Part shown: piece after piece, positions 1 through 64,000 of the stretch
Numbering within the stretch: position 1 is the first letter of the stretch
How the letters are laid out: each line of letters opens with the position of its first letter
Origin: Thermorudis peleae
GTDB lineage: Bacteria; Chloroflexota; Chloroflexia; Thermomicrobiales; Thermomicrobiaceae
Length of the DNA: 64,000 bases
Assembly (NCBI RefSeq): GCF_000744775.1
Contig: NZ_JQMP01000004.1
Coordinates: 496,001 to 560,000 of the forward strand
Direction: 5' to 3'
Program-made: the position numbers and the translations under genes
Notes under the pieces: generated by a model
What the model was told of the DNA's origin: nothing
What the model saw: the letters and a program-made list of their open reading frames with translations, nothing else
Database searches by the model: none

Positions 1-579
1 CAAACCAAAACGCTGCCGTAGATCTTCGATCAACGCGGCGTCGCACGCAGAAGCATGATAGGATGCATCGACAGCCAACGGAATTACATGCACCCGCTCG
101 GCAGGGATGCGAAGGTAGCGCACGATATCGCGATATGAGGCGTCAGAATCGGTGATAATGGCGGCTGCTCGGCGTGCCGCTCGGACCGCAAGAAGCAAGT
201 AAAGTCGCATGGCGAAGGTGCGATACTCAGGTAAGACCAGCGGGATCACATCGTGGACAGTGAGGACGACGGGAAACGGCGCACGCAGTGGGCCAGCGAA
301 ATAGGGCACATGCAAGAGTTGCACACCAATCTGGCGAGCGACATGAACTATCCCCCACTGTTCCCACTGTACCTTCGCTACCTTCCCAAGTGGTTCTTGA
401 CGAGTCCGCTGGGCAACGTCGGGCATTCGCACTGGCTCACTGCCTGGACGGAGGAGAACAACGGGACGCGCTTGCATACACAAAGCGTGCCATAGACCAC
501 GGGTATATTGCCCGCTGCCGGTGAGAGGTTGGTCGTAAAATGCTCCATCGAGCGCAATACACGGCGCACTGCAAGCCAT
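1..579 (-). CDS. Glycosyltransferase family 4 (GT-B), N-terminal part, cut by the window edge
   Basis: The reading frame is open from an ATG at 579 to the window edge, giving 193 codons with no stop. The protein starts [17 protein letters not shown] and contains the segments [42 protein letters not shown] and [14 protein letters not shown]. These match the N-terminal acceptor domain of GT4 glycosyltransferases: a GxGxYxR loop, the xHDxxP turn, and the S-x-x-S/RDI and 'V.VIPLGVD' segments just before the hinge. The donor-binding half lies beyond position 1. Members of this family transfer an activated sugar to lipid or polysaccharide acceptors at the membrane; the actual substrate cannot be told. 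It is divergent from trxA. The ribosome site is a weak GGGAG before the ATG. Confidence 0.85.
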
Positions 580-686
580 CACCACCGCTCCCTATGGGAG
601 TATACCGAGCGTACTCGTGCAATTACGCGCTGCATTCCATGCGCGGCTTTCGGCATAAAGTGTGGTGGTTGCGCGTTCTTTTCCAT

Positions 687-716
687 TTGCAGGGATACCG
701 ATCCCTTGAGTATAGT
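687..716 (+). promoter_or_regulatory. Candidate sigma70-type promoter of trxA
   Basis: A -10 box TATAGT lies at 711-716, 18 bases after a weak -35 TTGCAG at 687-692. Transcription would start near 723, leaving a leader of about 40 bases before the trxA ATG at 763. The -10 is convincing and the -35 matches only in TTG. The same TTGCAG hexamer is seen at the candidate mreB promoter in this window. Confidence 0.45.
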
Positions 717-762
717 CAGTCACAAGCCCTTTACCCGGGCAGCCATTGGAGGGAGCAGGACA

Positions 763-1089
763 ATGGCCAAACCAGTCACAGTCAGTGATGAGACGTTTGA
801 GTCAGAGGTTATTCAATCTGCTGTTCCAGTGCTTGTTGACTTTTGGGCACCCTGGTGCGGTCCATGCCGCATCATCGCGCCAATCCTTGAGGAGATCGCT
901 GAGGAGAAGGGCGAGCAACTCAAGGTCGCGAAGGTCAACGTCGATGAAAACATGCGCATTGCGACAGAACTCGGCGTGACGAGCATTCCAACCCTTGTCC
1001 TCTATAAGAATGGCCGTCCAGTTGAGCGTATTATCGGCGCCCAGCCGAAGCAGCGTCTTCTTCAGCAGATTGAAAAGCACCTCGCATAG
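763..1089 (+). CDS. trxA: Thioredoxin
   Basis: A 108-residue protein with the full thioredoxin fold signature: [12 protein letters not shown] with the redox WCGPC motif near residues 30-34, the cis-proline segment [12 protein letters not shown], and the C-terminal [11 protein letters not shown] helix. It reduces protein disulfides in the cytosol and serves enzymes such as ribonucleotide reductase. The frame is open upstream to an ATG at 508, but that would add 85 residues of low-quality sequence. The ATG at 763 has a strong GGAGGGAG ribosome site at 748-755 and gives the standard family length, so it is chosen. It is monocistronic, with a hairpin terminator just downstream. Confidence 0.97.
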
Positions 1090-1112
1090 GTATTCAAGTC
1101 AACAACACTGTG

Positions 1113-1141
1113 AGGCCTCTCAGCGTTATGCTGAGAGGCCT
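1113..1141. terminator. Bidirectional hairpin terminator between trxA and the convergent gene
   Basis: Twelve bases (AGGCCTCTCAGC, 1113-1124) pair perfectly with 1130-1141 around a five-base loop GTTAT. On the plus strand the hairpin is followed by TTGCTCTTCT, a partial U tract. It lies 23 bases after the trxA stop and 10 bases before the stop of the convergent gene at 1151, so it could end transcripts from both sides. Confidence 0.8.
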
Positions 1142-1150
1142 TGCTCTTCT

Positions 1151-2305
1151 CTACCGAGCTGTGGCACGACGCCGCCAGACATAGGCAGTCAAAGCAAGGA
1201 CACTACCGGTGAACATGACGATGGGCCATCGTGGGCCATACAACACCATATTGGCCAAGCTGGCTAGCACAGCGGTGCGACCGCGGAGATAGTGCGGCAA
1301 CCGCACTGCAACGATGGTCACCCGGTCATTGGGCGTAATCAAGGGAGGATAGGCATAGCGATTTCGTCGTAAATCAATGCTGAGCACAGTCTCGGAAGCA
1401 CGATCGGGCGCATTCGGGTCAAAGACCCAGACTGCAGCATGATCGGGACGTTGCTGCTGAAAGGCATAGGGAACAACCGTATGTCCCTGACCAAGTAAGG
1501 CCTGAATGACGTCACGGCGCCACGGTACAGGGACATTAATATCAAAACAAAGATCGCTCTCACGACGCTGAAGCACATCCTGCATGAACCGGAAGTAGGC
1601 ACGGCGAGGACTTGGGAAGAAGAACCACGGGGCACCAGCAAGGAGCGCACGATCAGTCAGTTGCCGGCCATGCAGGACAATGACCTGCTCAAGCAGTGTT
1701 CCTTCTGGCAATGGTGAAGCTTCTAACGCTCGTGCTAGGGCAAGGCGCGAGAGGCCAGTACACAGCCCACCAATGACCTGTGTCCCTCGCTGACGAATGC
1801 CAACGGTATCACGATAGAGACCACGGAAGAATGCCCACGGGAACAAGCAAAACCGGAAGGTCTGCGTGAACTGCTGATGAGACGGCTCGATTTCACCAAG
1901 ATCCGCAAGAGTGTTCGCCCAGGGAAGACGATGCTGCTCGGGGACAAAGCGATGATAGCCCATGATCCAGATCGGGAGGCCCAACCTCCCTCGGGCGATG
2001 GCGCGACGTTGTACACGAAGAGTAACGGTAAGCTCCGCATAGAGAGCTGACGGCGGTTGTCCGCTTGGCCAGATCCACCAACGCCGCTGCCCTTGGAAGA
2101 GTGGAGGACCGTAATCAAGCACATACCATCCCTGCGGGACTTTGAGTACGACCTGAGCAGATGTGCCTGCCCCGGAGAGAGAGGGCATGGTCGCTTCAAG
2201 GATGAAGCGATCAGGATAGTAGCGAAATGGTTCACCCGGACGATTGGCGTAGACAAGATGGTCAAGCGTCGCGCCGTCAGCTGCTCTGGCTCGTAGTTGG
2301 ATCAC
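1151..2305 (-). CDS. Uncharacterised papain-like protein with C-terminal membrane anchor
   Basis: A 384-residue protein starting at a GTG that overlaps the nrdR stop by four bases (GTGA), so it is translationally coupled to nrdR at the end of the ftsZ transcript. I do not recognise a named family. In order: a beta-rich N-terminal half to about residue 110; Cys182 in VIGGLCTGLSRLAL; His275 in GQGHTVVPYAF; Asp296 in VWVFDPNAP; and a hydrophobic segment at about 359-377 followed by RRR. The order Cys at a helix start, then His in a beta strand, then a DPN turn resembles the papain/C39-like catalytic triad. Protease or transglutaminase-like activity is an inference. The C-terminal helix would anchor it with the bulk of the protein N-terminal to it. 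Gene presence is secure, function is not. Confidence 0.85.
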   Translation of the reverse strand: MIQLRARAADGATLDHLVYANRPGEPFRYYPDRFILEATMPSLSGAGTSAQVVLKVPQGWYVLDYGPPLFQGQRRWWIWPSGQPPSALYAELTVTLRVQRRAIARGRLGLPIWIMGYHRFVPEQHRLPWANTLADLGEIEPSHQQFTQTFRFCLFPWAFFRGLYRDTVGIRQRGTQVIGGLCTGLSRLALARALEASPLPEGTLLEQVIVLHGRQLTDRALLAGAPWFFFPSPRRAYFRFMQDVLQRRESDLCFDINVPVPWRRDVIQALLGQGHTVVPYAFQQQRPDHAAVWVFDPNAPDRASETVLSIDLRRNRYAYPPLITPNDRVTIVAVRLPHYLRGRTAVLASLANMVLYGPRWPIVMFTGSVLALTAYVWRRRATAR

Positions 2306-2787
2306 GACGAGGGTGCCTCGTGTTCAGAACGCGTGCGGGCTGCGCCAAGCGCCTCCATTTCACGGCGCAAATCTTCCAGATCGGCAAAACGACGATAGAC
2401 TGAAGCGAACCGAATATAGGCCACCTCATCAAGCTGCTTCAGTTCACGAAGCACAATTTCGCCGATCAACGTGCTTGGCACCTCGATCTTGCCAGTTGCC
2501 AATAACTCGCGTTCAACCGTCGCAACGATGCGGTCAACCTCTTCTTGCGAGACCGGACGCTTCGTTAAGGCGAGCCGCAATTTATCACGGAGCTTGCGAC
2601 TATCGAATTCTTCACGTCGGCCATCGCGCTTAATGACCATGAGGCCGCCTGGTTCAACGCGCTCATAGGTCGTGAACCGGCGGCCACAAACCACACACTC
2701 CCGACGGCGCCGAATACTCTCGCCGCCACCAAGCTCACGTGAATCGATTACACGGGTATCACGTGCGCCACAGAAAGGACACCGCAC
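2302..2787 (-). CDS. nrdR: Transcriptional repressor NrdR
   Basis: A 161-residue protein with the two diagnostic parts of NrdR. Residues 1-40 form a zinc ribbon (MRCPFCGA...CVVCGRRF, CxxC pairs) and residues about 50-140 form an ATP-cone (VIKRDGRREEFDSRKL). It senses dATP/ATP through the cone and represses ribonucleotide reductase genes. It starts at a GTG at 2787 with GAGG about nine bases upstream, 66 bases after ftsZ, and overlaps the next gene by four bases. No NrdR box was identified in the window, so its targets lie elsewhere. Its place behind ftsZ would tie DNA precursor control to the division operon. Confidence 0.97.
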   Translation of the reverse strand: MRCPFCGARDTRVIDSRELGGGESIRRRRECVVCGRRFTTYERVEPGGLMVIKRDGRREEFDSRKLRDKLRLALTKRPVSQEEVDRIVATVERELLATGKIEVPSTLIGEIVLRELKQLDEVAYIRFASVYRRFADLEDLRREMEALGAARTRSEHEAPSS

Positions 2788-2853
2788 CGTTGTGCCTCAT
2801 CGGTTCCTGTTGGACTACAGCACATGCTGCAGGCCACTCCCTTAAGGAGTATC

Positions 2854-3963
2854 TTACCGCTCCCGCAAGAAGCGCAAGATCGATGGCTCAGCCCAGTCAT
2901 CCTCTGGAAGAATGGGTGTACGTGGCGGAGCCGTTCGCGCCGTCGGTTCGGCACGGAACCGTCGCTGCTCGGTCGCGGCTGGTCGCACACGTCGCTGCTG
3001 TCCTGAGCCGGTAAAGCCAGCGGCAATGAGCGTGATGGTGACGTCCCGCCCCATCGCTTCGTCAGGGTTAGCACCAAAGATAATTTCAGCCTCTTCGTCG
3101 ACAGTTGAACGGATGACCTCAGCAGCTTCGTTAATTTCAGCCATTGAGAGGTCTGGACCACCGGTGATGTTGTAGAGGACACGAGTTGCCCCGTCAATGC
3201 TCATCTCAAGCAACGGGCTCTCAATTGCAGCCTTCGCCGCCTCAACACAGCGATTTTCACCCGAGCCACGGCCAATCGCCATAAGTGCTGAGCCGGCATC
3301 ACGCAGAATCGTCTTGACGTCGGCAAAGTCAAGGTTAATTAACCCCGGCTTGGTAATGAGCTCGGAAATGCCTTGAATACCTTGTCGCAGCACATCATCG
3401 GCAATGCGAAACGCTTCTGAGAAAGGCGTCTTAGGATCGACCAGTGTGACAAGCCGCTGGTTTGGAATAGTAATCAAGGCGTCGACGTGTTCGCGGAGGA
3501 CTGCGATGCCCTCATCGGCAATACGTCGACGTTTGGCTCCCTCAAAATCAAACGGCTTGGTGACGATCCCAATGGTCAGGGCTCCAGCCTCGCGTGCCAG
3601 GCGTGCAATCGTCGGCGAAGCGCCTGTGCCCGTTCCACCGCCCATGCCGGCCGTAATAAAGACCATATCAGCACCACGGACAGCCTCAGCTAAGATATCA
3701 ATACTTTCCTCGGCAGCACGCTCGCCAATTTCGGGACGACCACCAGCTCCCAGCCCTTTCGTCAATTTATCGCCAATACGGATCGTGACCGGACTAAGAG
3801 AGTTGAGGAGAGCCTGGGCATCGGTATTGACCGCAATGAACTCGACGCCGCTAATGCCAGACTCAATCATGCGGTTCACTGCGTTCCCGCCGGCACCACC
3901 AACGCCGATCACCTTAATGCGTGCGAAGTTGTTGACGAAATCGTCTTCACGCTCTGGAAACAT
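2854..3963 (-). CDS. ftsZ: Cell division GTPase FtsZ
   Basis: A tubulin-like GTPase that polymerises into the division ring. Visible signatures are the N-terminal [15 protein letters not shown], the tubulin motif [12 protein letters not shown], the NADFADV-type T7 synergy loop ([11 protein letters not shown]) and the conserved C-terminal tail ending [12 protein letters not shown] for partner binding. The frame extends upstream to a GTG at 4014. The ATG at 3963 (MFPEREDDF) is preferred because GGGAGGT lies five bases before it and the core then starts at the usual place, giving 369 residues. There is no ftsA in the cluster, so the membrane tether must be another protein. About 250 bases separate it from ftsQ, containing a possible own promoter and a hairpin. 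Confidence 0.97.
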
Positions 3964-4070
3964 TTGTGACCTCCCGCTGGCTTCCTGATGCTGGTATGTT
4001 GTCCGCTTCGCCACTGCCCCGCCCTATTCTCGTTATGGAACGACCCAATGAATACTGCTAACGCAACATC

Positions 4071-4103
4071 CTGCCACGGGCACTTTGCATTTCCTCGTGG
4101 CAG
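4071..4103 (-). other. Stem-loop in the ftsZ leader
   Basis: CTGCCACG at 4071-4078 pairs perfectly with CGTGGCAG at 4096-4103 around a 17-base loop. It lies 108 bases upstream of the chosen ftsZ start and about 110 bases after the ftsQ stop. No U tract follows on either strand, so it is not a standard terminator. It could be a processing site or a leader structure that modulates ftsZ relative to ftsQ. Confidence 0.4.
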
Positions 4104-4163
4104 CGTCTGTTGAATCATCTGGTAGTAGCTCGGCCGATCCCCACCCGCGTCACGCTGTGAGGG

Positions 4164-4172
4164 AGTGTAGCA
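4164..4172 (-). promoter_or_regulatory. Candidate extended -10 promoter for ftsZ
   Basis: Read on the minus strand, TGC-TACACT forms an extended -10 element (TACACT at 4164-4169). No good -35 hexamer is present 16-18 bases upstream. Transcription would start near 4157, leaving about 190 bases of leader that includes the stem-loop at 4071-4103. Extra promoters just before ftsZ are common in dcw clusters, which supports but does not prove the call. Confidence 0.35.
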
Positions 4173-4213
4173 TATCGCCACCCCCCGACGAGTATCCGTA
4201 CACCTCGCATTCC

Positions 4214-4948
4214 TCACCAGATTACCGGACGATCTGGATCACGCAGATCAAGTCGCAGCCAACCTTGGTCGCGCGCAAGCAGCGCTTGGAAGACCGCAAG
4301 CTGATCGGCTAAGCGTGTCGCGTCGCCAAATACCACGGTCCGACCATCAGGATAGGTGAGTGTAAGACCAAGCTTTGCGCTATAGATCAAGGAAACTTGC
4401 TGACCTTGTGTTCGCTGAACAATCGTACGAGCCGCCTGCACGCTGCTGGCTGGCAGTTTACTGCCAAGTTGTGGCGGAGTACCATCAGCCTGAGTGACAT
4501 GGGGAAGCATAGCCTGGTCACCCTGGGCAATAACCCATCCTTGGCTATCGACGAGATACGGCTGCCCGCCAGCAATCCAGACGAGCACCGGCACACGCTC
4601 TTGGAGACTGATAATGACCCGATCAGGGAAAACTGGATGAACTGACGCTGCCGCAACAGCAGGATGTCGCGCAACGCGTCGCGCTATGTCGTCCGGCCGA
4701 AGCCAAAAGAGCGACTGGCCTAAGGCGCCACTCACTTGAACAACGTCGTTGGCAGTCGCTAACTGCGCTCCTTGTACCTCAACTGTCCGTACTGTGTAGG
4801 TTTTCGCAGTGAGAAATCCTCCGGCAAGCACGCTGAACCCAACAGCTAACACCAGGGCAGGGAGGCGCCCAGTGCGTGTTCCATAACGCACCACACGACC
4901 AACACGCTGCAATGGACGAGCAGGGGGGCGTCTCGTGACCATGAGCAT
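4214..4948 (-). CDS. ftsQ: Cell division protein FtsQ (POTRA)
   Basis: A 244-residue bitopic protein. A basic cytoplasmic N-terminus (TRRPPARPLQR) leads to one membrane helix at about residues 31-50, then a POTRA domain (YTVRTVEVQGAQLATANDVVQVSG) and the beta domain with the typical HPAVAAASVHPVFPDRVIISLQER segment. FtsQ bridges the cytosolic ring to the periplasmic-side FtsL/FtsB and the septal synthase. The start overlaps the ddl stop by one base (TAATG), which indicates translational coupling, and the position between ddl and ftsZ is the standard one. A second ATG two codons later is possible. Confidence 0.93.
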   Translation of the reverse strand: MLMVTRRPPARPLQRVGRVVRYGTRTGRLPALVLAVGFSVLAGGFLTAKTYTVRTVEVQGAQLATANDVVQVSGALGQSLFWLRPDDIARRVARHPAVAAASVHPVFPDRVIISLQERVPVLVWIAGGQPYLVDSQGWVIAQGDQAMLPHVTQADGTPPQLGSKLPASSVQAARTIVQRTQGQQVSLIYSAKLGLTLTYPDGRTVVFGDATRLADQLAVFQALLARDQGWLRLDLRDPDRPVIW

Positions 4949-6060
4949 TATCCGCAGCGCCGTTGCACTTTTTCCTGGTGTCGTTCGAGTGCAAGCTCGA
5001 TGAGCCGAGTAATAAGCTCACGAAACGGCAGACCGCTTGCTTCCCAGAGCTTGGGATACATGCTGATCGCCGTAAAGCCTGGGATGGTATTGACTTCGTT
5101 AATGAGCACCTGTCCGGTCCGGCGATCGAGAAAGAAATCAACGCGCGCCATTCCCGCGCCGTCAATGAGGCGAAATGCTTCGACTGCCATACGCCGCGTG
5201 GCCTCGGCTTGTTCTGGTGTAATCGGGGCTGGGATCAGGAGTTGCGATCCGGTATCAACGTACTTCGCCTCATAGTCATAGAACTCTCGACTCGGAATAA
5301 TTTCACCGACAATCGAGGCTACCGGCTCGTCATTGCCTAAGACACTCACTTCAAGCTCACGAGCATCAATTGCCTCTTCAATAAGTATCCGGCGGTCATA
5401 GCGCCCTGCTTCTTCGATCGCGGGCCCAAGGTGCGCCGCAGCACGAACCTTGGTCACACCAACGCTTGAGCCAAGGTTCGCAGGTTTCACAAAGCAAGGG
5501 TAGCCAATTTCTTCTTCAACGCGCTGCTCCACGCTTTGGCTATCGTGTTGCCATTCGCGCCAGGTAATAAGGAGCCACCGCGCTTGCGGTAAGCCGGCCC
5601 AGGCAAAGAGTCGTTTCGCTGTTGGCTTGTCCATAGCAACGGCAGAAGCAAGAACGCCACAGCCGACATAGGGGATTCCAGCAAGCTCAAGCAACCCTTG
5701 GACAGTGCCGTCCTCCCCATTTGGTCCATGCAAGACTGGAAAGACGACGTCCAATTCACCGACAACATGGGTTGGTGCAATGGCACGCACGTCATCAGTA
5801 ATGGACGCCGGCATGCTACTCCTGCTGTCTTCGGACTCATCGGCATTCTCAGATTCGAGCGGCAGTCGCGAGACAGCTGCTAGCGCACGAAGAGGATCAC
5901 CACCAACCAACCACCGGCCATCCCGGGTAATGCCAATTGGGACAACATCAAAGCGCGATCGATCAATATGCCGCAAGATCGCCTGTGCCGAGCGTAAGGA
6001 CACATCATGCTCGCTCGATTGTCCGCCGAAGAGGACGCCGACACGGAGTTTTCGGGTCAT
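4948..6060 (-). CDS. ddl: D-alanine--D-alanine ligase
   Basis: A 370-residue ATP-grasp enzyme that joins two D-alanines for the peptidoglycan pentapeptide. Family marks include the N-terminal GVLFGGQSSEHDVSLRSA, the FPVLHGPNGEDGTVQG loop, the ATP-binding FVKPANLGSSVGVTKV, and the metal-binding NEVNTIPGFTAISMYP near the C-terminus. It is slightly longer than usual because of an acidic, low-complexity insertion at about residues 70-88 (ESENADESEDS). It follows murB by three bases and overlaps ftsQ by one base. Confidence 0.97.
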   Translation of the reverse strand: MTRKLRVGVLFGGQSSEHDVSLRSAQAILRHIDRSRFDVVPIGITRDGRWLVGGDPLRALAAVSRLPLESENADESEDSRSSMPASITDDVRAIAPTHVVGELDVVFPVLHGPNGEDGTVQGLLELAGIPYVGCGVLASAVAMDKPTAKRLFAWAGLPQARWLLITWREWQHDSQSVEQRVEEEIGYPCFVKPANLGSSVGVTKVRAAAHLGPAIEEAGRYDRRILIEEAIDARELEVSVLGNDEPVASIVGEIIPSREFYDYEAKYVDTGSQLLIPAPITPEQAEATRRMAVEAFRLIDGAGMARVDFFLDRRTGQVLINEVNTIPGFTAISMYPKLWEASGLPFRELITRLIELALERHQEKVQRRCG

Positions 6061-6063
6061 GAC

Positions 6064-7011
6064 TCATTCCTCGCCAATCTGCTCAATTTCGGGCACAAGG
6101 ACAATGCCAAACCGCTGTTGAACAACCTCTTGAATCATTGCAATTAACGCCCGTACATCAGCAGCGGTTGCTGTGCCCGTATTGATGAAGAAGTTTGCAT
6201 GCCGCTCTGACACTTTCACCCCGCCGATTTGCAGCCCTTTCAAGCCAGCCTGCTCAATGAGATACCCTGCGTAGGTTCCCGGAGGATTGGTAAAGACTGA
6301 GCCAGCACAGGCCCCCGTCGGCTGGTGCACCCGTCGCCATCGAGTAAGCTCAGCCACCCGGCTCTGGAGTTCCGCTCGATCCCCATACGGCAAGCGAAAG
6401 GTCACTTCGAGCACAACCCATCGGCGAGGACGCGGTGCTGCTTTAAGAGTGGTCATACGATAGCGGGGTTCGAGCATTGCTTGTGTCCACTGGACAAGGT
6501 CAAACGTCTCGGTGTCGAGGAGGGTGAGCGAGACAAGATAATCAGCCATCTCCCCGCCATGAGCACCAGCGTTGTTGACGACCGCACCACCAACAACACC
6601 TGGCAGCCCAGCCGTCCACTCTAAGCCAGCGAGCCCCTGGGCACTCGTCGCATGCCCTAGCCAAGAAATCGGAGCCTGTGCAGGCACAGTTACCAACGCA
6701 TGATCCTGTCCATCTGGCTCAATGCGGAACTGGTCATCCAGTTGTGTACTTGGTGCTCGCACAACGACAACGAGTCCACGAATCCCACGATCACCGACGA
6801 GAAGGTTGCTCCCACCCCCAATGACAGTAACGGGCAGCTGGTGCTGGTCAGCCCATGCAAGGGCAGCAAGCACGTCATCACGTGTTGCAGCACGAACAAG
6901 GAAATCAGCTGGCCCACCGATCCGGAAGGTTGTGTACCGCGAGAGTGGCTCGTTGCGCTTCACCGGCAAGATGCCAGTTGGACTCTGGATGGTAACGGTA
7001 CGCTCATTCAT
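6064..7011 (-). CDS. murB: UDP-N-acetylenolpyruvoylglucosamine reductase MurB
   Basis: A 315-residue FAD enzyme that reduces the enolpyruvyl group to give UDP-MurNAc. It shows the FAD-binding N-terminal RYTTFRIGGPADFLV, the VIGGGSNLLVGDRG loop, the catalytic serine region ACAGSVFTNPPG, and the late KVSERHANFFINTGTATA segment. Its length and C-terminal order fit the type II (Bacillus-like) MurB without the extra type I domain. It overlaps the murC stop by four bases (ATGA), so translation is coupled. Confidence 0.97.
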   Translation of the reverse strand: MNERTVTIQSPTGILPVKRNEPLSRYTTFRIGGPADFLVRAATRDDVLAALAWADQHQLPVTVIGGGSNLLVGDRGIRGLVVVVRAPSTQLDDQFRIEPDGQDHALVTVPAQAPISWLGHATSAQGLAGLEWTAGLPGVVGGAVVNNAGAHGGEMADYLVSLTLLDTETFDLVQWTQAMLEPRYRMTTLKAAPRPRRWVVLEVTFRLPYGDRAELQSRVAELTRWRRVHQPTGACAGSVFTNPPGTYAGYLIEQAGLKGLQIGGVKVSERHANFFINTGTATAADVRALIAMIQEVVQQRFGIVLVPEIEQIGEE

Positions 7012-8402
7012 GCGTGCCCTTCCAATGCTTGGATTAGGGTCGGCGCTGCTCGCCAGACATCACCCGCGCCAAGAATCAAGATGACCTCATCGCCGTGCAG
7101 TTGTGAAACAAGGCGCTGGACCGCGTCATCAAGGGCATCGGCAACGACCACGGGAACGCCCTGGATTCGCGCCCCAATATCCGCACTTTGAACGATACCG
7201 GGATCAGCTTCCCGAGCAGCATAAATCGGCACAAGGACAACACCATCCGCCAATTCGAGCACCTCAGCAAATCGGTCGAGGAACGCACGTGTACGGCTGT
7301 AGGTGTGCGGCTGGAAGAGTACCCAAAGGCGGCAGCCAGGAAAGCGCTCGCGGGCTGCTGCAATTGTGGCGGCAATTTCACTAGGATGATGAGCATAGTC
7401 GACGAAAATCTTGATGCCTCTTACTTCACCCCATTGTTCAAACCGCCGGCTTACTCCATGAAAGGCTGCAAGGGCGCGAAGGCTTTGCGACACAGGGACA
7501 CCGGCAGCGTGCGCCGCAGCAACCGCGGCTGCTGCATTAAGCCGATTGTGCCATCCAGGAATTGACAAATGCAGTGGCCAATGTTGATTGTGGGGACCAT
7601 GAAGTTGTGGCGGATCTCCCGGTTCAACCCACCAATCTGCCTTTGGATTTGCTCCAAATGTGATGATCTGGAGTTGGTGCGGTGCTAGCCACGTGAGCAC
7701 ACGCTGCACTGCAGGATCATCTGCAGCGACGACGGCTGTACCGCCTGGAGGCACCGCCTCAAGGAAGCGTTGAAATGCCCGCTCGACATGAGCCGGCGTC
7801 GGAAAGAGATCGGGATGATCGTGTTCGATATTCAACACCACAGCGATTGACGGGCGCAATAATAAAAAACTGTAGTCATACTCATCCGCTTCAACGACGA
7901 ACGCCTCACCCGTATCGATACGAGCGTTTACTCCAAGGTCGCGCAATTCAGCACCAACGGCAAACGACGGGTGATACCCAGCTTGAGTAAGAATCCAGGC
8001 AATCATACCGCTGGTTGTTGACTTGCCATGGGCTCCAGCAACCGCAATGCATTGGCGGTGCTCACTGAGCCACCCAAGAACAGCAGCGCGTTTTACAACA
8101 GGGAGACGCCGCTGTATGGCTGCGCCAATTTCTGGCTCACTTGTCGAAACTGCGGCACTGAGGACGAGGAACGCGGCATTGTGAACATGCGCAGGATGAT
8201 GCCCGAGTTCGACTTGAATCCCTTCAGCCTGCAGACGGTCGAGCTCTGGTGAAGCGGCACGATCACATCCTGTGACGGTATAGCCAAGGGCACGGAGCAT
8301 GCGAGCAAGGCCGCTCATCCCTGCTCCGCCGATTCCGACAAGATGCACATGCGCTGGCGGCGTAAGCGTACGCCAATCACCAGCGGCTGACCGGCCGTCC
8401 AT
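7008..8402 (-). CDS. murC: UDP-N-acetylmuramate--L-alanine ligase MurC
   Basis: A 464-residue Mur ligase that adds L-alanine to UDP-MurNAc. It has the N-terminal Rossmann motif VHLVGIGGAGMSGLARML, the ATP P-loop AVAGAHGKSTTSGM and the FVDYAHHPSEIAATIAA segment typical of MurC. The frame is open to 8600, but the ATG at 8402 is preferred: it has AAAGG upstream, begins about 16 residues before the Rossmann motif, and avoids a long overlap with ftsW. With this start the overlap with ftsW is 26 bases. The gene that normally sits between ftsW and murC, murG, is absent. Confidence 0.96.
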   Translation of the reverse strand: MDGRSAAGDWRTLTPPAHVHLVGIGGAGMSGLARMLRALGYTVTGCDRAASPELDRLQAEGIQVELGHHPAHVHNAAFLVLSAAVSTSEPEIGAAIQRRLPVVKRAAVLGWLSEHRQCIAVAGAHGKSTTSGMIAWILTQAGYHPSFAVGAELRDLGVNARIDTGEAFVVEADEYDYSFLLLRPSIAVVLNIEHDHPDLFPTPAHVERAFQRFLEAVPPGGTAVVAADDPAVQRVLTWLAPHQLQIITFGANPKADWWVEPGDPPQLHGPHNQHWPLHLSIPGWHNRLNAAAAVAAAHAAGVPVSQSLRALAAFHGVSRRFEQWGEVRGIKIFVDYAHHPSEIAATIAAARERFPGCRLWVLFQPHTYSRTRAFLDRFAEVLELADGVVLVPIYAAREADPGIVQSADIGARIQGVPVVVADALDDAVQRLVSQLHGDEVILILGAGDVWRAAPTLIQALEGHA

Positions 8403-9750
8403 TGCTCTGCCTTTCACCTGTACGGCGCGCTCGGCCAAAGGAACGCCCGACCGCGTGATACCCAAGTGATGCCCCAGCCCCCTCGCGTGCTCGCAAGCTC
8501 GGACGGAGCACTGACGGATGCCTCCCTGGAGCCGAGGCAGCTTGCATCTGGGAGGTTGAGTGCCGCGATTTCGTGAGGACCCGGCGCGGGACAAGACCAC
8601 GCGAGATATTCACCACGATCCCCATTGCAGTGAGGGAGACGGCTAACGCCGAACCACCATAGCTAATAAATGGCAAAGGAATACCGGTGAACGGAATGGT
8701 CGACGTAATCCCTCCGATATTGATTAACGCCTGGGCAACCATCCATGTCGTAATGCCAGCTGCAAGCAGCGAGCCAAACTGGTCCGGTGCCCATCGCGCA
8801 GCGCGATACCCACGCCAGGCGAGGACGAGAAACAAGACGAGCACGAAAGCGCAGCCGACCATGCCGAGTTCTTCACCGATGACGGCATAGATTGCATCGT
8901 TGGCCGCGGCAGGAAGCCACAGAAACTTCTGCCGACTTGCACCAAGGCCATCACCAAACGGTCCCCCGCTCGCGAACGCAAGTCGAGCCTGAGCAAGCTG
9001 CCAGCCAATGTTCAAGAGCTTACTTTGCGGATTGAACAGGTCCTGATCCGGGCTGAGAAAGACCAGTAGGCGATCGCGACGGTAGGATGCACCAAGCGCC
9101 AGCGCAACGAATCCAACTGCCCCAGCGCCCCCGATGAGAGCGAGTTGAGACAGCGACGCCCCGGCCAGGAAAAACATGCTGAGGGCAATAATGGCGAGCA
9201 CCGTCGCACTACCAAGATCGGGCTGTAGCATGACTAACCCAACGACGAGACCGAGCAAAAGTGCAAATGGCACAAGGCCCTCACGAAATGACCGAAGACG
9301 CTCTCCTCGTTTTGAGAGCCAAGCAGCGAAGAACAGCGCCAGGCCGAGCTTAGCGAGTTCAGCTGGTTGCACCGTAAATGGGCCGACGCCGATCCATCGT
9401 TGGGCCCCCCACAGGCGCACACCAACTCCAGGTACAAGCACGAGTGCAAGCAGTACCAGCACAGCCATCAGCGCAAGCGGAGCAAGCCCGCGCCAGCGTC
9501 GATAGTCAACCAACGACGTGACCAGAAATCCAAGGCTACCGATGCCCAGCCAGAGAAGGTGGCGGAAAAGATAGCTATAACCGTTGCCAGTTTCACGCAC
9601 ACTTTGCGGGAAACTCGCGCTAAAGACCATGACGGTCCCAAACATCACGAGGACGAAAAGCGTGCAGAGCAACCAAATATCGGGCTCATAGAGGGGATGA
9701 CGATCTCGCGGCAGCGCAAGCTGTTGACGCAGCCACCCGCGTAGGTTCAT
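8377..9750 (-). CDS. ftsW: Septal peptidoglycan polymerase FtsW (SEDS family)
   Basis: A 457-residue multispan membrane protein with about ten helices. SEDS-family marks include PAELAKLGLALFFAAWLSKRG, LQPDLGSATVLAIIALSMFF, and near the end GIPLPFISYGGSALAVSLTAMGIVVNISRG. It polymerises glycan strands from lipid II together with the class B PBP encoded upstream. The start at 9750 follows a GGAGGGGG ribosome site and overlaps the murD stop by four bases (ATGA); an upstream ATG at 9786 is less likely. A basic cytosolic tail of about 60 residues follows the last helix. Confidence 0.95.
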   Translation of the reverse strand: MNLRGWLRQQLALPRDRHPLYEPDIWLLCTLFVLVMFGTVMVFSASFPQSVRETGNGYSYLFRHLLWLGIGSLGFLVTSLVDYRRWRGLAPLALMAVLVLLALVLVPGVGVRLWGAQRWIGVGPFTVQPAELAKLGLALFFAAWLSKRGERLRSFREGLVPFALLLGLVVGLVMLQPDLGSATVLAIIALSMFFLAGASLSQLALIGGAGAVGFVALALGASYRRDRLLVFLSPDQDLFNPQSKLLNIGWQLAQARLAFASGGPFGDGLGASRQKFLWLPAAANDAIYAVIGEELGMVGCAFVLVLFLVLAWRGYRAARWAPDQFGSLLAAGITTWMVAQALINIGGITSTIPFTGIPLPFISYGGSALAVSLTAMGIVVNISRGLVPRRVLTKSRHSTSQMQAASAPGRHPSVLRPSLRAREGAGASLGYHAVGRSFGRARRTGERQSNGRPVSRW

Positions 9751-11177
9751 CCTGCCCCCTCCTTCGCATGGAACGCTTGCTGGCACAGTTGTTGGACAAC
9801 CTGACGGAAGGATTCACCGCGATGAAATTCATCACGAAATAGGCCAAAGCTTGCGCAACCAGGCGAGAGCAGGACAACATCCCCCGGCTGCGCATGCGCG
9901 ACAGCAGTATGCACAGCTTCCTCCATGCTGTAGGTCACCCCAAGAACAGGAGCGCCAGCAGCGCGGAGCGCTTCAGCAAACGCTGGGGTAGCAGAGCCAG
10001 CAAGGAGCACCACGGCTCGTACATGAGACGCGGCGGCAAGCTGCTCAGCAAGCGGTGTCAAATCAACGCCCTTGGCCGCTCCTCCGGCAATGAGCACAAT
10101 ACCGCGTTCGCGGTAGGCTTGAAGCGCCGCCAGGACTGCCGCTGGCGCAGTCGCCGCGCTGTCGTTGACGAAGAGGACTCCGTTTAGTTCAGCGATTGGC
10201 TCAAGTCGATGCGGAATTGGCTGTACCTGACGCAACCCTTCTCGCACGGCTTCGATCGGCGCACCACGGAGCAAGGCCGCAGCAGCCGCGGCGAGCACAT
10301 TCCAGGCAATGTGCTCACCTGCCAGCGGAATCTCGGAACGGTGGCAGATACGCTGTCCGACCGAGTCCCGACGCCAATACAGCTCCTCACCAATAAGTAC
10401 CGCAGCGGTTGGCCATCCCTGATCCCGACCAAACGGCACGAGCTGGCCCCGTCCCGTATGGCGGCAACTCCAGGCAATCGGATTATCAGCATTGACGATG
10501 AACCAATCGTCTGGCTTTTGAAACCGGGCGATGTGCCGCTTGGCTTCGATGTACTCTGCCATTGAAGGATAGCGATCGAGATGATCCTCACTGATCGAGG
10601 TCAAGATGGCGATGTGCGGACTCATCCCATGTTCACCGAGCCCTTCGAGCTGCCAGCTTGAAAGCTCGAGCACGACAGGCGTATCCGGCTGAATTGCTGG
10701 AAGCATTTCAAGAGCGGAGCGACCAAGATTTCCTGCGAGCACCGTATCCGGGCGCCATGCACGCAACATTGCGGCACAGAGCGTTGCGGTCGTTGTCTTT
10801 CCTTTCGTCCCCGTTACGCCAATAATCGGCGCGGGACACGCTCGGAAGAAGAGCGTCATTTCCATCTCAATGCGTGCACCGGCGGCCCGAGCAAGCGCAA
10901 GCCAAGGCGATTCACGTGGCACTGCTGGGTTGCGAACCACGATATCAGCTTGAGTAAAGTCCTGCTCTCGATGCTGGCCGAGCACAAACGTAATTGGCAA
11001 TCCCTCAAGCGCAGCAAGGCTCTCGCGCAATGCTTCGGCTGGTCGCAAATCGGTGACAGTAACAATTGCACCCTGGGCAACGAGCCACCGCGTGACGCCA
11101 AGTCCACCGCTCCGTGTCCCAAGCCCCATAACCAGGACACGTTTACCGCGGAGATCAAGTTGGTGGTGCGGCATCAT
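9747..11177 (-). CDS. murD: UDP-N-acetylmuramoylalanine--D-glutamate ligase MurD
   Basis: A Mur ligase adding D-glutamate. It has the N-terminal GKRVLVMGLGTRSGGLGVTRW, the P-loop IIGVTGTKGKTTTATL, the SSWQLEGL segment and the C-terminal LLSPGCASFGLFRDEFHRGE motif that is diagnostic for MurD. The frame extends to an ATG at 11222 inside mraY. I chose the ATG at 11177 (476 residues) since it gives the normal distance to the first Rossmann strand and leaves a 19-base gap to mraY; an adjacent ATG at 11174 is equally possible. The ribosome site is weak in both cases. Confidence 0.95.
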   Translation of the reverse strand: MMPHHQLDLRGKRVLVMGLGTRSGGLGVTRWLVAQGAIVTVTDLRPAEALRESLAALEGLPITFVLGQHREQDFTQADIVVRNPAVPRESPWLALARAAGARIEMEMTLFFRACPAPIIGVTGTKGKTTTATLCAAMLRAWRPDTVLAGNLGRSALEMLPAIQPDTPVVLELSSWQLEGLGEHGMSPHIAILTSISEDHLDRYPSMAEYIEAKRHIARFQKPDDWFIVNADNPIAWSCRHTGRGQLVPFGRDQGWPTAAVLIGEELYWRRDSVGQRICHRSEIPLAGEHIAWNVLAAAAAALLRGAPIEAVREGLRQVQPIPHRLEPIAELNGVLFVNDSAATAPAAVLAALQAYRERGIVLIAGGAAKGVDLTPLAEQLAAASHVRAVVLLAGSATPAFAEALRAAGAPVLGVTYSMEEAVHTAVAHAQPGDVVLLSPGCASFGLFRDEFHRGESFRQVVQQLCQQAFHAKEGAG

Positions 11178-11196
11178 TTCTGCCACCGTCCCAGTC

Positions 11197-12237
11197 TCAC
11201 GCCAGCGCGAGTGCCATGCCAAGCAAGCCGGCCATCATCCCAACAAGCCAGAAGCGGAGTGTAATCTGGGTCTCTGACCAGCCAAGCAACTCGAAGTGAT
11301 GATGGAGTGGCGTCATGCGAAACAACCGCTTCCCATTTGTCAACTTGAAATAGGCAACTTGCAGCATAACGGATAACGCCTCAGCGACAAAGACGATGCC
11401 AATGATCGGAAGCAGCAGCCACTGACCGGTCATCAATGCTGCAGTAGCGAGTGAGGCTCCAAGTGCCAGCGATCCCGTGTCGCCCATAAAGACTTGCGCT
11501 GGATGTGCGTTGTACCACAGAAAGCCGAGCACAGATCCAACCATGGTAAAGCAAAACGTGACCACTTGGATCTGCCCTTGCAGGAACGCAATGATGCCGT
11601 ATGCTGTGAAGGCAACCGCAGCCGTTCCACCAGCAAGTGTGTCAAGGCCATCGGTTAAGTTGACCGCATTGGCTGTCCCAGCGATAGCAAGAACAGCAAT
11701 TGGAAGATAGACAGCGCCAATATCAAATTTGCCGACGAACGGAATGTAAATGCTATGCAATCCTAAGGGGCCATAGAGGATTACTGCAGCAACGATGGAG
11801 AAGAGTAAGAGCCAGATCATTTTGAACCGGGCGCTGAGTCCCATACGTGTTGCGCCTACAAGACTGAGCCGATCATCAATCGCCCCAAGCACTGCAGTGC
11901 CAATGAGAACCCCAAGGGGCAGCAGCATAGACAGCCGTCCAAGGAGGTTGAAGAACACGGTCAACACAATGACCGGCACAGTGATCATAAAGCCACCCAT
12001 GGTTGGCGTGCCAAGCTTCACCAGATGGCCTTCTGGACCTTCGATACGAATTTTTTTGCCGATGCCATGCCGGCGCAACCACTGAATATATGGATGGCCG
12101 ACGATGACTGTGAGCAAGAAGGCAACGCCAGAGAGCGCAAGGGAGAGAGCAAGATTTTGCCCCGGATCACGTGGGAGAACGCTGCGATTCCGAACGAAAT
12201 GGCCAACACTTTCGAGCAGTGCAAGCCCGTCGCTCAC
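11197..12237 (-). CDS. mraY: Phospho-N-acetylmuramoyl-pentapeptide transferase MraY
   Basis: A 346-residue polytopic enzyme that moves phospho-MurNAc-pentapeptide onto undecaprenyl phosphate to make lipid I. Characteristic segments are KLGTPTMGGFMI, IGTAVLGAIDDRLSL (catalytic aspartates), TANAVNLTDGLDTLAGG, MGDTGSLALGASLA and the cytoplasmic MTPLHHHFELLGWSE loop. It starts at a GTG overlapping the murF stop by four bases. The first 25 residues before the first helix are longer than in many homologues. Confidence 0.97.
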   Translation of the reverse strand: MSDGLALLESVGHFVRNRSVLPRDPGQNLALSLALSGVAFLLTVIVGHPYIQWLRRHGIGKKIRIEGPEGHLVKLGTPTMGGFMITVPVIVLTVFFNLLGRLSMLLPLGVLIGTAVLGAIDDRLSLVGATRMGLSARFKMIWLLLFSIVAAVILYGPLGLHSIYIPFVGKFDIGAVYLPIAVLAIAGTANAVNLTDGLDTLAGGTAAVAFTAYGIIAFLQGQIQVVTFCFTMVGSVLGFLWYNAHPAQVFMGDTGSLALGASLATAALMTGQWLLLPIIGIVFVAEALSVMLQVAYFKLTNGKRLFRMTPLHHHFELLGWSETQITLRFWLVGMMAGLLGMALALA

Positions 12238-13634
12238 TGGGCGCTCCCGGTTTGCTGCTGCGCGCGCAGCGCTTCGACGATTTCGCCCATCCGCATCCCA
12301 TGCGCTCCTTTAACAAGAACAAAGTCGCCAGGACGCAGGATTTCTCGTAACTGGTCGATTAACTCCCGACGATCTTCCGTTGCAAAGACCGCGAGTGGTG
12401 AAAGTCCTGCCTCAACCGCTGCTTCAGCAATCAGGCGGGCACGTGTCCCGAGTGTAAAGAGCAGATCCACGACGTGTGCCGCGCGCCGCCCAACAAGACG
12501 GTGCCCTTCTTCTTCATATGACCCAAGCTCGAACATATCGCCAAACACGGCAATGCGCCGTTGCGCTGGCACCTCTGAGAGCAAACTCAAAGCAGCTAAA
12601 CACGACGTTGGACTGGCATTGTAGGAATCGTCGAGTAACGTTGCACCATTCACGCCGGGCACTGTCAGCAGACGAACCTGGATATTCGGATCAGCGAATC
12701 CCGGCAGCATCTCATCGAGGGTCATACCAAGTTCGTAGCCAACAGCAATTGCTGCGAGGGCAGTGTGCACACTATGGCGACCAAGGAGCGGCAAGCGGAC
12801 ATGATTGCGGACATCGCCAATGACGAGGTCGAACGAAATCCCTTGTAACCCGTGACTCTCTACATTCTCCGCTCGTATCGTGCAGTCGGGAGCGAGACCA
12901 TAAAGGACAACGCGGCCGCGGCAACGAGCAGCCATCGCACGCACGCGAAAATCATCGCCATTGAGGATGGCAACACCATCCTCTCCGAGCGATTCAATAA
13001 GTTCTGCTTTATTCTTCGCAATCGCCTCAAGCGAGCCCATGCGTGCAAGGTGCGAATGGCTGACATTGGTAACGATGCCGATGGTAGGCCGGGCAAGCGC
13101 GCACATCTCGCGCACTTCACCCATTCGATAAGCGCCACCAATCTCAACAACAGCCACCTCGGTATCTGGCGTGATATCGAGGAGCGTGAGCGGGACACCA
13201 ATCTCGTTGTTATAACTCCCTCGTGACTTCACCACGCGATAGCGTTGGCTCGCAACGGCCGCGACGGCTTCCTTGGTACTCGTCTTGCCAACGCTCCCGG
13301 TAATACCAACGACCTGAAGATCGAACAAGCCTCGCCAGTAGCTTGCAAGTCGCTGGAGCGCAGCGAGCGTATCGTCGACAACAACAACAGGCACCGATAA
13401 CCCCTCATACTGCGCAGCATGTGCTTGATCGACCATGACAGCAACTGCGCCGCGAGCCAGAGCATCAGGGATAAAGCTGTGCCCATCTTGTCGTTCTCCA
13501 ACAATGGCGACGAAGAGGTCACCAGGTTGCACATCGCGAGAATCATGGCGGACATGCTTGATCAGGAGGTCGAGAGAACGTGTTCCCTGGATGGATCCTT
13601 TGCTGCCTTCAAGAACATCACGAAGTGAGATCAT
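12234..13634 (-). CDS. murF: UDP-MurNAc-tripeptide--D-alanyl-D-alanine ligase MurF
   Basis: A 466-residue Mur ligase that adds the D-Ala-D-Ala dipeptide made by Ddl. It shows the N-terminal HVRHDSRDVQPGDLFVAIVGERQDG-type domain, the P-loop VVGITGSVGKTSTKEAV, YNNEIGVPLTLL and the LDDSYNASPTSCLAAL segment specific to MurF, then HGMRMGEIV at the C-terminus. It has AAGGTG just upstream of the ATG. murE would be expected directly before it but only 48 non-coding bases separate it from ftsI. Confidence 0.96.
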   Translation of the reverse strand: MISLRDVLEGSKGSIQGTRSLDLLIKHVRHDSRDVQPGDLFVAIVGERQDGHSFIPDALARGAVAVMVDQAHAAQYEGLSVPVVVVDDTLAALQRLASYWRGLFDLQVVGITGSVGKTSTKEAVAAVASQRYRVVKSRGSYNNEIGVPLTLLDITPDTEVAVVEIGGAYRMGEVREMCALARPTIGIVTNVSHSHLARMGSLEAIAKNKAELIESLGEDGVAILNGDDFRVRAMAARCRGRVVLYGLAPDCTIRAENVESHGLQGISFDLVIGDVRNHVRLPLLGRHSVHTALAAIAVGYELGMTLDEMLPGFADPNIQVRLLTVPGVNGATLLDDSYNASPTSCLAALSLLSEVPAQRRIAVFGDMFELGSYEEEGHRLVGRRAAHVVDLLFTLGTRARLIAEAAVEAGLSPLAVFATEDRRELIDQLREILRPGDFVLVKGAHGMRMGEIVEALRAQQQTGSAQ

Positions 13635-13682
13635 AGCTCACACCTTACTGCCCCACCGAGTCAGTAATCATCAAGGCCACCA

Positions 13683-15407
13683 TCATTGTGCCAACTCCTG
13701 GGGACGGCTTGGCGGGATACCATAAAGTAAGAAGAGTCCCTGGAAGACTTCGCGAAATGCTGGGCCCGCAGCTCGTTCCCCCCACGGTGATTCCTGTGGT
13801 CGGTCAATTTTGACAAGAACCGTAAATTGCGGATCCTCAGCAGGCCCAAAGCCAATCACTGAGGCAATAGTCGAGGCTGGGCCAGATTCGTAGCCGCCAC
13901 TTGGTGAAGGAATCTGTGCGGTACCAGTCTTTGCAGCAACAGCATATCCGGGGATACCGAAGGTGTTGTGATACGTGGTATCCATGACATCAACGAGCAT
14001 CGCGGTTAACTGCTTCGCAGTTGTCTCCTGAATCACTCGGCGCACGACCTGAGGCTGCGTGACTGTCGTGCGATTGCCATCCCGAATCTCTTGCACGAGA
14101 TACGGGCGCATTAAGAGTCCGCCGTTTGCCACTGCTGAGACCGCGGTAACAAGCTGCAATGGAGTTACTGCAATGCCTTGTCCAAATGCATTGGTATAGA
14201 AGGTGGTCAGTGACCAACCAGGACTGCCTGGCAGATTGACGATGCCATCATTTTCTCCTGGGAGATCAATGCCTGTAGGCTTGCCGAAGCCAAATCGAAG
14301 CACGCCATCATAAAACGCCTTTTGCCCGAGGCGATCAGCAACATACATGGCTCCGACGTTACTCGAGTGCTCGAGCACTTGCGTCATTGTTTCGGGACCG
14401 TAGGCAAGTTGCAACGCGTTGTAGATCCGAGTCCCGTCTGGTAACTCCCGGTAACGTCCACCATCATAGACAGTATTCGGTGTCACGACTCCAGCATCTA
14501 ACCCGAGCGCCATCGTAATGATCTTGAAGGTCGAACCAGGCTCATAGGCGTTGGCAACCGCTGGGTTGGCAAAGACAGCCGAATCACTCACCGTCGCATA
14601 GGCATTGGGATTGAACGATGGTCGATTCGCAATTGCCAGAATAGCCCCGGTCTTGGCATTTTGCACGATAATCGTTCCGCCAGTCGCATGCTGCGTCGCT
14701 ATTGCCTCGTCGAGAGCACGCTCAGCGAGCCGTTGAACGGCGCTGTCAATCGTCAGCACTAGGGTGGCTCCATCTTTTGGCGGGTTCCAAACGCTTTGGC
14801 CAAGCGCAATGACGTTGCCCGCAGCATCACGCTCGCCGATCAGTTGTCCCGGCTGACCACCAACGACTTTGTCATACTGGGCTTCAATCCCATATGCACC
14901 CTGATACTCCCAGTTGACAAAGCCAAGCACCTGTGAGGCGAAGTCTCCCATGGGATATGCTCGATGCGGCTCAGGATCCAAGACAATGCCCGGCAAATTC
15001 AATGCTTTGATTTTGTCTGATGTTTCGGGAGAGAGTTGCCGTTGCAACACCACCCACTCTTTCCCGGGCTGGGTCAGCGCTGCATAGAGATCGTCAGCAC
15101 TCCGGCCCACGAGCGGGGCAAGGAGCTCTGCAGTCTTCTTGGGGTCTTTTACCTCACGAATAATCGCCGACACCCGATCAGCGGGGACATCGGTCGCAAG
15201 CACACGCCCACGAGCATCGAGGATATCGCCGCGATGCGCTGGCACAATATCCTCCCGATAGCGGAACTCCTCGGCACGCTGGGCTAGCATCTGTCCTTGC
15301 ACAACCTGGAACGAAAAGACGCGGTAGGCAACGGCGCTGCAGAAGAGTGTAAAGCAAAGGAACAGCACGAGTATCCGATTGCGTGAGAGCATCGGCTCCT
15401 TGTGCAT
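13683..15407 (-). CDS. ftsI: Class B penicillin-binding protein, septal transpeptidase FtsI type
   Basis: A 574-residue bitopic transpeptidase. A single N-terminal membrane helix (about residues 9-30) is followed by the pedestal with RGDILDARGRVLATD and then the transpeptidase domain with the three active-site motifs: SxxK in EPGSTFKII, SxN in HSSNVGAMY and KTG in AAKTGTAQI. It cross-links septal peptidoglycan with FtsW. There is no C-terminal PASTA domain. The ATG at 15407 overlaps the upstream stop by one base (TGATG); an ATG five codons later is an alternative start. It sits in the standard ftsI position after the ftsL-like gene. Confidence 0.94.
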   Translation of the reverse strand: MHKEPMLSRNRILVLFLCFTLFCSAVAYRVFSFQVVQGQMLAQRAEEFRYREDIVPAHRGDILDARGRVLATDVPADRVSAIIREVKDPKKTAELLAPLVGRSADDLYAALTQPGKEWVVLQRQLSPETSDKIKALNLPGIVLDPEPHRAYPMGDFASQVLGFVNWEYQGAYGIEAQYDKVVGGQPGQLIGERDAAGNVIALGQSVWNPPKDGATLVLTIDSAVQRLAERALDEAIATQHATGGTIIVQNAKTGAILAIANRPSFNPNAYATVSDSAVFANPAVANAYEPGSTFKIITMALGLDAGVVTPNTVYDGGRYRELPDGTRIYNALQLAYGPETMTQVLEHSSNVGAMYVADRLGQKAFYDGVLRFGFGKPTGIDLPGENDGIVNLPGSPGWSLTTFYTNAFGQGIAVTPLQLVTAVSAVANGGLLMRPYLVQEIRDGNRTTVTQPQVVRRVIQETTAKQLTAMLVDVMDTTYHNTFGIPGYAVAAKTGTAQIPSPSGGYESGPASTIASVIGFGPAEDPQFTVLVKIDRPQESPWGERAAGPAFREVFQGLFLLYGIPPSRPQELAQ

Positions 15408-15898
15408 CAGCTTGCCCCTGTCGCACTCTCGTGTGTTGCTCTCCCAACTCCCATCAGCACGTCAAGCACGCGCTGCCAAAACGATGGAGTTGGCAGCGAT
15501 GGCGATGGTGGCTGTGGCAACGGCGCTGGCCGTGTAACATCGAGGTATTCAACGTGTCGCACGGGTGCCATGCCAAGTTCATCCCGTGCGATCCGCTCAA
15601 TGCGGTCAAGCGCTTGATAGGTTGCGATCTGATAGCGCAATCGGGAATTTTCGAGTTCGACGGCATCGTGCTGATTCTGCAGGCGGGTAAGCTGATACCC
15701 AAGCGAGACCACTTCGCTTGTCTGGATAAGATAGAGTACGCTCAACCCAGCCAGAGCAAGGGCAACCAGGATAGCGATCGCAACCGTACTCGGCCGTCGG
15801 CTGCGAGGCGAAGCACTTGGGCGCGCCGGTTGTGGCTCAGCAGGTTGCGTCCGCAACGGACGAGTCCGTACCGGCCGGGAACGGGTAGAAAGCGTCAT
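15407..15898 (-). CDS. FtsL/DivIC-like septum formation protein
   Basis: A 163-residue bitopic protein. It has a basic, proline-rich cytosolic N-terminus (about 1-38), one membrane helix (about 39-60), then a coiled-coil with heptad-like spacing (YQLTRLQNQHDAVELENSRLRYQ) and the IERIARDELGMAP segment typical of the DivIC/FtsL family, where 'A...LGM' marks the end of the coil. A Pro/Ser-rich tail follows. Such proteins form a trimer with FtsQ and activate FtsW/FtsI. Sequence alone does not distinguish FtsL from FtsB, but the position between rsmH and ftsI argues for the FtsL role. It is coupled to both neighbours (ATGA and TGATG overlaps). Confidence 0.82.
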   Translation of the reverse strand: MTLSTRSRPVRTRPLRTQPAEPQPARPSASPRSRRPSTVAIAILVALALAGLSVLYLIQTSEVVSLGYQLTRLQNQHDAVELENSRLRYQIATYQALDRIERIARDELGMAPVRHVEYLDVTRPAPLPQPPSPSLPTPSFWQRVLDVLMGVGRATHESATGAS

Positions 15899-16902
15899 GG
15901 GAGACGCTCCGCAGCACGGAGTCGCGCACTACGACTGCGCGGATTGCGCGCAACTTCAGCAGCGCTGGGGAAAATGGGATGGGGAGTCAAGATCCGGAGC
16001 CGCGGACGATGACCACAGATGCAAACCGGCGTGCCAGGCGGGCAGCGACAGCCCTGCGCCTCAGCCCGAAACGTCTGCTTTACGATGCGGTCCTCCAAGG
16101 AATGGAAGGCAATGACAACGAGGCGTCCACCAGGGCGCAAGAGCGAGATGGCTGCATCAAGCCCTCCGGCAAGCGCATCAAGCTCGCCATTGACGGCAAT
16201 GCGTAAGGCTTGGAAGGTGCGGGTCGCCGGATGAATCCGCTGGCCAGCTCGCCCGACAACCCGTGCGACCACCTCGGCAAGCTCTGTCGTTGTTGTCAGC
16301 GGACGTTGCCGCCGCACTCGTACGATTGCCTTCGCAATGGCCCGGGCGCGCGGCTCTTCGCCATAGCGCCAGAGAATGTCAGCAAGGCGCTCCTCGGGCA
16401 ACGTGTTTACAAGTGCAGCTGCCGGTTCACCGCGGGTCGGGTCGAACCGCATATCAAGCGGCCCAGGTTGCTGAAAGGAAAACCCGCGTTCAGGATCAGC
16501 CAGTTGCAATGAGGAAAGGCCAAGGTCAAAGAGCACACCGTCGACCTTGGCAAAGCCAGCAGCTGGTGCAAGCTGAGCAAGATCCGCAAAGTTGCTGTGA
16601 CCTACAACAAGGCGGCCTGGGTATTCCTCGGCTAAGGCGCGGGCACGCTCAACTGCTTCGGGATCAGCATCGACGGCAAGCACGCACCCATCTGGAGCAC
16701 TCGCCTGCAGCAGTGCACGCGTATGGCCACCGCCGCCAAATGTCGCATCGATATACTGCCCTCCGGGGCGAACGGCAAGCCACTCGATCACTTCGTTCAG
16801 CAGCACCGGAATATGCCCCGGCATTTGCTCGTTGGCGAGCAACTCCCGGTCAGCCGCTACCCCAGTGCCTTGTCGGCGATCCAGCTTGACTGCACGCGGC
16901 AT
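15895..16902 (-). CDS. rsmH: 16S rRNA (cytosine-1402-N4)-methyltransferase RsmH (MraW)
   Basis: A SAM-dependent methyltransferase acting on C1402 in the decoding centre of 16S rRNA. Marks are GHIPVLLNEVIEWL, the SAM loop YIDATFGGGGHTRALL, FDLGLSSLQLADPERGFSFQ and the late AFHSLEDRIVKQTF segment. A GTG at 16911 is in frame; the ATG at 16902 is preferred because GGTGAGAG lies just before it. An internal ATG (MPGHIPVLL) about 26 residues later would give the most common family start. It lies 13 bases after mraZ and overlaps the ftsL-like gene by four bases. Confidence 0.96.
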   Translation of the reverse strand: MPRAVKLDRRQGTGVAADRELLANEQMPGHIPVLLNEVIEWLAVRPGGQYIDATFGGGGHTRALLQASAPDGCVLAVDADPEAVERARALAEEYPGRLVVGHSNFADLAQLAPAAGFAKVDGVLFDLGLSSLQLADPERGFSFQQPGPLDMRFDPTRGEPAAALVNTLPEERLADILWRYGEEPRARAIAKAIVRVRRQRPLTTTTELAEVVARVVGRAGQRIHPATRTFQALRIAVNGELDALAGGLDAAISLLRPGGRLVVIAFHSLEDRIVKQTFRAEAQGCRCPPGTPVCICGHRPRLRILTPHPIFPSAAEVARNPRSRSARLRAAERLP

Positions 16903-16915
16903 TTCTCTCACCGTC

Positions 16916-17344
16916 TTAGATCAAGCTTGCAAGTCGCTGGGCAATATCAGCTCCTTCTTTGTCCATGGTAAGCGCCTGCGCCGCCCATCCCTCAGGACTC
17001 CAGATCTCAATATAGGTGTTCACCCCAACAATGACGGCGTCACGAATAAGGCCAGCGTAGGCGCGAAGTTCGGGAGGAAGCAGGATTCGTCCCTGGCGAT
17101 CGAGTTCCACAACGCTGGCTTCGCTGAAGACCATACGGCGGAATGTGCGAGCATCCGGATCGCTGATCGGCAAGGCAGCAACTTTCTCGGCCAACGGCTT
17201 CCATGTTGAAAGAGGGTAGAGGGTGAGACAGCGATCAATTCCTCGGGTGAGTACGCCTTCACTCCCGAAGTCTTCCCGGAAACGGGCCGGTATCGCCAGG
17301 CGCCCTTTGTCATCAATAGCATGGGTGTAGCGACCGAGGAACAT
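16916..17344 (-). CDS. mraZ: Transcriptional regulator MraZ
   Basis: A 142-residue protein built of two AbrB-like SpoVT swapped-hairpin units. The first is seen at the N-terminus (MFLGRYTHAIDDKGRLAIPARF), the second around residues 80-95 (VVELDRQGRILLPPELRAYAG). MraZ forms a ring-shaped oligomer, binds direct repeats upstream of its own operon and usually represses it. The frame runs on to 17404, but the ATG at 17344 matches the universal MFLG start and follows GAGGGTGGGG. It is the first gene of the dcw cluster, with a leader of about 140 bases from the candidate promoter. Confidence 0.97.
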   Translation of the reverse strand: MFLGRYTHAIDDKGRLAIPARFREDFGSEGVLTRGIDRCLTLYPLSTWKPLAEKVAALPISDPDARTFRRMVFSEASVVELDRQGRILLPPELRAYAGLIRDAVIVGVNTYIEIWSPEGWAAQALTMDKEGADIAQRLASLI

Positions 17345-17457
17345 CCCCACCCTCACTTCTGGAAGGGATGATGGGCATGGGCAACAACACTGCGGGGTTG
17401 GCAACTATTGCGGGGTGCCACACGGCACACAACCCGGGGCGAGATTTCCACAGTGGC

Positions 17458-17493
17458 TCCCACTTATCCCCACCTTTCCCCACACTTGTCCAC
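17458..17493 (-). promoter_or_regulatory. MraZ operator: direct repeats with exact 10-bp period
   Basis: Read on the minus strand toward mraZ there are GTGGAC (17488-17493), GTGGGG (17478-17483), GTGGGG (17468-17473) and GTGGGA (17458-17463). Each starts exactly 10 bases after the previous one, so all lie on one face of the helix. MraZ in other bacteria is known to bind tandem TGGG-type repeats with this spacing. The array starts at the predicted transcription start, about 115-150 bases before mraZ, a position suited to repression by the ring-shaped oligomer. The repeat array is seen directly; binding is inferred. Confidence 0.75.
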
Positions 17494-17494
17494 A

Positions 17495-17523
17495 AGCATA
17501 CATACGTACACCCCTCCTGACAA
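17495..17523 (-). promoter_or_regulatory. Promoter of the dcw cluster
   Basis: On the minus strand, -35 TTGTCA (17518-17523, five of six consensus bases) and -10 TATGCT (17495-17500) are separated by exactly 17 bases. Transcription should start near 17488, inside the first MraZ repeat. No other pair of this quality was seen in the 565-base gap upstream of mraZ. Confidence 0.65.
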
Positions 17524-17909
17524 GCCCTGGGCGCCTCGGGGTGTCCATACATACTGTCCGTACAATAAAAATTGGGGCACTACCCAGCTTCGCTGCATTG
17601 TCGCTGCAGTCCACCAACAACGCGAGTAGCGGTTTCTTTCACAGCGTAGAGAAACGAACAGAAGAAGGAAGGCGCGGCTTCTTTCGCTGACGGATCCTTC
17701 GGGAGACTGGTGCATCGGCCATGATAATGCGGAAAGAAAGTGAAGGAATGTCGCGGGAACGGCACCGTCCGCGCGTCATTTGTCAAGGACAGGGAGCAAG
17801 CGTTGTACGGCGCGTACGCTACAGATGCTACTGCGTGCAAGCAATCGTCACTGCCACCGGCTTCACGCCGTGGCGCCTTGCCCAACAACGTGACAAGGCA
17901 TCAGGCAAC
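17524..17909. other. Non-coding gap between the acyl-CoA mutase gene and the dcw promoter
   Basis: No convincing gene was found in either strand. Short open frames here have no ribosome sites and no recognisable product. At 17853-17874 an imperfect hairpin (GCCAC-GGC / GCC-G-GTGGC) lies about 36 bases after the mutase stop and may help end that transcript, but no U tract follows. Around 17501-17555 the sequence contains the repeated element CATACATAC (17497-17505 and 17546-17554), which flanks the dcw promoter. Confidence 0.5.
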
Positions 17910-19487
17910 TTAGGCAAAACGTGGACGGTACTCGCCCCAGACCTGACGGAGTCGCCCACAAATTTGCCCAAGGGTTGCACCAGCACGGAGTGCTTCCTTC
18001 ATGACGGGCAAGAGATTCACTGTTCCGCGTGCAGCTTGCTCAACGGCATCGAGTGCTGCAGTCACCCGGACTGCATCCTGGGCCGCGCGATACGCTTGGA
18101 CACGAGCAATCTGTCGGTTGACCGCTTCATCATCAATGCGGTGCACTGGAACCGTGACCGGCAGGTCGTCCTGATACTTGTTGACGCCGACGATCACCCG
18201 GTCACCACGCTCAACAGCGCGTTCCCAAGCATATGCGCTCTCGGCGATCTGCTCCTGCATCCAGCCCTGTTCGATCGCAGTGACGGCACCACCAAGTTCC
18301 TCGATCTCTTCAAGAAGCGACCACGCCCGACGCTCGATTTCATCAGTGAGTGCTTCGACAAAATACGATCCCCCAAGAGGATCAGCTGTATCAGCAACCC
18401 CAGTCTCTTCGGCCAGAATTTGCTGAGTACGCAAGGCAATGGTCGCCGATTCTTCGGTCGGCAGACCAAGGGCCTCATCATACGCATTGGTATGCAGACT
18501 CTGGGTACCACCGAGCACGGCGCTTAATGCCTGATAGGCAACGCGGACAATGTTGTTCAATGGCTGCTGCGCCGTCAATGTACAACCACAGGTCTGGGTG
18601 TGGAAGCGCAGCATCAGTGAACGCGGATTTTGGGCACCAAAACGCTCGCGCATGATCTTCGCCCACATCCGGCGCGCTGCCCGAAACTTCGCGATTTCCT
18701 CAAAGAAATTATTGTGGGCACCGAAGAAGAAACTTAAGCGTGGAGCAAACTCATCAACAGCGAGACCAGCATCAATTGCAGCTTGGACGTAAGCGATCGC
18801 GTTGGCCAGAGTAAACGCGATCTCCTGTACTGCTGTGGCACCAGCCTCACGAATGTGGTAGCCACTAATACTGATCATGTTCCAGTTTGGAAGGTGCTCA
18901 CGGCAATAAGCGAACGTATCGGTAACGAGGCGCATGGAAGGGCGAGGTGGGAAGATATAGGTCCCGCGAGCCGCATATTCCTTCAAGATGTCGTTTTGAA
19001 TGGTGCCACGGAGTGTGCGTGGATCGACCCCCTGTTCCTCGGCAACAAGCTCATACATCAGGAGCAAAATCGCTGCTGGTGCATTGATCGTCATTGACGT
19101 TGTGACCTGCCCAAGGTGGATGCCATCGAAAAGCCGGCGCATGTCATCGAGCGTGCTGATTGCAACACCGACGCGGCCAACTTCCGGTCTCGCGAGAGGA
19201 TGATCCGAGTCATAGCCAAGCTGTGTTGGAAGGTCAAATGCGACACTGAGCCCAGTTTGGCCACGGGCAAGCAGGAGGCGAAACCGGCGGTTCGTCTCTT
19301 CGGCTGAGGCGTAGCCTGCATACTGCCGGATTGTCCACTTCTTCCCACGATACATCGTGGCGTGGATTCCCCTGGTATAGGGATACGTACCGGGGTCCGG
19401 TTCTGCAGGGCGACCTGTGTCACGGTAGACCGGCAAGATCTCAATTCCAGCGTCGGTGTAGACGGGATCGAGTCGTGCTTCCACCAT
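17910..19487 (-). CDS. Acyl-CoA mutase large subunit (methylmalonyl-CoA mutase family), without B12 domain
   Basis: A 525-residue TIM-barrel catalytic subunit. Family marks are [19 protein letters not shown], the [17 protein letters not shown] region, [61 protein letters not shown] and [20 protein letters not shown]. It rearranges a CoA thioester carbon skeleton, most likely methylmalonyl-CoA to succinyl-CoA. It ends after the barrel and lacks the C-terminal cobalamin domain, so a separate small subunit with DxHxxG is required; none is encoded in this window. The upstream epimerase gene, 21 bases away, supports the methylmalonyl-CoA assignment over other mutases, though the GIHATMY substrate loop is of the split-subunit type that also occurs in related mutases. 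Confidence 0.9.
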
Positions 19488-19508
19488 TGTTGCCGTACTC
19501 CTCGATCC

Positions 19509-19967
19509 TTACGCGAGTCGATGGGCGCGCGTCACGTGACGCGGCTGCTGGACAACTTCGACGAGTTCTGTTAGTACACCAGCACAAGAGCGTGGATGCA
19601 CGAACGCAACACGCCAGCCATGCAAGCCTTGCCGCGGCTCAGCGTCAATTAACTCAAAGCCTTGGGCAGCGAGATGCTGTAAGACAGAAGCAAGATCACG
19701 CACTTGGTAGGCAACATGATGGAGTCCGTCCCCACGTTTGGCGAGGAACCGCGCGACACCACTGTCATCATCAAGTGGTGTGAGTAGTTCAATGTACTGG
19801 GCACCGCTCGCCAGCAACGCAACCCGGACTCGTTGGTCATGCACATTAGTCACCTCAAGGAGGGGGCAGCCAAGCGCCTGATAGCGCTCAATCGCAGGCT
19901 CAAGGGATGCAACCACAATCCCAACGTGATGGATATTCTGCAGTGCAAGGGTTTGTAACAGGCTCAT
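19509..19967 (-). CDS. mce: Methylmalonyl-CoA epimerase (VOC family)
   Basis: A 152-residue glyoxalase-fold metalloenzyme. It has the paired beta-alpha-beta modules: residues 11-20 IHHVGIVVAS with the first His ligand, QYIELLTPLDDDSGVARFL in the middle, GDGLHHVAYQVRD with the second His, and GVLTELVEVV with the third ligand Glu. It interconverts (S)- and (R)-methylmalonyl-CoA, feeding the mutase encoded next. Its ATG overlaps the minE stop by four bases, so it is translated from the min transcript. The tail of about 12 residues after LVEVV is variable. Confidence 0.9.
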   Translation of the reverse strand: MSLLQTLALQNIHHVGIVVASLEPAIERYQALGCPLLEVTNVHDQRVRVALLASGAQYIELLTPLDDDSGVARFLAKRGDGLHHVAYQVRDLASVLQHLAAQGFELIDAEPRQGLHGWRVAFVHPRSCAGVLTELVEVVQQPRHVTRAHRLA

Positions 19968-20236
19968 CGCCTTGGGACCCCAGCTCGGCGTACCGGGACG
20001 TTCGCAACTAAGCGATCGCCGGTTTCAGTGCGCATAATGCGTACCTCGAGCCGTTCTGCATCGATGTCAAGGTGCCGTGAAAGAATCCGATAGATATCGG
20101 CACGAATCGCTTCCATCACCTCGGGCGTGAGCTTCACGTGATCTTGGACGAGCACCTCGACGAGCCGCTGTTTGGCGACCTGCGCACTCCGTTGCGGTTG
20201 GCTGCGGCGCCCAAAGAGGTTATCAAGCCACCCCAT
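19964..20236 (-). CDS. minE: Cell division topological factor MinE
   Basis: A 90-residue protein. The N-terminus MGWLDNLFGRR is an amphipathic membrane-targeting helix, residues about 18-35 (AKQRLVEVLVQDHVKL) match the anti-MinCD segment, and the C-terminal alpha/beta topological domain (IRADIYRILSRHLDIDAERLEVRIM) follows. MinE stimulates MinD ATPase and drives pole-to-pole oscillation. It has a strong GAGGAGG site before the ATG, lies 23 bases after minD and overlaps the epimerase start by four bases. Confidence 0.92.
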   Translation of the reverse strand: MGWLDNLFGRRSQPQRSAQVAKQRLVEVLVQDHVKLTPEVMEAIRADIYRILSRHLDIDAERLEVRIMRTETGDRLVANVPVRRAGVPRR

Positions 20237-20259
20237 TGTCGTGCCTCCTCATCGTGTGC

Positions 20260-21105
20260 TTAGTGTACGACCTGCTTCGAACGGCCGCCGAGCCCGAGTG
20301 CGCGCAAGAAGCGACGAAATGCGCCATCTGGTTCAGTCGGCGGCAACAGCGGGATTTCTTCGCCAAGCAAACGCGCAGCGATATCGCGGAACGCCTGGCC
20401 GGCTCGCGACTGAGGATCAAGCGCTGCTGGCTCTCCCCGGTTCGTCGAGGTAATGATCGTCTCATCATCTGGTACAAGCCCGATCAAGGGAATAGACAAA
20501 ATGTCAGTTACATCATCAACCGAGAGCATGTCACCACGGCGGACCAAGGTCGGATCGATCCGATTCACAATCAGTCGTGGTACTGGCAACTCCGCCGCCT
20601 CAACCAGGCCAATGATGCGATCAGCGTCACGAACCGATGACACCTCAGGATTTGTGACGATCAGTACTTCGTCCGCTCCAGCAATGGCATTACGGAAGCC
20701 TTGCTCGATGCCGGCAGGGGAGTCGATGAGCACGAAGTCAAATTGGCGACGCAGTTCGCTGCACAACTCGCGCATTTGCTGTGGGGATACTGCTTCCTTA
20801 TCACGGGTTTGCGCGGCCGGGATGAGATAGAGATTGGACAGCCGCTTATCACGAATGAGGGCTTGGCGTAACCGGCACCGTCCCTCAACAATGTCAACAA
20901 TGTCATAGACGATGCGGTTTTCAAGCCCCAAGACAATATCGAGATTGCGGAGGCCAATATCGGCATCAACGAGGACAACGGAACGTCCGCGGGCAGCAAG
21001 GGCTGCCCCGAGATTGGCCGTCGTGGTTGTCTTCCCAACACCGCCTTTGCCAGAAGTGATGGTAATGACTCGCCCCTGGACGTCTCGTGCTTCTTCTGTC
21101 TCCAC
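20260..21105 (-). CDS. minD: Septum site-determining ATPase MinD
   Basis: A 281-residue deviant-Walker P-loop ATPase. It shows ITSGKGGVGKTTTTANLG at the start, VVLVDADIGLRNLDIVLGLE, the FVLIDSPAGIEQGF switch and a C-terminal amphipathic membrane helix (FRRFLRALGLGGR). It recruits MinC to the membrane to block FtsZ rings at poles. The frame is open to 21195, overlapping minC, but the GTG at 21105 has AAAGGAGGGGG five bases upstream and gives the standard length, so that start is chosen; 49 bases then separate it from minC. Confidence 0.96.
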   Translation of the reverse strand: METEEARDVQGRVITITSGKGGVGKTTTTANLGAALAARGRSVVLVDADIGLRNLDIVLGLENRIVYDIVDIVEGRCRLRQALIRDKRLSNLYLIPAAQTRDKEAVSPQQMRELCSELRRQFDFVLIDSPAGIEQGFRNAIAGADEVLIVTNPEVSSVRDADRIIGLVEAAELPVPRLIVNRIDPTLVRRGDMLSVDDVTDILSIPLIGLVPDDETIITSTNRGEPAALDPQSRAGQAFRDIAARLLGEEIPLLPPTEPDGAFRRFLRALGLGGRSKQVVH

Positions 21106-21154
21106 AGCCCCCTCCTTTCGCTGCCGCCGCGCAACCAGACGTTGCATGCTCTGA

Positions 21155-21868
21155 CTAGGCGTGTCGTCGCTCAAACCGCCACGGCTCAACCACAATTGCC
21201 CCGTCCACCACGTGCGCTAACGCAGGCTCGTCGAGCAACTCACGCCGCTGGTCAGGCGCCCGAGCAGCGAGCGAGCCAATACGCAGTAGCGTCGGGCTCA
21301 GGCGCAATGCCGCGATGATCGCCTGCGTCCCCGTACGGAGTCCGGCGTAGATTGTCCCGCGCACTACCCCCCAGACCAGAACATCCCCGCCAGCACGCAC
21401 CTCAGCTCCTGGATTGACATCACCAACGATGACAACATCACCATCAGCAGTCACACTCATACCAGAGCGGAGCGTGCGCCGAACGTAGAGTGCAGTTCGC
21501 TCTGCTTCGTTCCCTGGTACCATTCGATCGTCTCGTGTCTCACGGCCAACGACACGCAAAGGATAAAACCCCCAGCTTTGGAGTCGCTCACGGTACGCTG
21601 GCGTTGTCGAGGTAATCGCCCGGACACGCACTCCTTGTTCGCTCAGATAGCGTTGCAGCGCAACGATTTCATCTAACGTGGGCTCACGCTCGCCATAGTC
21701 AATCATGAGCTCGCTATTGCGAAAGAATGCGCGGGAGCGCTCAATCGTCGCTTGAACATCAGCGAGCAACGAGGCCGTCGCAAGCCCTGGCGGCAACTGA
21801 AGGACAAGCCCATCTTGGGTACCGCGAACGCGCACCTGCTGGTCTGCGAATCGTGTCCGCTCTTCCAT
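21155..21868 (-). CDS. minC: Septum site-determining protein MinC
   Basis: A 237-residue FtsZ polymerisation inhibitor. The N-terminal domain binds FtsZ (VRVRGTQDGLVLQL...ELMIDYGEREPTLDEI). The C-terminal beta-helix carries the conserved LRSGMSVTADGDVVIVGDVNPGAEVRAGGD stretch of repeats and the R..I.A.. dimer surface that binds MinD. The frame reaches 21961 inside mrdA; the ATG at 21868 is chosen because AGGGGGG precedes it and it leaves a 19-base gap to mrdA. Confidence 0.94.
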   Translation of the reverse strand: MEERTRFADQQVRVRGTQDGLVLQLPPGLATASLLADVQATIERSRAFFRNSELMIDYGEREPTLDEIVALQRYLSEQGVRVRAITSTTPAYRERLQSWGFYPLRVVGRETRDDRMVPGNEAERTALYVRRTLRSGMSVTADGDVVIVGDVNPGAEVRAGGDVLVWGVVRGTIYAGLRTGTQAIIAALRLSPTLLRIGSLAARAPDQRRELLDEPALAHVVDGAIVVEPWRFERRHA

Positions 21869-21887
21869 AAGCCCCCCTGCCCGCTGA

Positions 21888-24149
21888 TTACCGCCCAGCA
21901 GTCGTCCGGTGGAAATAGGCAGCGAGAATCGCGTCAGCAACTGGAACCGCAAACGTTGCACCTTCGCCGCCGTCTCGAATCAACACAAGAACCAGGATCT
22001 CTGGCGCATCATACGGCGCAAATGCCGTAAACCATGCATGCTGCTTGGTGTATTTCCCATTCTCGGATTGACCGTACTCAGCTGTACCTGTTTTGCCAGC
22101 AATCGGTATTGTATCGCCTGTGCGGACGAATTTCCCCTTGGCTGTCCCGTCCGTAACCGTGCGGCGCATTGCCTGACGAACTAGCTGAATATGCTCCGGC
22201 GCAATCCCGAGCTTTCGGACGACAACCGGCTCGAAGGTGCGCACCGTTTCTCCGTTGGCATCACGAAGTTCTCGGACAAGCCGGGGCCGATAATACGTCC
22301 CGCCATTTGCGATGGCAGCGAGAGCACAGGCAAGTTGCAATGGCGTACAAGAAAGATGGCCCTGGCCGATCGAGACGTTAATCGTATCACCGACCGACCA
22401 GTACTCCCGCAACTCCTGGAACAGCCAACGCGGATCGGGCACAAGGCCGCTCGCTTCGTTGCCGAGCTCAATCCCCGTGGGCTGTCCAAATCCAAATTGC
22501 TCGCGGAGATATTTGCCAATCCGCTCGATCCCAAGTCCCGAGAAAAAGTGCGGTTGTGGATCTCCAGGAATGTAATAGTGAAGCGGTGTGTTTGCCCCTT
22601 CAGCTTGCTGATTTGGCGCACCGACATTGTAGAAGAAGACATTACATGATTGCGCAATACCATCGAGCACGGTAATCGGTCCATGCCCGCTGCGAAGCCA
22701 GCAATAGTAGTAATTGCCTCCATTTTCATCCCACTCAGTCGGGACACGAATTGCCCCACGACAGGTAAATGTCGTTTGCGCAGTGATTGTGCCTTCTTGC
22801 AGCGCGGCGCACGCAAGGAGCGGCTTGACTGTCGAACCGGGTGGGAATTCTCCACGCACGGCATAGTTGAATAACGGGCGGAACGGATCGTTTAAATACC
22901 GCTGATACTCTGCCTGGGAGATGCCATCAGCAAAGCATTGATTATCGTAGGTTGGGAGACTCACGAGCGCAAGCACTTCACCACTACGCGGATCAAGAGC
23001 AATAGCCACTCCAGACCCAACTGCCGAGCGTCCTTGTTTTGCTGCCGCATCGTTAGATTGCGCAATTCCTGCTTGGAGGGCTTCAGCGGCAGCCTTCTGC
23101 AAGGCGCTATCAATAGTGAGCACAACAGTGTATCCGGGAACGGGATCTTGCCGTCGATCTACTAACTCGGAGACAACTGCCCCACGGGCATCCGTTTGTA
23201 GCCAGCGGCCACCACGCGTTCCCCGCAGGTATGGCTCAAGCGCTTGCTCAATACCATCACGTCCGACAACGGCATTTGGTAAGTAGGGATTCGCCGCAGT
23301 ATCACCACCAGCAGCATCATACTCTTCTTTGGTAATCGGTCCAACGTATCCAAGAACGTGCGCAAAGATCGGTCCAGCCGGGTACTGGCGCATGAGCGTA
23401 TTGTCGTCGACAACAACACCAGGGAAGGAGAGTGGATTTGCTCCAATTTGTAACGCAAGATCACGCGGCACATCGCGCTTCAGGACAATCGGGCTTCCAG
23501 ACCCCGCATACTGTTCAAGCAGATAATCGTAGCGGTTCAGCACGTGAACACCAGGCCATTGTTGTGCTAATGACTGGAACGTCGCGACTTCAGCAGGCGA
23601 AAGCTGCTCACGCAACAAAACAAAAGGCCCATCCTTCGGCGGTGACACTAATGGCCCGAGCACGTCCCCAAGCGGCACATTCAGCGCAGTTGACAAAGCG
23701 TCAGCAACTGGTCGGCGGGCTTCAGGAGGTACTGCAGCAGGCCGTACAACAAGGACGGTATCAAGATTCAACATCCGAATCAGCTGATCCCGCACCGCAG
23801 CCCGCTGCTGCGGATCATCCGGCAACTGGTCAGGAACAACCGAGACCGACCACGCACGCCGATTCTGCGCCAGAATCACACCGTTTCGATCAACAATCAG
23901 CCCGCGCGGTGCTGGCAATGCCTCGAAGCGAATGACATTGCCAGCGGCACGACGCTGGTAACGAGCGGCATCAAGAAGTTGCATCTTCCCTAACTTCGCA
24001 AGGACAGCGCCAAAACCAGCAATGATCATGCTCCGCAAGAGGAATGTGCGCCGCGTCATGCCACGGCGCTCATCGCCAATTTCTTCAATGAGAATGCGCC
24101 GCCGTGCTTCAGGCGGCGCAAGTTCAAGTCGTCGATGGGCCCGCATCAT
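21888..24149 (-). CDS. mrdA: Class B penicillin-binding protein 2 (elongation transpeptidase)
   Basis: A 753-residue bitopic transpeptidase for lateral wall growth. After a 35-residue basic cytosolic part there is one membrane helix (about 37-52), the pedestal with PRGLIVDRNGVILAQN, and the transpeptidase domain with SxxK (PPGSTVKPLL), SxN (QSCNVFFYN) and KTG (AGKTGTAEYG). Clear differences from the septal PBP in this window are greater length and the position next to mreD. Two adjacent ATGs (24149 and 24146) are possible starts. The start region overlaps the end of mreD by 26 bases. Confidence 0.94.
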   Translation of the reverse strand: MMRAHRRLELAPPEARRRILIEEIGDERRGMTRRTFLLRSMIIAGFGAVLAKLGKMQLLDAARYQRRAAGNVIRFEALPAPRGLIVDRNGVILAQNRRAWSVSVVPDQLPDDPQQRAAVRDQLIRMLNLDTVLVVRPAAVPPEARRPVADALSTALNVPLGDVLGPLVSPPKDGPFVLLREQLSPAEVATFQSLAQQWPGVHVLNRYDYLLEQYAGSGSPIVLKRDVPRDLALQIGANPLSFPGVVVDDNTLMRQYPAGPIFAHVLGYVGPITKEEYDAAGGDTAANPYLPNAVVGRDGIEQALEPYLRGTRGGRWLQTDARGAVVSELVDRRQDPVPGYTVVLTIDSALQKAAAEALQAGIAQSNDAAAKQGRSAVGSGVAIALDPRSGEVLALVSLPTYDNQCFADGISQAEYQRYLNDPFRPLFNYAVRGEFPPGSTVKPLLACAALQEGTITAQTTFTCRGAIRVPTEWDENGGNYYYCWLRSGHGPITVLDGIAQSCNVFFYNVGAPNQQAEGANTPLHYYIPGDPQPHFFSGLGIERIGKYLREQFGFGQPTGIELGNEASGLVPDPRWLFQELREYWSVGDTINVSIGQGHLSCTPLQLACALAAIANGGTYYRPRLVRELRDANGETVRTFEPVVVRKLGIAPEHIQLVRQAMRRTVTDGTAKGKFVRTGDTIPIAGKTGTAEYGQSENGKYTKQHAWFTAFAPYDAPEILVLVLIRDGGEGATFAVPVADAILAAYFHRTTAGR

Positions 24150-24627
24150 GGAGTCCTACACGATCAAGGAGCAGAATCACGACGTAGATCACAGGGACGG
24201 CAGCAACATTCAGCAGCGCTGTCAGCACGGCAACTTCAACTATGAGCCGCGGCGACGCACTCATATGCGCTAACCATCGCGCAACGGCAAGCAACGCTTG
24301 GCTGGTTATTGTTGCGACGACAACAAGCCCCATTGGCACAAGCAAATCAGCCCGGAAGAGCCGACGACGAGCGAGGCCTCCTGTAAGCGCTGCAGCAAGC
24401 AGTGCCAGGCTATGCAAGCCCAGCGGGGTTAACGTAAGCACATCGAGCAGCACACCACCAAGTGCCGCTGCTCCAAGACCATAGGCCACGCCATAGAGGC
24501 TCGCAAGGACGAGAACAATGCCTAACACGAGATCGGGATTAACCCACAGTGGATTAATCCGGGGCAGTATTGTTACTTGCACCACCGTAGCACTGATGAC
24601 TAACAGCACAAGAAAGAGGTGGCGCAC
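24124..24627 (-). CDS. mreD: Rod shape-determining protein MreD
   Basis: A 167-residue integral membrane protein with about five helices. It starts at GTG (RHLFLVLLVISATVVQVTILPR) and contains VNPDLVLGIVLVLASLYGVAYGLGAAALGGVLLDVLTLTPLG, the MreD pattern of a 'PDL' turn, then 'G...G...G...D' in the next helices. It belongs to the elongasome with MreB, MreC and PBP2. mreB and mreC lie 20 kb away at 45344-47260, so the usual mreBCD operon is split here. It overlaps mrdA by 26 bases. Confidence 0.88.
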   Translation of the reverse strand: MRHLFLVLLVISATVVQVTILPRINPLWVNPDLVLGIVLVLASLYGVAYGLGAAALGGVLLDVLTLTPLGLHSLALLAAALTGGLARRRLFRADLLVPMGLVVVATITSQALLAVARWLAHMSASPRLIVEVAVLTALLNVAAVPVIYVVILLLDRVGLHDAGPSTT

Positions 24628-24690
24628 CCCAAACCCTCCCAGCGATATCCCTCAAAGAGGGATGCTAGCACATCACCCAAGAGTTTGCCG

Positions 24691-25452
24691 CTAACCGTGA
24701 GGAGGGCGCGCAGTCTCGAGTACGGCGATCTGCCCTTCAGCTCCAGGCATCGCGGAAGCACGTAATGCGGCAATGGTCTGCGAGACGTTATAGGCAACGC
24801 GTCGAAACGCAACGTCCCATCGCCCTTGATCTTCATTGAAGGTTAGGATGGCATAGGCCGCACGCTGGTCACCATCGAACGGTAACCCAACACTCCCAAC
24901 GGCAACAACAAGACGATCAGCAAGCGCACGGGCATATTGCACATGAATATGGCCATAGGCAAGAGCCTGGCCTCCGGCAGCATCCAGCATTGCCTGCAAC
25001 GTTGCTTCCGGCGCGTCTGGCTGGATCGTATCGTGACAATTCCATGGCGTTGCGTGCACAACCGTTAACGCTGCTCCGCCGGGGGCCGGAACAAGATAGG
25101 CGAGTGGGAGTGAAGCGAGATACTCAAGATGCGCAGCTGAGAGACGCTCAACCGCCCATTCATAGCGCGCTCGCAAGGCAGGCGAGGCAGTATGACGTTG
25201 CGCTTCAGTACTGACGTGTGCTGGTATTCGTCCACCACTGCCAACTTCAACTAAGAACTCGTCGGTATTTCCACGCACTGCCGGGATGCCCCGCTCGCGA
25301 ATCACCTCAATGCATTCAGCTGGCCATGGGCCACCGAACGCGAAGTCGCCGGCCATGACGACACGGTCATATGATCCCTTCTCGATATCGGCAAGTACAG
25401 CCTCTAAGGCTGGAAGGTTCCCATGGACATCGGAGATTACCGCAATACGCAT
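24691..25452 (-). CDS. Calcineurin-like metallophosphoesterase (YfcE/MJ0936 type)
   Basis: A 253-residue protein with the binuclear metal-binding motifs in order: D-x-H in VISDVHGNLPALEAVL (residues about 7-15), GDxxxxG in VMAGDFAFGGPWP, GNTDE in AVRGNTDEF, H in VVHATPW and the late GHIHVQY. The family hydrolyses phosphomonoesters or diesters, and the substrate is not evident. The frame extends to 25533, but the ATG at 25452 has GGGGGAGCAG upstream and starts exactly at the first beta strand. It is the first gene of the minus-strand envelope block and is divergent from glgE. Confidence 0.9.
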   Translation of the reverse strand: MRIAVISDVHGNLPALEAVLADIEKGSYDRVVMAGDFAFGGPWPAECIEVIRERGIPAVRGNTDEFLVEVGSGGRIPAHVSTEAQRHTASPALRARYEWAVERLSAAHLEYLASLPLAYLVPAPGGAALTVVHATPWNCHDTIQPDAPEATLQAMLDAAGGQALAYGHIHVQYARALADRLVVAVGSVGLPFDGDQRAAYAILTFNEDQGRWDVAFRRVAYNVSQTIAALRASAMPGAEGQIAVLETARPPHG

Positions 25453-25604
25453 AGCCTGCTCCCCCAGACTCGGCTGCCGTGTTTCACGGTATCCTAGCCT
25501 AGCACCACCATCAAGCGCCGCAGCATGGAACAATTAGGCGGACGACATTTTCCGGAGTGGGGGATTGCGGACGTCTCGCAAAGCACACAGGTGAGAGGAA
25601 GGGA
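25453..25604. other. Divergent intergenic region between the phosphoesterase gene and glgE
   Basis: These 152 bases must hold the promoter for the glucan/trehalose operon. I found no strong -10/-35 pair for glgE. On the minus strand TTGATG followed 17 bases later by TACCGT is a weak candidate for the phosphoesterase gene. The glgE ribosome site AGAGGAAGGGA lies directly before its ATG. Confidence 0.4.
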
Positions 25605-27611
25605 ATGAGTAACCAACACTGTGACGCATTTCCTGCTGAGGGGCGGCAACGCGTCGTCATTGCCCAGCTCTTGCCGGAAGTTGACTGCGGACGGTTTGCG
25701 GCAAAGCGGATCATTGGTGACCTTGTCACAATCGAAGCGGATATCTTTGCGGACGGCCACGATGCGATCGCAGCTGTTCTCCGCTACCGCCATGCTCGCG
25801 AGGAAACGTGGCATGAGACACCGTTCACGCTCACGGTCAACGACCGCTGGCACGCTCAGTTCGCTGTCAATGAGCTTGGCATCTATGAATACACTGCAGT
25901 CGCATGGATTGATCGATTCCAGACATGGGTGCGCGATCTACGGAAGCGCCTTGACGCAAGGCAAGATGTCAGTGTTGATCTGCTGATTGGGGCAGAGCTC
26001 ATTGACACGATCGCTCGCCAGGCACCAGAACCCGATGCAACAACTCTGCGAGCATATGCGGCGACGCTCCGCACGGGCCCAGCTGCAGCCGAAGCTGCCT
26101 TTGATCCCCAGCTTCACGCCCTGATGCGCCAGCACGATCCGCGAGCCTTCGCGACATCGTACCCACGGGTGCTGCGCCTCGTTGTTGATCGGACACGTGC
26201 GCGGTTCAGTACGTGGTACGAGCTTTTTCCTCGCTCGTGGTCACCCGAACCGGGTCGCCATGGCACACTCCGCGATGTCGCAGAGCGCGCGATTCCCTAC
26301 ATTGCAGGCATGGGCTTCGACGTCCTCTACCTTCCACCGATTCACCCAATTGGCCACACATTCCGGAAGGGACGAAACAACACGCTCACTGCTGGCCCAG
26401 ATGACCCTGGCAGCCCATGGGCCATTGGTGGACCAGAAGGGGGCCACGACGCCATTCACCCGCAGCTCGGCACCCTCGCAGACTTTCAGTACCTCCTCAA
26501 ACGAGCCCGGGAGCACGGCATTGAGATCGCGCTCGATTTAGCGTTCCAGTGCTCCCCCGATCACCCTTACGTCCGCGAGCATCCAGAATGGTTCCGCCAT
26601 CGCCCAGACGGCACGATTCAATATGCAGAGAACCCGCCAAAGAAGTACCAGGATATCTATCCCTTTGATTTTGAGAGTCCGGCCTGGCGCAACCTCTGGG
26701 CAGAGCTACGACGTGTCGTCTGCTTCTGGATTGAACAAGGCGTACGCATCTTCCGGGTCGACAATCCGCACACGAAGGCTTTCCCATTCTGGGAATGGCT
26801 GATCGCAGAGATAAAGAACACGTACCCTGATGTGATCTTCTTGTCAGAAGCCTTTACGCGCCCGAAAGTGATGTATCACTTAGCGAAACTCGGCTTCTCG
26901 CAATCCTACACGTACTTTGCGTGGCGCAATACCAAGTGGGAACTCGAGAGCTATTTCACCGAGTTGACACAAACGCCAGTACGCGAATATTTCCGCCCCA
27001 ACCTCTGGCCGAATACCCCAGATATCCTGACAGAGTACTTGCAGCTTGGCGGTCGGCCAGCATTTCTTACACGATTGGTGCTTGCTGCGACACTTGGGGC
27101 AAACTATGGCATCTATGGGCCAGCGTTCGAACTTTGCGAAAATCAGCCACTCGCACCAGGCAGCGAAGAATATCTCAACTCAGAGAAATATGAGATCCGC
27201 CATTGGCAACTCGATGCGCCGCAGAGCCTCGCCCCCATCATTGCCCGGGTGAACCGTATCCGTCGTGAGAACCCTGCTCTGCAGCAAGATTGGACCTTGC
27301 GTTTCCATCCGACGACGAACGACCAGCTCATCGCCTACACAAAGACCACGGATGATCGTAGCAATATTATTCTCACCGTTGTTAATCTCGATCCACATTA
27401 CACCCAATCTGGCTGGGTCACGCTCCCACTCGAAGACCTTGCAATCCCGCACGATCAGCCGTATCAAGTTCATGATCTACTGAGCGATGCGCGCTATCTC
27501 TGGCACGGACCGACCAATTATGTAGAGTTAAATCCACAGGTTATGCCGGCGCACATCTTCTTACTGCGCCGGCGAATTCGTCGCGAGCACGACTTTGAGT
27601 ACTACGCATAA
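25605..27611 (+). CDS. glgE: Alpha-1,4-glucan:maltose-1-phosphate maltosyltransferase GlgE
   Basis: A 668-residue GH13_3 enzyme that extends alpha-1,4-glucan with maltosyl units from maltose 1-phosphate. An N-terminal immunoglobulin-like and helical part (to about 200) precedes the barrel with WYELFPRSWSPE, DVLYLPPIHPIGHTFRKGRNN, ENPPKKYQDIYPFDFE, the nucleophile in FRVDNPHTK (about residue 385) and the acid/base Glu in FLSEAFTRPK. The PPKKYQDIYP and KGRNN loops separate GlgE from ordinary amylases. The frame begins at 25557, but the ATG at 25605 has a strong ribosome site. It is the first gene of the operon and is directly followed by the genes that make its substrate. Confidence 0.96.
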   Translation: MSNQHCDAFPAEGRQRVVIAQLLPEVDCGRFAAKRIIGDLVTIEADIFADGHDAIAAVLRYRHAREETWHETPFTLTVNDRWHAQFAVNELGIYEYTAVAWIDRFQTWVRDLRKRLDARQDVSVDLLIGAELIDTIARQAPEPDATTLRAYAATLRTGPAAAEAAFDPQLHALMRQHDPRAFATSYPRVLRLVVDRTRARFSTWYELFPRSWSPEPGRHGTLRDVAERAIPYIAGMGFDVLYLPPIHPIGHTFRKGRNNTLTAGPDDPGSPWAIGGPEGGHDAIHPQLGTLADFQYLLKRAREHGIEIALDLAFQCSPDHPYVREHPEWFRHRPDGTIQYAENPPKKYQDIYPFDFESPAWRNLWAELRRVVCFWIEQGVRIFRVDNPHTKAFPFWEWLIAEIKNTYPDVIFLSEAFTRPKVMYHLAKLGFSQSYTYFAWRNTKWELESYFTELTQTPVREYFRPNLWPNTPDILTEYLQLGGRPAFLTRLVLAATLGANYGIYGPAFELCENQPLAPGSEEYLNSEKYEIRHWQLDAPQSLAPIIARVNRIRRENPALQQDWTLRFHPTTNDQLIAYTKTTDDRSNIILTVVNLDPHYTQSGWVTLPLEDLAIPHDQPYQVHDLLSDARYLWHGPTNYVELNPQVMPAHIFLLRRRIRREHDFEYYA

Positions 27612-27638
27612 TCTTTGGTAAAGGAGGCACCGGTATCA

Positions 27639-30600
27639 ATGGCCACACGCCAGCGTCCGGCAACAGTGCCTAGCCTATCGCCCTTGACTGACGATCCACT
27701 CTGGTATAAGGACGCCATCATCTACGAAGTCCACGTTCGCGCCTTCTACGATAGCAATGGTGATGGCATCGGCGATTTCCCCGGGTTGACGGCAAAACTG
27801 GATTACCTCCAGGACCTTGGTGTCACCGCGGTATGGTTGCTCCCATTCTATCCCTCACCCCTCCGCGATGATGGATATGACATTGCGGACTACACGAATG
27901 TCCATCCCGCGTATGGCACGCTCCGCGATGTCCGGCAGTTCATTCGCGAGGCCCACCAGCGCGGAATACGGGTCATTAATGAGCTCGTCTTGAACCATAC
28001 ATCGGATCAGCATCCATGGTTCCAGCGAGCGCGCCGCTCAGCGCCAGGGAGCATCTACCGTAACTACTACGTGTGGAGCGATACGCCAGATCGTTATCGT
28101 GAAGCACGCATCATTTTCAAAGATTTTGAGACATCGAATTGGGCCTGGGATCCAGTCGCGCAAGCCTACTACTGGCACCGGTTCTACTCACACCAGCCTG
28201 ACTTGAACTACGATAACCCTCGCGTGCGCCGTGAGATTCTGCGGGTCGTCGATTTCTGGCTTGAGCTGGGCATCGACGGCATGCGGCTTGATGCCGTCCC
28301 CTATCTCTTCGAACGAGAAGGGACGAACTGCGAGAATTTGCCAGAAACGCACGCATTTTTGAAAGAACTCCGTCGCCATATCGATGAACGATTCCCGAAC
28401 CGCATGCTCTTAGCCGAAGCCAATCAGTGGCCTGAAGATGCCGTCGCCTATTTCGGCGATGGTGACGAATGTCACATGGCATTTCACTTCCCACTCATGC
28501 CACGCCTCTTTATGGCAATCCGCATGGAAGACCGGTTCCCGATTATCGACATCCTGAGCCAAACGCCACCCATCCCACCAACGGCACAGTGGGCCCTCTT
28601 CCTCCGTAACCACGACGAATTGACCCTCGAGATGGTCACTGACGAAGAACGCGACTACATGTACCGCGTCTATGCGCGCGATCCAGTGGCACGCATCAAC
28701 TTAGGTATCCGCCGTCGCCTTGCGCCATTGCTCGGCAATAACCGCCGACGAATCGAATTAATGAATGGTCTCCTCTTCTCGCTTCCCGGCACGCCAGTCA
28801 TTTACTATGGCGATGAAATTGGCATGGGAGACAACATTTACCTTGGTGACCGCAATGGTGTGCGTACTCCCATGCAATGGAGCAGCGACCGCAATGCCGG
28901 CTTCTCCACCGCAAATCGCCAGCGGCTCTACTTGCCAGTGATCGTGGATGCCGAGTATCACTATGAGGCCGTCAACGTTGAAGCGCAGCAAAATAACCCG
29001 CACTCATTGCTCTGGTGGATGAAGCGGCTCATTGCTTTACGCAAGCAGTACCGGGCATTTGGGCGTGGCTCATTCGAATTCATCACCCCCGAAAATCGTA
29101 AGATCCTAGCATATGTCCGGCGATACGAGCAAGAAACGTTGCTTGTCGTCGCCAATTTGTCGCGCTTTGTGCAATATGCTGAACTTGATCTCAGCCCGTA
29201 TCGCGGACTTGTGCCGGTTGAACTCTTTGGCCGTGTTGAATTTCCCCCGATCGGTGACACTCCGTATCTGCTCACGCTTGGCCCACATAGTTTCTATTGG
29301 TTCTCGCTTGAACCACAACGGACGGGAGAAGAAAGCGGCACGATCACGCTGCACGAACTACCGCTCATCCCACTCGCCCGGCGTAACGGCCACTTTGACC
29401 TCACTCCGACACGACGAGCACTTGAAGGCTTATTACCAGCCTATCTCCGTGGTCGACGCTGGTTTGGCGGAAAGGATCGGCGAATTCGCAGTGCCCATAT
29501 CAGTGCTCACGTGCCGTTTGAATATGGCGATCGCACTGCACAACTGCTACTTATCACAGTCGAATACACGGAAGGGGATCCTGAGCAATATCTCTTGCCC
29601 TTGACCATCGTCGATGGTTCCCTCGCCGAGCAGATTATGGAGCGCTTGCCACATTACGTCGTGGGCCGGCTGGCGCAACCGAGCGGCGACGCGCTGCTCG
29701 TCGACGCACTGGCAGACCCGGCCTTTGGTCGAGCATTAGTCGAGGCGATCAGTCGTCGTCGCCGGATTCCCGCAGATGGCGCTGTCCTGCTTGCCCAACC
29801 AACGCGGGCATTTCGGCAACTCGTCCCCTCAGGGACCCCCCTTCCTGAGCCGACACTCAGTCGCGCTGAGCAAAGTAACAATTCGCTCATCTTTGGCGAC
29901 CGCCTCATTTTGAAGCTGTTCCGCAAGGTCGAACCGGGAATGAATCCGGAGGTCGAGATTGGCTACTATCTGACTGAGCGCGTTGGCTTCCCCCATGTGC
30001 CGCCACTTGCCGGCAGCATCGAGCTCAAACTCGGACAATCTGAACCGATCTCGCTCGCGGTTCTCCAGGCTTTCGTCCATACCGAAGGAGATGCGTGGCA
30101 ATACACGCTCGATGAGCTTGGAGGCTACCTCGAGCGTGCACTCGCGTATCCGGGTGAGCCGCCAGCCATTACCCTTGATCCGCAAAGCCTCATTGAGCGA
30201 GCAGGAGGGGAAATCCCAAGCGACGTCTATGAAACGGTGAATACGTACGTCGAGGCGGTCAGGCTCCTTGGGCAACGAACAGCAGAACTTCACCGCGCCC
30301 TGGCTGCTGCAACTGATAACCCAGCGTTTGCACCAGAACCGTTTTCGCTCCTCTACCAACGGTCGATTTACCAATCGATGCGTAGTGCAGCAATTCAAAC
30401 GTTTCAGCAACTTCGCCGGCACACCGCTCGGCTTGACGAAGGAACACGTGCCCTTGTTGAGCAAGTACTCGCCCGGGAAAATACGATCATCGCCGTTTAT
30501 CGGCGCCTACTCCATCACCTGATCCCAGCCAAGCGCATTCGTTGCCACGGTGACTATCACCTTGGGCAAGTGCTCTATACTGGGCGCGACTTTGTGATTA

Positions 30601-31007
30601 TCGACTTTGAGGGTGAGCCCGCTCGCCCGATTAGCGAACGCCGTCTCAAGCGCACGCCGCTGCTTGACGTGGCGGGGATGCTCCGTTCCTTCCACTATGC
30701 TGCCTACGCCGTGCTTCACGAACATCAACAGCATGGTCTCATCTCTGACGTGGAGCGAGCTGAGCGCTGGCTGCGCTACTGGTATGGCTGGGTTGCTGCC
30801 ATCTTCCTCCAAGGCTATCTGCAGACGATGGAAGGCAGCGATTTGCTTCCGCCTGGTCCAGATGATTTGCGGGCAGTGCTTGAGGCTTACCTGCTCGACA
30901 AGGCACTCTACGAAGTACGCTACGAACTGGGGCATCGACCTGGCTGGCTTTCAATTCCTCTCCGCGGTGTACTGGAGATGAGTCAAGGACCAGAGGCAGG
31001 AACATGA
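27639..31007 (+). CDS. treS: Trehalose synthase / maltokinase fusion (TreS-Mak)
   Basis: A 1122-residue bifunctional protein. Residues about 20-560 are GH13 trehalose synthase ([19 protein letters not shown], nucleophile in [12 protein letters not shown] near residue 218, Glu in [20 protein letters not shown]) and interconvert trehalose and maltose. Residues about 590-1122 are an aminoglycoside-kinase-like maltokinase ([14 protein letters not shown], catalytic [11 protein letters not shown] near 970, metal-binding [10 protein letters not shown]) that makes maltose 1-phosphate for GlgE. Such fusions are known. The ATG at 27639 follows AAAGGAGG; a TTG at 27615 is less likely. It lies 27 bases after glgE and overlaps malQ by four bases. 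Confidence 0.95.
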
Positions 31008-33070
31008 ATACCCCACAGGCTGCGTTACGGCAGCTCGCTCAGGCAGCTGGACTGCAGACTGGCTATGTCGATGTCTTGGGCCGCCGACATCGCGCGTCAC
31101 CTGACGTGATCCTTGCAGCCCTAAACGCGCTTGGCATTACCATGGCAACCATGGAAGAGGCTCCAGCTGCACTGCGAATGTTCCAGCACCACCGCCTGAC
31201 ACGACGCGTTGAACCGACCATTGTTCTACGACCACATCGTCGAAATGCCCTCTCGATCTTTTTGCCATTATCAAGAGAGCCCGAACGCTTTACCGTCTTC
31301 CTCCAACAGGAAGACGGTACAACCCATGAATGGTCCGTTCGCTCTACTGAACTGCCACGCCGGGGGCAAGAGCAGAATGGCACTGATACCTATTCCATCG
31401 CTCGACTTGGACTCCCTGCCCTGCCAATGGGATACCACACACTGTCGTTACACTTCCCCGACGGAATTGAGACAACAACCCATATCCTTTGTGCTCCAGT
31501 CCGTTGTTGGCTCCCTTCCGAGGAAACACGATGGTGGGGGCTCTTCTTACCGCTCTATGCCCTGACAACTGAACAGAGTTGGGGTGCAGGAAACTTTTCC
31601 GACCTTGGCACACTCGTTACCTGGGTTGCGGAACAGCAAGGGCAGGTTGTTGGCACACTTCCCCTGCTGGATACGTACCTCGACCAGCCGTTCGATCCCA
31701 GTCCCTACGCGCCAGTAAGCCGACTCTTTTGGAATCCGTTCTACCTTGATCTCACGCAGGCACCGGAGGTGGATCAGTGTCCAGAAGCCCAAACACTCCT
31801 TGCCTCATCCACGTTTCAGGACGCACTCGCAGCAGCACGAGCATCCGCATTCGTTGACTACCGCCGAGGTATGCAGCTCCGAACACAAATTTTGCAACTC
31901 CTGGCGGACTCACTTGCACAACACCGCGGTCCACGATTCGAGGCCTTGCAATCGTGGCTTCACGAACACCCTGAGGTCGAAAAATACGCACGCTTTCGGG
32001 CATTCGTTGAGCAAACAAGGCAAGGCTGGCAGGGATGGCCAACGCCGCAACGCGACGGGCAACTCGGCGCTGATGATGCAGATCCGGCGATAGTTCGGCG
32101 CTTCTGTTACGCGCAGTGGCTCACCGAGCAGCAATTTCTTCAGGTTGCACGTTCCGCCCGCGCACAGCATGTTGGGCTTTATCTTGATCTCCCAATCGGA
32201 GTGCACACGCAAGGCTACGACACGTGGCGCTGGCGCACGAATTTTGCGCTGGATATGAGCGCTGGTGCGCCGCCGGACGCATTCTATCCTGAAGGTCAGG
32301 TCTGGAACTTCCCGCCGCTTCATCCGCTGCACACTCGAGAGAACGGCCATGCATATTTTCGTGCCATCGTGCGTCGGCACCTTGCAGTCGGGCCACTCTT
32401 GCGCCTTGACCATGTCATGGGACTGCATCGGCTCTACTGGGTGCCACAAGGAGCAAGCGGACGAGACGGCATCTATGTTCGTTATCCAGCGGAGGAACTC
32501 TTTGCTGTACTCGCCATTGAGTCACAACGCGCCCAAGCAGTACTCATTGGCGAAGACCTTGGCACGGTGCCGTGGCTTGTGCGCGATTCGATGCGCCGTC
32601 ACCATCTCCTCGGCATGTACATCTTGCCGTTTGAACAGCGAGGTGCAGGCTTCGCAACGCCTTCGCCGCTGTCGCTCGCAGCGCTCAACACGCACGATCT
32701 TCCACCATTTGCGGCACTCTGGCAATCGTGGACACCCCGCCAGCGCCACGCAACGCTTCGCTGGCTCCAGCACCGAGGGTGGCTTCTACCAGATGACAGT
32801 GCGAATGATGGAGCATGTCGCCGCGCACTTGAAGGTGTACTCACTTTTCTGGCGACAAGTCCAGCGCGCATTCTCCTAGTCAATGCTGAGGATCTCTGGC
32901 TCGAAACGGAGCCCCAGAATCGACCAGGCACAGGCGCAGAGCAGCCAAATTGGCGACATAAGGCGCGCTTGCCACTCGAAGCATGGTCTGCCGATCCTGA
33001 TCTGATTCACGTGCTGAACCGCATTAGCCAGCTTCGGACAAAGGCAGCACAAGGGAAGGAAGCACGATGA
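31004..33070 (+). CDS. malQ: 4-alpha-glucanotransferase (amylomaltase, GH77)
   Basis: A 688-residue enzyme that moves glucan chains between acceptors and releases glucose. GH77 marks are SYAPxS-type [32 protein letters not shown], the nucleophile region [19 protein letters not shown], the acid/base [13 protein letters not shown] and [12 protein letters not shown]. An N-terminal part of about 175 residues before the barrel, with a beta-rich sugar-binding look, resembles the longer E. coli type of MalQ. Start and end overlap both neighbours by four bases (ATGA). In this operon it would trim or lengthen short maltodextrins so that GlgB, GlgE or TreY can use them. Confidence 0.94.
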
Positions 33071-34989
33071 CGGAAACGCCAACGATTCGCCATGACCAGA
33101 GTTTACTGACAGATGACGATCTCTACCTCTTCAACGAAGGCTCGTGGCTACGTGCATACGAAAAGCTTGGAGCTCATCCCGTACAGCTTGGTGATGAGAC
33201 TGGCGTTTACTTTGCAGTCTGGGCACCGAACGCGCGTGAAGTTTCGGTCATTGGCGACTTTAACGGCTGGAAGCCAGGAGTCCATCCTCTTGCACCACGT
33301 GGGAACTCCGGCATCTGGGAAGGGTTTCTCCCTGGCGTCGGCGTCGGAGCCCGGTATAAGTACCACATTGTGTCACACTACAATAACTATCGCGTTGACA
33401 AAGCCGATCCCTATGGCGTCTTCCATGAAACGCCTCCACGAACCGCTTCAATCGTCTGGGATCTCTCGTATGAATGGCATGACCAGCAATGGATGGCGCA
33501 GCGACGCCAACGCAATGCTCTTGATGCACCAATGTTGATCTACGAGGTACATCTCGGCTCCTGGATGCGCGTGCCTGAAGAAGGCAATCGCTGGTTGACA
33601 TACCGAGAGCTGGCACCGAAGCTTGCCGAGCATGTGCAGCGCCTTGGTTTTACCCACGTCGAGTTTTTGCCGATTATGGAGCACCCCTTCTACGGCTCAT
33701 GGGGATACCAGATTACCGGCTACTTCGCACCAACAAGTCGATATGGCACCCCCCAAGACTTCATGTATCTTATTGACTACCTGCACCAGCAGGGCATCGG
33801 CGTTATTCTTGACTGGGTCCCATCACATTTTCCGACCGATGAGCACGGCTTAATTTACTTTGATGGGACACATCTCTACGAGCACGCCGATCCTCGACGC
33901 GGCTTTCATCCTGATTGGCATAGCGCGATCTTTAACTACGGTCGGCATGAGGTACGCACGTTCCTGCTCAGCAGTGCTATCTTCTGGCTCGATCGCTACC
34001 ACGCCGATGGGCTTCGGGTTGATGCTGTCGCGTCAATGCTCTACCTCGATTACTCCCGTAAACCAGGGGAATGGATCCCCAACGAATACGGCGGTCGGGA
34101 AAATCTTGAGGCCATTGCCTTCCTGCGTCGTCTCAACGAAGAGATCTATCGGCTCTATCCAGATGTGCAGACCATCGCCGAAGAATCGACAGCCTGGCCG
34201 ATGGTGTCACGTCCCACGTATCTCGGCGGCCTTGGTTTCGGGATGAAGTGGGACATGGGCTGGATGCACGATACGCTTCACTACCTTCACTATGATCCCA
34301 TCTACCGGAAGTATCACCACACGTTGCTTACGTTTCGTATGCTCTACGCGTTCACCGAAAACTTCGTTCTCCCGCTTTCACATGATGAAGTTGTGCATGG
34401 GAAAGGTTCCTTGCTCAGCAAGATGCCTGGAGATGACTGGCAGAAATTCGCCAACCTTCGCCTACTCTATGGTTACCAGTACACACAACCGGGGAAAAAG
34501 CTCTTATTCATGGGCGCAGAGATCGGGCAATGGGCCGAATGGAATCATGACACAAGCCTCGACTGGCACCTGCTGCAGTATGCGCCGCACCAGGGTATTC
34601 ATCGCTGGCTCGAAGATCTCAACCGACTTGTCCGTACCGAACCAGCGCTCTACGAGCAGGATTTCTCACCTACCGGCTTCGAGTGGATCGACCCCAACGA
34701 TGCCGATAACAGTGTGCTGAGCTACTTGCGTCGTGGGCGGGCAGAGGGAAGCGAACTGCTCATCGTGTGCAACTTTACCCCGGTCCCGCGGCAGAACTAC
34801 CGCGTCGGCGTACCACGGCTTGGCTTCTGGCGCGAGGTGCTCAACAGCGACGCGTCGATCTATGGTGGCAGTGGTTGGGGCAACTTTGGCGGCGTTGAGG
34901 CAACGCCGGTGCCATGGCATGGCCGACCCTATTCTGTTAACCTCACTCTCCCACCACTGGCAATGGTCATCTTCAAGTGCGAGCAGTAG
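33067..34989 (+). CDS. glgB: 1,4-alpha-glucan branching enzyme GlgB
   Basis: A 640-residue GH13_9 enzyme that creates alpha-1,6 branches. A CBM48 domain at about residues 35-130 ([23 protein letters not shown]) leads into the catalytic barrel with [24 protein letters not shown], nucleophile in [17 protein letters not shown] (about 319), acid/base in IAEESTAWP (about 372) and [16 protein letters not shown]. The N-terminus is short, without the extra N1 domain of enterobacterial GlgB. GGGAAGGA precedes the ATG, which overlaps the malQ stop by four bases. Together with GlgE it would make the branched alpha-glucan. Confidence 0.97.
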
Positions 34990-35001
34990 AGAGGAGCATG
35001 C

Positions 35002-36861
35002 GTGTCAGCGCAGCCACTCGAGCTTGGGGCAATTGTGTTGGCTCCTGGGCATGTGCAGTTCACTGTCTGGGCCCCGAATGCAACAGACGTCGCCCTTCAC
35101 CTCCTCACACCCCAGGAACGCCTCATCCCGATGCAACAAGAGCGTGACGGGTACTGGACCGTTGCTGTCGACAACGTGCCAGCCGGATCACGGTACTGGT
35201 ATCGCCTCGATCGTGAGCAAGATTTGCCTGATCCAGCTAGCCGATGGCAACCGGACGGCGTACATGGGCCTTCGGCGGTTGCTGATCCAACACGTTTTGC
35301 CTGGCATGACGACCACTGGCGAGGGATCCGTCTGTCCGAACTCATCTGCTACGAGCTGCATGTTGGCACTTTCACCCCCGAAGGCACCTTTACCGCGATC
35401 ATTCCAATCCTACCGACTCTTGTCGACCTGGGGATTACTGCGATTGAGTTGATGCCAGTGGCAGAATTCCCAGGAGAACGCAACTGGGGCTACGACGGGG
35501 TCTTGCCGTTTGCCGTTCATCACGCATACGGCGGGCCTGACGGTCTTCGCTATCTTGTCGATGCCTGTCATCAGCATGGGCTCGGCGTCATCCTTGACGT
35601 CGTGTACAACCATGTTGGGCCCGAAGGCAATGTACTCAACCAGTATGGCCCCTATTTCACTGAACGGTACCGCACTCCCTGGGGCCCTGCGCTCAACACG
35701 GATGGGCCCGATAGTGAACCAGTCCGCCGTTTTCTTATCGAAAACGCCTTACACTGGGTTCGGGAATATCACATTGATGGATTTCGACTCGACGCGGTCC
35801 ACGCGATCGTTGACCAACTGCCAACGCACATTCTCGAGGAACTTGCTCAAACACTTCACGCAGAAGGCTTGCGACTCAATCGCCACATTCTCGTTATCGC
35901 TGAGAGTGACGCCAACGACCCGCGGATCATCACGCCAAGGCCACTCGGAGGCTATGGGCTTGATGCGGTCTGGAGCGATGATTTTCATCACGCACTCCAC
36001 ACGCTTCTTACTGGCGAACAGCACGGGTACTATGCTGATTACGGATCGCTTGAGCACCTGGCGAGAGTTTTTCGGCGCGGCTTCTGCTACACAGGACAAC
36101 GTTCAGTCTTTCGTCGGCGACGGCATGGGCGAGCAGCTCTCGTTGCCCAGCCTGAGCAGTTCGTTGTCTGCATCCAAAATCATGACCAGGTTGGGAACCG
36201 CGCCCGCGGAGACCGCCTCAGCACCCTTGTCGACTTCGAGCGCCTCAAGTTGGCAGCTGCAACCGTGTTGTTGTCGCCGTTTACGCCATTGCTCTTTATG
36301 GGAGAAGAATATGCAGAGACAGCACCATTCCCCTATTTCGTCAGCCACACTGATCCAGAATTAATCACCGCAGTCCGTGAAGGGCGGAAACGGGAGTTCG
36401 CAGCCTTTCACGCCGAGCAAGAGCCGCCTGATCCTCAAGCAGTTGAAACGTTTCTTCAGGCCAAACTCCGCCACCAGCTTCGTGATGAAGGGCAGCATCG
36501 TACCCTTTGGCGCTTTTACCAGCACCTTCTTACGGTACGTCGTCAAGCCGCACCTTATCAGACGACACCGCGCCCTTGGCCGATCGTTGAGATGGATCGC
36601 GCGGCTCATACCCTTGTTGTTCGCTGGGAAGATGTTACCCCTGCTGCTTGTTTGGCCCTCTGCTTTGCTGATCAACCGCAGACTGTTCACCTCAATTTAC
36701 CTGACGGTCTATGGCACATTCGAGTAGACTCAGCAGCAGAGACGTGGGGAGGCAACCGATCTGCCGATCCATCTCCCCTCCGCGTCACTGGAGGCGCGGG
36801 AGCGTCTGTACTGCTCCCGCCATGGTCAGCAACGTTTTGGGAACGAGAGGACGTGCCCTAA
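35002..36861 (+). CDS. treZ: Malto-oligosyltrehalose trehalohydrolase TreZ
   Basis: A 619-residue GH13_10 enzyme that cuts trehalose from maltooligosyl-trehalose. CBM48-like N-terminus (VQFTVWAPNATDVALHLL), then CYELHVGTFTPEGTF, ELMPVAEFPGERNWGYDGV, LDVVYNHVGPEGN, nucleophile in GFRLDAVHAIVDQ (about 264), acid/base in VIAESDANDPR (about 300), and QNHDQVGNRARGDRL. It starts at a GTG six bases after GAGGAG; an ATG at 34998 is out of frame. It follows glgB by 12 bases and precedes the GH57 gene by one base. It works with TreY, encoded two genes downstream. Confidence 0.95.
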   Translation: MSAQPLELGAIVLAPGHVQFTVWAPNATDVALHLLTPQERLIPMQQERDGYWTVAVDNVPAGSRYWYRLDREQDLPDPASRWQPDGVHGPSAVADPTRFAWHDDHWRGIRLSELICYELHVGTFTPEGTFTAIIPILPTLVDLGITAIELMPVAEFPGERNWGYDGVLPFAVHHAYGGPDGLRYLVDACHQHGLGVILDVVYNHVGPEGNVLNQYGPYFTERYRTPWGPALNTDGPDSEPVRRFLIENALHWVREYHIDGFRLDAVHAIVDQLPTHILEELAQTLHAEGLRLNRHILVIAESDANDPRIITPRPLGGYGLDAVWSDDFHHALHTLLTGEQHGYYADYGSLEHLARVFRRGFCYTGQRSVFRRRRHGRAALVAQPEQFVVCIQNHDQVGNRARGDRLSTLVDFERLKLAAATVLLSPFTPLLFMGEEYAETAPFPYFVSHTDPELITAVREGRKREFAAFHAEQEPPDPQAVETFLQAKLRHQLRDEGQHRTLWRFYQHLLTVRRQAAPYQTTPRPWPIVEMDRAAHTLVVRWEDVTPAACLALCFADQPQTVHLNLPDGLWHIRVDSAAETWGGNRSADPSPLRVTGGAGASVLLPPWSATFWEREDVP

Positions 36862-36862
36862 G

Positions 36863-39283
36863 ATGGCAAAGCGCTTTATTTGTGTCCATGGACATTTCTA
36901 TCAACCTCCACGGGAAAACCCATGGCTCGAGGTTATCGAAGTCCAAGATTCGGCATACCCCTATCATGACTGGAACGCACGCATCACCGCCGAATGCTAC
37001 GGCCCCAATGCCTGGTCACGGATTCTCAATGATCAGGGCAAGATCATGAAAATCGTCAATAACTACGCCAGAATGAGCTTTAATTTTGGGCCAACGCTGA
37101 TCGCCTGGTTAGCGGACCAAGCGCCTGCGGTATACGAGCGCATTCTGGAGGCTGATCGCGAAAGCCTTGCAACTCACGGCCATGGCTCAGCTATCGCGCA
37201 AGCCTACAACCACCTCATCATGCCATTGGCCAATACACGCGATAAGCGAACGCAGGTCCGGTGGGGGATTGCCGATTTTGTCAGCCGGTTTGGGCGGCAC
37301 CCTGAAGGCATGTGGCTACCAGAGACAGCCGTTGACCTCGAGACCCTCGACATTCTGGCCGAGCACGGCATTACCTTCACCATTCTCGCACCATATCAGG
37401 CACGGCGCGTGCGCCCACTCGATCAGGAAGAGTGGCAGGATGTCGAAGGCGGTCGCGTCGATCCAAGCCGCCCCTATCTCGTGCGTCTTCCCTCAGGCCG
37501 AACGATTACCGTGTTCTTCTATGACGGTGGAACCGCTCATGATGTGGCATTCGGTGGACTGCTCAATGATGGCCACCAGCTTGCCGCACGACTCTTGCAG
37601 GCTGCGCCAGCCGATGACCAGCCACACCTTGTGCACATTGCGACTGACGGTGAGACCTTTGGTCATCACCACCGATTCGGTGACATGGCCCTTGCCGCTG
37701 CCCTCGAAACGATCGAGCAGAGCGGGGAGGCCGAACTAACCAACTACGCTGCCTTCCTTGAACACTACCCGCCAACGTGGGAGGCAGAAATTATTGAACA
37801 AACTTCCTGGAGCTGCGCCCACGGTGTGGAGCGCTGGCGCAGCAACTGTGGCTGCAACTCAGGCATGAACCCGGGATGGACCCAGGAGTGGCGCCAGCCA
37901 TTGCGCGAAGCCATGGATTGGCTCCGCGATGAACTTGCGCCACGCTATGAAGAAGCGATCGGTGCACTCTTGCACGATCCATGGGAAGCACGCGATGATT
38001 ACATCCATGTTATCCTTGACCGCTCCCCTGAGAATGTGCAGCACTTTTTTGAGCGTTGGCAACGCCACCCCTTGAGCAAAGAAGAGCAAGTCACCGCACT
38101 TAAACTCCTTGAACTGCAACGCCACGCGCTTTTAATGTACACCAGTTGTGGCTGGTTCTTTGATGAGATTTCAGGTATCGAAACCGTCCAAGTGATTCAG
38201 TACGCAGCACGGGCAATTCAGCTTGCGCGCGAAGCCCTTGGGATAGACCTCGAATCAGGCTATCTTGAGTTTCTCGAACGCGCGCCCAGTAACGTCCCTG
38301 AAATTGGCAATGGGCGGGTCGTCTATGAACGGTTCGTCAAGCCAGCACAGATTGGATTAGCTGAAGTCGCCGCACACTATGCAATTAGCGCACTCTTCGA
38401 GAACTACCCAGAACAGACTGACATTGCCTGTTACACGATTCAGCAGCAGCAGGCGTACAAGGCAGAAGCAGGGCGAACCCGTCTCCTTGTTGCCACGGTC
38501 GATGTGACATCAACGATCACGAAGGAAGACGCCCAATTCACGATTGCGGCACTGCATCTTGGGGAACACAATGTTCTGAGTGGCGTCCTACCCGATCACC
38601 ATCCTGAGCAGTACAAGGCCCTTCTCGAGGAATTGAAGACGAGCTTTGAGCAGGCAGATATTCCAGCATTGCTTCGCGTGTTTGACCAGCACTTTTCCGA
38701 CCAGACCTACTCACTGCGCACGCTCTTTCGCGACGAACAACGAAAGATTCTCACTATCCTCCTGGATTCAGCAATAGCAGAGTCTGAAAGCTCGTTCCGG
38801 CATGTGTATGAGGACAACCGTCTGCTCATGCAGTTCCTCCACACCCTTGGCGCGCCAATTCCGCGGCCATTCCTTGCTGCCGCTGAAGTTGCCATTGAAG
38901 CCGCGCTACGCCAGGTGATTGCGGACGAGGAGCCTGATCTGGCACGGTTTGATCAGCTGCTCGACGATGCCGAACAGTGGGGGCTCGCTATCGACTACAC
39001 CGGCCTTGCATATGCCATGCAACAACGGCTCGAGGCGCTGGCAACAGCCTGGCATGAACACCCCGAAGACAGTCGACTCCTGCAGACCCTCACAGCGCTT
39101 GCTGAACGTATCCCGCAGCTTCGCGAGCCCGTCAATACCTGGAATGTGCAAAACCTTGCCTGGGATGTGCGTCATACGATCTATCCGACCATGAAAGAAC
39201 GGGCAGATAACGATCCTGAAGCTGCCACTTGGGTTGAGCAATTCCAGCATCTCTGCGATACGCTTTGGCTCGCCTGTGAGTGA
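36863..39283 (+). CDS. GH57-family protein with DUF3536-type C-terminal half
   Basis: An 806-residue protein. The N-terminal part shows GH57 signatures: FICVHGHFYQPPRENPW, the likely nucleophile Glu in GMWLPETAVDLETLDIL, and the acid Asp in HIATDGETFGHHHRFGD. A characteristic Cys-containing block (TSWSCAHGVERWRSNCGCN) follows, then a long helical C-terminal region of about 400 residues matching the DUF3536 type. GH57 enzymes act on alpha-glucans by a retaining mechanism, so an amylase, debranching or transferase role is likely, but the exact activity is not known to me. It sits between treZ and treY with 1-base spacing to treZ, where a debranching gene (treX/glgX) might be expected. Confidence 0.88.
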   Translation: MAKRFICVHGHFYQPPRENPWLEVIEVQDSAYPYHDWNARITAECYGPNAWSRILNDQGKIMKIVNNYARMSFNFGPTLIAWLADQAPAVYERILEADRESLATHGHGSAIAQAYNHLIMPLANTRDKRTQVRWGIADFVSRFGRHPEGMWLPETAVDLETLDILAEHGITFTILAPYQARRVRPLDQEEWQDVEGGRVDPSRPYLVRLPSGRTITVFFYDGGTAHDVAFGGLLNDGHQLAARLLQAAPADDQPHLVHIATDGETFGHHHRFGDMALAAALETIEQSGEAELTNYAAFLEHYPPTWEAEIIEQTSWSCAHGVERWRSNCGCNSGMNPGWTQEWRQPLREAMDWLRDELAPRYEEAIGALLHDPWEARDDYIHVILDRSPENVQHFFERWQRHPLSKEEQVTALKLLELQRHALLMYTSCGWFFDEISGIETVQVIQYAARAIQLAREALGIDLESGYLEFLERAPSNVPEIGNGRVVYERFVKPAQIGLAEVAAHYAISALFENYPEQTDIACYTIQQQQAYKAEAGRTRLLVATVDVTSTITKEDAQFTIAALHLGEHNVLSGVLPDHHPEQYKALLEELKTSFEQADIPALLRVFDQHFSDQTYSLRTLFRDEQRKILTILLDSAIAESESSFRHVYEDNRLLMQFLHTLGAPIPRPFLAAAEVAIEAALRQVIADEEPDLARFDQLLDDAEQWGLAIDYTGLAYAMQQRLEALATAWHEHPEDSRLLQTLTALAERIPQLREPVNTWNVQNLAWDVRHTIYPTMKERADNDPEAATWVEQFQHLCDTLWLACE

Positions 39284-39294
39284 GGCAAGCGGCG

Positions 39295-42099
39295 ATGCGC
39301 GCTTTCACTGCAACATATCGTTTGCAACTCCACCGGCAGTTCGACTTTGCAGCAGTCCAATCGCTCGTACCGTACCTCAACGCGCTCGGGGTGAGTGATC
39401 TTTACCTCTCACCGATTACTGAAGCACGAGCTGGTAGTCTGCATGGCTATGATGTGATTGATCCCACACAGATCAGCCGCGAGCGTGGTGGGCTCGCAGG
39501 CTTTCGCTCGCTCGCGCATGCCGCACAAGCCTTTGGCCTTGGCATCATCGTCGATATCGTGCCTAATCATCAGGCCGCGCATGAGAGCAACCCAGCCTGG
39601 TGGCAATTTCTCCGAGACGGGCTCGATACACCGACTGCGCGCTGGTTTGATATTGCCTGGGATGCTCCATGGCCAGCCGTCCGTGGACGCATCACGCTGC
39701 CAGTGTTAGGCGAGCCATATGCTGAAGCGTTGCGGAGCGGGAAGCTTGCGCTTGCCTGGCATGCTGATGCTGGGCTCGTCATCACGTACGCAGATCGAAT
39801 CTTTCCGGTCAACCGAGCCGGATGGCAACAATTTCTCGAACATGTCCTTACCGACACGTTACCACCGCCGTTACACCAGCAGATTGCAGCGCTTGCACAA
39901 CGAGTAGCCGAAGGCAAGAGTAGTCTCGCCGAGGCAAGTGCAACGTTGCGCGGCCTTGCTAACTCTGACCAACACGTTGCACAAGCACTGGCACACGCTA
40001 TCGCAGCATTTCAGCCAGCTGATACCCCCGAGGCGCAAGCACGACTCGATCGCATGCTTGCGGCACAACACTACCGACTGGCATTCTGGCGCAGTGGCCT
40101 GCAACAGTTGACACTGCGCCGATTCTTCGACATTACTGAGCTTGCTGGGATCCGACAGGAAGATCTGGCAGTCCGTGAAGCGACGCACGGGCTGATTCTG
40201 AGTCTCATGGACGCCGGGCTTTTCCATGGCGTGCGTGTTGATCATATTGATGGGTTAGCCGAACCAACGGCCTATCTTCACTGGCTCAACCAGCGCGTTC
40301 AGGCAAGCACAAAGGGAACCGGCGTTGTCCTTGTTGAAAAGATCCTAACCGGCGACGAACGCTTACCCCAGGATTGGCCAATTGACGGCACGACGGGCTA
40401 TGATTTTCTCGCCCACTGCACCCGTGTTTTGCTGGATCCACAAGGGGCAGCGCAGCTGGCTGCGCGCCACGGGAGCGTGTTAGCTGAGGATCCCCATTTT
40501 GCTGAGCAGCTAGACTTTCCAACTCTTGCTACTGCAGCGCGGCACGAAGTCCTCAACATGCTTTTCACCAGCGAGATTGACCTGCTCACGTTCTGGCTTG
40601 CCGAGCTTGCTGCTGGCATCCCCGAAGGTCGAGACGTTCCACTGCAGGCGCTCCGCCAGGCCCTTTGCGCTGTGACCGCTGCAGTACCCGTCTATCGGAC
40701 ATACCGTGTGGGACCAGCGCTTTCCGCACCTGACCATGCTGCTATCACAGCGGCACTAACCGCTGCGCGGGCAACATGCGAAGATATGGCTGCACTCGAT
40801 GTACTGCACCGTGTCCTGTTGGCCCGGGAAGAAGTTGGCACGCTCTTTCCAGTTGCTGCTTGGCGACGTTGGATGATCCGATGGCAACAGCTGACTGGCG
40901 CCGCTATCGCGAAAGGGGTTGAAGATACAGCACTGTACCGGGATCCACGGCTGCTTGCACTCAACGATGTTGGGTGTGATCCAGCAGCAGGTCCCTTATC
41001 CATCGAAGCGTTTCATCGCTGGTGCCAGGAACGACAGGCTCGTTGGCCTCGATCGCTCAATGCACTCTCAACCCACGACACGAAGCGGAGCGAAGACGTT
41101 CGAGCGCGGTTGCTTGCGCTTTCCCAACTTCCTGACATGTGGGCATCCGCGCTGGTCGCTGCCCGCGCAGCGCTTACCCCATTCCGTCGCACGATTGGTG
41201 GACAGCACTTTCCGCGCCCATACTTAGCATTGCTCGCTCTTCAAACGCTTGTTGCTGCTTGGCCTTTTGACGAGAACGACGTGCCAACATTTGCGCAACG
41301 CTTCGCAGACTATCTCCTCAAGGCTGCGCGCGAGGCCAAGCTGGAAACAAGTTGGCTCAACCCACAACCGTCCTCTGAGGAAGCAATTCTCCGATTTGCC
41401 CAGCAACTTGTCTGTGGCTCCGAAGGTGCAGCGGTGCGAGATGCTCTCGCTCCGGTCCGTGACGCCATCGCCTGGGTAGGTGCGCTTGCGAGTCTTGCTC
41501 AGCGCGCCATAGCCTGCATGGCGCCCGGCGTTCCAGACATCTATCAAGGCTGCGAGGGATGGTCGTTCTCACTTGTTGACCCAGATAACCGCCGGCCGGT
41601 CGACTTTGAACGGCTTGCTTATCACCTCGCCCAGCTCTGTGACCCTGATCGTCCAACAGTTGAGCATGCGACAGAGCTACTTCAGGATTGGCGAGACGGG
41701 CGAATCAAGCTGTTCCTCACGCGTCAGGCTCTTCATCTGCGTCGTCGTTCACCGGCACTCTTCCTGGAAGGCGCGTATGTCCCCTTGCACGTGCACGGCC
41801 CGCAGCGTGATCAGGTGCTCGCCTTTGCCCGTATTCACGACCATCAGTGGGTAGTGACCGTGGTCACTCGATTTCCAGCTCGCGTTCATCGCGACGTTGG
41901 GGAGCGGCAGACGCTCCCACCACCAACAGCGTGGGAAGAAACCGTGCTCCAGCTTCCGCCAGAGGCACCCACACGATGGCAGTGCATCCTCACAGGCCAA
42001 ACCTTTTCCTTAGGCACAGCTCAGGGATTGACGCTGGCGCTGCGCGATATTCTTGCCGTATGGCCATTGGCGATCTTGCGCAATCTGGATGGAGGCTAA
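39295..42099 (+). CDS. treY: Malto-oligosyltrehalose synthase TreY
   Basis: A 934-residue GH13_26 enzyme that rearranges the reducing end of a maltodextrin into an alpha,alpha-1,1 trehalose unit. Marks are ATYRLQLHRQFDFAAVQ, LGVSDLYLSPITEARAGSLHGYD, IVDIVPNHQA, the nucleophile region GVRVDHIDGLAEP, VVLVEKILTGDERLP, GTTGYDFLAHC, NALSTHDTKRSEDVRARL and VPDIYQGCEGWSFSLVDPDNRRPVD. A GTG at 39280 overlaps the previous stop, but the ATG at 39295 after GAGGC is preferred. It is the last enzyme of the operon; its product is the TreZ substrate. Confidence 0.95.
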   Translation: MRAFTATYRLQLHRQFDFAAVQSLVPYLNALGVSDLYLSPITEARAGSLHGYDVIDPTQISRERGGLAGFRSLAHAAQAFGLGIIVDIVPNHQAAHESNPAWWQFLRDGLDTPTARWFDIAWDAPWPAVRGRITLPVLGEPYAEALRSGKLALAWHADAGLVITYADRIFPVNRAGWQQFLEHVLTDTLPPPLHQQIAALAQRVAEGKSSLAEASATLRGLANSDQHVAQALAHAIAAFQPADTPEAQARLDRMLAAQHYRLAFWRSGLQQLTLRRFFDITELAGIRQEDLAVREATHGLILSLMDAGLFHGVRVDHIDGLAEPTAYLHWLNQRVQASTKGTGVVLVEKILTGDERLPQDWPIDGTTGYDFLAHCTRVLLDPQGAAQLAARHGSVLAEDPHFAEQLDFPTLATAARHEVLNMLFTSEIDLLTFWLAELAAGIPEGRDVPLQALRQALCAVTAAVPVYRTYRVGPALSAPDHAAITAALTAARATCEDMAALDVLHRVLLAREEVGTLFPVAAWRRWMIRWQQLTGAAIAKGVEDTALYRDPRLLALNDVGCDPAAGPLSIEAFHRWCQERQARWPRSLNALSTHDTKRSEDVRARLLALSQLPDMWASALVAARAALTPFRRTIGGQHFPRPYLALLALQTLVAAWPFDENDVPTFAQRFADYLLKAAREAKLETSWLNPQPSSEEAILRFAQQLVCGSEGAAVRDALAPVRDAIAWVGALASLAQRAIACMAPGVPDIYQGCEGWSFSLVDPDNRRPVDFERLAYHLAQLCDPDRPTVEHATELLQDWRDGRIKLFLTRQALHLRRRSPALFLEGAYVPLHVHGPQRDQVLAFARIHDHQWVVTVVTRFPARVHRDVGERQTLPPPTAWEETVLQLPPEAPTRWQCILTGQTFSLGTAQGLTLALRDILAVWPLAILRNLDGG

Positions 42100-42123
42100 G
42101 CAGCGATTTGGAGGCACGTGAGA

Positions 42124-43215
42124 ATGCATCGCCTGACTTGGCTTCTCTGCCTTAGTGTGCTCACGATGCTTAGCGCGTGCCAGGGGCAACGACAGGCGGC
42201 AACGGCAACGGTTGTTCCTCAGCCAATTATCACAACGCCAACACCGACAACCCCATCGCCAGTCGCTACTCCAACGCTTTCCCCAACACCAACACCAACG
42301 CCAGTGCCAACCGTAACGCCGAGCCCTTCACCGACTCCGCAAAATCCGCTCTGGGCCTATACCATCGAAGGCTTACGCAATCGGCGTTATCCAGGAGGGA
42401 CGATTACAATAACCCGTGTGCTTGAGCGCAACGCCGCGTATACACGGTATGCCATCACTTATCCAAGCGACGGCCTACGCATCACTGGCGTTATGCTTAT
42501 CCCGAACGGGAGTGGACCATTCCCCGTCGTCATCCTCAACCATGGCTATATTCCACCAGACCAGTATTGGTCGGGAGCCGACACCGCGAACGAAGCGGAC
42601 TACCTTGCGCGCCGAGGCTATCTCTGTATTGCTCCAGATTTCCGTGGATGGGGAGATTCTGATCCTGGGCCAAACTATTTCCGCACGGGTATTGTGATCG
42701 ATGTGCTGAACCTTATCAGCTCTCTTCCATCACTCCCCCAGGCCGATCCACATCGCGTTGGGCTCTGGGGCCACAGCATGGGTGGAGGATTGGTAGCAAA
42801 AGCTATCACTGTTGATTCGCGGATTAAAGCAGCCGTTCTGTATGGCCCAGTGAGCGCCTATGACCTTGATAACATCCAGAAATGGGGCGATGGATTGAAT
42901 GAGGCAAGTCCTGATCCTCTTGCCCAGGCGTATCGTGAAGCGGCACGCGATCCGATGTTCCTGCGCCAGACCTCGCCTTTATTCTTCTTCCACTATGTAA
43001 CCGCTCCGGTGCAAATCCATCAGGGGCTCGCTGACACCGTTACGCCGCCACAATGGTCACAGGCCATTCGCGATGCACTCCTCGCTGCAGGCAAGAGCGT
43101 TGAATACTATGAGTACCCTGGTCAAGGTCATGCATTCCAAGGGACAAGTTGGCTGCTTTTCATGCAGCGCACAACCGCGTTCTTCGACCGCTATCTAAAG
43201 GGAACCGGCTCCTAG
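42124..43215 (+). CDS. Secreted alpha/beta-hydrolase lipoprotein
   Basis: A 363-residue predicted lipoprotein. A signal peptide ends in the lipobox LSAC (Cys19), followed by a 50-residue Thr/Pro-rich linker and an alpha/beta hydrolase domain of the dienelactone hydrolase/S9 type. Catalytic residues are Ser in GLWGHSMGGGL (about 218), Asp in GLADTVTPP and His in PGQGHAFQG. An oxyanion HGY loop is present. The substrate is unknown; such proteins are esterases or peptidases at the cell surface. It lies 24 bases after treY and may belong to the same transcript. The ATG at 42124 has GGAGG nine bases upstream; a GTG at 42118 is too close to it. It converges on gatD with a 4-base overlap. Confidence 0.88.
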   Translation: MHRLTWLLCLSVLTMLSACQGQRQAATATVVPQPIITTPTPTTPSPVATPTLSPTPTPTPVPTVTPSPSPTPQNPLWAYTIEGLRNRRYPGGTITITRVLERNAAYTRYAITYPSDGLRITGVMLIPNGSGPFPVVILNHGYIPPDQYWSGADTANEADYLARRGYLCIAPDFRGWGDSDPGPNYFRTGIVIDVLNLISSLPSLPQADPHRVGLWGHSMGGGLVAKAITVDSRIKAAVLYGPVSAYDLDNIQKWGDGLNEASPDPLAQAYREAARDPMFLRQTSPLFFFHYVTAPVQIHQGLADTVTPPQWSQAIRDALLAAGKSVEYYEYPGQGHAFQGTSWLLFMQRTTAFFDRYLKGTGS

Positions 43216-43940
43216 TACCTGTGGAAAACTCGACTGCGGGCTGATTGATGCGCTTGCTCCTCTTGGCGATCATCGAGTGGAGGTAAGTCAATCGGCCCAT
43301 ACCGTCGTATGAGCGCAGCATGAATCAAGAAATCAGCAAGTTTTGGATTCTTTGGTAATATTGGCCCATGCAGGTATGTGCCGATTGCATTTCGATAGCG
43401 GCACCCCTCAGTTCGATCTTCACCGTTGTTGCCAAAGCCTTTACGGACATACCCAAGCGGTCGGGCTTGCGGACCAAGAAACGTCCGGCCACTATGGTTT
43501 TCAAACCCAACGAGTTCACCAAAGTCGTCGCTTTGCACGACGATATTGCCAATCATCCGACGAGAGCCAGCGACAGTGTACGCATCAAAGATCCCAAGCC
43601 CTGGTAATCGCTCGCCCTCATGGGGTTGATAGTATTGGCCAAGGAGTTGATATCCGCCACAGATTGCCAGCAGTGGCGCGCCATCTTCAACAGCAGCACG
43701 CAACGCCTCGCCACTGGGACCTTGGAGGTCCCACGCAGCCGCAATCTGCTCACGATCTTGCCCACCGCCCCAAAAGAAAATGTCATATGCTGCTGCATTG
43801 AGCGAATCGCCACACGCATAGGTCGCAACATGCGCTTCAATGCCTCGCCAACGGCAGCGTTGCACAAGGGTTAGGATATTGCCCCGATCGCCGTAGATAT
43901 TCATTGTGCGGCCGAAGAGCCAGCAAATGGTTACTTCCAT
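43212..43940 (-). CDS. gatD: Lipid II isoglutaminyl synthase, glutaminase subunit GatD
   Basis: A 242-residue class I glutamine amidotransferase-like protein. It has MNIYGDRGNILTL at the N-terminus, the nucleophile Cys in LLAICGGYQLLG, GFENHSGRTFLG, and the catalytic His in GTYLHGPILPKNP. These are the GatD/CobQ-like marks. It releases ammonia for MurT, which amidates D-glutamate in lipid II. It starts three bases after murT, with GAGG inside the murT end. The pairing with a MurT gene is the main reason for choosing GatD over CobB/CobQ enzymes. Confidence 0.93.
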   Translation of the reverse strand: MEVTICWLFGRTMNIYGDRGNILTLVQRCRWRGIEAHVATYACGDSLNAAAYDIFFWGGGQDREQIAAAWDLQGPSGEALRAAVEDGAPLLAICGGYQLLGQYYQPHEGERLPGLGIFDAYTVAGSRRMIGNIVVQSDDFGELVGFENHSGRTFLGPQARPLGYVRKGFGNNGEDRTEGCRYRNAIGTYLHGPILPKNPKLADFLIHAALIRRYGPIDLPPLDDRQEEQAHQSARSRVFHRY

Positions 43941-43943
43941 CCC

Positions 43944-45332
43944 TCACTGCTCCCAAAATGCTGGCGCAGCGCCACGTGCCGCAAGATAACGACGGAGCGA
44001 AAGAAGCGCCGTATAGGTGGGCAGGACGTAGCCGCGCGCGCCAGGGGCCAGTCGCGCAACGAAGCGTTCGAACGCTTCTGGCAGTCTACCAAGCTCGTGC
44101 ACGCGCGTCTCCGCAATACCAGCGTACTTGAGACGGAGAGCCATATCCGGGCCACGCAATCCACCGGTAAAGAATGAGGTATGCCATGCAGCAAGCGGCT
44201 CGAGATCAGCATCCCAGAGCCACGAGATATCGCGCCCGTCCGCATCAAGATCGTTAATCGCGAAAAAGAGTGGTGCTTCTGGACTTTTTGCGAGCGCTCG
44301 CACCACTTCATTCAAACCTGTCGGATTCTTAATCAGCAGAAAGATGATTTCACGCCCGTGGTAACAGACACGCTCAAGCCGTCCAAAAGCAGCGGTCATT
44401 TGAGCAAAGCCTTGAGCAATCGCTGACGGCGTGATTCCAAAGGTATGGGCAGCAGCAGCAGCAGCAATGACGTTATAGGCGTTGTACAGTCCGCCAAGAG
44501 GAACGGCCAACGGAATCTGGTCACCCTGAGGGATCGTGAGGCGCAGCTGAAGCCGATCAAGCCCCTCAAGCACGATCTCGTTCGCGCCATAATCGAGCCG
44601 GGGCCGAGTAAACCCACACCGTGGACACACGTATTCACCGAGATGCGAAAGGAATGCTTGGCGATATGTTAAAGCTGCCCCACAGCGGCGGCATGACAGG
44701 GCATCCGCAGCATGCGGAAGGCTTGGAAGCTGCTCTTCCGCTTCTAGAATGCCAAACGTAATCCGTGGCACAGGCAGAGTCTCGGTCATCACGGCCAGCG
44801 TAGGATCGTCTGCATTTACGAGGACGCAGCTTTCTGGTGGGAGCAATGCGAGGGCCTTGCTCCATCGACGAGCGATTGCATCGAGTTCGCCATATCGATC
44901 AAGTTGATCGCGAAAGAGGTTGAGCAAAACAACGAGGCGCGGGCGCGTTTGCGCCACGATTGCAGGGAACGCTGCCTCATCCGCTTCAAAGATGCCGAGA
45001 TCGCCGCAGACGCGCCCGTTGAGACGCGTTTGTGCAGCGACCGCAGCGGTGACGCCACGGACAAGATTCGATCCTGAACGGTTATGGACTGGACGATAGC
45101 CAGCTGCAGCGGCAATCGTCGCGATTGCTCGAGCCGTAGTCGTCTTACCGTTTGTGCCGCTGACGACGATGACGCCATGGGGCAGCTGAGCGCTCAGCTT
45201 CGCTAATGCGCGCGGATCAATCCAATTTGCGACAAGACCAGGCAGCGCTGTCCCACCGCCATGGCCCAATCGGCGGATAACAGCGGCGCTTGCATGGCTC
45301 GCGGCGACAGCACTCAAGAGACGAATGTCCAT
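43944..45332 (-). CDS. murT: Lipid II isoglutaminyl synthase, Mur ligase subunit MurT
   Basis: A 462-residue Mur-ligase-like protein with the P-loop VVSGTNGKTTTARAIA, a zinc ribbon insertion with two CxxC pairs (CRRCGAALTYR and CPRCGFTRP, about residues 215-245) and a C-terminal DUF1727-type domain (FFAINDLDADGRDISWLWD) that docks GatD. It activates the alpha-carboxyl of D-Glu in lipid II for amidation. It is 11 bases downstream of mreC, with GAGGA before the ATG. Standard Mur ligases lack the zinc ribbon, which makes this call secure. Confidence 0.94.
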   Translation of the reverse strand: MDIRLLSAVAASHASAAVIRRLGHGGGTALPGLVANWIDPRALAKLSAQLPHGVIVVSGTNGKTTTARAIATIAAAAGYRPVHNRSGSNLVRGVTAAVAAQTRLNGRVCGDLGIFEADEAAFPAIVAQTRPRLVVLLNLFRDQLDRYGELDAIARRWSKALALLPPESCVLVNADDPTLAVMTETLPVPRITFGILEAEEQLPSLPHAADALSCRRCGAALTYRQAFLSHLGEYVCPRCGFTRPRLDYGANEIVLEGLDRLQLRLTIPQGDQIPLAVPLGGLYNAYNVIAAAAAAHTFGITPSAIAQGFAQMTAAFGRLERVCYHGREIIFLLIKNPTGLNEVVRALAKSPEAPLFFAINDLDADGRDISWLWDADLEPLAAWHTSFFTGGLRGPDMALRLKYAGIAETRVHELGRLPEAFERFVARLAPGARGYVLPTYTALLSLRRYLAARGAAPAFWEQ

Positions 45333-45343
45333 GCTTCCTCACG

Positions 45344-46165
45344 CTAGGGCGATCCAGCAGCGCTCAGAATGACACTCACTGAGCGCAGCGCCCTAAAGTC
45401 TACAAGCGGCCGCACGGCGAGACGGAGTTCTCCAGCAGCCAGCTCACGCGAGCCGCCATAGACTGAACCAATGACGAGACCCGCGGGAATATGCGCTGTT
45501 CGCCCCGATGTGACAACAAGCTCCCCATCATGCACTGGCGTCTGCGGGTCAAGATGGCGCAACTCGAGCCTACCGCCCCCTTGTGGCCCTTCACCATAGA
45601 GTAGTCCTTCGGCCCCCGTATCTTGCAATCGCGCCCCAAGACGCATACTGGGATCTGTGAGCAAGGTTACCCGAGCACGATCGCTCTCAACTGCCGTTAC
45701 AACCCCGACCAAGAAATTTGGGCTGACCACTGGCAATCCAACTTGCAATCCGGCATTTGCCCCACGATCAATGATGATCACCTGTTGCGTCGCATCGGGA
45801 TCATAGGCGATGACTCGGGCCAGAACGAGCCGCAGCTCAGGATGTTGCTGCTGAAATCCCAGTTGGGCTTGAAGCTGGTCAACTTCTCGTTGCACCTCTT
45901 TGAGTTGGGCGTTTTCGGCTAAGAGCCGGTCACGTTCAGCTTGAAGCTGCGCGAGTTGCGCTTCGAGCTCACGTTCCCGCTGACTCGTCGGCCACGGGAG
46001 GTGGAGCGAAAGGGAAGAGAAAACACGCTCGACAGTGGCAGCTGCGCGATCTGCTGGCAGTCGGATAACAGTCAGCACATGTTGCCGATCGAGCAGAATG
46101 AGGAGCATGGCGGCAAGGAGAGAAAGTACTGTTAGGGCCACAACACGACGAGCAGGGATGACCAT
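45344..46165 (-). CDS. mreC: Rod shape-determining protein MreC
   Basis: A 273-residue bitopic protein. One membrane helix (about 9-25) is followed by a coiled-coil (RERELEAQLAQLQAERDRLLAENAQLKEVQREVDQLQAQ, shown here only by its Leu-heptads over residues 62-100) and a beta-barrel domain with VIAYDPDATQQVIIIDRGANAGLQVGLPVV and AEGLLYGEG. It scaffolds the elongasome between MreB and PBP2. It lies 21 bases after mreB and shows no clear ribosome site, so coupling to mreB is likely. Confidence 0.94.
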   Translation of the reverse strand: MVIPARRVVALTVLSLLAAMLLILLDRQHVLTVIRLPADRAAATVERVFSSLSLHLPWPTSQRERELEAQLAQLQAERDRLLAENAQLKEVQREVDQLQAQLGFQQQHPELRLVLARVIAYDPDATQQVIIIDRGANAGLQVGLPVVSPNFLVGVVTAVESDRARVTLLTDPSMRLGARLQDTGAEGLLYGEGPQGGGRLELRHLDPQTPVHDGELVVTSGRTAHIPAGLVIGSVYGGSRELAAGELRLAVRPLVDFRALRSVSVILSAAGSP

Positions 46166-46186
46166 GTGCAGGCCAATAGTCCTTTG

Positions 46187-47260
46187 CTAGGTCGTTGTTG
46201 TCCGAGCGGGCACCCGCCGTTGGTTGCTGCCAGCAAGCGCACGCTGGTACAAGTGCAACGCCTCAGCCACACGTCCTGCCCCACGCGCAACACAGGTGAG
46301 CGGATCGTCTGCCAGATACACAGGCATTCGTAGTTCAGCTTGAAGTCGTTTATCGAGGCCAAGCAGCAAGGCACCACCACCAGCCAAGACGATGCCACGT
46401 TCCATAATGTCGGCGATCAATTCTGGTGGCGTTTCTTCAACGCATGTCTTCACAGCTTCAACGATCTGATTAACTGGCCCAGCAATCGCCTCACGAAGCT
46501 CAACACTGCTGACCTCAACTGACTTCGGCAAACCGGTAATCAGATCGCGCCCCCGCAGTACAACCCGGCGCTCTTCTTCAAGCGGATAGGCTGAGCCGGC
46601 AGCAATTTTTGCATTCTCGGCTGTTCGCTCACCGATGATCAGATCATGGTCCCGACGTGCATACTGCATGATCGCCTCATCGATCTCATCACCAGCGACA
46701 CGGAGTGAGCGATTCACGACGATGCCACCAAGCGAGATTACGGCGACTTCCGTTGTGCCGCCACCAATGTCAACGATCATGCTGCCGACAGGCTCGTTGA
46801 TTGGCAAGCCCGCACCAATCGCCGCGGCCATGGGCTCTTCAATCGTATAGGCCTCGCGCGCGCCAGCACTGAGCGCTGCATCCTTCGCCGCACGCTTCTC
46901 AACTTCGGTGACGCCACTTGGAACACCAATGACAACGCGCGGATGAGGAGTGATGAGCTGTTGGGCGTGAACCTTGCGAATGAAGTAGTGCAGCATCATC
47001 TCAACAATGTCAAAGTCGGCAATAACACCATCCTTGAGTGGACGAACAGCGACGATCGTCTCTGGCGTCTTGCCGACCATAGCCTTGGCTTCCACACCAA
47101 CAGCCAAGGCACGCCGCGTCCGCTTATCGACAGCGACGACTGACGGCTCGGAAATAACAATCCCTTTGCCGCGAACGTAGACAAGCGTATTGGCTGTACC
47201 GAGGTCGATGCCCAGATCCCGGCTAAACAATCCAAAGAGTGCACTGAGCGGGCGGATCAT
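46187..47260 (-). CDS. mreB: Rod shape-determining actin homologue MreB
   Basis: A 357-residue actin-fold ATPase. It has LGIDLGTANTLVYVRGKG, PLKDGVIADFDIVEMMLHYFI, VIGVPSGVTEVEKRA, the adenosine-binding MIVDIGGGTTEVAVISLGG and GIVLAGGGALLLGLDKRL. It positions lateral wall synthesis; presence of mreB, mreC, mreD and PBP2 genes in the window suggests rod or elongated cells. The ATG follows GAGGGAGC. A good promoter candidate lies 156-184 bases upstream. Confidence 0.97.
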   Translation of the reverse strand: MIRPLSALFGLFSRDLGIDLGTANTLVYVRGKGIVISEPSVVAVDKRTRRALAVGVEAKAMVGKTPETIVAVRPLKDGVIADFDIVEMMLHYFIRKVHAQQLITPHPRVVIGVPSGVTEVEKRAAKDAALSAGAREAYTIEEPMAAAIGAGLPINEPVGSMIVDIGGGTTEVAVISLGGIVVNRSLRVAGDEIDEAIMQYARRDHDLIIGERTAENAKIAAGSAYPLEEERRVVLRGRDLITGLPKSVEVSSVELREAIAGPVNQIVEAVKTCVEETPPELIADIMERGIVLAGGGALLLGLDKRLQAELRMPVYLADDPLTCVARGAGRVAEALHLYQRALAGSNQRRVPARTTTT

Positions 47261-47627
47261 GCTCCCTCGCCCCTCCCTTGGTTACGCAGGCCGGGCCACT
47301 CACCGTGATTCCTTCCTGACGCGCCTGACGCGCCATACCGCGTTCGGCCATTCCCCAGCACGTTTCCACCGCGTACACTTGCCCGTGGTTGAGCGCCCGG
47401 CGCGCCCACGCCTCGACTTTACCGGAAAATGCCGCGTCCTGCAACACTGCTACTACGGGCTTGAGCAGGATACTCGACAGAGGATGAGCATTTGTGGAAA
47501 CTTTTCAGTGCATGCTTTATCGATGCTGAAACATTCCCACACAAGCTCGCTCTCTTCATTACGTCCTGCGGCTCTATTGGGTGTGGGCAGAGTAATAGAC
47601 ACCATACCAGAATGCGGGAGCAGAGTC
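47261..47627. other. Intergenic region between divergent mreB and lipid kinase genes
   Basis: The 367 bases hold the mreB promoter candidate (47416-47444) and no convincing gene. Reading frames through it into the kinase gene from 47190 lack ribosome sites and resemble no protein. An imperfect dyad with TTTCAG (47503-47508) and CTGAAA (47526-47531) lies in its middle, flanked by TTGTGG and CCACACAAG, and may be a regulator site. No clear promoter for the kinase gene was found. Confidence 0.5.
47416..47444 (-). promoter_or_regulatory. Promoter candidate for the mreB-mreC-murT-gatD transcript
   Basis: On the minus strand, -35 TTGCAG (47439-47444) and -10 TAAAGT (47416-47421) are spaced by exactly 17 bases. 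Transcription would begin near 47409, giving a leader of about 150 bases before mreB. The -35 hexamer equals that of the trxA candidate. Confidence 0.5.
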
Positions 47628-48644
47628 GTGTCACAATCATTGCCTGAGCAACTGCAGCACCAGCGTGCCCACCTCTCTGACGTCGTGGAACAGACCATCT
47701 ATGCCATTATCAACCCTGCAGCCGGGAGTGGACGGGCAGGGCGGACCTGGCCACGCCTACGACACGAACTCACAGCACTTGGGTTCACTGTTCATGACGT
47801 ACTGACCGAAGCCCCGGGCCAGGCAATTCGATTAGCGGAACAACTCGTCACTGCAGGAGCCCGTGAGCTCATTGTTGTCGGTGGCGACGGGACACTCAAC
47901 GAAGTCGTCAACGGGATTATTGATTTCCAAGGGCGACCGCGACGCCGTGATCTCGTTATTACCCCTGTGCCATGTGGTACGGGCCGAGACTTCGCCCGGC
48001 TTTTTGGAATTACGCGACCCGAGCAGCTTGCTTCATTGTTGCTCAACGGCGAGCGATGTCAGGTCGATGTTGGCGTACTCGACTTTCGCACACCTGATGG
48101 CAATCTTGCCCGTCGCTGCTTTGTCAATATGGCGGACATTGGGCTCGGCGCCGAGACAGCGGCCTGGGTCAGCACCTCAACAAAGCGGCTTGGCGGCTTC
48201 CTCAGCTACCTCATCGGAGCGGGCCGCACCATTCTCCGTCACCGAAGTCATCCATTGGAGTTGAGCGTCGATGGCGTGGTCGTCTATCGCGGGCCAGCGA
48301 TGATGGTTGCACTTGCCAACGGCCGTTTCCACGCTGGCGGCATGCGGCTCGCTCCGATGGCATCGGTCTCAGACGGCCGGCTCGAAGTCTTCGTTCTGCG
48401 CGACGTTCCGCGGCGCGAACTGCTCTTTCGTCTCTTACCCGCTGTCTACCGTGGACGTCACGTTGGGCACCCAGCAGTCCAGCATTGGCAGGGGCAAGTC
48501 GTCACAATTCACGCACACGTTCCGCTCCGCATCGAAATGGACGGTGAGCAGCCTGGCACAACCGATGTGACGGCTGGAGTCCTGCACCGAGTACTCACCG
48601 TACGCGTGCCACGCGGTAGCTGTCAACGAGAGCATCCCGTCTAA
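47628..48644 (+). CDS. Diacylglycerol kinase family lipid kinase (YegS/DgkB type)
   Basis: A 338-residue DAGK-catalytic-domain protein. It shows YAIINPAAGSGRAGRTWP, the nucleotide loop ELIVVGGDGTLNEVVNGI, ITPVPCGTGRDFARLFG, and in the C-terminal beta-sandwich FVNMADIGLGAET, MVALANGRFHAGGMRLAPMASVSDGRLEVFV and RIEMDGEQPG. It phosphorylates a lipid such as diacylglycerol or a related long-chain substrate. The frame is open from 47190 but crosses mreB; the GTG at 47628 with GGGAG seven bases upstream gives the family length. It is divergent from mreB. Confidence 0.92.
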   Translation: MSQSLPEQLQHQRAHLSDVVEQTIYAIINPAAGSGRAGRTWPRLRHELTALGFTVHDVLTEAPGQAIRLAEQLVTAGARELIVVGGDGTLNEVVNGIIDFQGRPRRRDLVITPVPCGTGRDFARLFGITRPEQLASLLLNGERCQVDVGVLDFRTPDGNLARRCFVNMADIGLGAETAAWVSTSTKRLGGFLSYLIGAGRTILRHRSHPLELSVDGVVVYRGPAMMVALANGRFHAGGMRLAPMASVSDGRLEVFVLRDVPRRELLFRLLPAVYRGRHVGHPAVQHWQGQVVTIHAHVPLRIEMDGEQPGTTDVTAGVLHRVLTVRVPRGSCQREHPV

Positions 48645-48931
48645 GGGACAAACTGCAGACGCAACGCTTCTGCCATTCCCTGCCACAAACATTATGTCTT
48701 CTCAAAAATCAAAGACTACGGTGGGGAATATGCATATGTTTCATCGAGTACCAGAGGGGCAATGTGGTTCTCTCATCGCAATGACCTTTCTCGCAATCTC
48801 ACTACGTGGGGAGAGTATACAGGCATCCCTATGCCGAACAGTTGGCACAATTGACCTCTGACTTGGCTATCTGCCACAATCAGAAGGGCTTGGCCGCTTG
48901 AGCGTCAAGCTCAGAGCGAAGAAGGACAGAG

Positions 48932-50101
48932 GTGGTGATAAGAAGCATGAGTGGCGGAGTTTCAGCGCAGCTCATTGCGTTGAATTTTATTGCGAAGGAT
49001 GAAGGTCCAGGAACGTTTACGATTATTGGCGAGCAAAGTACGCCACACCTGCGCTGGTTCGCTGAAGGGCTGCGAAATGCATTAATCCGCCAGGGGCATG
49101 AATACACTGAGCAACCGATTCCTGACATTCGGCTGGTTCTTAATGTCTTCCCACATGACAAACCAAAGCCATATCGCCGGAAGGCACAGGCGACCTTTGT
49201 CGTTGGCATTACCGAGTTTGCCCAGCGACCAGCTGATATTCTCGTCGCAGGCTATCCGTACCTTCTGTATTCGTTAGCGAACCTTGTTATTCTCCTTGTT
49301 CCAACTGCAGACGGTCAGAGTGTTGAAGCCCGGTTCATTACGCTTGAACGCGGCAACTACGGCATTCCATATGTCCCAGGACAGGATGAGCAATTCTTCG
49401 AGGCGATTTACCAGCGGCTTTATCCGCTCGCCTCTTCGCACCTTGTGATCAACAATGTTTTCAAGACTGACCTTGAACCAGAGTTGTGGAATGGCGATGA
49501 AATTACTGCGCAGATTACGCGCGCTGGCAAGCGCCTCGACGCGATGAACCTCCTCCCAGCTCCCTTCCCAGTCGAGGAGTTTCTCAGCGAGAAAGAGTTG
49601 CGACACGTCCGGCGATTGTATGGCATTGGTGGGCTAAGCTACGGCAACCTGAGTGCTCGCAAAGACCGAACACGTTTCTGGATGAGTGCCAGCGGCGTTG
49701 ATAAGTCCAAGCTAGAAGTAGTCGGGCAAGACATCTTGATGGTTTCAGGTTTCGACCCCACGATCCCAGCGATTATCTTAAGCGTCCCGCCGAACATCAA
49801 ACCGCGTCGCGTTTCCGTTGATGCCATCGAGCATTGGATGATCTACCAGCAGCACCCAGAGATTGGTGCCATTATGCATGTCCATGCTTGGATGGACGGG
49901 ATTCGCTCGACAGAGATTAACTATCCATGCGGGACACTCGAATTGGCTCAGGCTGTCTCGAACCTGCTCGCGCAGGAGCCCGATCCTGGCCATGCGGTGA
50001 TCGGCCTGAAGAATCACGGGGTTACGATCACGGGCGAGAGCTTAGATGAGATCTTTGAACGCGTGGGCGATAAGATTATCCCACAAGTACCGATGACGTA
50101 A
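48932..50101 (+). CDS. Class II aldolase/adducin domain protein with an unrecognised N-terminal domain
   Basis: A 389-residue protein. The C-terminal 190 residues are a class II aldolase domain: GIGGLSYGNLSARKDRTRFW, SASGVDKSKLE, the zinc ligands in AIMHVHAW (HxH) and LKNHGVTITGESLDEIFER. The N-terminal 195 residues (from about ALNFIAKDEGPGTFTIIGEQSTPHLRWFAEGLRNAL-like start to FPVEEFLSEKELR) are mixed alpha/beta and match no family I know. Ordinary class II aldolases have only about 200-220 residues in total. Adducin-type proteins act as aldolases, epimerases or dehydratases on sugar phosphates; which applies here is open. Start choice is uncertain between GTG 48932 (AAGGA upstream) and ATG 48947. 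No operon partner is evident; 287 bases separate it from the lipid kinase gene and hold no clear gene. Confidence 0.85.
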   Translation: MVIRSMSGGVSAQLIALNFIAKDEGPGTFTIIGEQSTPHLRWFAEGLRNALIRQGHEYTEQPIPDIRLVLNVFPHDKPKPYRRKAQATFVVGITEFAQRPADILVAGYPYLLYSLANLVILLVPTADGQSVEARFITLERGNYGIPYVPGQDEQFFEAIYQRLYPLASSHLVINNVFKTDLEPELWNGDEITAQITRAGKRLDAMNLLPAPFPVEEFLSEKELRHVRRLYGIGGLSYGNLSARKDRTRFWMSASGVDKSKLEVVGQDILMVSGFDPTIPAIILSVPPNIKPRRVSVDAIEHWMIYQQHPEIGAIMHVHAWMDGIRSTEINYPCGTLELAQAVSNLLAQEPDPGHAVIGLKNHGVTITGESLDEIFERVGDKIIPQVPMT

Positions 50102-50106
50102 TCGTG

Positions 50107-50143
50107 CAGCGGCTGCCAGCTGCTTAGGCGCCGGCAGCCGCTG
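50107..50143. terminator. Hairpin between convergent aldolase and dehydrogenase genes
   Basis: CAGCGGCTGCC (50107-50117) pairs perfectly over 11 bases with GGCAGCCGCTG (50133-50143), with a 15-base loop. It starts five bases after the aldolase-type gene stop and reaches into the last codons of the convergent dehydrogenase gene. The strong GC stem fits a shared terminator, but neither side has a U tract. Confidence 0.55.
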
Positions 50144-51368
50144 GGTCAAAGGCAAATACCGCTTTGATGACGCCCGCACTGCCCTTTTGCGTGACAGTCG
50201 CAAGGGCAGTGCGATAGTTTTTCAGATCAAATCGGTGCGTGACGAGCGATCCAAGCTCAACCTTGCGCTCGGCCATCAACTTCAGGGCAAGCTCCATCGT
50301 ATGCCCGCGCCAGTTTCCGACCTGCTCATGGGCATATGCCATCTCGCCGCAAACGTGCAACTCATGTAGCCAAACCGGTGTCCAATCGACGCCATGCGGC
50401 GTTGAAGCCAAACCAACTAAGACGACAGTGCCACCAGCACGCGTGAGCCGGAATGCGTCATCAACGGTGCGGCTTGATCCGACGCAATCGAAGACGAGAT
50501 CAGCACCACCTTGTACGAGCGGTCGGCCGATGAGCGGATGGAGGATGGCTGCACCAGTAAGACGAGCAACCTGCCGATAAAGATCATCAGGATCACGAGC
50601 GCGGAGCACAATATCCGCCCCTAAACGCTCCGCTTCCTTCGCCTGGAACGGATACCGTGCCGTAATGAGGATGCGCGCCTTCGATCCCAACGCTCGGAGC
50701 GCGGCAACCGTGAGCAAGCCAATGATGCCTGCACCAAGGACGAGCACTGTTGCCGTATCGTCTGGCCAATGGCGCAAGACAGCATGCAACGCCACGGCAA
50801 ACGGCTCGGCCAATACCGCTTCTTCATCTGAAAGGACATCAGGCACAGGCAGCACTTGCGATTGGTGCGCGACAAAGAGCGGGCTCCAACTCCCACCAGT
50901 GTCACGGCAAAAGCCGATCATCGTTCCAGCGGAAATCGCTCCCTCGTGGAACCGCAGGCAGAGATTGGTTTCACCGCGCGCACAGTTCGGGCAACGGTCA
51001 CTGAAGCCGCGAGGCTCACAGCTCAACACCGGATTCACAACGACGCGCTGCCCTGGACGCACCGCCGTCACGCTTGCCCCGCATTCGGTCACGATGCCAA
51101 CGTTCTCGTGCCCCAGGGTAAATGGCAGCGAGGTAATGGCCGACATAACCGGGCTTTGATGGAGCATGATCGTACCAAGATCACTGCCGCAGATGCCGCC
51201 GTAACGGGTTGCAATCCGTACCCAAGAGGAAGCAGGCAACGATGGCGGGGGGACATCGCGAAGTTGCAGGCACGACCACGACGCCCAGTATGCTCGGCGT
51301 CGAATGCGTCCAAGGACTTTTGTCAGTCCGTAACGCGGCAGACTGTCCGTAAACTGTAACGCAAGCAT
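50124..51368 (-). CDS. Zinc-dependent medium-chain alcohol dehydrogenase family protein
   Basis: A 414-residue MDR oxidoreductase. The catalytic zinc region shows GGICGSDLGTI and TLGHENVGIVTE; the structural zinc loop has Cys residues in CPNCARGETNLC but is preceded by an unusual insertion (NPVLSCEPRGFSDR). The NAD(P)-binding Rossmann motif is VLVLGAGIIGLLTVAALRALG. It oxidises or reduces an alcohol, polyol or aldehyde; substrate unknown. An N-terminal part of about 45 residues before the first catalytic segment is longer than usual. It lies three bases after the D-aminoacylase-like gene, so both are probably co-transcribed. Confidence 0.88.
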   Translation of the reverse strand: MLALQFTDSLPRYGLTKVLGRIRRRAYWASWSCLQLRDVPPPSLPASSWVRIATRYGGICGSDLGTIMLHQSPVMSAITSLPFTLGHENVGIVTECGASVTAVRPGQRVVVNPVLSCEPRGFSDRCPNCARGETNLCLRFHEGAISAGTMIGFCRDTGGSWSPLFVAHQSQVLPVPDVLSDEEAVLAEPFAVALHAVLRHWPDDTATVLVLGAGIIGLLTVAALRALGSKARILITARYPFQAKEAERLGADIVLRARDPDDLYRQVARLTGAAILHPLIGRPLVQGGADLVFDCVGSSRTVDDAFRLTRAGGTVVLVGLASTPHGVDWTPVWLHELHVCGEMAYAHEQVGNWRGHTMELALKLMAERKVELGSLVTHRFDLKNYRTALATVTQKGSAGVIKAVFAFDPAAAGA

Positions 51369-51371
51369 CCG

Positions 51372-53000
51372 CTACCGCGCTCCCGCACCACGCACCACGC
51401 GCCCAGGCAAAGCCCCGGCGTGGCGTCCGTCAGCGACCACGCGCACGCCATTGATCCAGACGTCACGAATACCGACAGACAATTGATGCGGGTCGGTGAA
51501 GGTCGCCCGGTCAGCAACTTGCTGCGGATCAAAAACCACGACGTCAGCAAAAAATCCTGGGCGAATTTGCCCACGATCGCGAAGGCCAAGGCGGTCAGCG
51601 ACAGCGCTACTCATCTTTCTCACAGCATCCTCGAGCGTGAGCACCCGTTCCTCACGGACGTAATATCCCAAGACTCGAGTATACGTACCATACGCGCGCG
51701 GATGGACAGGGCCATGCTCGGCCGCCCAGGCCGGATCGAGTCCACCAGCATCGGTCGAGATCTTGATCCATGGCTGCTGAAGTTGGAGGCGAATATTTTG
51801 CTCGTCCATCATAAAGTAGACCGTTGGAATATTTCGGCCCTCGATCGCAAGCAAATCGAGCGCGGCATCGAGCCAGTCCTGTCCCCGCATCGCTGCAATC
51901 TCTGCAAGGCGCTTGCCGACATAGGGACGCAGGCTTGGGTGTTCCATACCAACTGGCATGACCCCTTCAGGGCCAGCGAGATCAGCAAGCGGCTCCCAAT
52001 CACCAGACACGTGCAGGGTCGCAGCTCGAATCTCGGCGCGGAATGCTGGATCGTTAAGGCGTGTATAGAAATCTGGAAGAGCGGTGTAGCGCGGCGGCAG
52101 GACCGAAGCAAGACCAGTTCCGGCGGCCTGATAGGGATACATATCAGCGGTAACATCAAGTCCCGCAGCGCGCGCCGCTTCAATGCGGGCGATCGCTTCA
52201 GGCGCTTTTGCCCAGTTGCGTCGTCCAGCTGCTTTGAGGTGATAAATTTCGACTGGCAGGCCCGCTTCGCGGCCAATCCGGAACGCTTCGTCCAATGCAG
52301 GGAAGAGCTGGTCTGCTTCAGATCGCAAGTGGGTAATGTAGAGCCCTCCATAGCGGGCAACGACGCGACAGAGATAGATGATCTCCTCAGTCGTCGCAAA
52401 GACATCGGGCGGATAAATCAGTGCATACGCAACGCCAAACGCCCCGTCCTCCATTGCCTCGGCAACAACGCGTTGCATCAGAGTGAGCTCATCCGGCGTT
52501 GCAGGAGTAGGATCAAAGCCCTTGGCATATTGCCGCACTGTCCCACCAGCAATGAACGACCCAATATTCGGCGAAACACCATGACGGGCAAGTGCATCAA
52601 GCCAATCGCCAAACCGACGCCAGTTTCTCGCTTCTTCCTGCCAGCCTGTCAGGCGACGCGCAAAGCCGCTTATGGGAATTGGTTCAGCGATACGTCCCCC
52701 AAAGGGAGCTGGCGTCCAGCCTTCTCCCATGATCTCAGTCGTGACACCCTGAAGCACTTTTGAGAGAGATCGGCCATCGATCATCAACGGAACGATTGAA
52801 TGGCTCTGAATATCAATAAATCCGGGACAAACAACCATCCCGCTCGCGTCAACGACTGCCTCGGCATACGCTGAGGGAAACTGGCCCGGCGGCACAACTG
52901 CCGCAATCCGATCTCCATCAAGCAGGACATCCGCGTAAAACCAAGGGTTTCCCGTTCCGTCAACAACCCGCCCGTTTTGAATGAGGGTCTGGACAGCCAT
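51372..53000 (-). CDS. D-aminoacylase-like amidohydrolase
   Basis: A 542-residue amidohydrolase-superfamily protein, N-acyl-D-amino-acid deacylase branch. Segments include LIQNGRVVDGTGNPWFYADV, VVCPGFIDIQSHS, GVTTEIMGEGWTPAP, LYITHLRSEA, EIYHLKAAGRRNW and IKISTDAGG. The His in ITHLRSE, the His in YHLKAAG and the late Asp match metal and catalytic residues of D-aminoacylases. Two usual ligands differ: the first His of the HxH motif is Gln65 and the usual Cys is Glu89. It may hydrolyse N-acyl-D-amino acids or a related cyclic amide. The ATG at 53000 is preferred to a TTG at 53027; no strong ribosome site is seen. Neighbouring SBP and dehydrogenase genes suggest a catabolic unit. Confidence 0.88.
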   Translation of the reverse strand: MAVQTLIQNGRVVDGTGNPWFYADVLLDGDRIAAVVPPGQFPSAYAEAVVDASGMVVCPGFIDIQSHSIVPLMIDGRSLSKVLQGVTTEIMGEGWTPAPFGGRIAEPIPISGFARRLTGWQEEARNWRRFGDWLDALARHGVSPNIGSFIAGGTVRQYAKGFDPTPATPDELTLMQRVVAEAMEDGAFGVAYALIYPPDVFATTEEIIYLCRVVARYGGLYITHLRSEADQLFPALDEAFRIGREAGLPVEIYHLKAAGRRNWAKAPEAIARIEAARAAGLDVTADMYPYQAAGTGLASVLPPRYTALPDFYTRLNDPAFRAEIRAATLHVSGDWEPLADLAGPEGVMPVGMEHPSLRPYVGKRLAEIAAMRGQDWLDAALDLLAIEGRNIPTVYFMMDEQNIRLQLQQPWIKISTDAGGLDPAWAAEHGPVHPRAYGTYTRVLGYYVREERVLTLEDAVRKMSSAVADRLGLRDRGQIRPGFFADVVVFDPQQVADRATFTDPHQLSVGIRDVWINGVRVVADGRHAGALPGRVVRGAGAR

Positions 53001-53077
53001 TGGTACGCAGGTAACCTTCCACTCCAACCCACTGAACGCCTCTGCGCATCATACCGCGATGAGGCTGCATTGTGCTG

Positions 53078-54592
53078 CTAGAGTATCCGAATGCGCTGAA
53101 CTGTATCGCCTTCACGTTGCTTTAACTGGGCAATGATCGACGAGGCGGCTTCAGTCAGTTGTTGGCCAAGAGCGGGAAACACACTCACTGGGTCTTCCCG
53201 CTGTGTCAAGACCCGCTCTAACCCGCGACCAATGATGTCAAACCCATTCGGTATCCATTCTCGTGCTGGATCACATTGGCGCGCTTGGGGTAATTGCTCT
53301 ACGGCCGTCCGGAAGTTTGGTCGCTGCTGGTAAAACTGTGTCATTAGTGTTCCTTCAACAGCCGAACGACGCACTGGCATGTATCCGGTATTCTGCGACC
53401 AAAATGCTGTGATTTCTGGTGAGGTTGCAAAGGCTATGTAGCGAAAGGCAGCCTGCTGGACTTCGACAGGCTTCCCTTTGAGAATGGCAAGGCCTGATCC
53501 ACCGGTACAACAACCGAAGCCCGCAGGCCCTTTCGGGAGCTTGGCCGTTCCAACGGGGAACGGGGCATTGCGTTCATAGTTTGCAAGGTTCGCTGTCGTC
53601 TGCATGACAGCCGCAGTTCCACCATTGAGAAACGCTGCATCAATATCCCCCGAGGGTATCGCCCATCCTTCGCTGAGCGGACGCAAGAGGAACGACTGTC
53701 CTGCTGCAATCGCAGGAGCCTCCTGAATGTGAATGCCGAGCGCCTCATCCGAGTAACGTCCACCCCATTGCCAGACGATTGGCTGGAAGAGCCAGGAGAT
53801 AAGCGAAGTGAGATTGCCAGGGGTATTCCCGGCTCCTGTTGGCATGGCAAATGCAGAGCGACTCACATTGCCCCCGCGTTGCTGAACGAGCTTCGGTGCC
53901 CACTGAGCAAACTCCTCCCATGTTTCTGGACCGCGGTCTGGCAATCCTGCTTCCTGCCATGCCGTCTTGTTGTAATAGAAGATCGGCGTGGAGCGCGCAA
54001 ACGGTACCCAATAGACTTCGCCATGACGAGTTCCTTCATTCAAGAGCGGGCCAACATAGTCCTGTAAATCGATTCCGGCTTGAGCAAAGAATGAGGAAAG
54101 TGGTTGCAAGACATCGTTGAGATAAAAACGGAACCACCAGTTATCTGCTAACAACACGAGGTCGGGTGTTTGCTTTGCCGCGATCGCCTGAAGCAGCTTC
54201 TGCCCCGTATCATCGTAGCTGCCCTGAAATTGATAGACCACTTCAACATCCGATTGCGCAGCGTGAAAGCGCTGCACTATTTCCTGTACGAGCTTTCCAC
54301 GCTCACCACCAAATGCATCCCAGTAGACGACGGTAACTTTTGAGCCATGCTGGGTAATGGTGGCCGGCATTCCGAGCGTAACAGTGGCCGCTGGGGCCGC
54401 CGTCATGGCTTGGCTATTCAGTCCTGATGAAGAAACAGGCTTTGATGGTGTCATCGCTGTACTGTGACAGGCAGTGAGTAGAGCTGTCGTTCCTTGAGCA
54501 GCTATCAGCCCGAGAAGCTGGCGACGCGACATGCGCGCACAGTGGCACCAACGAGGAAATGTGTCTTCGCGTTTCAGTACCTGATCGGCCAT
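53078..54592 (-). CDS. ABC transporter substrate-binding lipoprotein (sugar/glycerol-phosphate type)
   Basis: A 504-residue family 1 extracellular solute-binding protein. The N-terminus carries a Tat-like signal RMSRRQLLGLIAAQG and lipobox LLTAC (Cys42). The mature part has KVTVVYWDAFGGERGKLVQEIVQRFH, KQTPDLVLLADNWWFRFY, WVPFARSTPIFYYNKTAWQEAGLP, and GCCTGGSGLAIL, all like UgpB/MalE-type proteins that bind glycerol-phosphate or oligosaccharides. A 20-residue basic extension precedes the twin-arginine motif. No permease or ATPase genes are in the window, so it would share those from elsewhere. GGGGGAGCA precedes the ATG. Confidence 0.9.
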   Translation of the reverse strand: MADQVLKREDTFPRWCHCARMSRRQLLGLIAAQGTTALLTACHSTAMTPSKPVSSSGLNSQAMTAAPAATVTLGMPATITQHGSKVTVVYWDAFGGERGKLVQEIVQRFHAAQSDVEVVYQFQGSYDDTGQKLLQAIAAKQTPDLVLLADNWWFRFYLNDVLQPLSSFFAQAGIDLQDYVGPLLNEGTRHGEVYWVPFARSTPIFYYNKTAWQEAGLPDRGPETWEEFAQWAPKLVQQRGGNVSRSAFAMPTGAGNTPGNLTSLISWLFQPIVWQWGGRYSDEALGIHIQEAPAIAAGQSFLLRPLSEGWAIPSGDIDAAFLNGGTAAVMQTTANLANYERNAPFPVGTAKLPKGPAGFGCCTGGSGLAILKGKPVEVQQAAFRYIAFATSPEITAFWSQNTGYMPVRRSAVEGTLMTQFYQQRPNFRTAVEQLPQARQCDPAREWIPNGFDIIGRGLERVLTQREDPVSVFPALGQQLTEAASSIIAQLKQREGDTVQRIRIL

Positions 54593-54690
54593 TGCTCCCC
54601 CTTTCCTCAGCGAGGAGCCTAATCAAGGGAGAGCAACGCAGTATTGCAGACGTGTAAAAGCATGGTCGGACTTCTTGGAACCAGTGTTAC

Positions 54691-56226
54691 TCACGAAGAT
54701 GTGGGGGAAGCTGTTGGGGAGAGAACTCGTTGGGCATCGTGCAATGCTTCTGCGAAGGCCACAAGATCATTTGCCGTCCAGGTCGCAGCTGTAGCTTGGA
54801 GCGCTACTAACTGATAATGTATGGGACCATCGCTCCAACTCGCAGTCGCAGGCCAACCACTCGTTGGATCATTGGTCCAGCAGATGAGTCCAATCGCGCT
54901 TTCCTGGCACTGCGATGGGCTTGGCGCAACGGTCGATAGCAACGGGCCACGCGTCTGTACTACGCGAAGGACAACGTAATCGCTCGCAAACGCGAGCTGC
55001 ACTGATCCAGTTGGTGTCTGAAATGCTGACAGCAGTTGCAGGCCATCTGGCAGTGGGCGTGACAGGGTAAGGTCAGCGACGTGATCGGCCGAGCCATCAA
55101 CTGCTTGAAAGACCAGCGCTTGATGAAATACCACGCCGTCAATAAACACGGCATAGCAACCTGGCTGGTTGAGTGCACCCTCCATTCGCCAGCTTGCCCA
55201 GCCATCTGCCTGTGATTGCAGATCGTGCGGGAGCAGTAAGAGTCCACTGCTCTCGGCGCTTGCCCCCTCACCGCCGAGGAGCACTTGCCCCTGCCCGTCT
55301 AATGGGACGCCGCGAATCAACACCGGACCACGATATCCCGGTGCAAGGTGCCAGGCGATCGGGAAGGTGTACCAGCCGGTTCCATCAGCGTGCGCGACTG
55401 GCCCACCGAGGTTGATCACAGCATCAGGGCCAAACTCGGCATATGCTGGACTTGTTCCAACGGCGCGGCCAAACGCCCAAGCCGAACGCGGACAAACACC
55501 ACTCTTGCCCTGTGTTTCGGGGCTTTCAAGCGGACGTTGTCGCAACGCGGTGTTCAGTAATTGTACCGGCGTCTGTGGCACCGTGGTTACTGGCGCATCG
55601 GTCATCGTCAAGCCACGAACACGCTCCTGCTGACAATCAAGGACAAAGAGCAAAACCGCAGGTTTGGCCGGAATGTCAACGGCTTGGCGCACTGCGGCAA
55701 GCATGAGCAGGGCTGTATTCGCCGTTGTTGTGCGCCCACGCAGATCAACAAGCTCGAGGGGGACGATTTGTTCATTCTGGGTATGGCGCGCGAGCACATA
55801 CCGTACAAACTCATCCGGTTGCGTCGTAAATGTTGCGGTGGTGAGTTGGGTGAGATCTCGTGGAACAACAGCAAACCACTCATCGCTCGCTTCCGGCTGC
55901 GTTAATAGCGCCTGAAGTTGCCTCGCATCACCAGCATTAATGGCTGTGATGAATTGTCGGGCAAGCCCAACAAGCTGCGCTTCACTGCAACTGGCTGGAA
56001 GCAGAAAAGGTGTCAGAGACGGTGTGGGCAGAGGACGAAGCGTCGGCACGGGCGAAGGCGTTGCCGTTGCAGTTATTCGCGGTGATGTTGCAGTCACCTC
56101 CTGGTGAGCTGTTGGCGTCGGTACAGCCGTTACTGACTGGCTCACACATCCGGACAAGGCAAGGAGGAGCAGGATGACGAGTGTGCGTTGAATGCTTGCC
56201 CCCTGCCCCGCAGAGCGCGGCGGCAC
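54691..56226 (-). CDS. Lipoprotein of unknown function
   Basis: A 511-residue protein. It has a signal peptide with lipobox LALSGC (Cys27), a Ser/Thr/Pro linker to about residue 75, then a domain resembling an NTF2-like/accumulation fold (SEAQLVGLARQFITAINAGDARQLQALLTQPE) at about 80-210, and a second domain with a beta-sandwich look from about 235 on (WYTFPIAWHLAPGYRGPVLIRGVPLDGQG). The N-terminal helix with AINAGDARQL is typical of NTF2-like domains in lipoproteins of this phylum, but the function is not known. It starts at GTG with AAAGG six bases upstream, 16 bases after the L,D-transpeptidase gene, so they are likely co-transcribed. Confidence 0.85.
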   Translation of the reverse strand: MPPRSAGQGASIQRTLVILLLLALSGCVSQSVTAVPTPTAHQEVTATSPRITATATPSPVPTLRPLPTPSLTPFLLPASCSEAQLVGLARQFITAINAGDARQLQALLTQPEASDEWFAVVPRDLTQLTTATFTTQPDEFVRYVLARHTQNEQIVPLELVDLRGRTTTANTALLMLAAVRQAVDIPAKPAVLLFVLDCQQERVRGLTMTDAPVTTVPQTPVQLLNTALRQRPLESPETQGKSGVCPRSAWAFGRAVGTSPAYAEFGPDAVINLGGPVAHADGTGWYTFPIAWHLAPGYRGPVLIRGVPLDGQGQVLLGGEGASAESSGLLLLPHDLQSQADGWASWRMEGALNQPGCYAVFIDGVVFHQALVFQAVDGSADHVADLTLSRPLPDGLQLLSAFQTPTGSVQLAFASDYVVLRVVQTRGPLLSTVAPSPSQCQESAIGLICWTNDPTSGWPATASWSDGPIHYQLVALQATAATWTANDLVAFAEALHDAQRVLSPTASPTSS

Positions 56227-56242
56227 GCTGGCCTTTCCCCCT

Positions 56243-57331
56243 TCACTGATGGATCCAGACTAATGTACCGACCGGCGCCCAGGAATAGATCCACGCTGCT
56301 GCATCAAGCGGGAGGTTGACACACCCGTGGCTCATGACATGTCCGAAATTATGGTGCCAATACGTTCCATGTAACGCATATCCGTCAAGGAAGTAGAGCA
56401 CGTCAGGAACACGCGGCAGGTAGTAATAGTCGATTCCGGGTGTCCCACCTTGCATATCGTCGTACGGTAGCTTGCGATAAACACGGAACATGCCGGTCGG
56501 TGTTGGATGTGCCGGCACACCGGTAGATACATACGTTCCAAAGACAAGCGTGCCGTATTCCCATGCACGCAGATACTGATGCGAAAGATCGACCTCCACC
56601 CACTTGGGCTCATTCACCGGAGCTCCCGGTGGCGGAACACGTACAGTTGTTGGATCATCAAGCCAGAGAGCCGGATCATACGTCGGTGTATCTGCCGACT
56701 GAGGAATGGGTGCCGTATCAACACCATTGGCATTCGCCAGGGTGCGGCCAAGAAGGCTTATTTGAATCTCATATGGTGTGCCGGCAAGTTCTGGCCACCA
56801 CTCAAAGCGCGCACGCTCGAAATACTGGACGACTCGCCCTTCTTCTGTCAGCTCTTCACTAATCGGATAACCAAAGATGCGGACTCCACCATGGGCATTC
56901 CAGAATGAACGGAAGCCATTGCAGAGCCGATGCTGTGTCTGTGGGAAATACTCACACGCGGCATCACTCTGTGCCTGTACTGGCCGGAATGCAGGCTCAT
57001 CCATTCGACCAGCAGTTAATAAGCTGCCAAGACGCCGTAACTGCACCTGCCAACCCGGTGGCGCCTCAGGATGCCATTCAAAGACAGCACGCTCGAAGTA
57101 CTGTACCGTCACACCCTGCTCATTACGTTCTTCGCTAATCGGATAGCCAAAAACTGTTACACCGCCATTATTCAGCCAATACTGCAGGAAACCATAGCTG
57201 AGCGTATGGCCAGTCTGTGGGAAATAGACTCGATCAGGCTCAGCTGCACCCGCACTGGAGGCACCGAAGGAAAACTGGGCAACGACCACGAGGGCCAATA
57301 CACTGACTATGATGCCTATTCGGCTCCGCAT
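56243..57331 (-). CDS. L,D-transpeptidase with two N-terminal cell-wall-type repeats
   Basis: A 362-residue secreted protein. A signal peptide (about 1-29) precedes two tandem repeats of about 80 residues (about 37-118 and 126-205). Each has FPQTxHxLxxGF, GGVxxFGYPISEE and VQYFERAxFEWxPE. They resemble LGFP-like wall-binding repeats. The C-terminal YkuD domain has HGTYWHHNFG (His321) and the catalytic SHGCVNLP (Cys337). YkuD enzymes form 3-3 peptidoglycan cross-links or attach proteins to the wall. GAAGGAG precedes the ATG. The duplicated repeats suggest wall binding before cross-linking. Confidence 0.93.
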   Translation of the reverse strand: MRSRIGIIVSVLALVVVAQFSFGASSAGAAEPDRVYFPQTGHTLSYGFLQYWLNNGGVTVFGYPISEERNEQGVTVQYFERAVFEWHPEAPPGWQVQLRRLGSLLTAGRMDEPAFRPVQAQSDAACEYFPQTQHRLCNGFRSFWNAHGGVRIFGYPISEELTEEGRVVQYFERARFEWWPELAGTPYEIQISLLGRTLANANGVDTAPIPQSADTPTYDPALWLDDPTTVRVPPPGAPVNEPKWVEVDLSHQYLRAWEYGTLVFGTYVSTGVPAHPTPTGMFRVYRKLPYDDMQGGTPGIDYYYLPRVPDVLYFLDGYALHGTYWHHNFGHVMSHGCVNLPLDAAAWIYSWAPVGTLVWIHQ

Positions 57332-57362
57332 GACGCACTCCTTCCGCGCCCCAGTACTCTCT

Positions 57363-59477
57363 CTATTCTGTCATACGTTCACTCTCATGCGGAGGCTCTC
57401 CTGGTAGGATTGACGGGGCACTCTCACCCATTGGGATAGACTGCGGTGTCGTTTCTTCTGTTCCCTCCTCACTGGCTGAGGCCACGACCTGATCAACCGC
57501 TGCTTCAGGAACGGCGGTGCTCTCACCGAACCAATGCAACTGCACCGCCTCTAGGGACTCGGGTGGATGCAGGCCAAAAATAGTGGCGTAGAAACTATGC
57601 TCAAGCACTAAACAGCGGCGAATTGTCTCAGCACGACGGAATCCGTGGCCTTCGCCCTCAAAAACGTAATAGGCATATGGCAGATGATGACGCTCAAGCG
57701 ACTGCACCATGATTTCTGCCTGCTCCGGAGGGACCACGCGATCATCTGCACCTTGCAAGAGCAAGACCGGGGCGCGGAGATGGTCAATCGCATAGAGAGG
57801 AGAGCGCTCACGATAGCGCTCCGCCTGATCAGGATATGGGCCAATGAGGCCATCAAGATAACGCGACTCAAATTTATGCGTTGTTTTCGCCAATGCCTCC
57901 AGGTCGGCCACTCCATAGTAACTTGTCCCGGCAGCAAACACGTCACTCACGGTCAGCGCGCGAAGCGTGGTATAGCCACCAGCTGACCCACCGCGGATCG
58001 CCACTCGGGAGCTATCGACTACCCCTTGCTCGGTAAGATACCGGACAGCGTTCACACAGTCAGCGACGTCAACAATTCCCCATCGTTCACGCAAGCGCTC
58101 ACGATAGGCCCGTCCATAGCCACTGCTGCCACCGTAATTGACGTCGATGACAGCGAAGCCTCGACTTGTCCAGTACTGAATCACGGGCGAGAATGCTGGG
58201 CGCACATGGCCGGTCGGTCCGCCGTGGCAAAAGACGATCAACGGAGGACGTGTCTCATCGTGTGGCAGTTCAACAGTCGGATTCTTCGGACGATAGAAGA
58301 AGCCATAGGCTGTTTGCTCATCTTCAGTGGGAAACGCAATCACATCAGGCTCGCTGATCCACGTTGACTCGGGCTGGGCATCGGAAGCCTGGCGGATCAC
58401 CTGCCATGTCCCGTCCTGGAGCGAGAACTCGACCAGGGCCTGCGGGAACGCAGGGCTACTCGCGATGAGCCAGAGCCGGCTCGAATCAGACGGATCGGCA
58501 GTCAGTCGTAGAAGAGCTCGCCAGGGAACTTCAACCCATTGCACAGCACCTTCGGGATCAACGCGGATCAGACGATCCTCGCCGCGATCTGTGACGATTG
58601 CCGCAATGTACCCGTCATGAAAGACGACGTATCGCGACTGGCCAAAGGTCCAATGAGGCTCGCCAATTTCTGCCTCAAGTTGAGTGACTTGCTCAATGAC
58701 GCCATTGCGAGGATGCCAGCGATAGAGATTCCACCAGCCGGTACGATCAGAGAGAAAATAGAGCGTCCCATCGGGAGCCCAAAGCGGCTGCGTGATTGAT
58801 TCTTGTCGGCCGCCGGCAAGCAACCACGGCGTCCGAACGTTTCCCACCTCATCAAGGCGCCCAACCCATAACTCCGTGCCATCCCATGGCATGTTCGGAT
58901 GATTCCACGTTAGCCAACACAGCCAGTCTCCATCGGGGCTGATGCGCGGTGCAGCATAGAAATCGTTGCCACTCACAATCACCTTGGGCTCAGCGCTGCC
59001 ATCTGTTGGCAAAGCAACAAGCTCATTGAACACACCGCCAGATTCATGCCGCTCCCGGACAGCAAGAAGCCACTGACCATTAGGCGTTACGCGGCCATCA
59101 GCATACCGATAGCCCGCTAACACAGGGGGATCGGGAGTAATTGGCTTTGGCGGTTCATCAGGGTCCAACCGATAGAGCCGCTGGTCATAAAAATGGCTAA
59201 AGAAGGCAGTAGCACCGTGCACAGTGAACGCACCACCGCCATATTCATGGACACGAGTACGGACATCATAGGCAGGCGGCACGACGTCGCGCGGCTCATG
59301 TCCTGGAGCAAGGGCAACCAGCACCGATCGCCCCTGCTCTTCTGGGCGACTCTCAAGCCACCAGAGTTGTCCTGCACCCCACTGCGCCTCTGTGATCGTC
59401 CGACTTGCTTGGACAACCCAGTCAGCTGTTAACGCTGATGGCCATTCACCATAGGCGGCCTGTTGCCGCTCTGCCAT
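57363..59477 (-). CDS. S9-family prolyl oligopeptidase/acylaminoacyl peptidase
   Basis: A 704-residue protein with no signal peptide. The N-terminal half is a WD40/beta-propeller-like domain (APRISPDGDWLCWLTWNHPNMPWDGTELW, seen here as repeated D-G/W motifs over residues 60-360). The C-terminal alpha/beta hydrolase has HGGPTGHVRPAF, the nucleophile Ser in AIRGGSAGGYTTLRAL, Asp in LLQGADDRVVPPEQ and His in EGEGHGFRRAE. It cleaves short peptides, often with acyl or proline residues. A Ser/Glu/Pro-rich tail of about 40 residues after the hydrolase is unusual. GGAGAGGAG precedes the ATG; it is divergent from the YyaL-type gene. Confidence 0.93.
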   Translation of the reverse strand: MAERQQAAYGEWPSALTADWVVQASRTITEAQWGAGQLWWLESRPEEQGRSVLVALAPGHEPRDVVPPAYDVRTRVHEYGGGAFTVHGATAFFSHFYDQRLYRLDPDEPPKPITPDPPVLAGYRYADGRVTPNGQWLLAVRERHESGGVFNELVALPTDGSAEPKVIVSGNDFYAAPRISPDGDWLCWLTWNHPNMPWDGTELWVGRLDEVGNVRTPWLLAGGRQESITQPLWAPDGTLYFLSDRTGWWNLYRWHPRNGVIEQVTQLEAEIGEPHWTFGQSRYVVFHDGYIAAIVTDRGEDRLIRVDPEGAVQWVEVPWRALLRLTADPSDSSRLWLIASSPAFPQALVEFSLQDGTWQVIRQASDAQPESTWISEPDVIAFPTEDEQTAYGFFYRPKNPTVELPHDETRPPLIVFCHGGPTGHVRPAFSPVIQYWTSRGFAVIDVNYGGSSGYGRAYRERLRERWGIVDVADCVNAVRYLTEQGVVDSSRVAIRGGSAGGYTTLRALTVSDVFAAGTSYYGVADLEALAKTTHKFESRYLDGLIGPYPDQAERYRERSPLYAIDHLRAPVLLLQGADDRVVPPEQAEIMVQSLERHHLPYAYYVFEGEGHGFRRAETIRRCLVLEHSFYATIFGLHPPESLEAVQLHWFGESTAVPEAAVDQVVASASEEGTEETTPQSIPMGESAPSILPGEPPHESERMTE

Positions 59478-59631
59478 ACTGCATCTCCTCTCCGGCAGAC
59501 AGCCTGTTTTCCTGTCCGGGATTGTGCCATGTTAAGGCCGCGGTGCAAGAGCGAATTTTGATATCCTTTCGTAGCGAAACCCTTGCGCGAGGCGCATCAC
59601 TGCCTCGCATGATGAAGTGGAGTGGTATCCC

Positions 59632-61707
59632 GTGCCAAATCGCCTTGCGAACGAGACCAGCCCCTATCTTCGTCAACATGCTGATAATCCTGTCGATTGG
59701 TATCCCTGGGGAGAAGAAGCCTTTCGCATCGCCCAAGAACAAGATAAGCCGATTTTGCTCAGCATCGGCTATGCCGCGTGTCACTGGTGCCACGTCATGG
59801 CTCACGAATGCTTTGAAAACCCTGACATCGCTCGTCTCATGAACGAGCGATTTGTCTGCATTAAGGTTGATCGGGAAGAACGACCGGATATTGACGCACT
59901 GTACATGAGCGCAGTACAGGCAATGACGGGGCAAGGGGGATGGCCGCTGACTGTCTTCCTAACACCAGACGGTCGGCCATTTTATGGTGGCACCTACTTT
60001 CCCCCTGAAGATCGACCAGGCCTACCAGGCTTCCCCCGCGTGCTCTTGGCTGTCTCTGAGACCTATCGCACACGACGAGCAGAGGTCGAGCGTGCTGCCA
60101 GTGACCTTGTACATTTCTTGAATCAGCAGTTTGCTCTTACTCTGCCAACAAGCACGCTGACCTCAACACTCCTTGACGAAGCGGCACGAAACCTTGTACC
60201 GGAATTCGATCGTGAGCACGGCGGATTCGGCACGGCACCGAAGTTCCCTGCGCCGACCACGCTTGAGTTCCTCCTCCGCACATTTCGTCGCGTTGGCTCC
60301 CAGCGCGCACGCGAGATGGTGACTTTCAGCCTGGAGCACATGATCCGGGGCGGAATCTATGACCACATTGGCGGAGGATTCCACCGGTATGCCGTCGATG
60401 CCGCTTGGGAGATCCCACACTTCGAGAAGATGCTCTATGACAACGCCCAGCTGAGCAGATTGCTTGTCCTTGCCTACCAGGCGAGTGGTAACCCGCTTTT
60501 CCGCCGCACGGCAACTGAGACACTCGACTACGTCCTGCGGGAGCTTCGGCTTCCCGGAGGTGGCTTCGCCAGCGCCCAAGACGCTGACGTTGAGGGCGAA
60601 GAAGGCAAGTTCTACACCTGGACAACTGAAGAACTCGAGGAAGCACTCGGTCCACAACTCTTTTCAGTGGCACAGCAGTATTTCGGCTTGCGCCCAGAAG
60701 GCAATTTTGAAGGGAAGCACGTCCTTCACGTCCCGAACCCGCCTGAACATGTCGCTGCAGCGCTTGGCATTGGGCAAGAGGAATTGATGGCGCAGGTCGC
60801 TGCAATTCGATCGCGACTCTTTGCCCTCCGTGAACAGCGCCCGCATCCAGCCCGTGATGAGAAAGTACTGACATCCTGGAACGGACTCCTCCTCCAGGCA
60901 TTGGCCGAAGCGGCCACTGTGCTCGGTGAACCGACCTACGCCGAGGCCGCGGTGCAACTCGCTGCCTTCCTTCGCGACCATCTTGCAGAGGGTGACGCCC
61001 ATCTCTGGCATGTCTTTGCAGATGGACAGGCCAAAGTCACGGGCCTCCTTGAGGACTACGCGTACCTCGCTCGTGGCCTCCTTGCCCTCTACGAGCTGAC
61101 CTTTGATCGGCAATGGCTCCACTGGGCGCGCAGATTGACAGAAACAATCCTGCGCGAATTTCGCGATCCGGCAATCGGAGATTTCTTTGATACGACCGAA
61201 CACGCCGATCATCTGGTAGCCCGGCCAAAGAGCCTCTTCGATTCGCCTACGCCGAGTCCGATCGCGGTCACGGCTGACGTCTTTCTCCGGCTGTCACTCC
61301 TCTTCGGCGACGGACGGTACGAGGAATATGCCCGCACGGTACTTGAACGTTATGCGCCACTCGCAAGTGAGCATCCGACTGGGATGAGCCAGTTCCTCCT
61401 CGTCCTTGACTTCTTGTTGGCTGAGCCGTTTGAGATTGCGCTCGTTGGGAACCCAGAACAGCCAGACATGGCCGCACTCTTGAAGGTTGTGCGTGAGCCG
61501 TATGTGCCGGCCAAGGTCGTTGCACTCCGTCGGCCACACGAGTATGACGAGTCTATACCGCTGCTGCTTGACCGTCCACAGAAGAATGGCACGGCAACGG
61601 CGTATGTCTGCCGGCACTTCGTCTGCCAACAACCGGTGACAACGCCAGCCGAGCTTGCAAGGCAGCTTGGGCTTGATGACCGCGATTTTACCAGCGTTCG
61701 CGAATAG
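59632..61707 (+). CDS. YyaL/DUF255 thioredoxin-fold protein
   Basis: A 691-residue protein of the YyaL/spermatogenesis-associated-20 family. The N-terminal DUF255 thioredoxin-like domain has [24 protein letters not shown], the redox-like [14 protein letters not shown] (CHWC), and [13 protein letters not shown]. An alpha/alpha barrel like N-acylglucosamine 2-epimerase follows ([48 protein letters not shown]). Its role is unknown, possibly thiol redox or sugar metabolism. The frame starts at GTG 59617, but GTG 59632 gives the family-typical (V/M)[12 protein letters not shown] start and follows GGAG, so it is chosen. Confidence 0.93.
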
Positions 61708-61932
61708 GATAAGTGCAACGCCGTGGCGTGATCCCCGAGTTGTACTCATGCCAGAACGCGTCTGCCATGAATCACCGCAGCCCTACAAGAAGGGCATCGT
61801 ATCTATGCAGTTGGTGGCTACTGGGCTGCGCCGACGTCGATTGCCGTTGCACCATGATGATCGTACGCAAAGCTGAACGTTTCCAGACCACGTAGACTTA
61901 GCACGGCGAAGAGGACGAGGGGGTGTTGGTTA

Positions 61933-63837
61933 ATGACCGTTACACCGCCGACCTCGGTTGTTGGTACAGCCGGGCATGTTGATCATGGCAAGTCAACGCT
62001 CGTCAAAGCACTGACGGGGATTGACCCAGATCGACTGCGTGAAGAAAAAGAACGCGAAATGACGATTGACCTCGGTTTTGCTTGGCTCACGTTGCCAAGC
62101 GGCCGACGGGTCAGCATGATCGATGTGCCCGGCCATGAACGCTTCATCCGCAATATGCTGGCTGGAGTCGGTGGCTTCGACGCAGCGCTCCTCGTTATTG
62201 CAGCTGACGAAGGGCCAATGCCCCAGACACGCGAGCACTTGGCTATTCTTGATCTTCTCGAGATTCGCCAGGGTATTGTTGCGATCACCAAACGTGACCT
62301 TGTCGAGCCAGACTGGCTTGAGCTTGTGATGAATGAAACGATTGAACTGCTCCAAGGTACGACACTTGAAGGGGCACCGCTCATCCCAGTCTCGGCGATC
62401 ACTGGCGAAGGCTTGGCGGAACTCATCCAGACGCTGGATACACTGCTGGCGACGCTTCCACCACATCCAGCAGACGGCAAGCCGCGCCTCGCAGTCGATC
62501 GCGTCTTTACCATAGCGGGCTTTGGCACCGTTGTCACTGGCACACTTCGCGATGGGCCGCTTAGCGTTGGCCAAGAGATTGAGATTCTGCCTGCCGGGAA
62601 ACGCGGGCGCATCCGCGGTTTACAACGCCATCGGGAAAAAGTTGAGCATGCCTCTCCTGGCGCCAGAACGGCGGTGAACATTAGCGGCATAGCCGTCGAG
62701 GAGATCAGTCGAGGAGATGTGCTCACGATCCCAGGCTGGCTTACTCCAACCCAGCGGATCGACGCCCGGATCCGTTTGCTGGCAGATGCTCCAGCCATCC
62801 TCGAGCAAGATGATGAAGTGATGCTCTTCATCGGGACAAGCGAGACGCTTGCACAACTCACGTTGCTGGATGCGGAGAAGCTCACCCCAGGCGATACTGG
62901 TTGGGTCCAGCTCCGCCTGCGTAAACCGGTCGTCGCCGTTCGTGGGGATCGTTTCATCCTTCGTCGCCCCTCACCAAGTGCGACCTTGGGAGGCGGTGTG
63001 GTCGTGGACGCACACCCGCCGCGTCACCGGCGCTTTCATCCCGCAACAATTGCGACACTCGAACTGCTCGCTCGTGGTGAACCAGTGGAACTCGTCCGCC
63101 ACGCGCTCGCTGAGGAACCACGTGACGTTGCGACATTAACCCGGCAATTGACATTGCATGAGCACCATGTAGCGGACGCCCTTGAGGTACTGCAAGCACA
63201 AGGCGAAATCATTGCACTCGTATCCCCAACTCCACACACGCCGACGCTTTACCTTCAGCGGGAAGCGCTCGAAGCATGGCGTAGCCGTCTTGTTGCACTG
63301 TTAGCTGATTACCATCAACAGTATCCCTTGCGCCGTGGCATGCCGAAGGAAGCTGCCCGTAGCCAGCTCGAGATTGCACCGCGGGCGTTTGATGCACTTG
63401 TCGCAACATTCGCTGGCATGGGAGCAATCGTTGACGATGGTGATGTCCTCCGCCTGCCAACACACGCGATTCAATTGACTCCACAACAAGAGGCAGCAGC
63501 TCAGCGGTTGCTAGCCGCGCTGCATGAGACACCCTATACGCCACCGTCACCTTCGACGCTTGGTGTGGATCCAGAACTCGTCAATGCCCTGATTGAGCTT
63601 GGATACATCGTTCGTGTCGACGAAGATATCGTTTTCCCAACCGATGTTATGCAGGAAATCGAGCAAACGGTCCTGACGCTCATTGACGCAAACAATGGCC
63701 TGACGCTCGCGCAGTTCCGGGACCATTTCAATACGAGCCGCAAGTATGCACAGGCAGTTCTTGAATATCTCGATCGAAAGCGAGTGACACGTCGTGTCGG
63801 TGACGTACGAGTACGATATGCGCAACCCCAAAGCTAA
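61933..63837 (+). CDS. selB: Selenocysteine-specific elongation factor SelB
   Basis: A 634-residue translational GTPase. The G domain has GTAGHVDHGKSTLVKALTG, EREMTIDLGFAWL, DVPGHERFIRNML and ITKRDL; EF-Tu-like domains II and III follow (VTGTLRDGPLSVGQEIEILPAGKRGRIRGLQ), then winged-helix repeats (about 370-634) that bind the SECIS mRNA element, ending NTSRKYAQAVLEYLDRKRVTRRVGD. It delivers selenocysteinyl-tRNA to UGA codons, so the organism should make selenoproteins. The ATG at 61933 has GAGGACGAGGGGG upstream. The 225 bases before it contain no tRNA-Sec and no clear gene. Confidence 0.96.
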   Translation: MTVTPPTSVVGTAGHVDHGKSTLVKALTGIDPDRLREEKEREMTIDLGFAWLTLPSGRRVSMIDVPGHERFIRNMLAGVGGFDAALLVIAADEGPMPQTREHLAILDLLEIRQGIVAITKRDLVEPDWLELVMNETIELLQGTTLEGAPLIPVSAITGEGLAELIQTLDTLLATLPPHPADGKPRLAVDRVFTIAGFGTVVTGTLRDGPLSVGQEIEILPAGKRGRIRGLQRHREKVEHASPGARTAVNISGIAVEEISRGDVLTIPGWLTPTQRIDARIRLLADAPAILEQDDEVMLFIGTSETLAQLTLLDAEKLTPGDTGWVQLRLRKPVVAVRGDRFILRRPSPSATLGGGVVVDAHPPRHRRFHPATIATLELLARGEPVELVRHALAEEPRDVATLTRQLTLHEHHVADALEVLQAQGEIIALVSPTPHTPTLYLQREALEAWRSRLVALLADYHQQYPLRRGMPKEAARSQLEIAPRAFDALVATFAGMGAIVDDGDVLRLPTHAIQLTPQQEAAAQRLLAALHETPYTPPSPSTLGVDPELVNALIELGYIVRVDEDIVFPTDVMQEIEQTVLTLIDANNGLTLAQFRDHFNTSRKYAQAVLEYLDRKRVTRRVGDVRVRYAQPQS

Positions 63838-64000
63838 TCTCCGTCCAGTTTTCCTCGCTCCCCACTATGACGATGTTGCGCTCTCGTGTGGAGGCACTGT
63901 CGCGCTCCTGGCCGAGCGCGGTCTGCGACCGGTTATCATCACGTGCTTCGGCGGTGAACCGCCAGCAACCTTAAGCGCATTCGCGCGATTCCAGCATCAG
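63818..64000 (+). CDS. PIG-L/LmbE-family deacetylase, N-terminal part, cut by the window edge
   Basis: The frame is open from the ATG at 63818 to the end of the window (61 codons). It encodes VFLAPHYDDVALSCGGTVALLAERG, with the zinc-binding P-H-x-D-D motif of PIG-L deacetylases (here PHYDDV) and the following CGGT and VIITCFGG strand. The family removes acetyl groups from N-acetylglucosaminyl conjugates such as bacillithiol, mycothiol or glycolipid precursors. The start overlaps the selB end by 20 bases, suggesting coupled translation. The remainder lies outside. Confidence 0.85.
   Translation, partial: MRNPKANLRPVFLAPHYDDVALSCGGTVALLAERGLRPVIITCFGGEPPATLSAFARFQHQ

Follow-up and report, generated by a model that had tools for sequence, protein, structure and literature searches.

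The window, the whole stretch of 64,000 nucleotides analysed here, comes from contig NZ_JQMP01000004.1 of Thermorudis peleae. Between positions 48932 and 50101 of its plus strand lies a single uninterrupted frame of 389 codons, running from a GTG to a stop, which encodes a two-domain protein with a class II aldolase-fold domain at its carboxy-terminus. The features of the locus are:

47190-48644, plus strand: lipid kinase of the YegS/Rv2252/BmrU family (TIGR00147, 156 bits; cut-off 118.65)
48932-50101, plus strand: class II aldolase-fold two-domain protein of 389 amino acids (384 when started at the ATG at 48947)
49010-49546, plus strand: amino-terminal alpha/beta domain of no known family, residues 27-205 (its own AlphaFold model, pLDDT 92; conservation in 120 sequences)
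49547-50101, plus strand: carboxy-terminal class II aldolase domain of the FucA fold (Pfam, Foldseek and HMMER alignments; conservation in 120 sequences)
50124-51368, minus strand: zinc MDR alcohol dehydrogenase of the polyol/ketose-reductase type, 414 amino acids (NCBIfam)

An AGGTGG-like putative ribosome-binding site overlaps the annotated GTG at 48932 and precedes the ATG at 48947. We consider the ATG the more plausible start, which would give a protein of 384 residues; homologues from outside the Thermomicrobiales start near residue 26 of the window protein. In the upstream gene, the frame becomes kinase-like only from about residue 167, so its true start is probably located downstream of 47190.

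The carboxy-terminal domain matches Pfam Aldolase_II (PF00596) with 58.3 bits, against a cut-off of 22.2, the best stretch being residues 230-319. A reading made from the sequence only, before the present analysis, had proposed a class II aldolase domain with intact features, and these are indeed all found: GNLSAR at residues 238-243, SASGVDKSKLE at 252-262, HVH at 316-318 and NHG at 361-363. An AlphaFold model of the window protein, calculated from 53 homologues, has a mean pLDDT of 88. Foldseek searches with the carboxy-terminal domain of this model returned 2opi, 2irp and 1jdi at E values of about 1e-7, identifying the fold as that of FucA, AraD and aq_1979; the TM-scores by target with the FucA and AraD entries are around 0.5-0.58. 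The matches also include NovR, TqaM, YgbL and pyruvic oxime dioxygenase.

In the alignment of 120 family sequences, N239, G255, K258, S295, D297, E300, H301, H316 and H318 are invariant, and H362 is present in 119, the remaining row having a gap at this position. By alignment with class II enzymes, H316, H318 and H362 are the predicted metal ligands, and N239, S254, G255 and S295 are candidate residues of a phosphate pocket. We take the pocket of FucA to be formed by N29, T43, G44 and S71; the residue-by-residue match leans on the alignments together with background on FucA. D297, an Asp in all 120 sequences, aligns with E73 of FucA, which we take to be the catalytic residue of that enzyme. 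The segment between the HxH and GT motifs, presumably the bearer of the usual catalytic acid, looks roughly 25-30 residues shorter in the HMMER alignments than in solved relatives. The usual acid is probably lost with this shortening, and the protein may therefore catalyse something other than an aldol reaction.

With FucA, itself a PF00596 enzyme, the window protein shares the fold of the carboxy-terminal domain, the three histidine ligands, the motifs GN(L/V)S and NHG, and the greater part of the phosphate pocket. It differs in having D297 for E73, in the apparently shorter HxH-GT segment, in the extra amino-terminal domain of about 180 residues and, judging from the alignment and from family background, in a shorter carboxy-terminal tail. 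Its score with the NCBIfam equivalog model of FucA is 21.2 bits, where 250 are needed. For all 53 of 53 members, the top named NCBIfam model is that of MtnB, the methylthioribulose-1-phosphate dehydratase, and the SASG..K loop is similar; compared to MtnB, however, the family has Asp for Glu, genes of an MtnB-type pathway were not recognised among its recurring neighbours, and the score with TIGR03328 stays at 40.8 bits (cut-off 137). AraD, the L-ribulose-5-phosphate 4-epimerase represented by fold match 1jdi, also has an Asp at the position of FucA E73, but arabinose genes were not recognised near the window gene and TIGR00760 yields 18.2 bits for a cut-off of 389. Membership of MtnB, AraD or FucA is thus ruled out by the NCBIfam cut-offs, and none of these names is applicable. 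NovR, TqaM and pyruvic oxime dioxygenase share the fold and perform other metal chemistry; sequence similarity to them is weak, and we know of no such extra amino-terminal domain in any of the three.

The amino-terminal part had been described as 195 residues matching no recognised family. Its extent needs correction, as it is about 205 residues long, with a conserved domain of about 180 of these (26-205); its lack of a recognisable family stood up in all searches with this part alone, in which no known family matched convincingly. Residues 1-205 gave zero Pfam matches at E ≤ 10, and among 53 family members no Pfam family of this region was common to most, the widest match being to 9 of the 53 (best E 7e-4). 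A PDB sequence search gave a best E of only 0.067, and a BFVD fold search nothing at E ≤ 0.001 (best E 2.4e-3). Foldseek searches of the PDB with the domain model also gave nothing convincing: a relationship to KaiC and other P-loop proteins had the best E, 5.6e-4, yet a TM-score of just 0.34, and one to a flavodoxin-like entry (1qbg; TM-score 0.48, E 7e-3, 7.1 Å rmsd) was not accepted. Within the domain, R83, Y108, T137, E139, G141, P165 and N175 are invariant or nearly so in the 120 sequences, arguing against a mere tail. A separate occurrence of the domain, for which a survey had been suggested, was not found when its profile was run over 61 genomes of the class (one chance-level match, E 0.05). 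The best reading of this domain is that of an obligate, hitherto undescribed module, which may, as the sequence-only reading suggested, determine the substrate or act as a sensor or partner enzyme.

The two-part protein is real and ancient. It is encoded in 27 of 61 relatives searched, with internal stops in none of the 27, and homologues are encoded on 112 genome contigs, nearly all as one unbroken frame. Chloroflexota/Thermomicrobiota, Bacillota and Actinomycetota all have full-length homologues, with 50-81% identity over the two domains; these homologues refute a frameshift or other artefact as the origin of the fusion, a possibility that the sequence-only reading had raised against its own proposal. 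The organism titles of the matches include Thermomicrobium, Sphaerobacter and Thermalbibacter, many Bacillaceae, Paenibacillaceae and Thermoactinomycetaceae, and uncultured Actinomycetota. In all full-length relatives examined, from three phyla, the two domains are kept together, and the profile is covered from end to end by the matches, save for broken contigs or assemblies. The distribution is patchy: in phylum-wide samples, the fusion was present in 17 of 301 genomes of Chloroflexota, 20 of 398 of the phylum of Alkalihalophilus pseudofirmus OF4 and 4 of 246 of the actinobacterial phylum. In a tree of 111 rows, Bacillota and Actinomycetota are each confined to one side of a branch, with supports of 91 and 62, respectively.

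Several individual copies deserve mention. The Parageobacillus thermantarcticus copy (locus L051, 5992-7083) consists of two adjacent open reading frames, while the Paenibacillus apiarius genome contains the fusion protein twice. The copies in two records titled Bifidobacterium breve MAG are near-identical to those of uncultured lake actinobacteria, and this bin label is probably wrong. Identity of the fusion with B. subtilis YtlQ was a guess for which the literature search provided no support; the same search, limited to open-licence papers and hence weak evidence, found no published description of the fusion.

Contrary to the earlier statement that the gene stands alone, it has a relevant neighbour on either side: the lipid-kinase gene, likewise on the plus strand, stops 287 bp before it, and the dehydrogenase gene converges on it from downstream, the two tails being 22 bp apart. 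Near family members in other phyla, both neighbours are found again. Relatives of the dehydrogenase in the PDB are a ketose reductase (1e3j), a sorbitol dehydrogenase (1pl6) and a galactitol-1-phosphate dehydrogenase (4a2c). Clustering of the neighbours at 80 loci placed the kinase at 50 and the dehydrogenase at 45. Within 5 kb, at 119 loci, the dehydrogenase was found 63 times and the lipid kinase 58 times, as well as an MGDG-synthase-like glycosyltransferase (17), SDR (12), alpha/beta hydrolase (10), PlsC (10), phosphodiesterase-like (9), GT4 (9) and Lgt (8) proteins; these neighbour counts take in closely related genomes and are not all independent. In Bacillota, the nearby genes include those for PlsC, the MGDG-synthase-like glycosyltransferase, the alpha/beta hydrolase and Lgt.

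Of 60 close dehydrogenase-aldolase pairs, most are on one strand with gaps of less than 50 bp, and at four loci the two genes share a 4 bp overlap, as in translationally coupled operons. Top-tier matches to a dehydrogenase profile (E < 1e-145), which is partly derived from aldolase neighbours so that its scores are biased, are present in 11 of the 301 Chloroflexota genomes; 10 of the 11 also have the aldolase, always within about 300 bp. The sole exception is a genome without the aldolase, in which the top-tier dehydrogenase is on a 7.2 kb contig. Dehydrogenases related more remotely to this one (E 1e-96 to 1e-130) are present in genomes without the aldolase. At three loci of other Chloroflexota such a distant relative is located, operon-like, beside a fatty-acyl-reductase/HAD-like gene, and at two of these the group also contains acyltransferase and LarA-like genes. 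A genome has only 0-5 lipid-kinase genes, yet in 10 of 18 genomes the aldolase gene has one of them no more than a few kb away. The arrangement of the genes varies among Chloroflexota, Bacillaceae, Paenibacillus and Thermoactinomycetaceae, and the linkage is not universal, since most members from Actinomycetota have neither neighbour. At loci without the zinc dehydrogenase, other oxidoreductase genes adjoin the aldolase gene, namely an SDR gene at four and an iron alcohol dehydrogenase gene at one; SDR genes being abundant, a single such adjacency is weak evidence.

Our best reading, to which we give somewhat less than an even chance, is that the protein is an active metal-dependent lyase, the substrate of which is a phosphorylated polyol or ketose, either lipid-linked or feeding glycerolipid metabolism, and that this substrate is made by the oxidoreductase and the kinase as its partners. 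We predict that the protein, as a member of the class II aldolase superfamily, is competent for metal-dependent catalysis. Its aldolase-fold domain would bind the phosphorylated keto or polyol substrate, with the phosphate on N239, S254, G255 and S295, the metal on H316, H318 and H362, and D297 acting as acid/base or fourth ligand. It would make or break a carbon-carbon bond, or possibly catalyse an epimerisation or dehydration instead, while the adjacent NAD(P)-dependent alcohol/ketone oxidoreductase would make or remove the keto group. The amino-terminal domain may shape the site and contact lipid or a partner. The recurrent lipid kinase and the glycerolipid genes nearby make it most likely that the substrate is lipid-linked or feeds into glycerolipids. 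What the analysis supports is an active metal enzyme that is coupled to an alcohol/ketone oxidoreductase and, through gene linkage, a link to lipid metabolism. The architecture of two domains, the conserved active site and the linkage of the genes are shown by computation; the phosphate on the substrate, the lipid link, the aldol-type chemistry and the role of the amino-terminal domain are inferred. The resemblance of the dehydrogenase to enzymes of soluble polyols counts against this link; a lipid substrate is thus not required.

Taken further, this resemblance suggests plain catabolism of a soluble polyol or sugar phosphate, in which the dehydrogenase would oxidise the polyol (phosphate) to a ketose phosphate for the aldolase to cleave, and the lipid genes would be incidental. 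Class II aldolases usually act on small sugar phosphates, their typical substrates, and the kinship with ketose reductase, sorbitol and galactitol-1-phosphate dehydrogenases fits. However, transporter, sugar-kinase and sugar-regulator families are not recurrent in the neighbourhood clusters, and the lipid-kinase linkage recurs, differently arranged, in separate lineages. We regard soluble catabolism as less probable than the lipid-linked lyase.

Non-aldol chemistry, i.e. decarboxylation, epimerisation, dehydration or metal-dependent oxygenation, appears unlikely. It is suggested by the Foldseek matches to AraD, NovR, TqaM, YgbL and pyruvic oxime dioxygenase, by the replacement of the FucA Glu by Asp, as in AraD, and by the MtnB dehydratases being the nearest named NCBIfam models; but those relatives are all distant, far under the family cut-offs, and the kept phosphate pocket favours a phosphorylated substrate.

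A still more doubtful proposal gives the family a role in making or remodelling long-chain alkane-1,2-diol lipids, for instance through an aldol reaction that joins a fatty aldehyde to a C3 phosphate, with reduction to follow. Long-chain 1,2-diols form the basis of the membranes of Thermomicrobium roseum, and their biosynthesis is unresolved (PMC2615216); for Roseiflexus castenholzii, alkane-1,2-diol glycosides are named in the title of an earlier paper (van der Meer 2002, in the reference list of PMC10150655). The aldolase gene is present in all sampled genomes of the family of the window organism and in both genomes of group f8, and absent from the sampled genomes of group f6. Both f8 genomes have fused pufL-M frames, which we take to be typical of Roseiflexus; in the f6 group, pufL and pufM are separate (two genomes checked). 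Against a role in diol synthesis, the same genes are found in many Bacillota, a phylum in which we know of no long-chain 1,2-diols; the product of an aldol reaction would also require further deoxygenation, and the correlation is a mere taxon correlation over few taxa. It is therefore only as a long shot that we put forward the aldolase and oxidoreductase as the missing carbon-carbon bond-forming step for alkane-1,2-diol membrane lipids, or for a related polyol lipid of Bacillota, with the amino-terminal domain as a new lipid-handling fold. That two reading frames were joined by a frameshift, giving an artefact or pseudogene, has next to no probability, the same architecture being unbroken in three phyla with invariant active-site residues.

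The family is widespread and can now be annotated just as class II aldolase, although it combines an intact metal and phosphate site with a domain unrecognised by the libraries searched. Gene order ties it to an alcohol dehydrogenase and a lipid kinase in several phyla, predicting a reaction, as yet uncharacterised, with phosphorylated lipids or polyols as substrates, and the lineages that carry it include bacteria with unusual membranes of unsettled biosynthesis.
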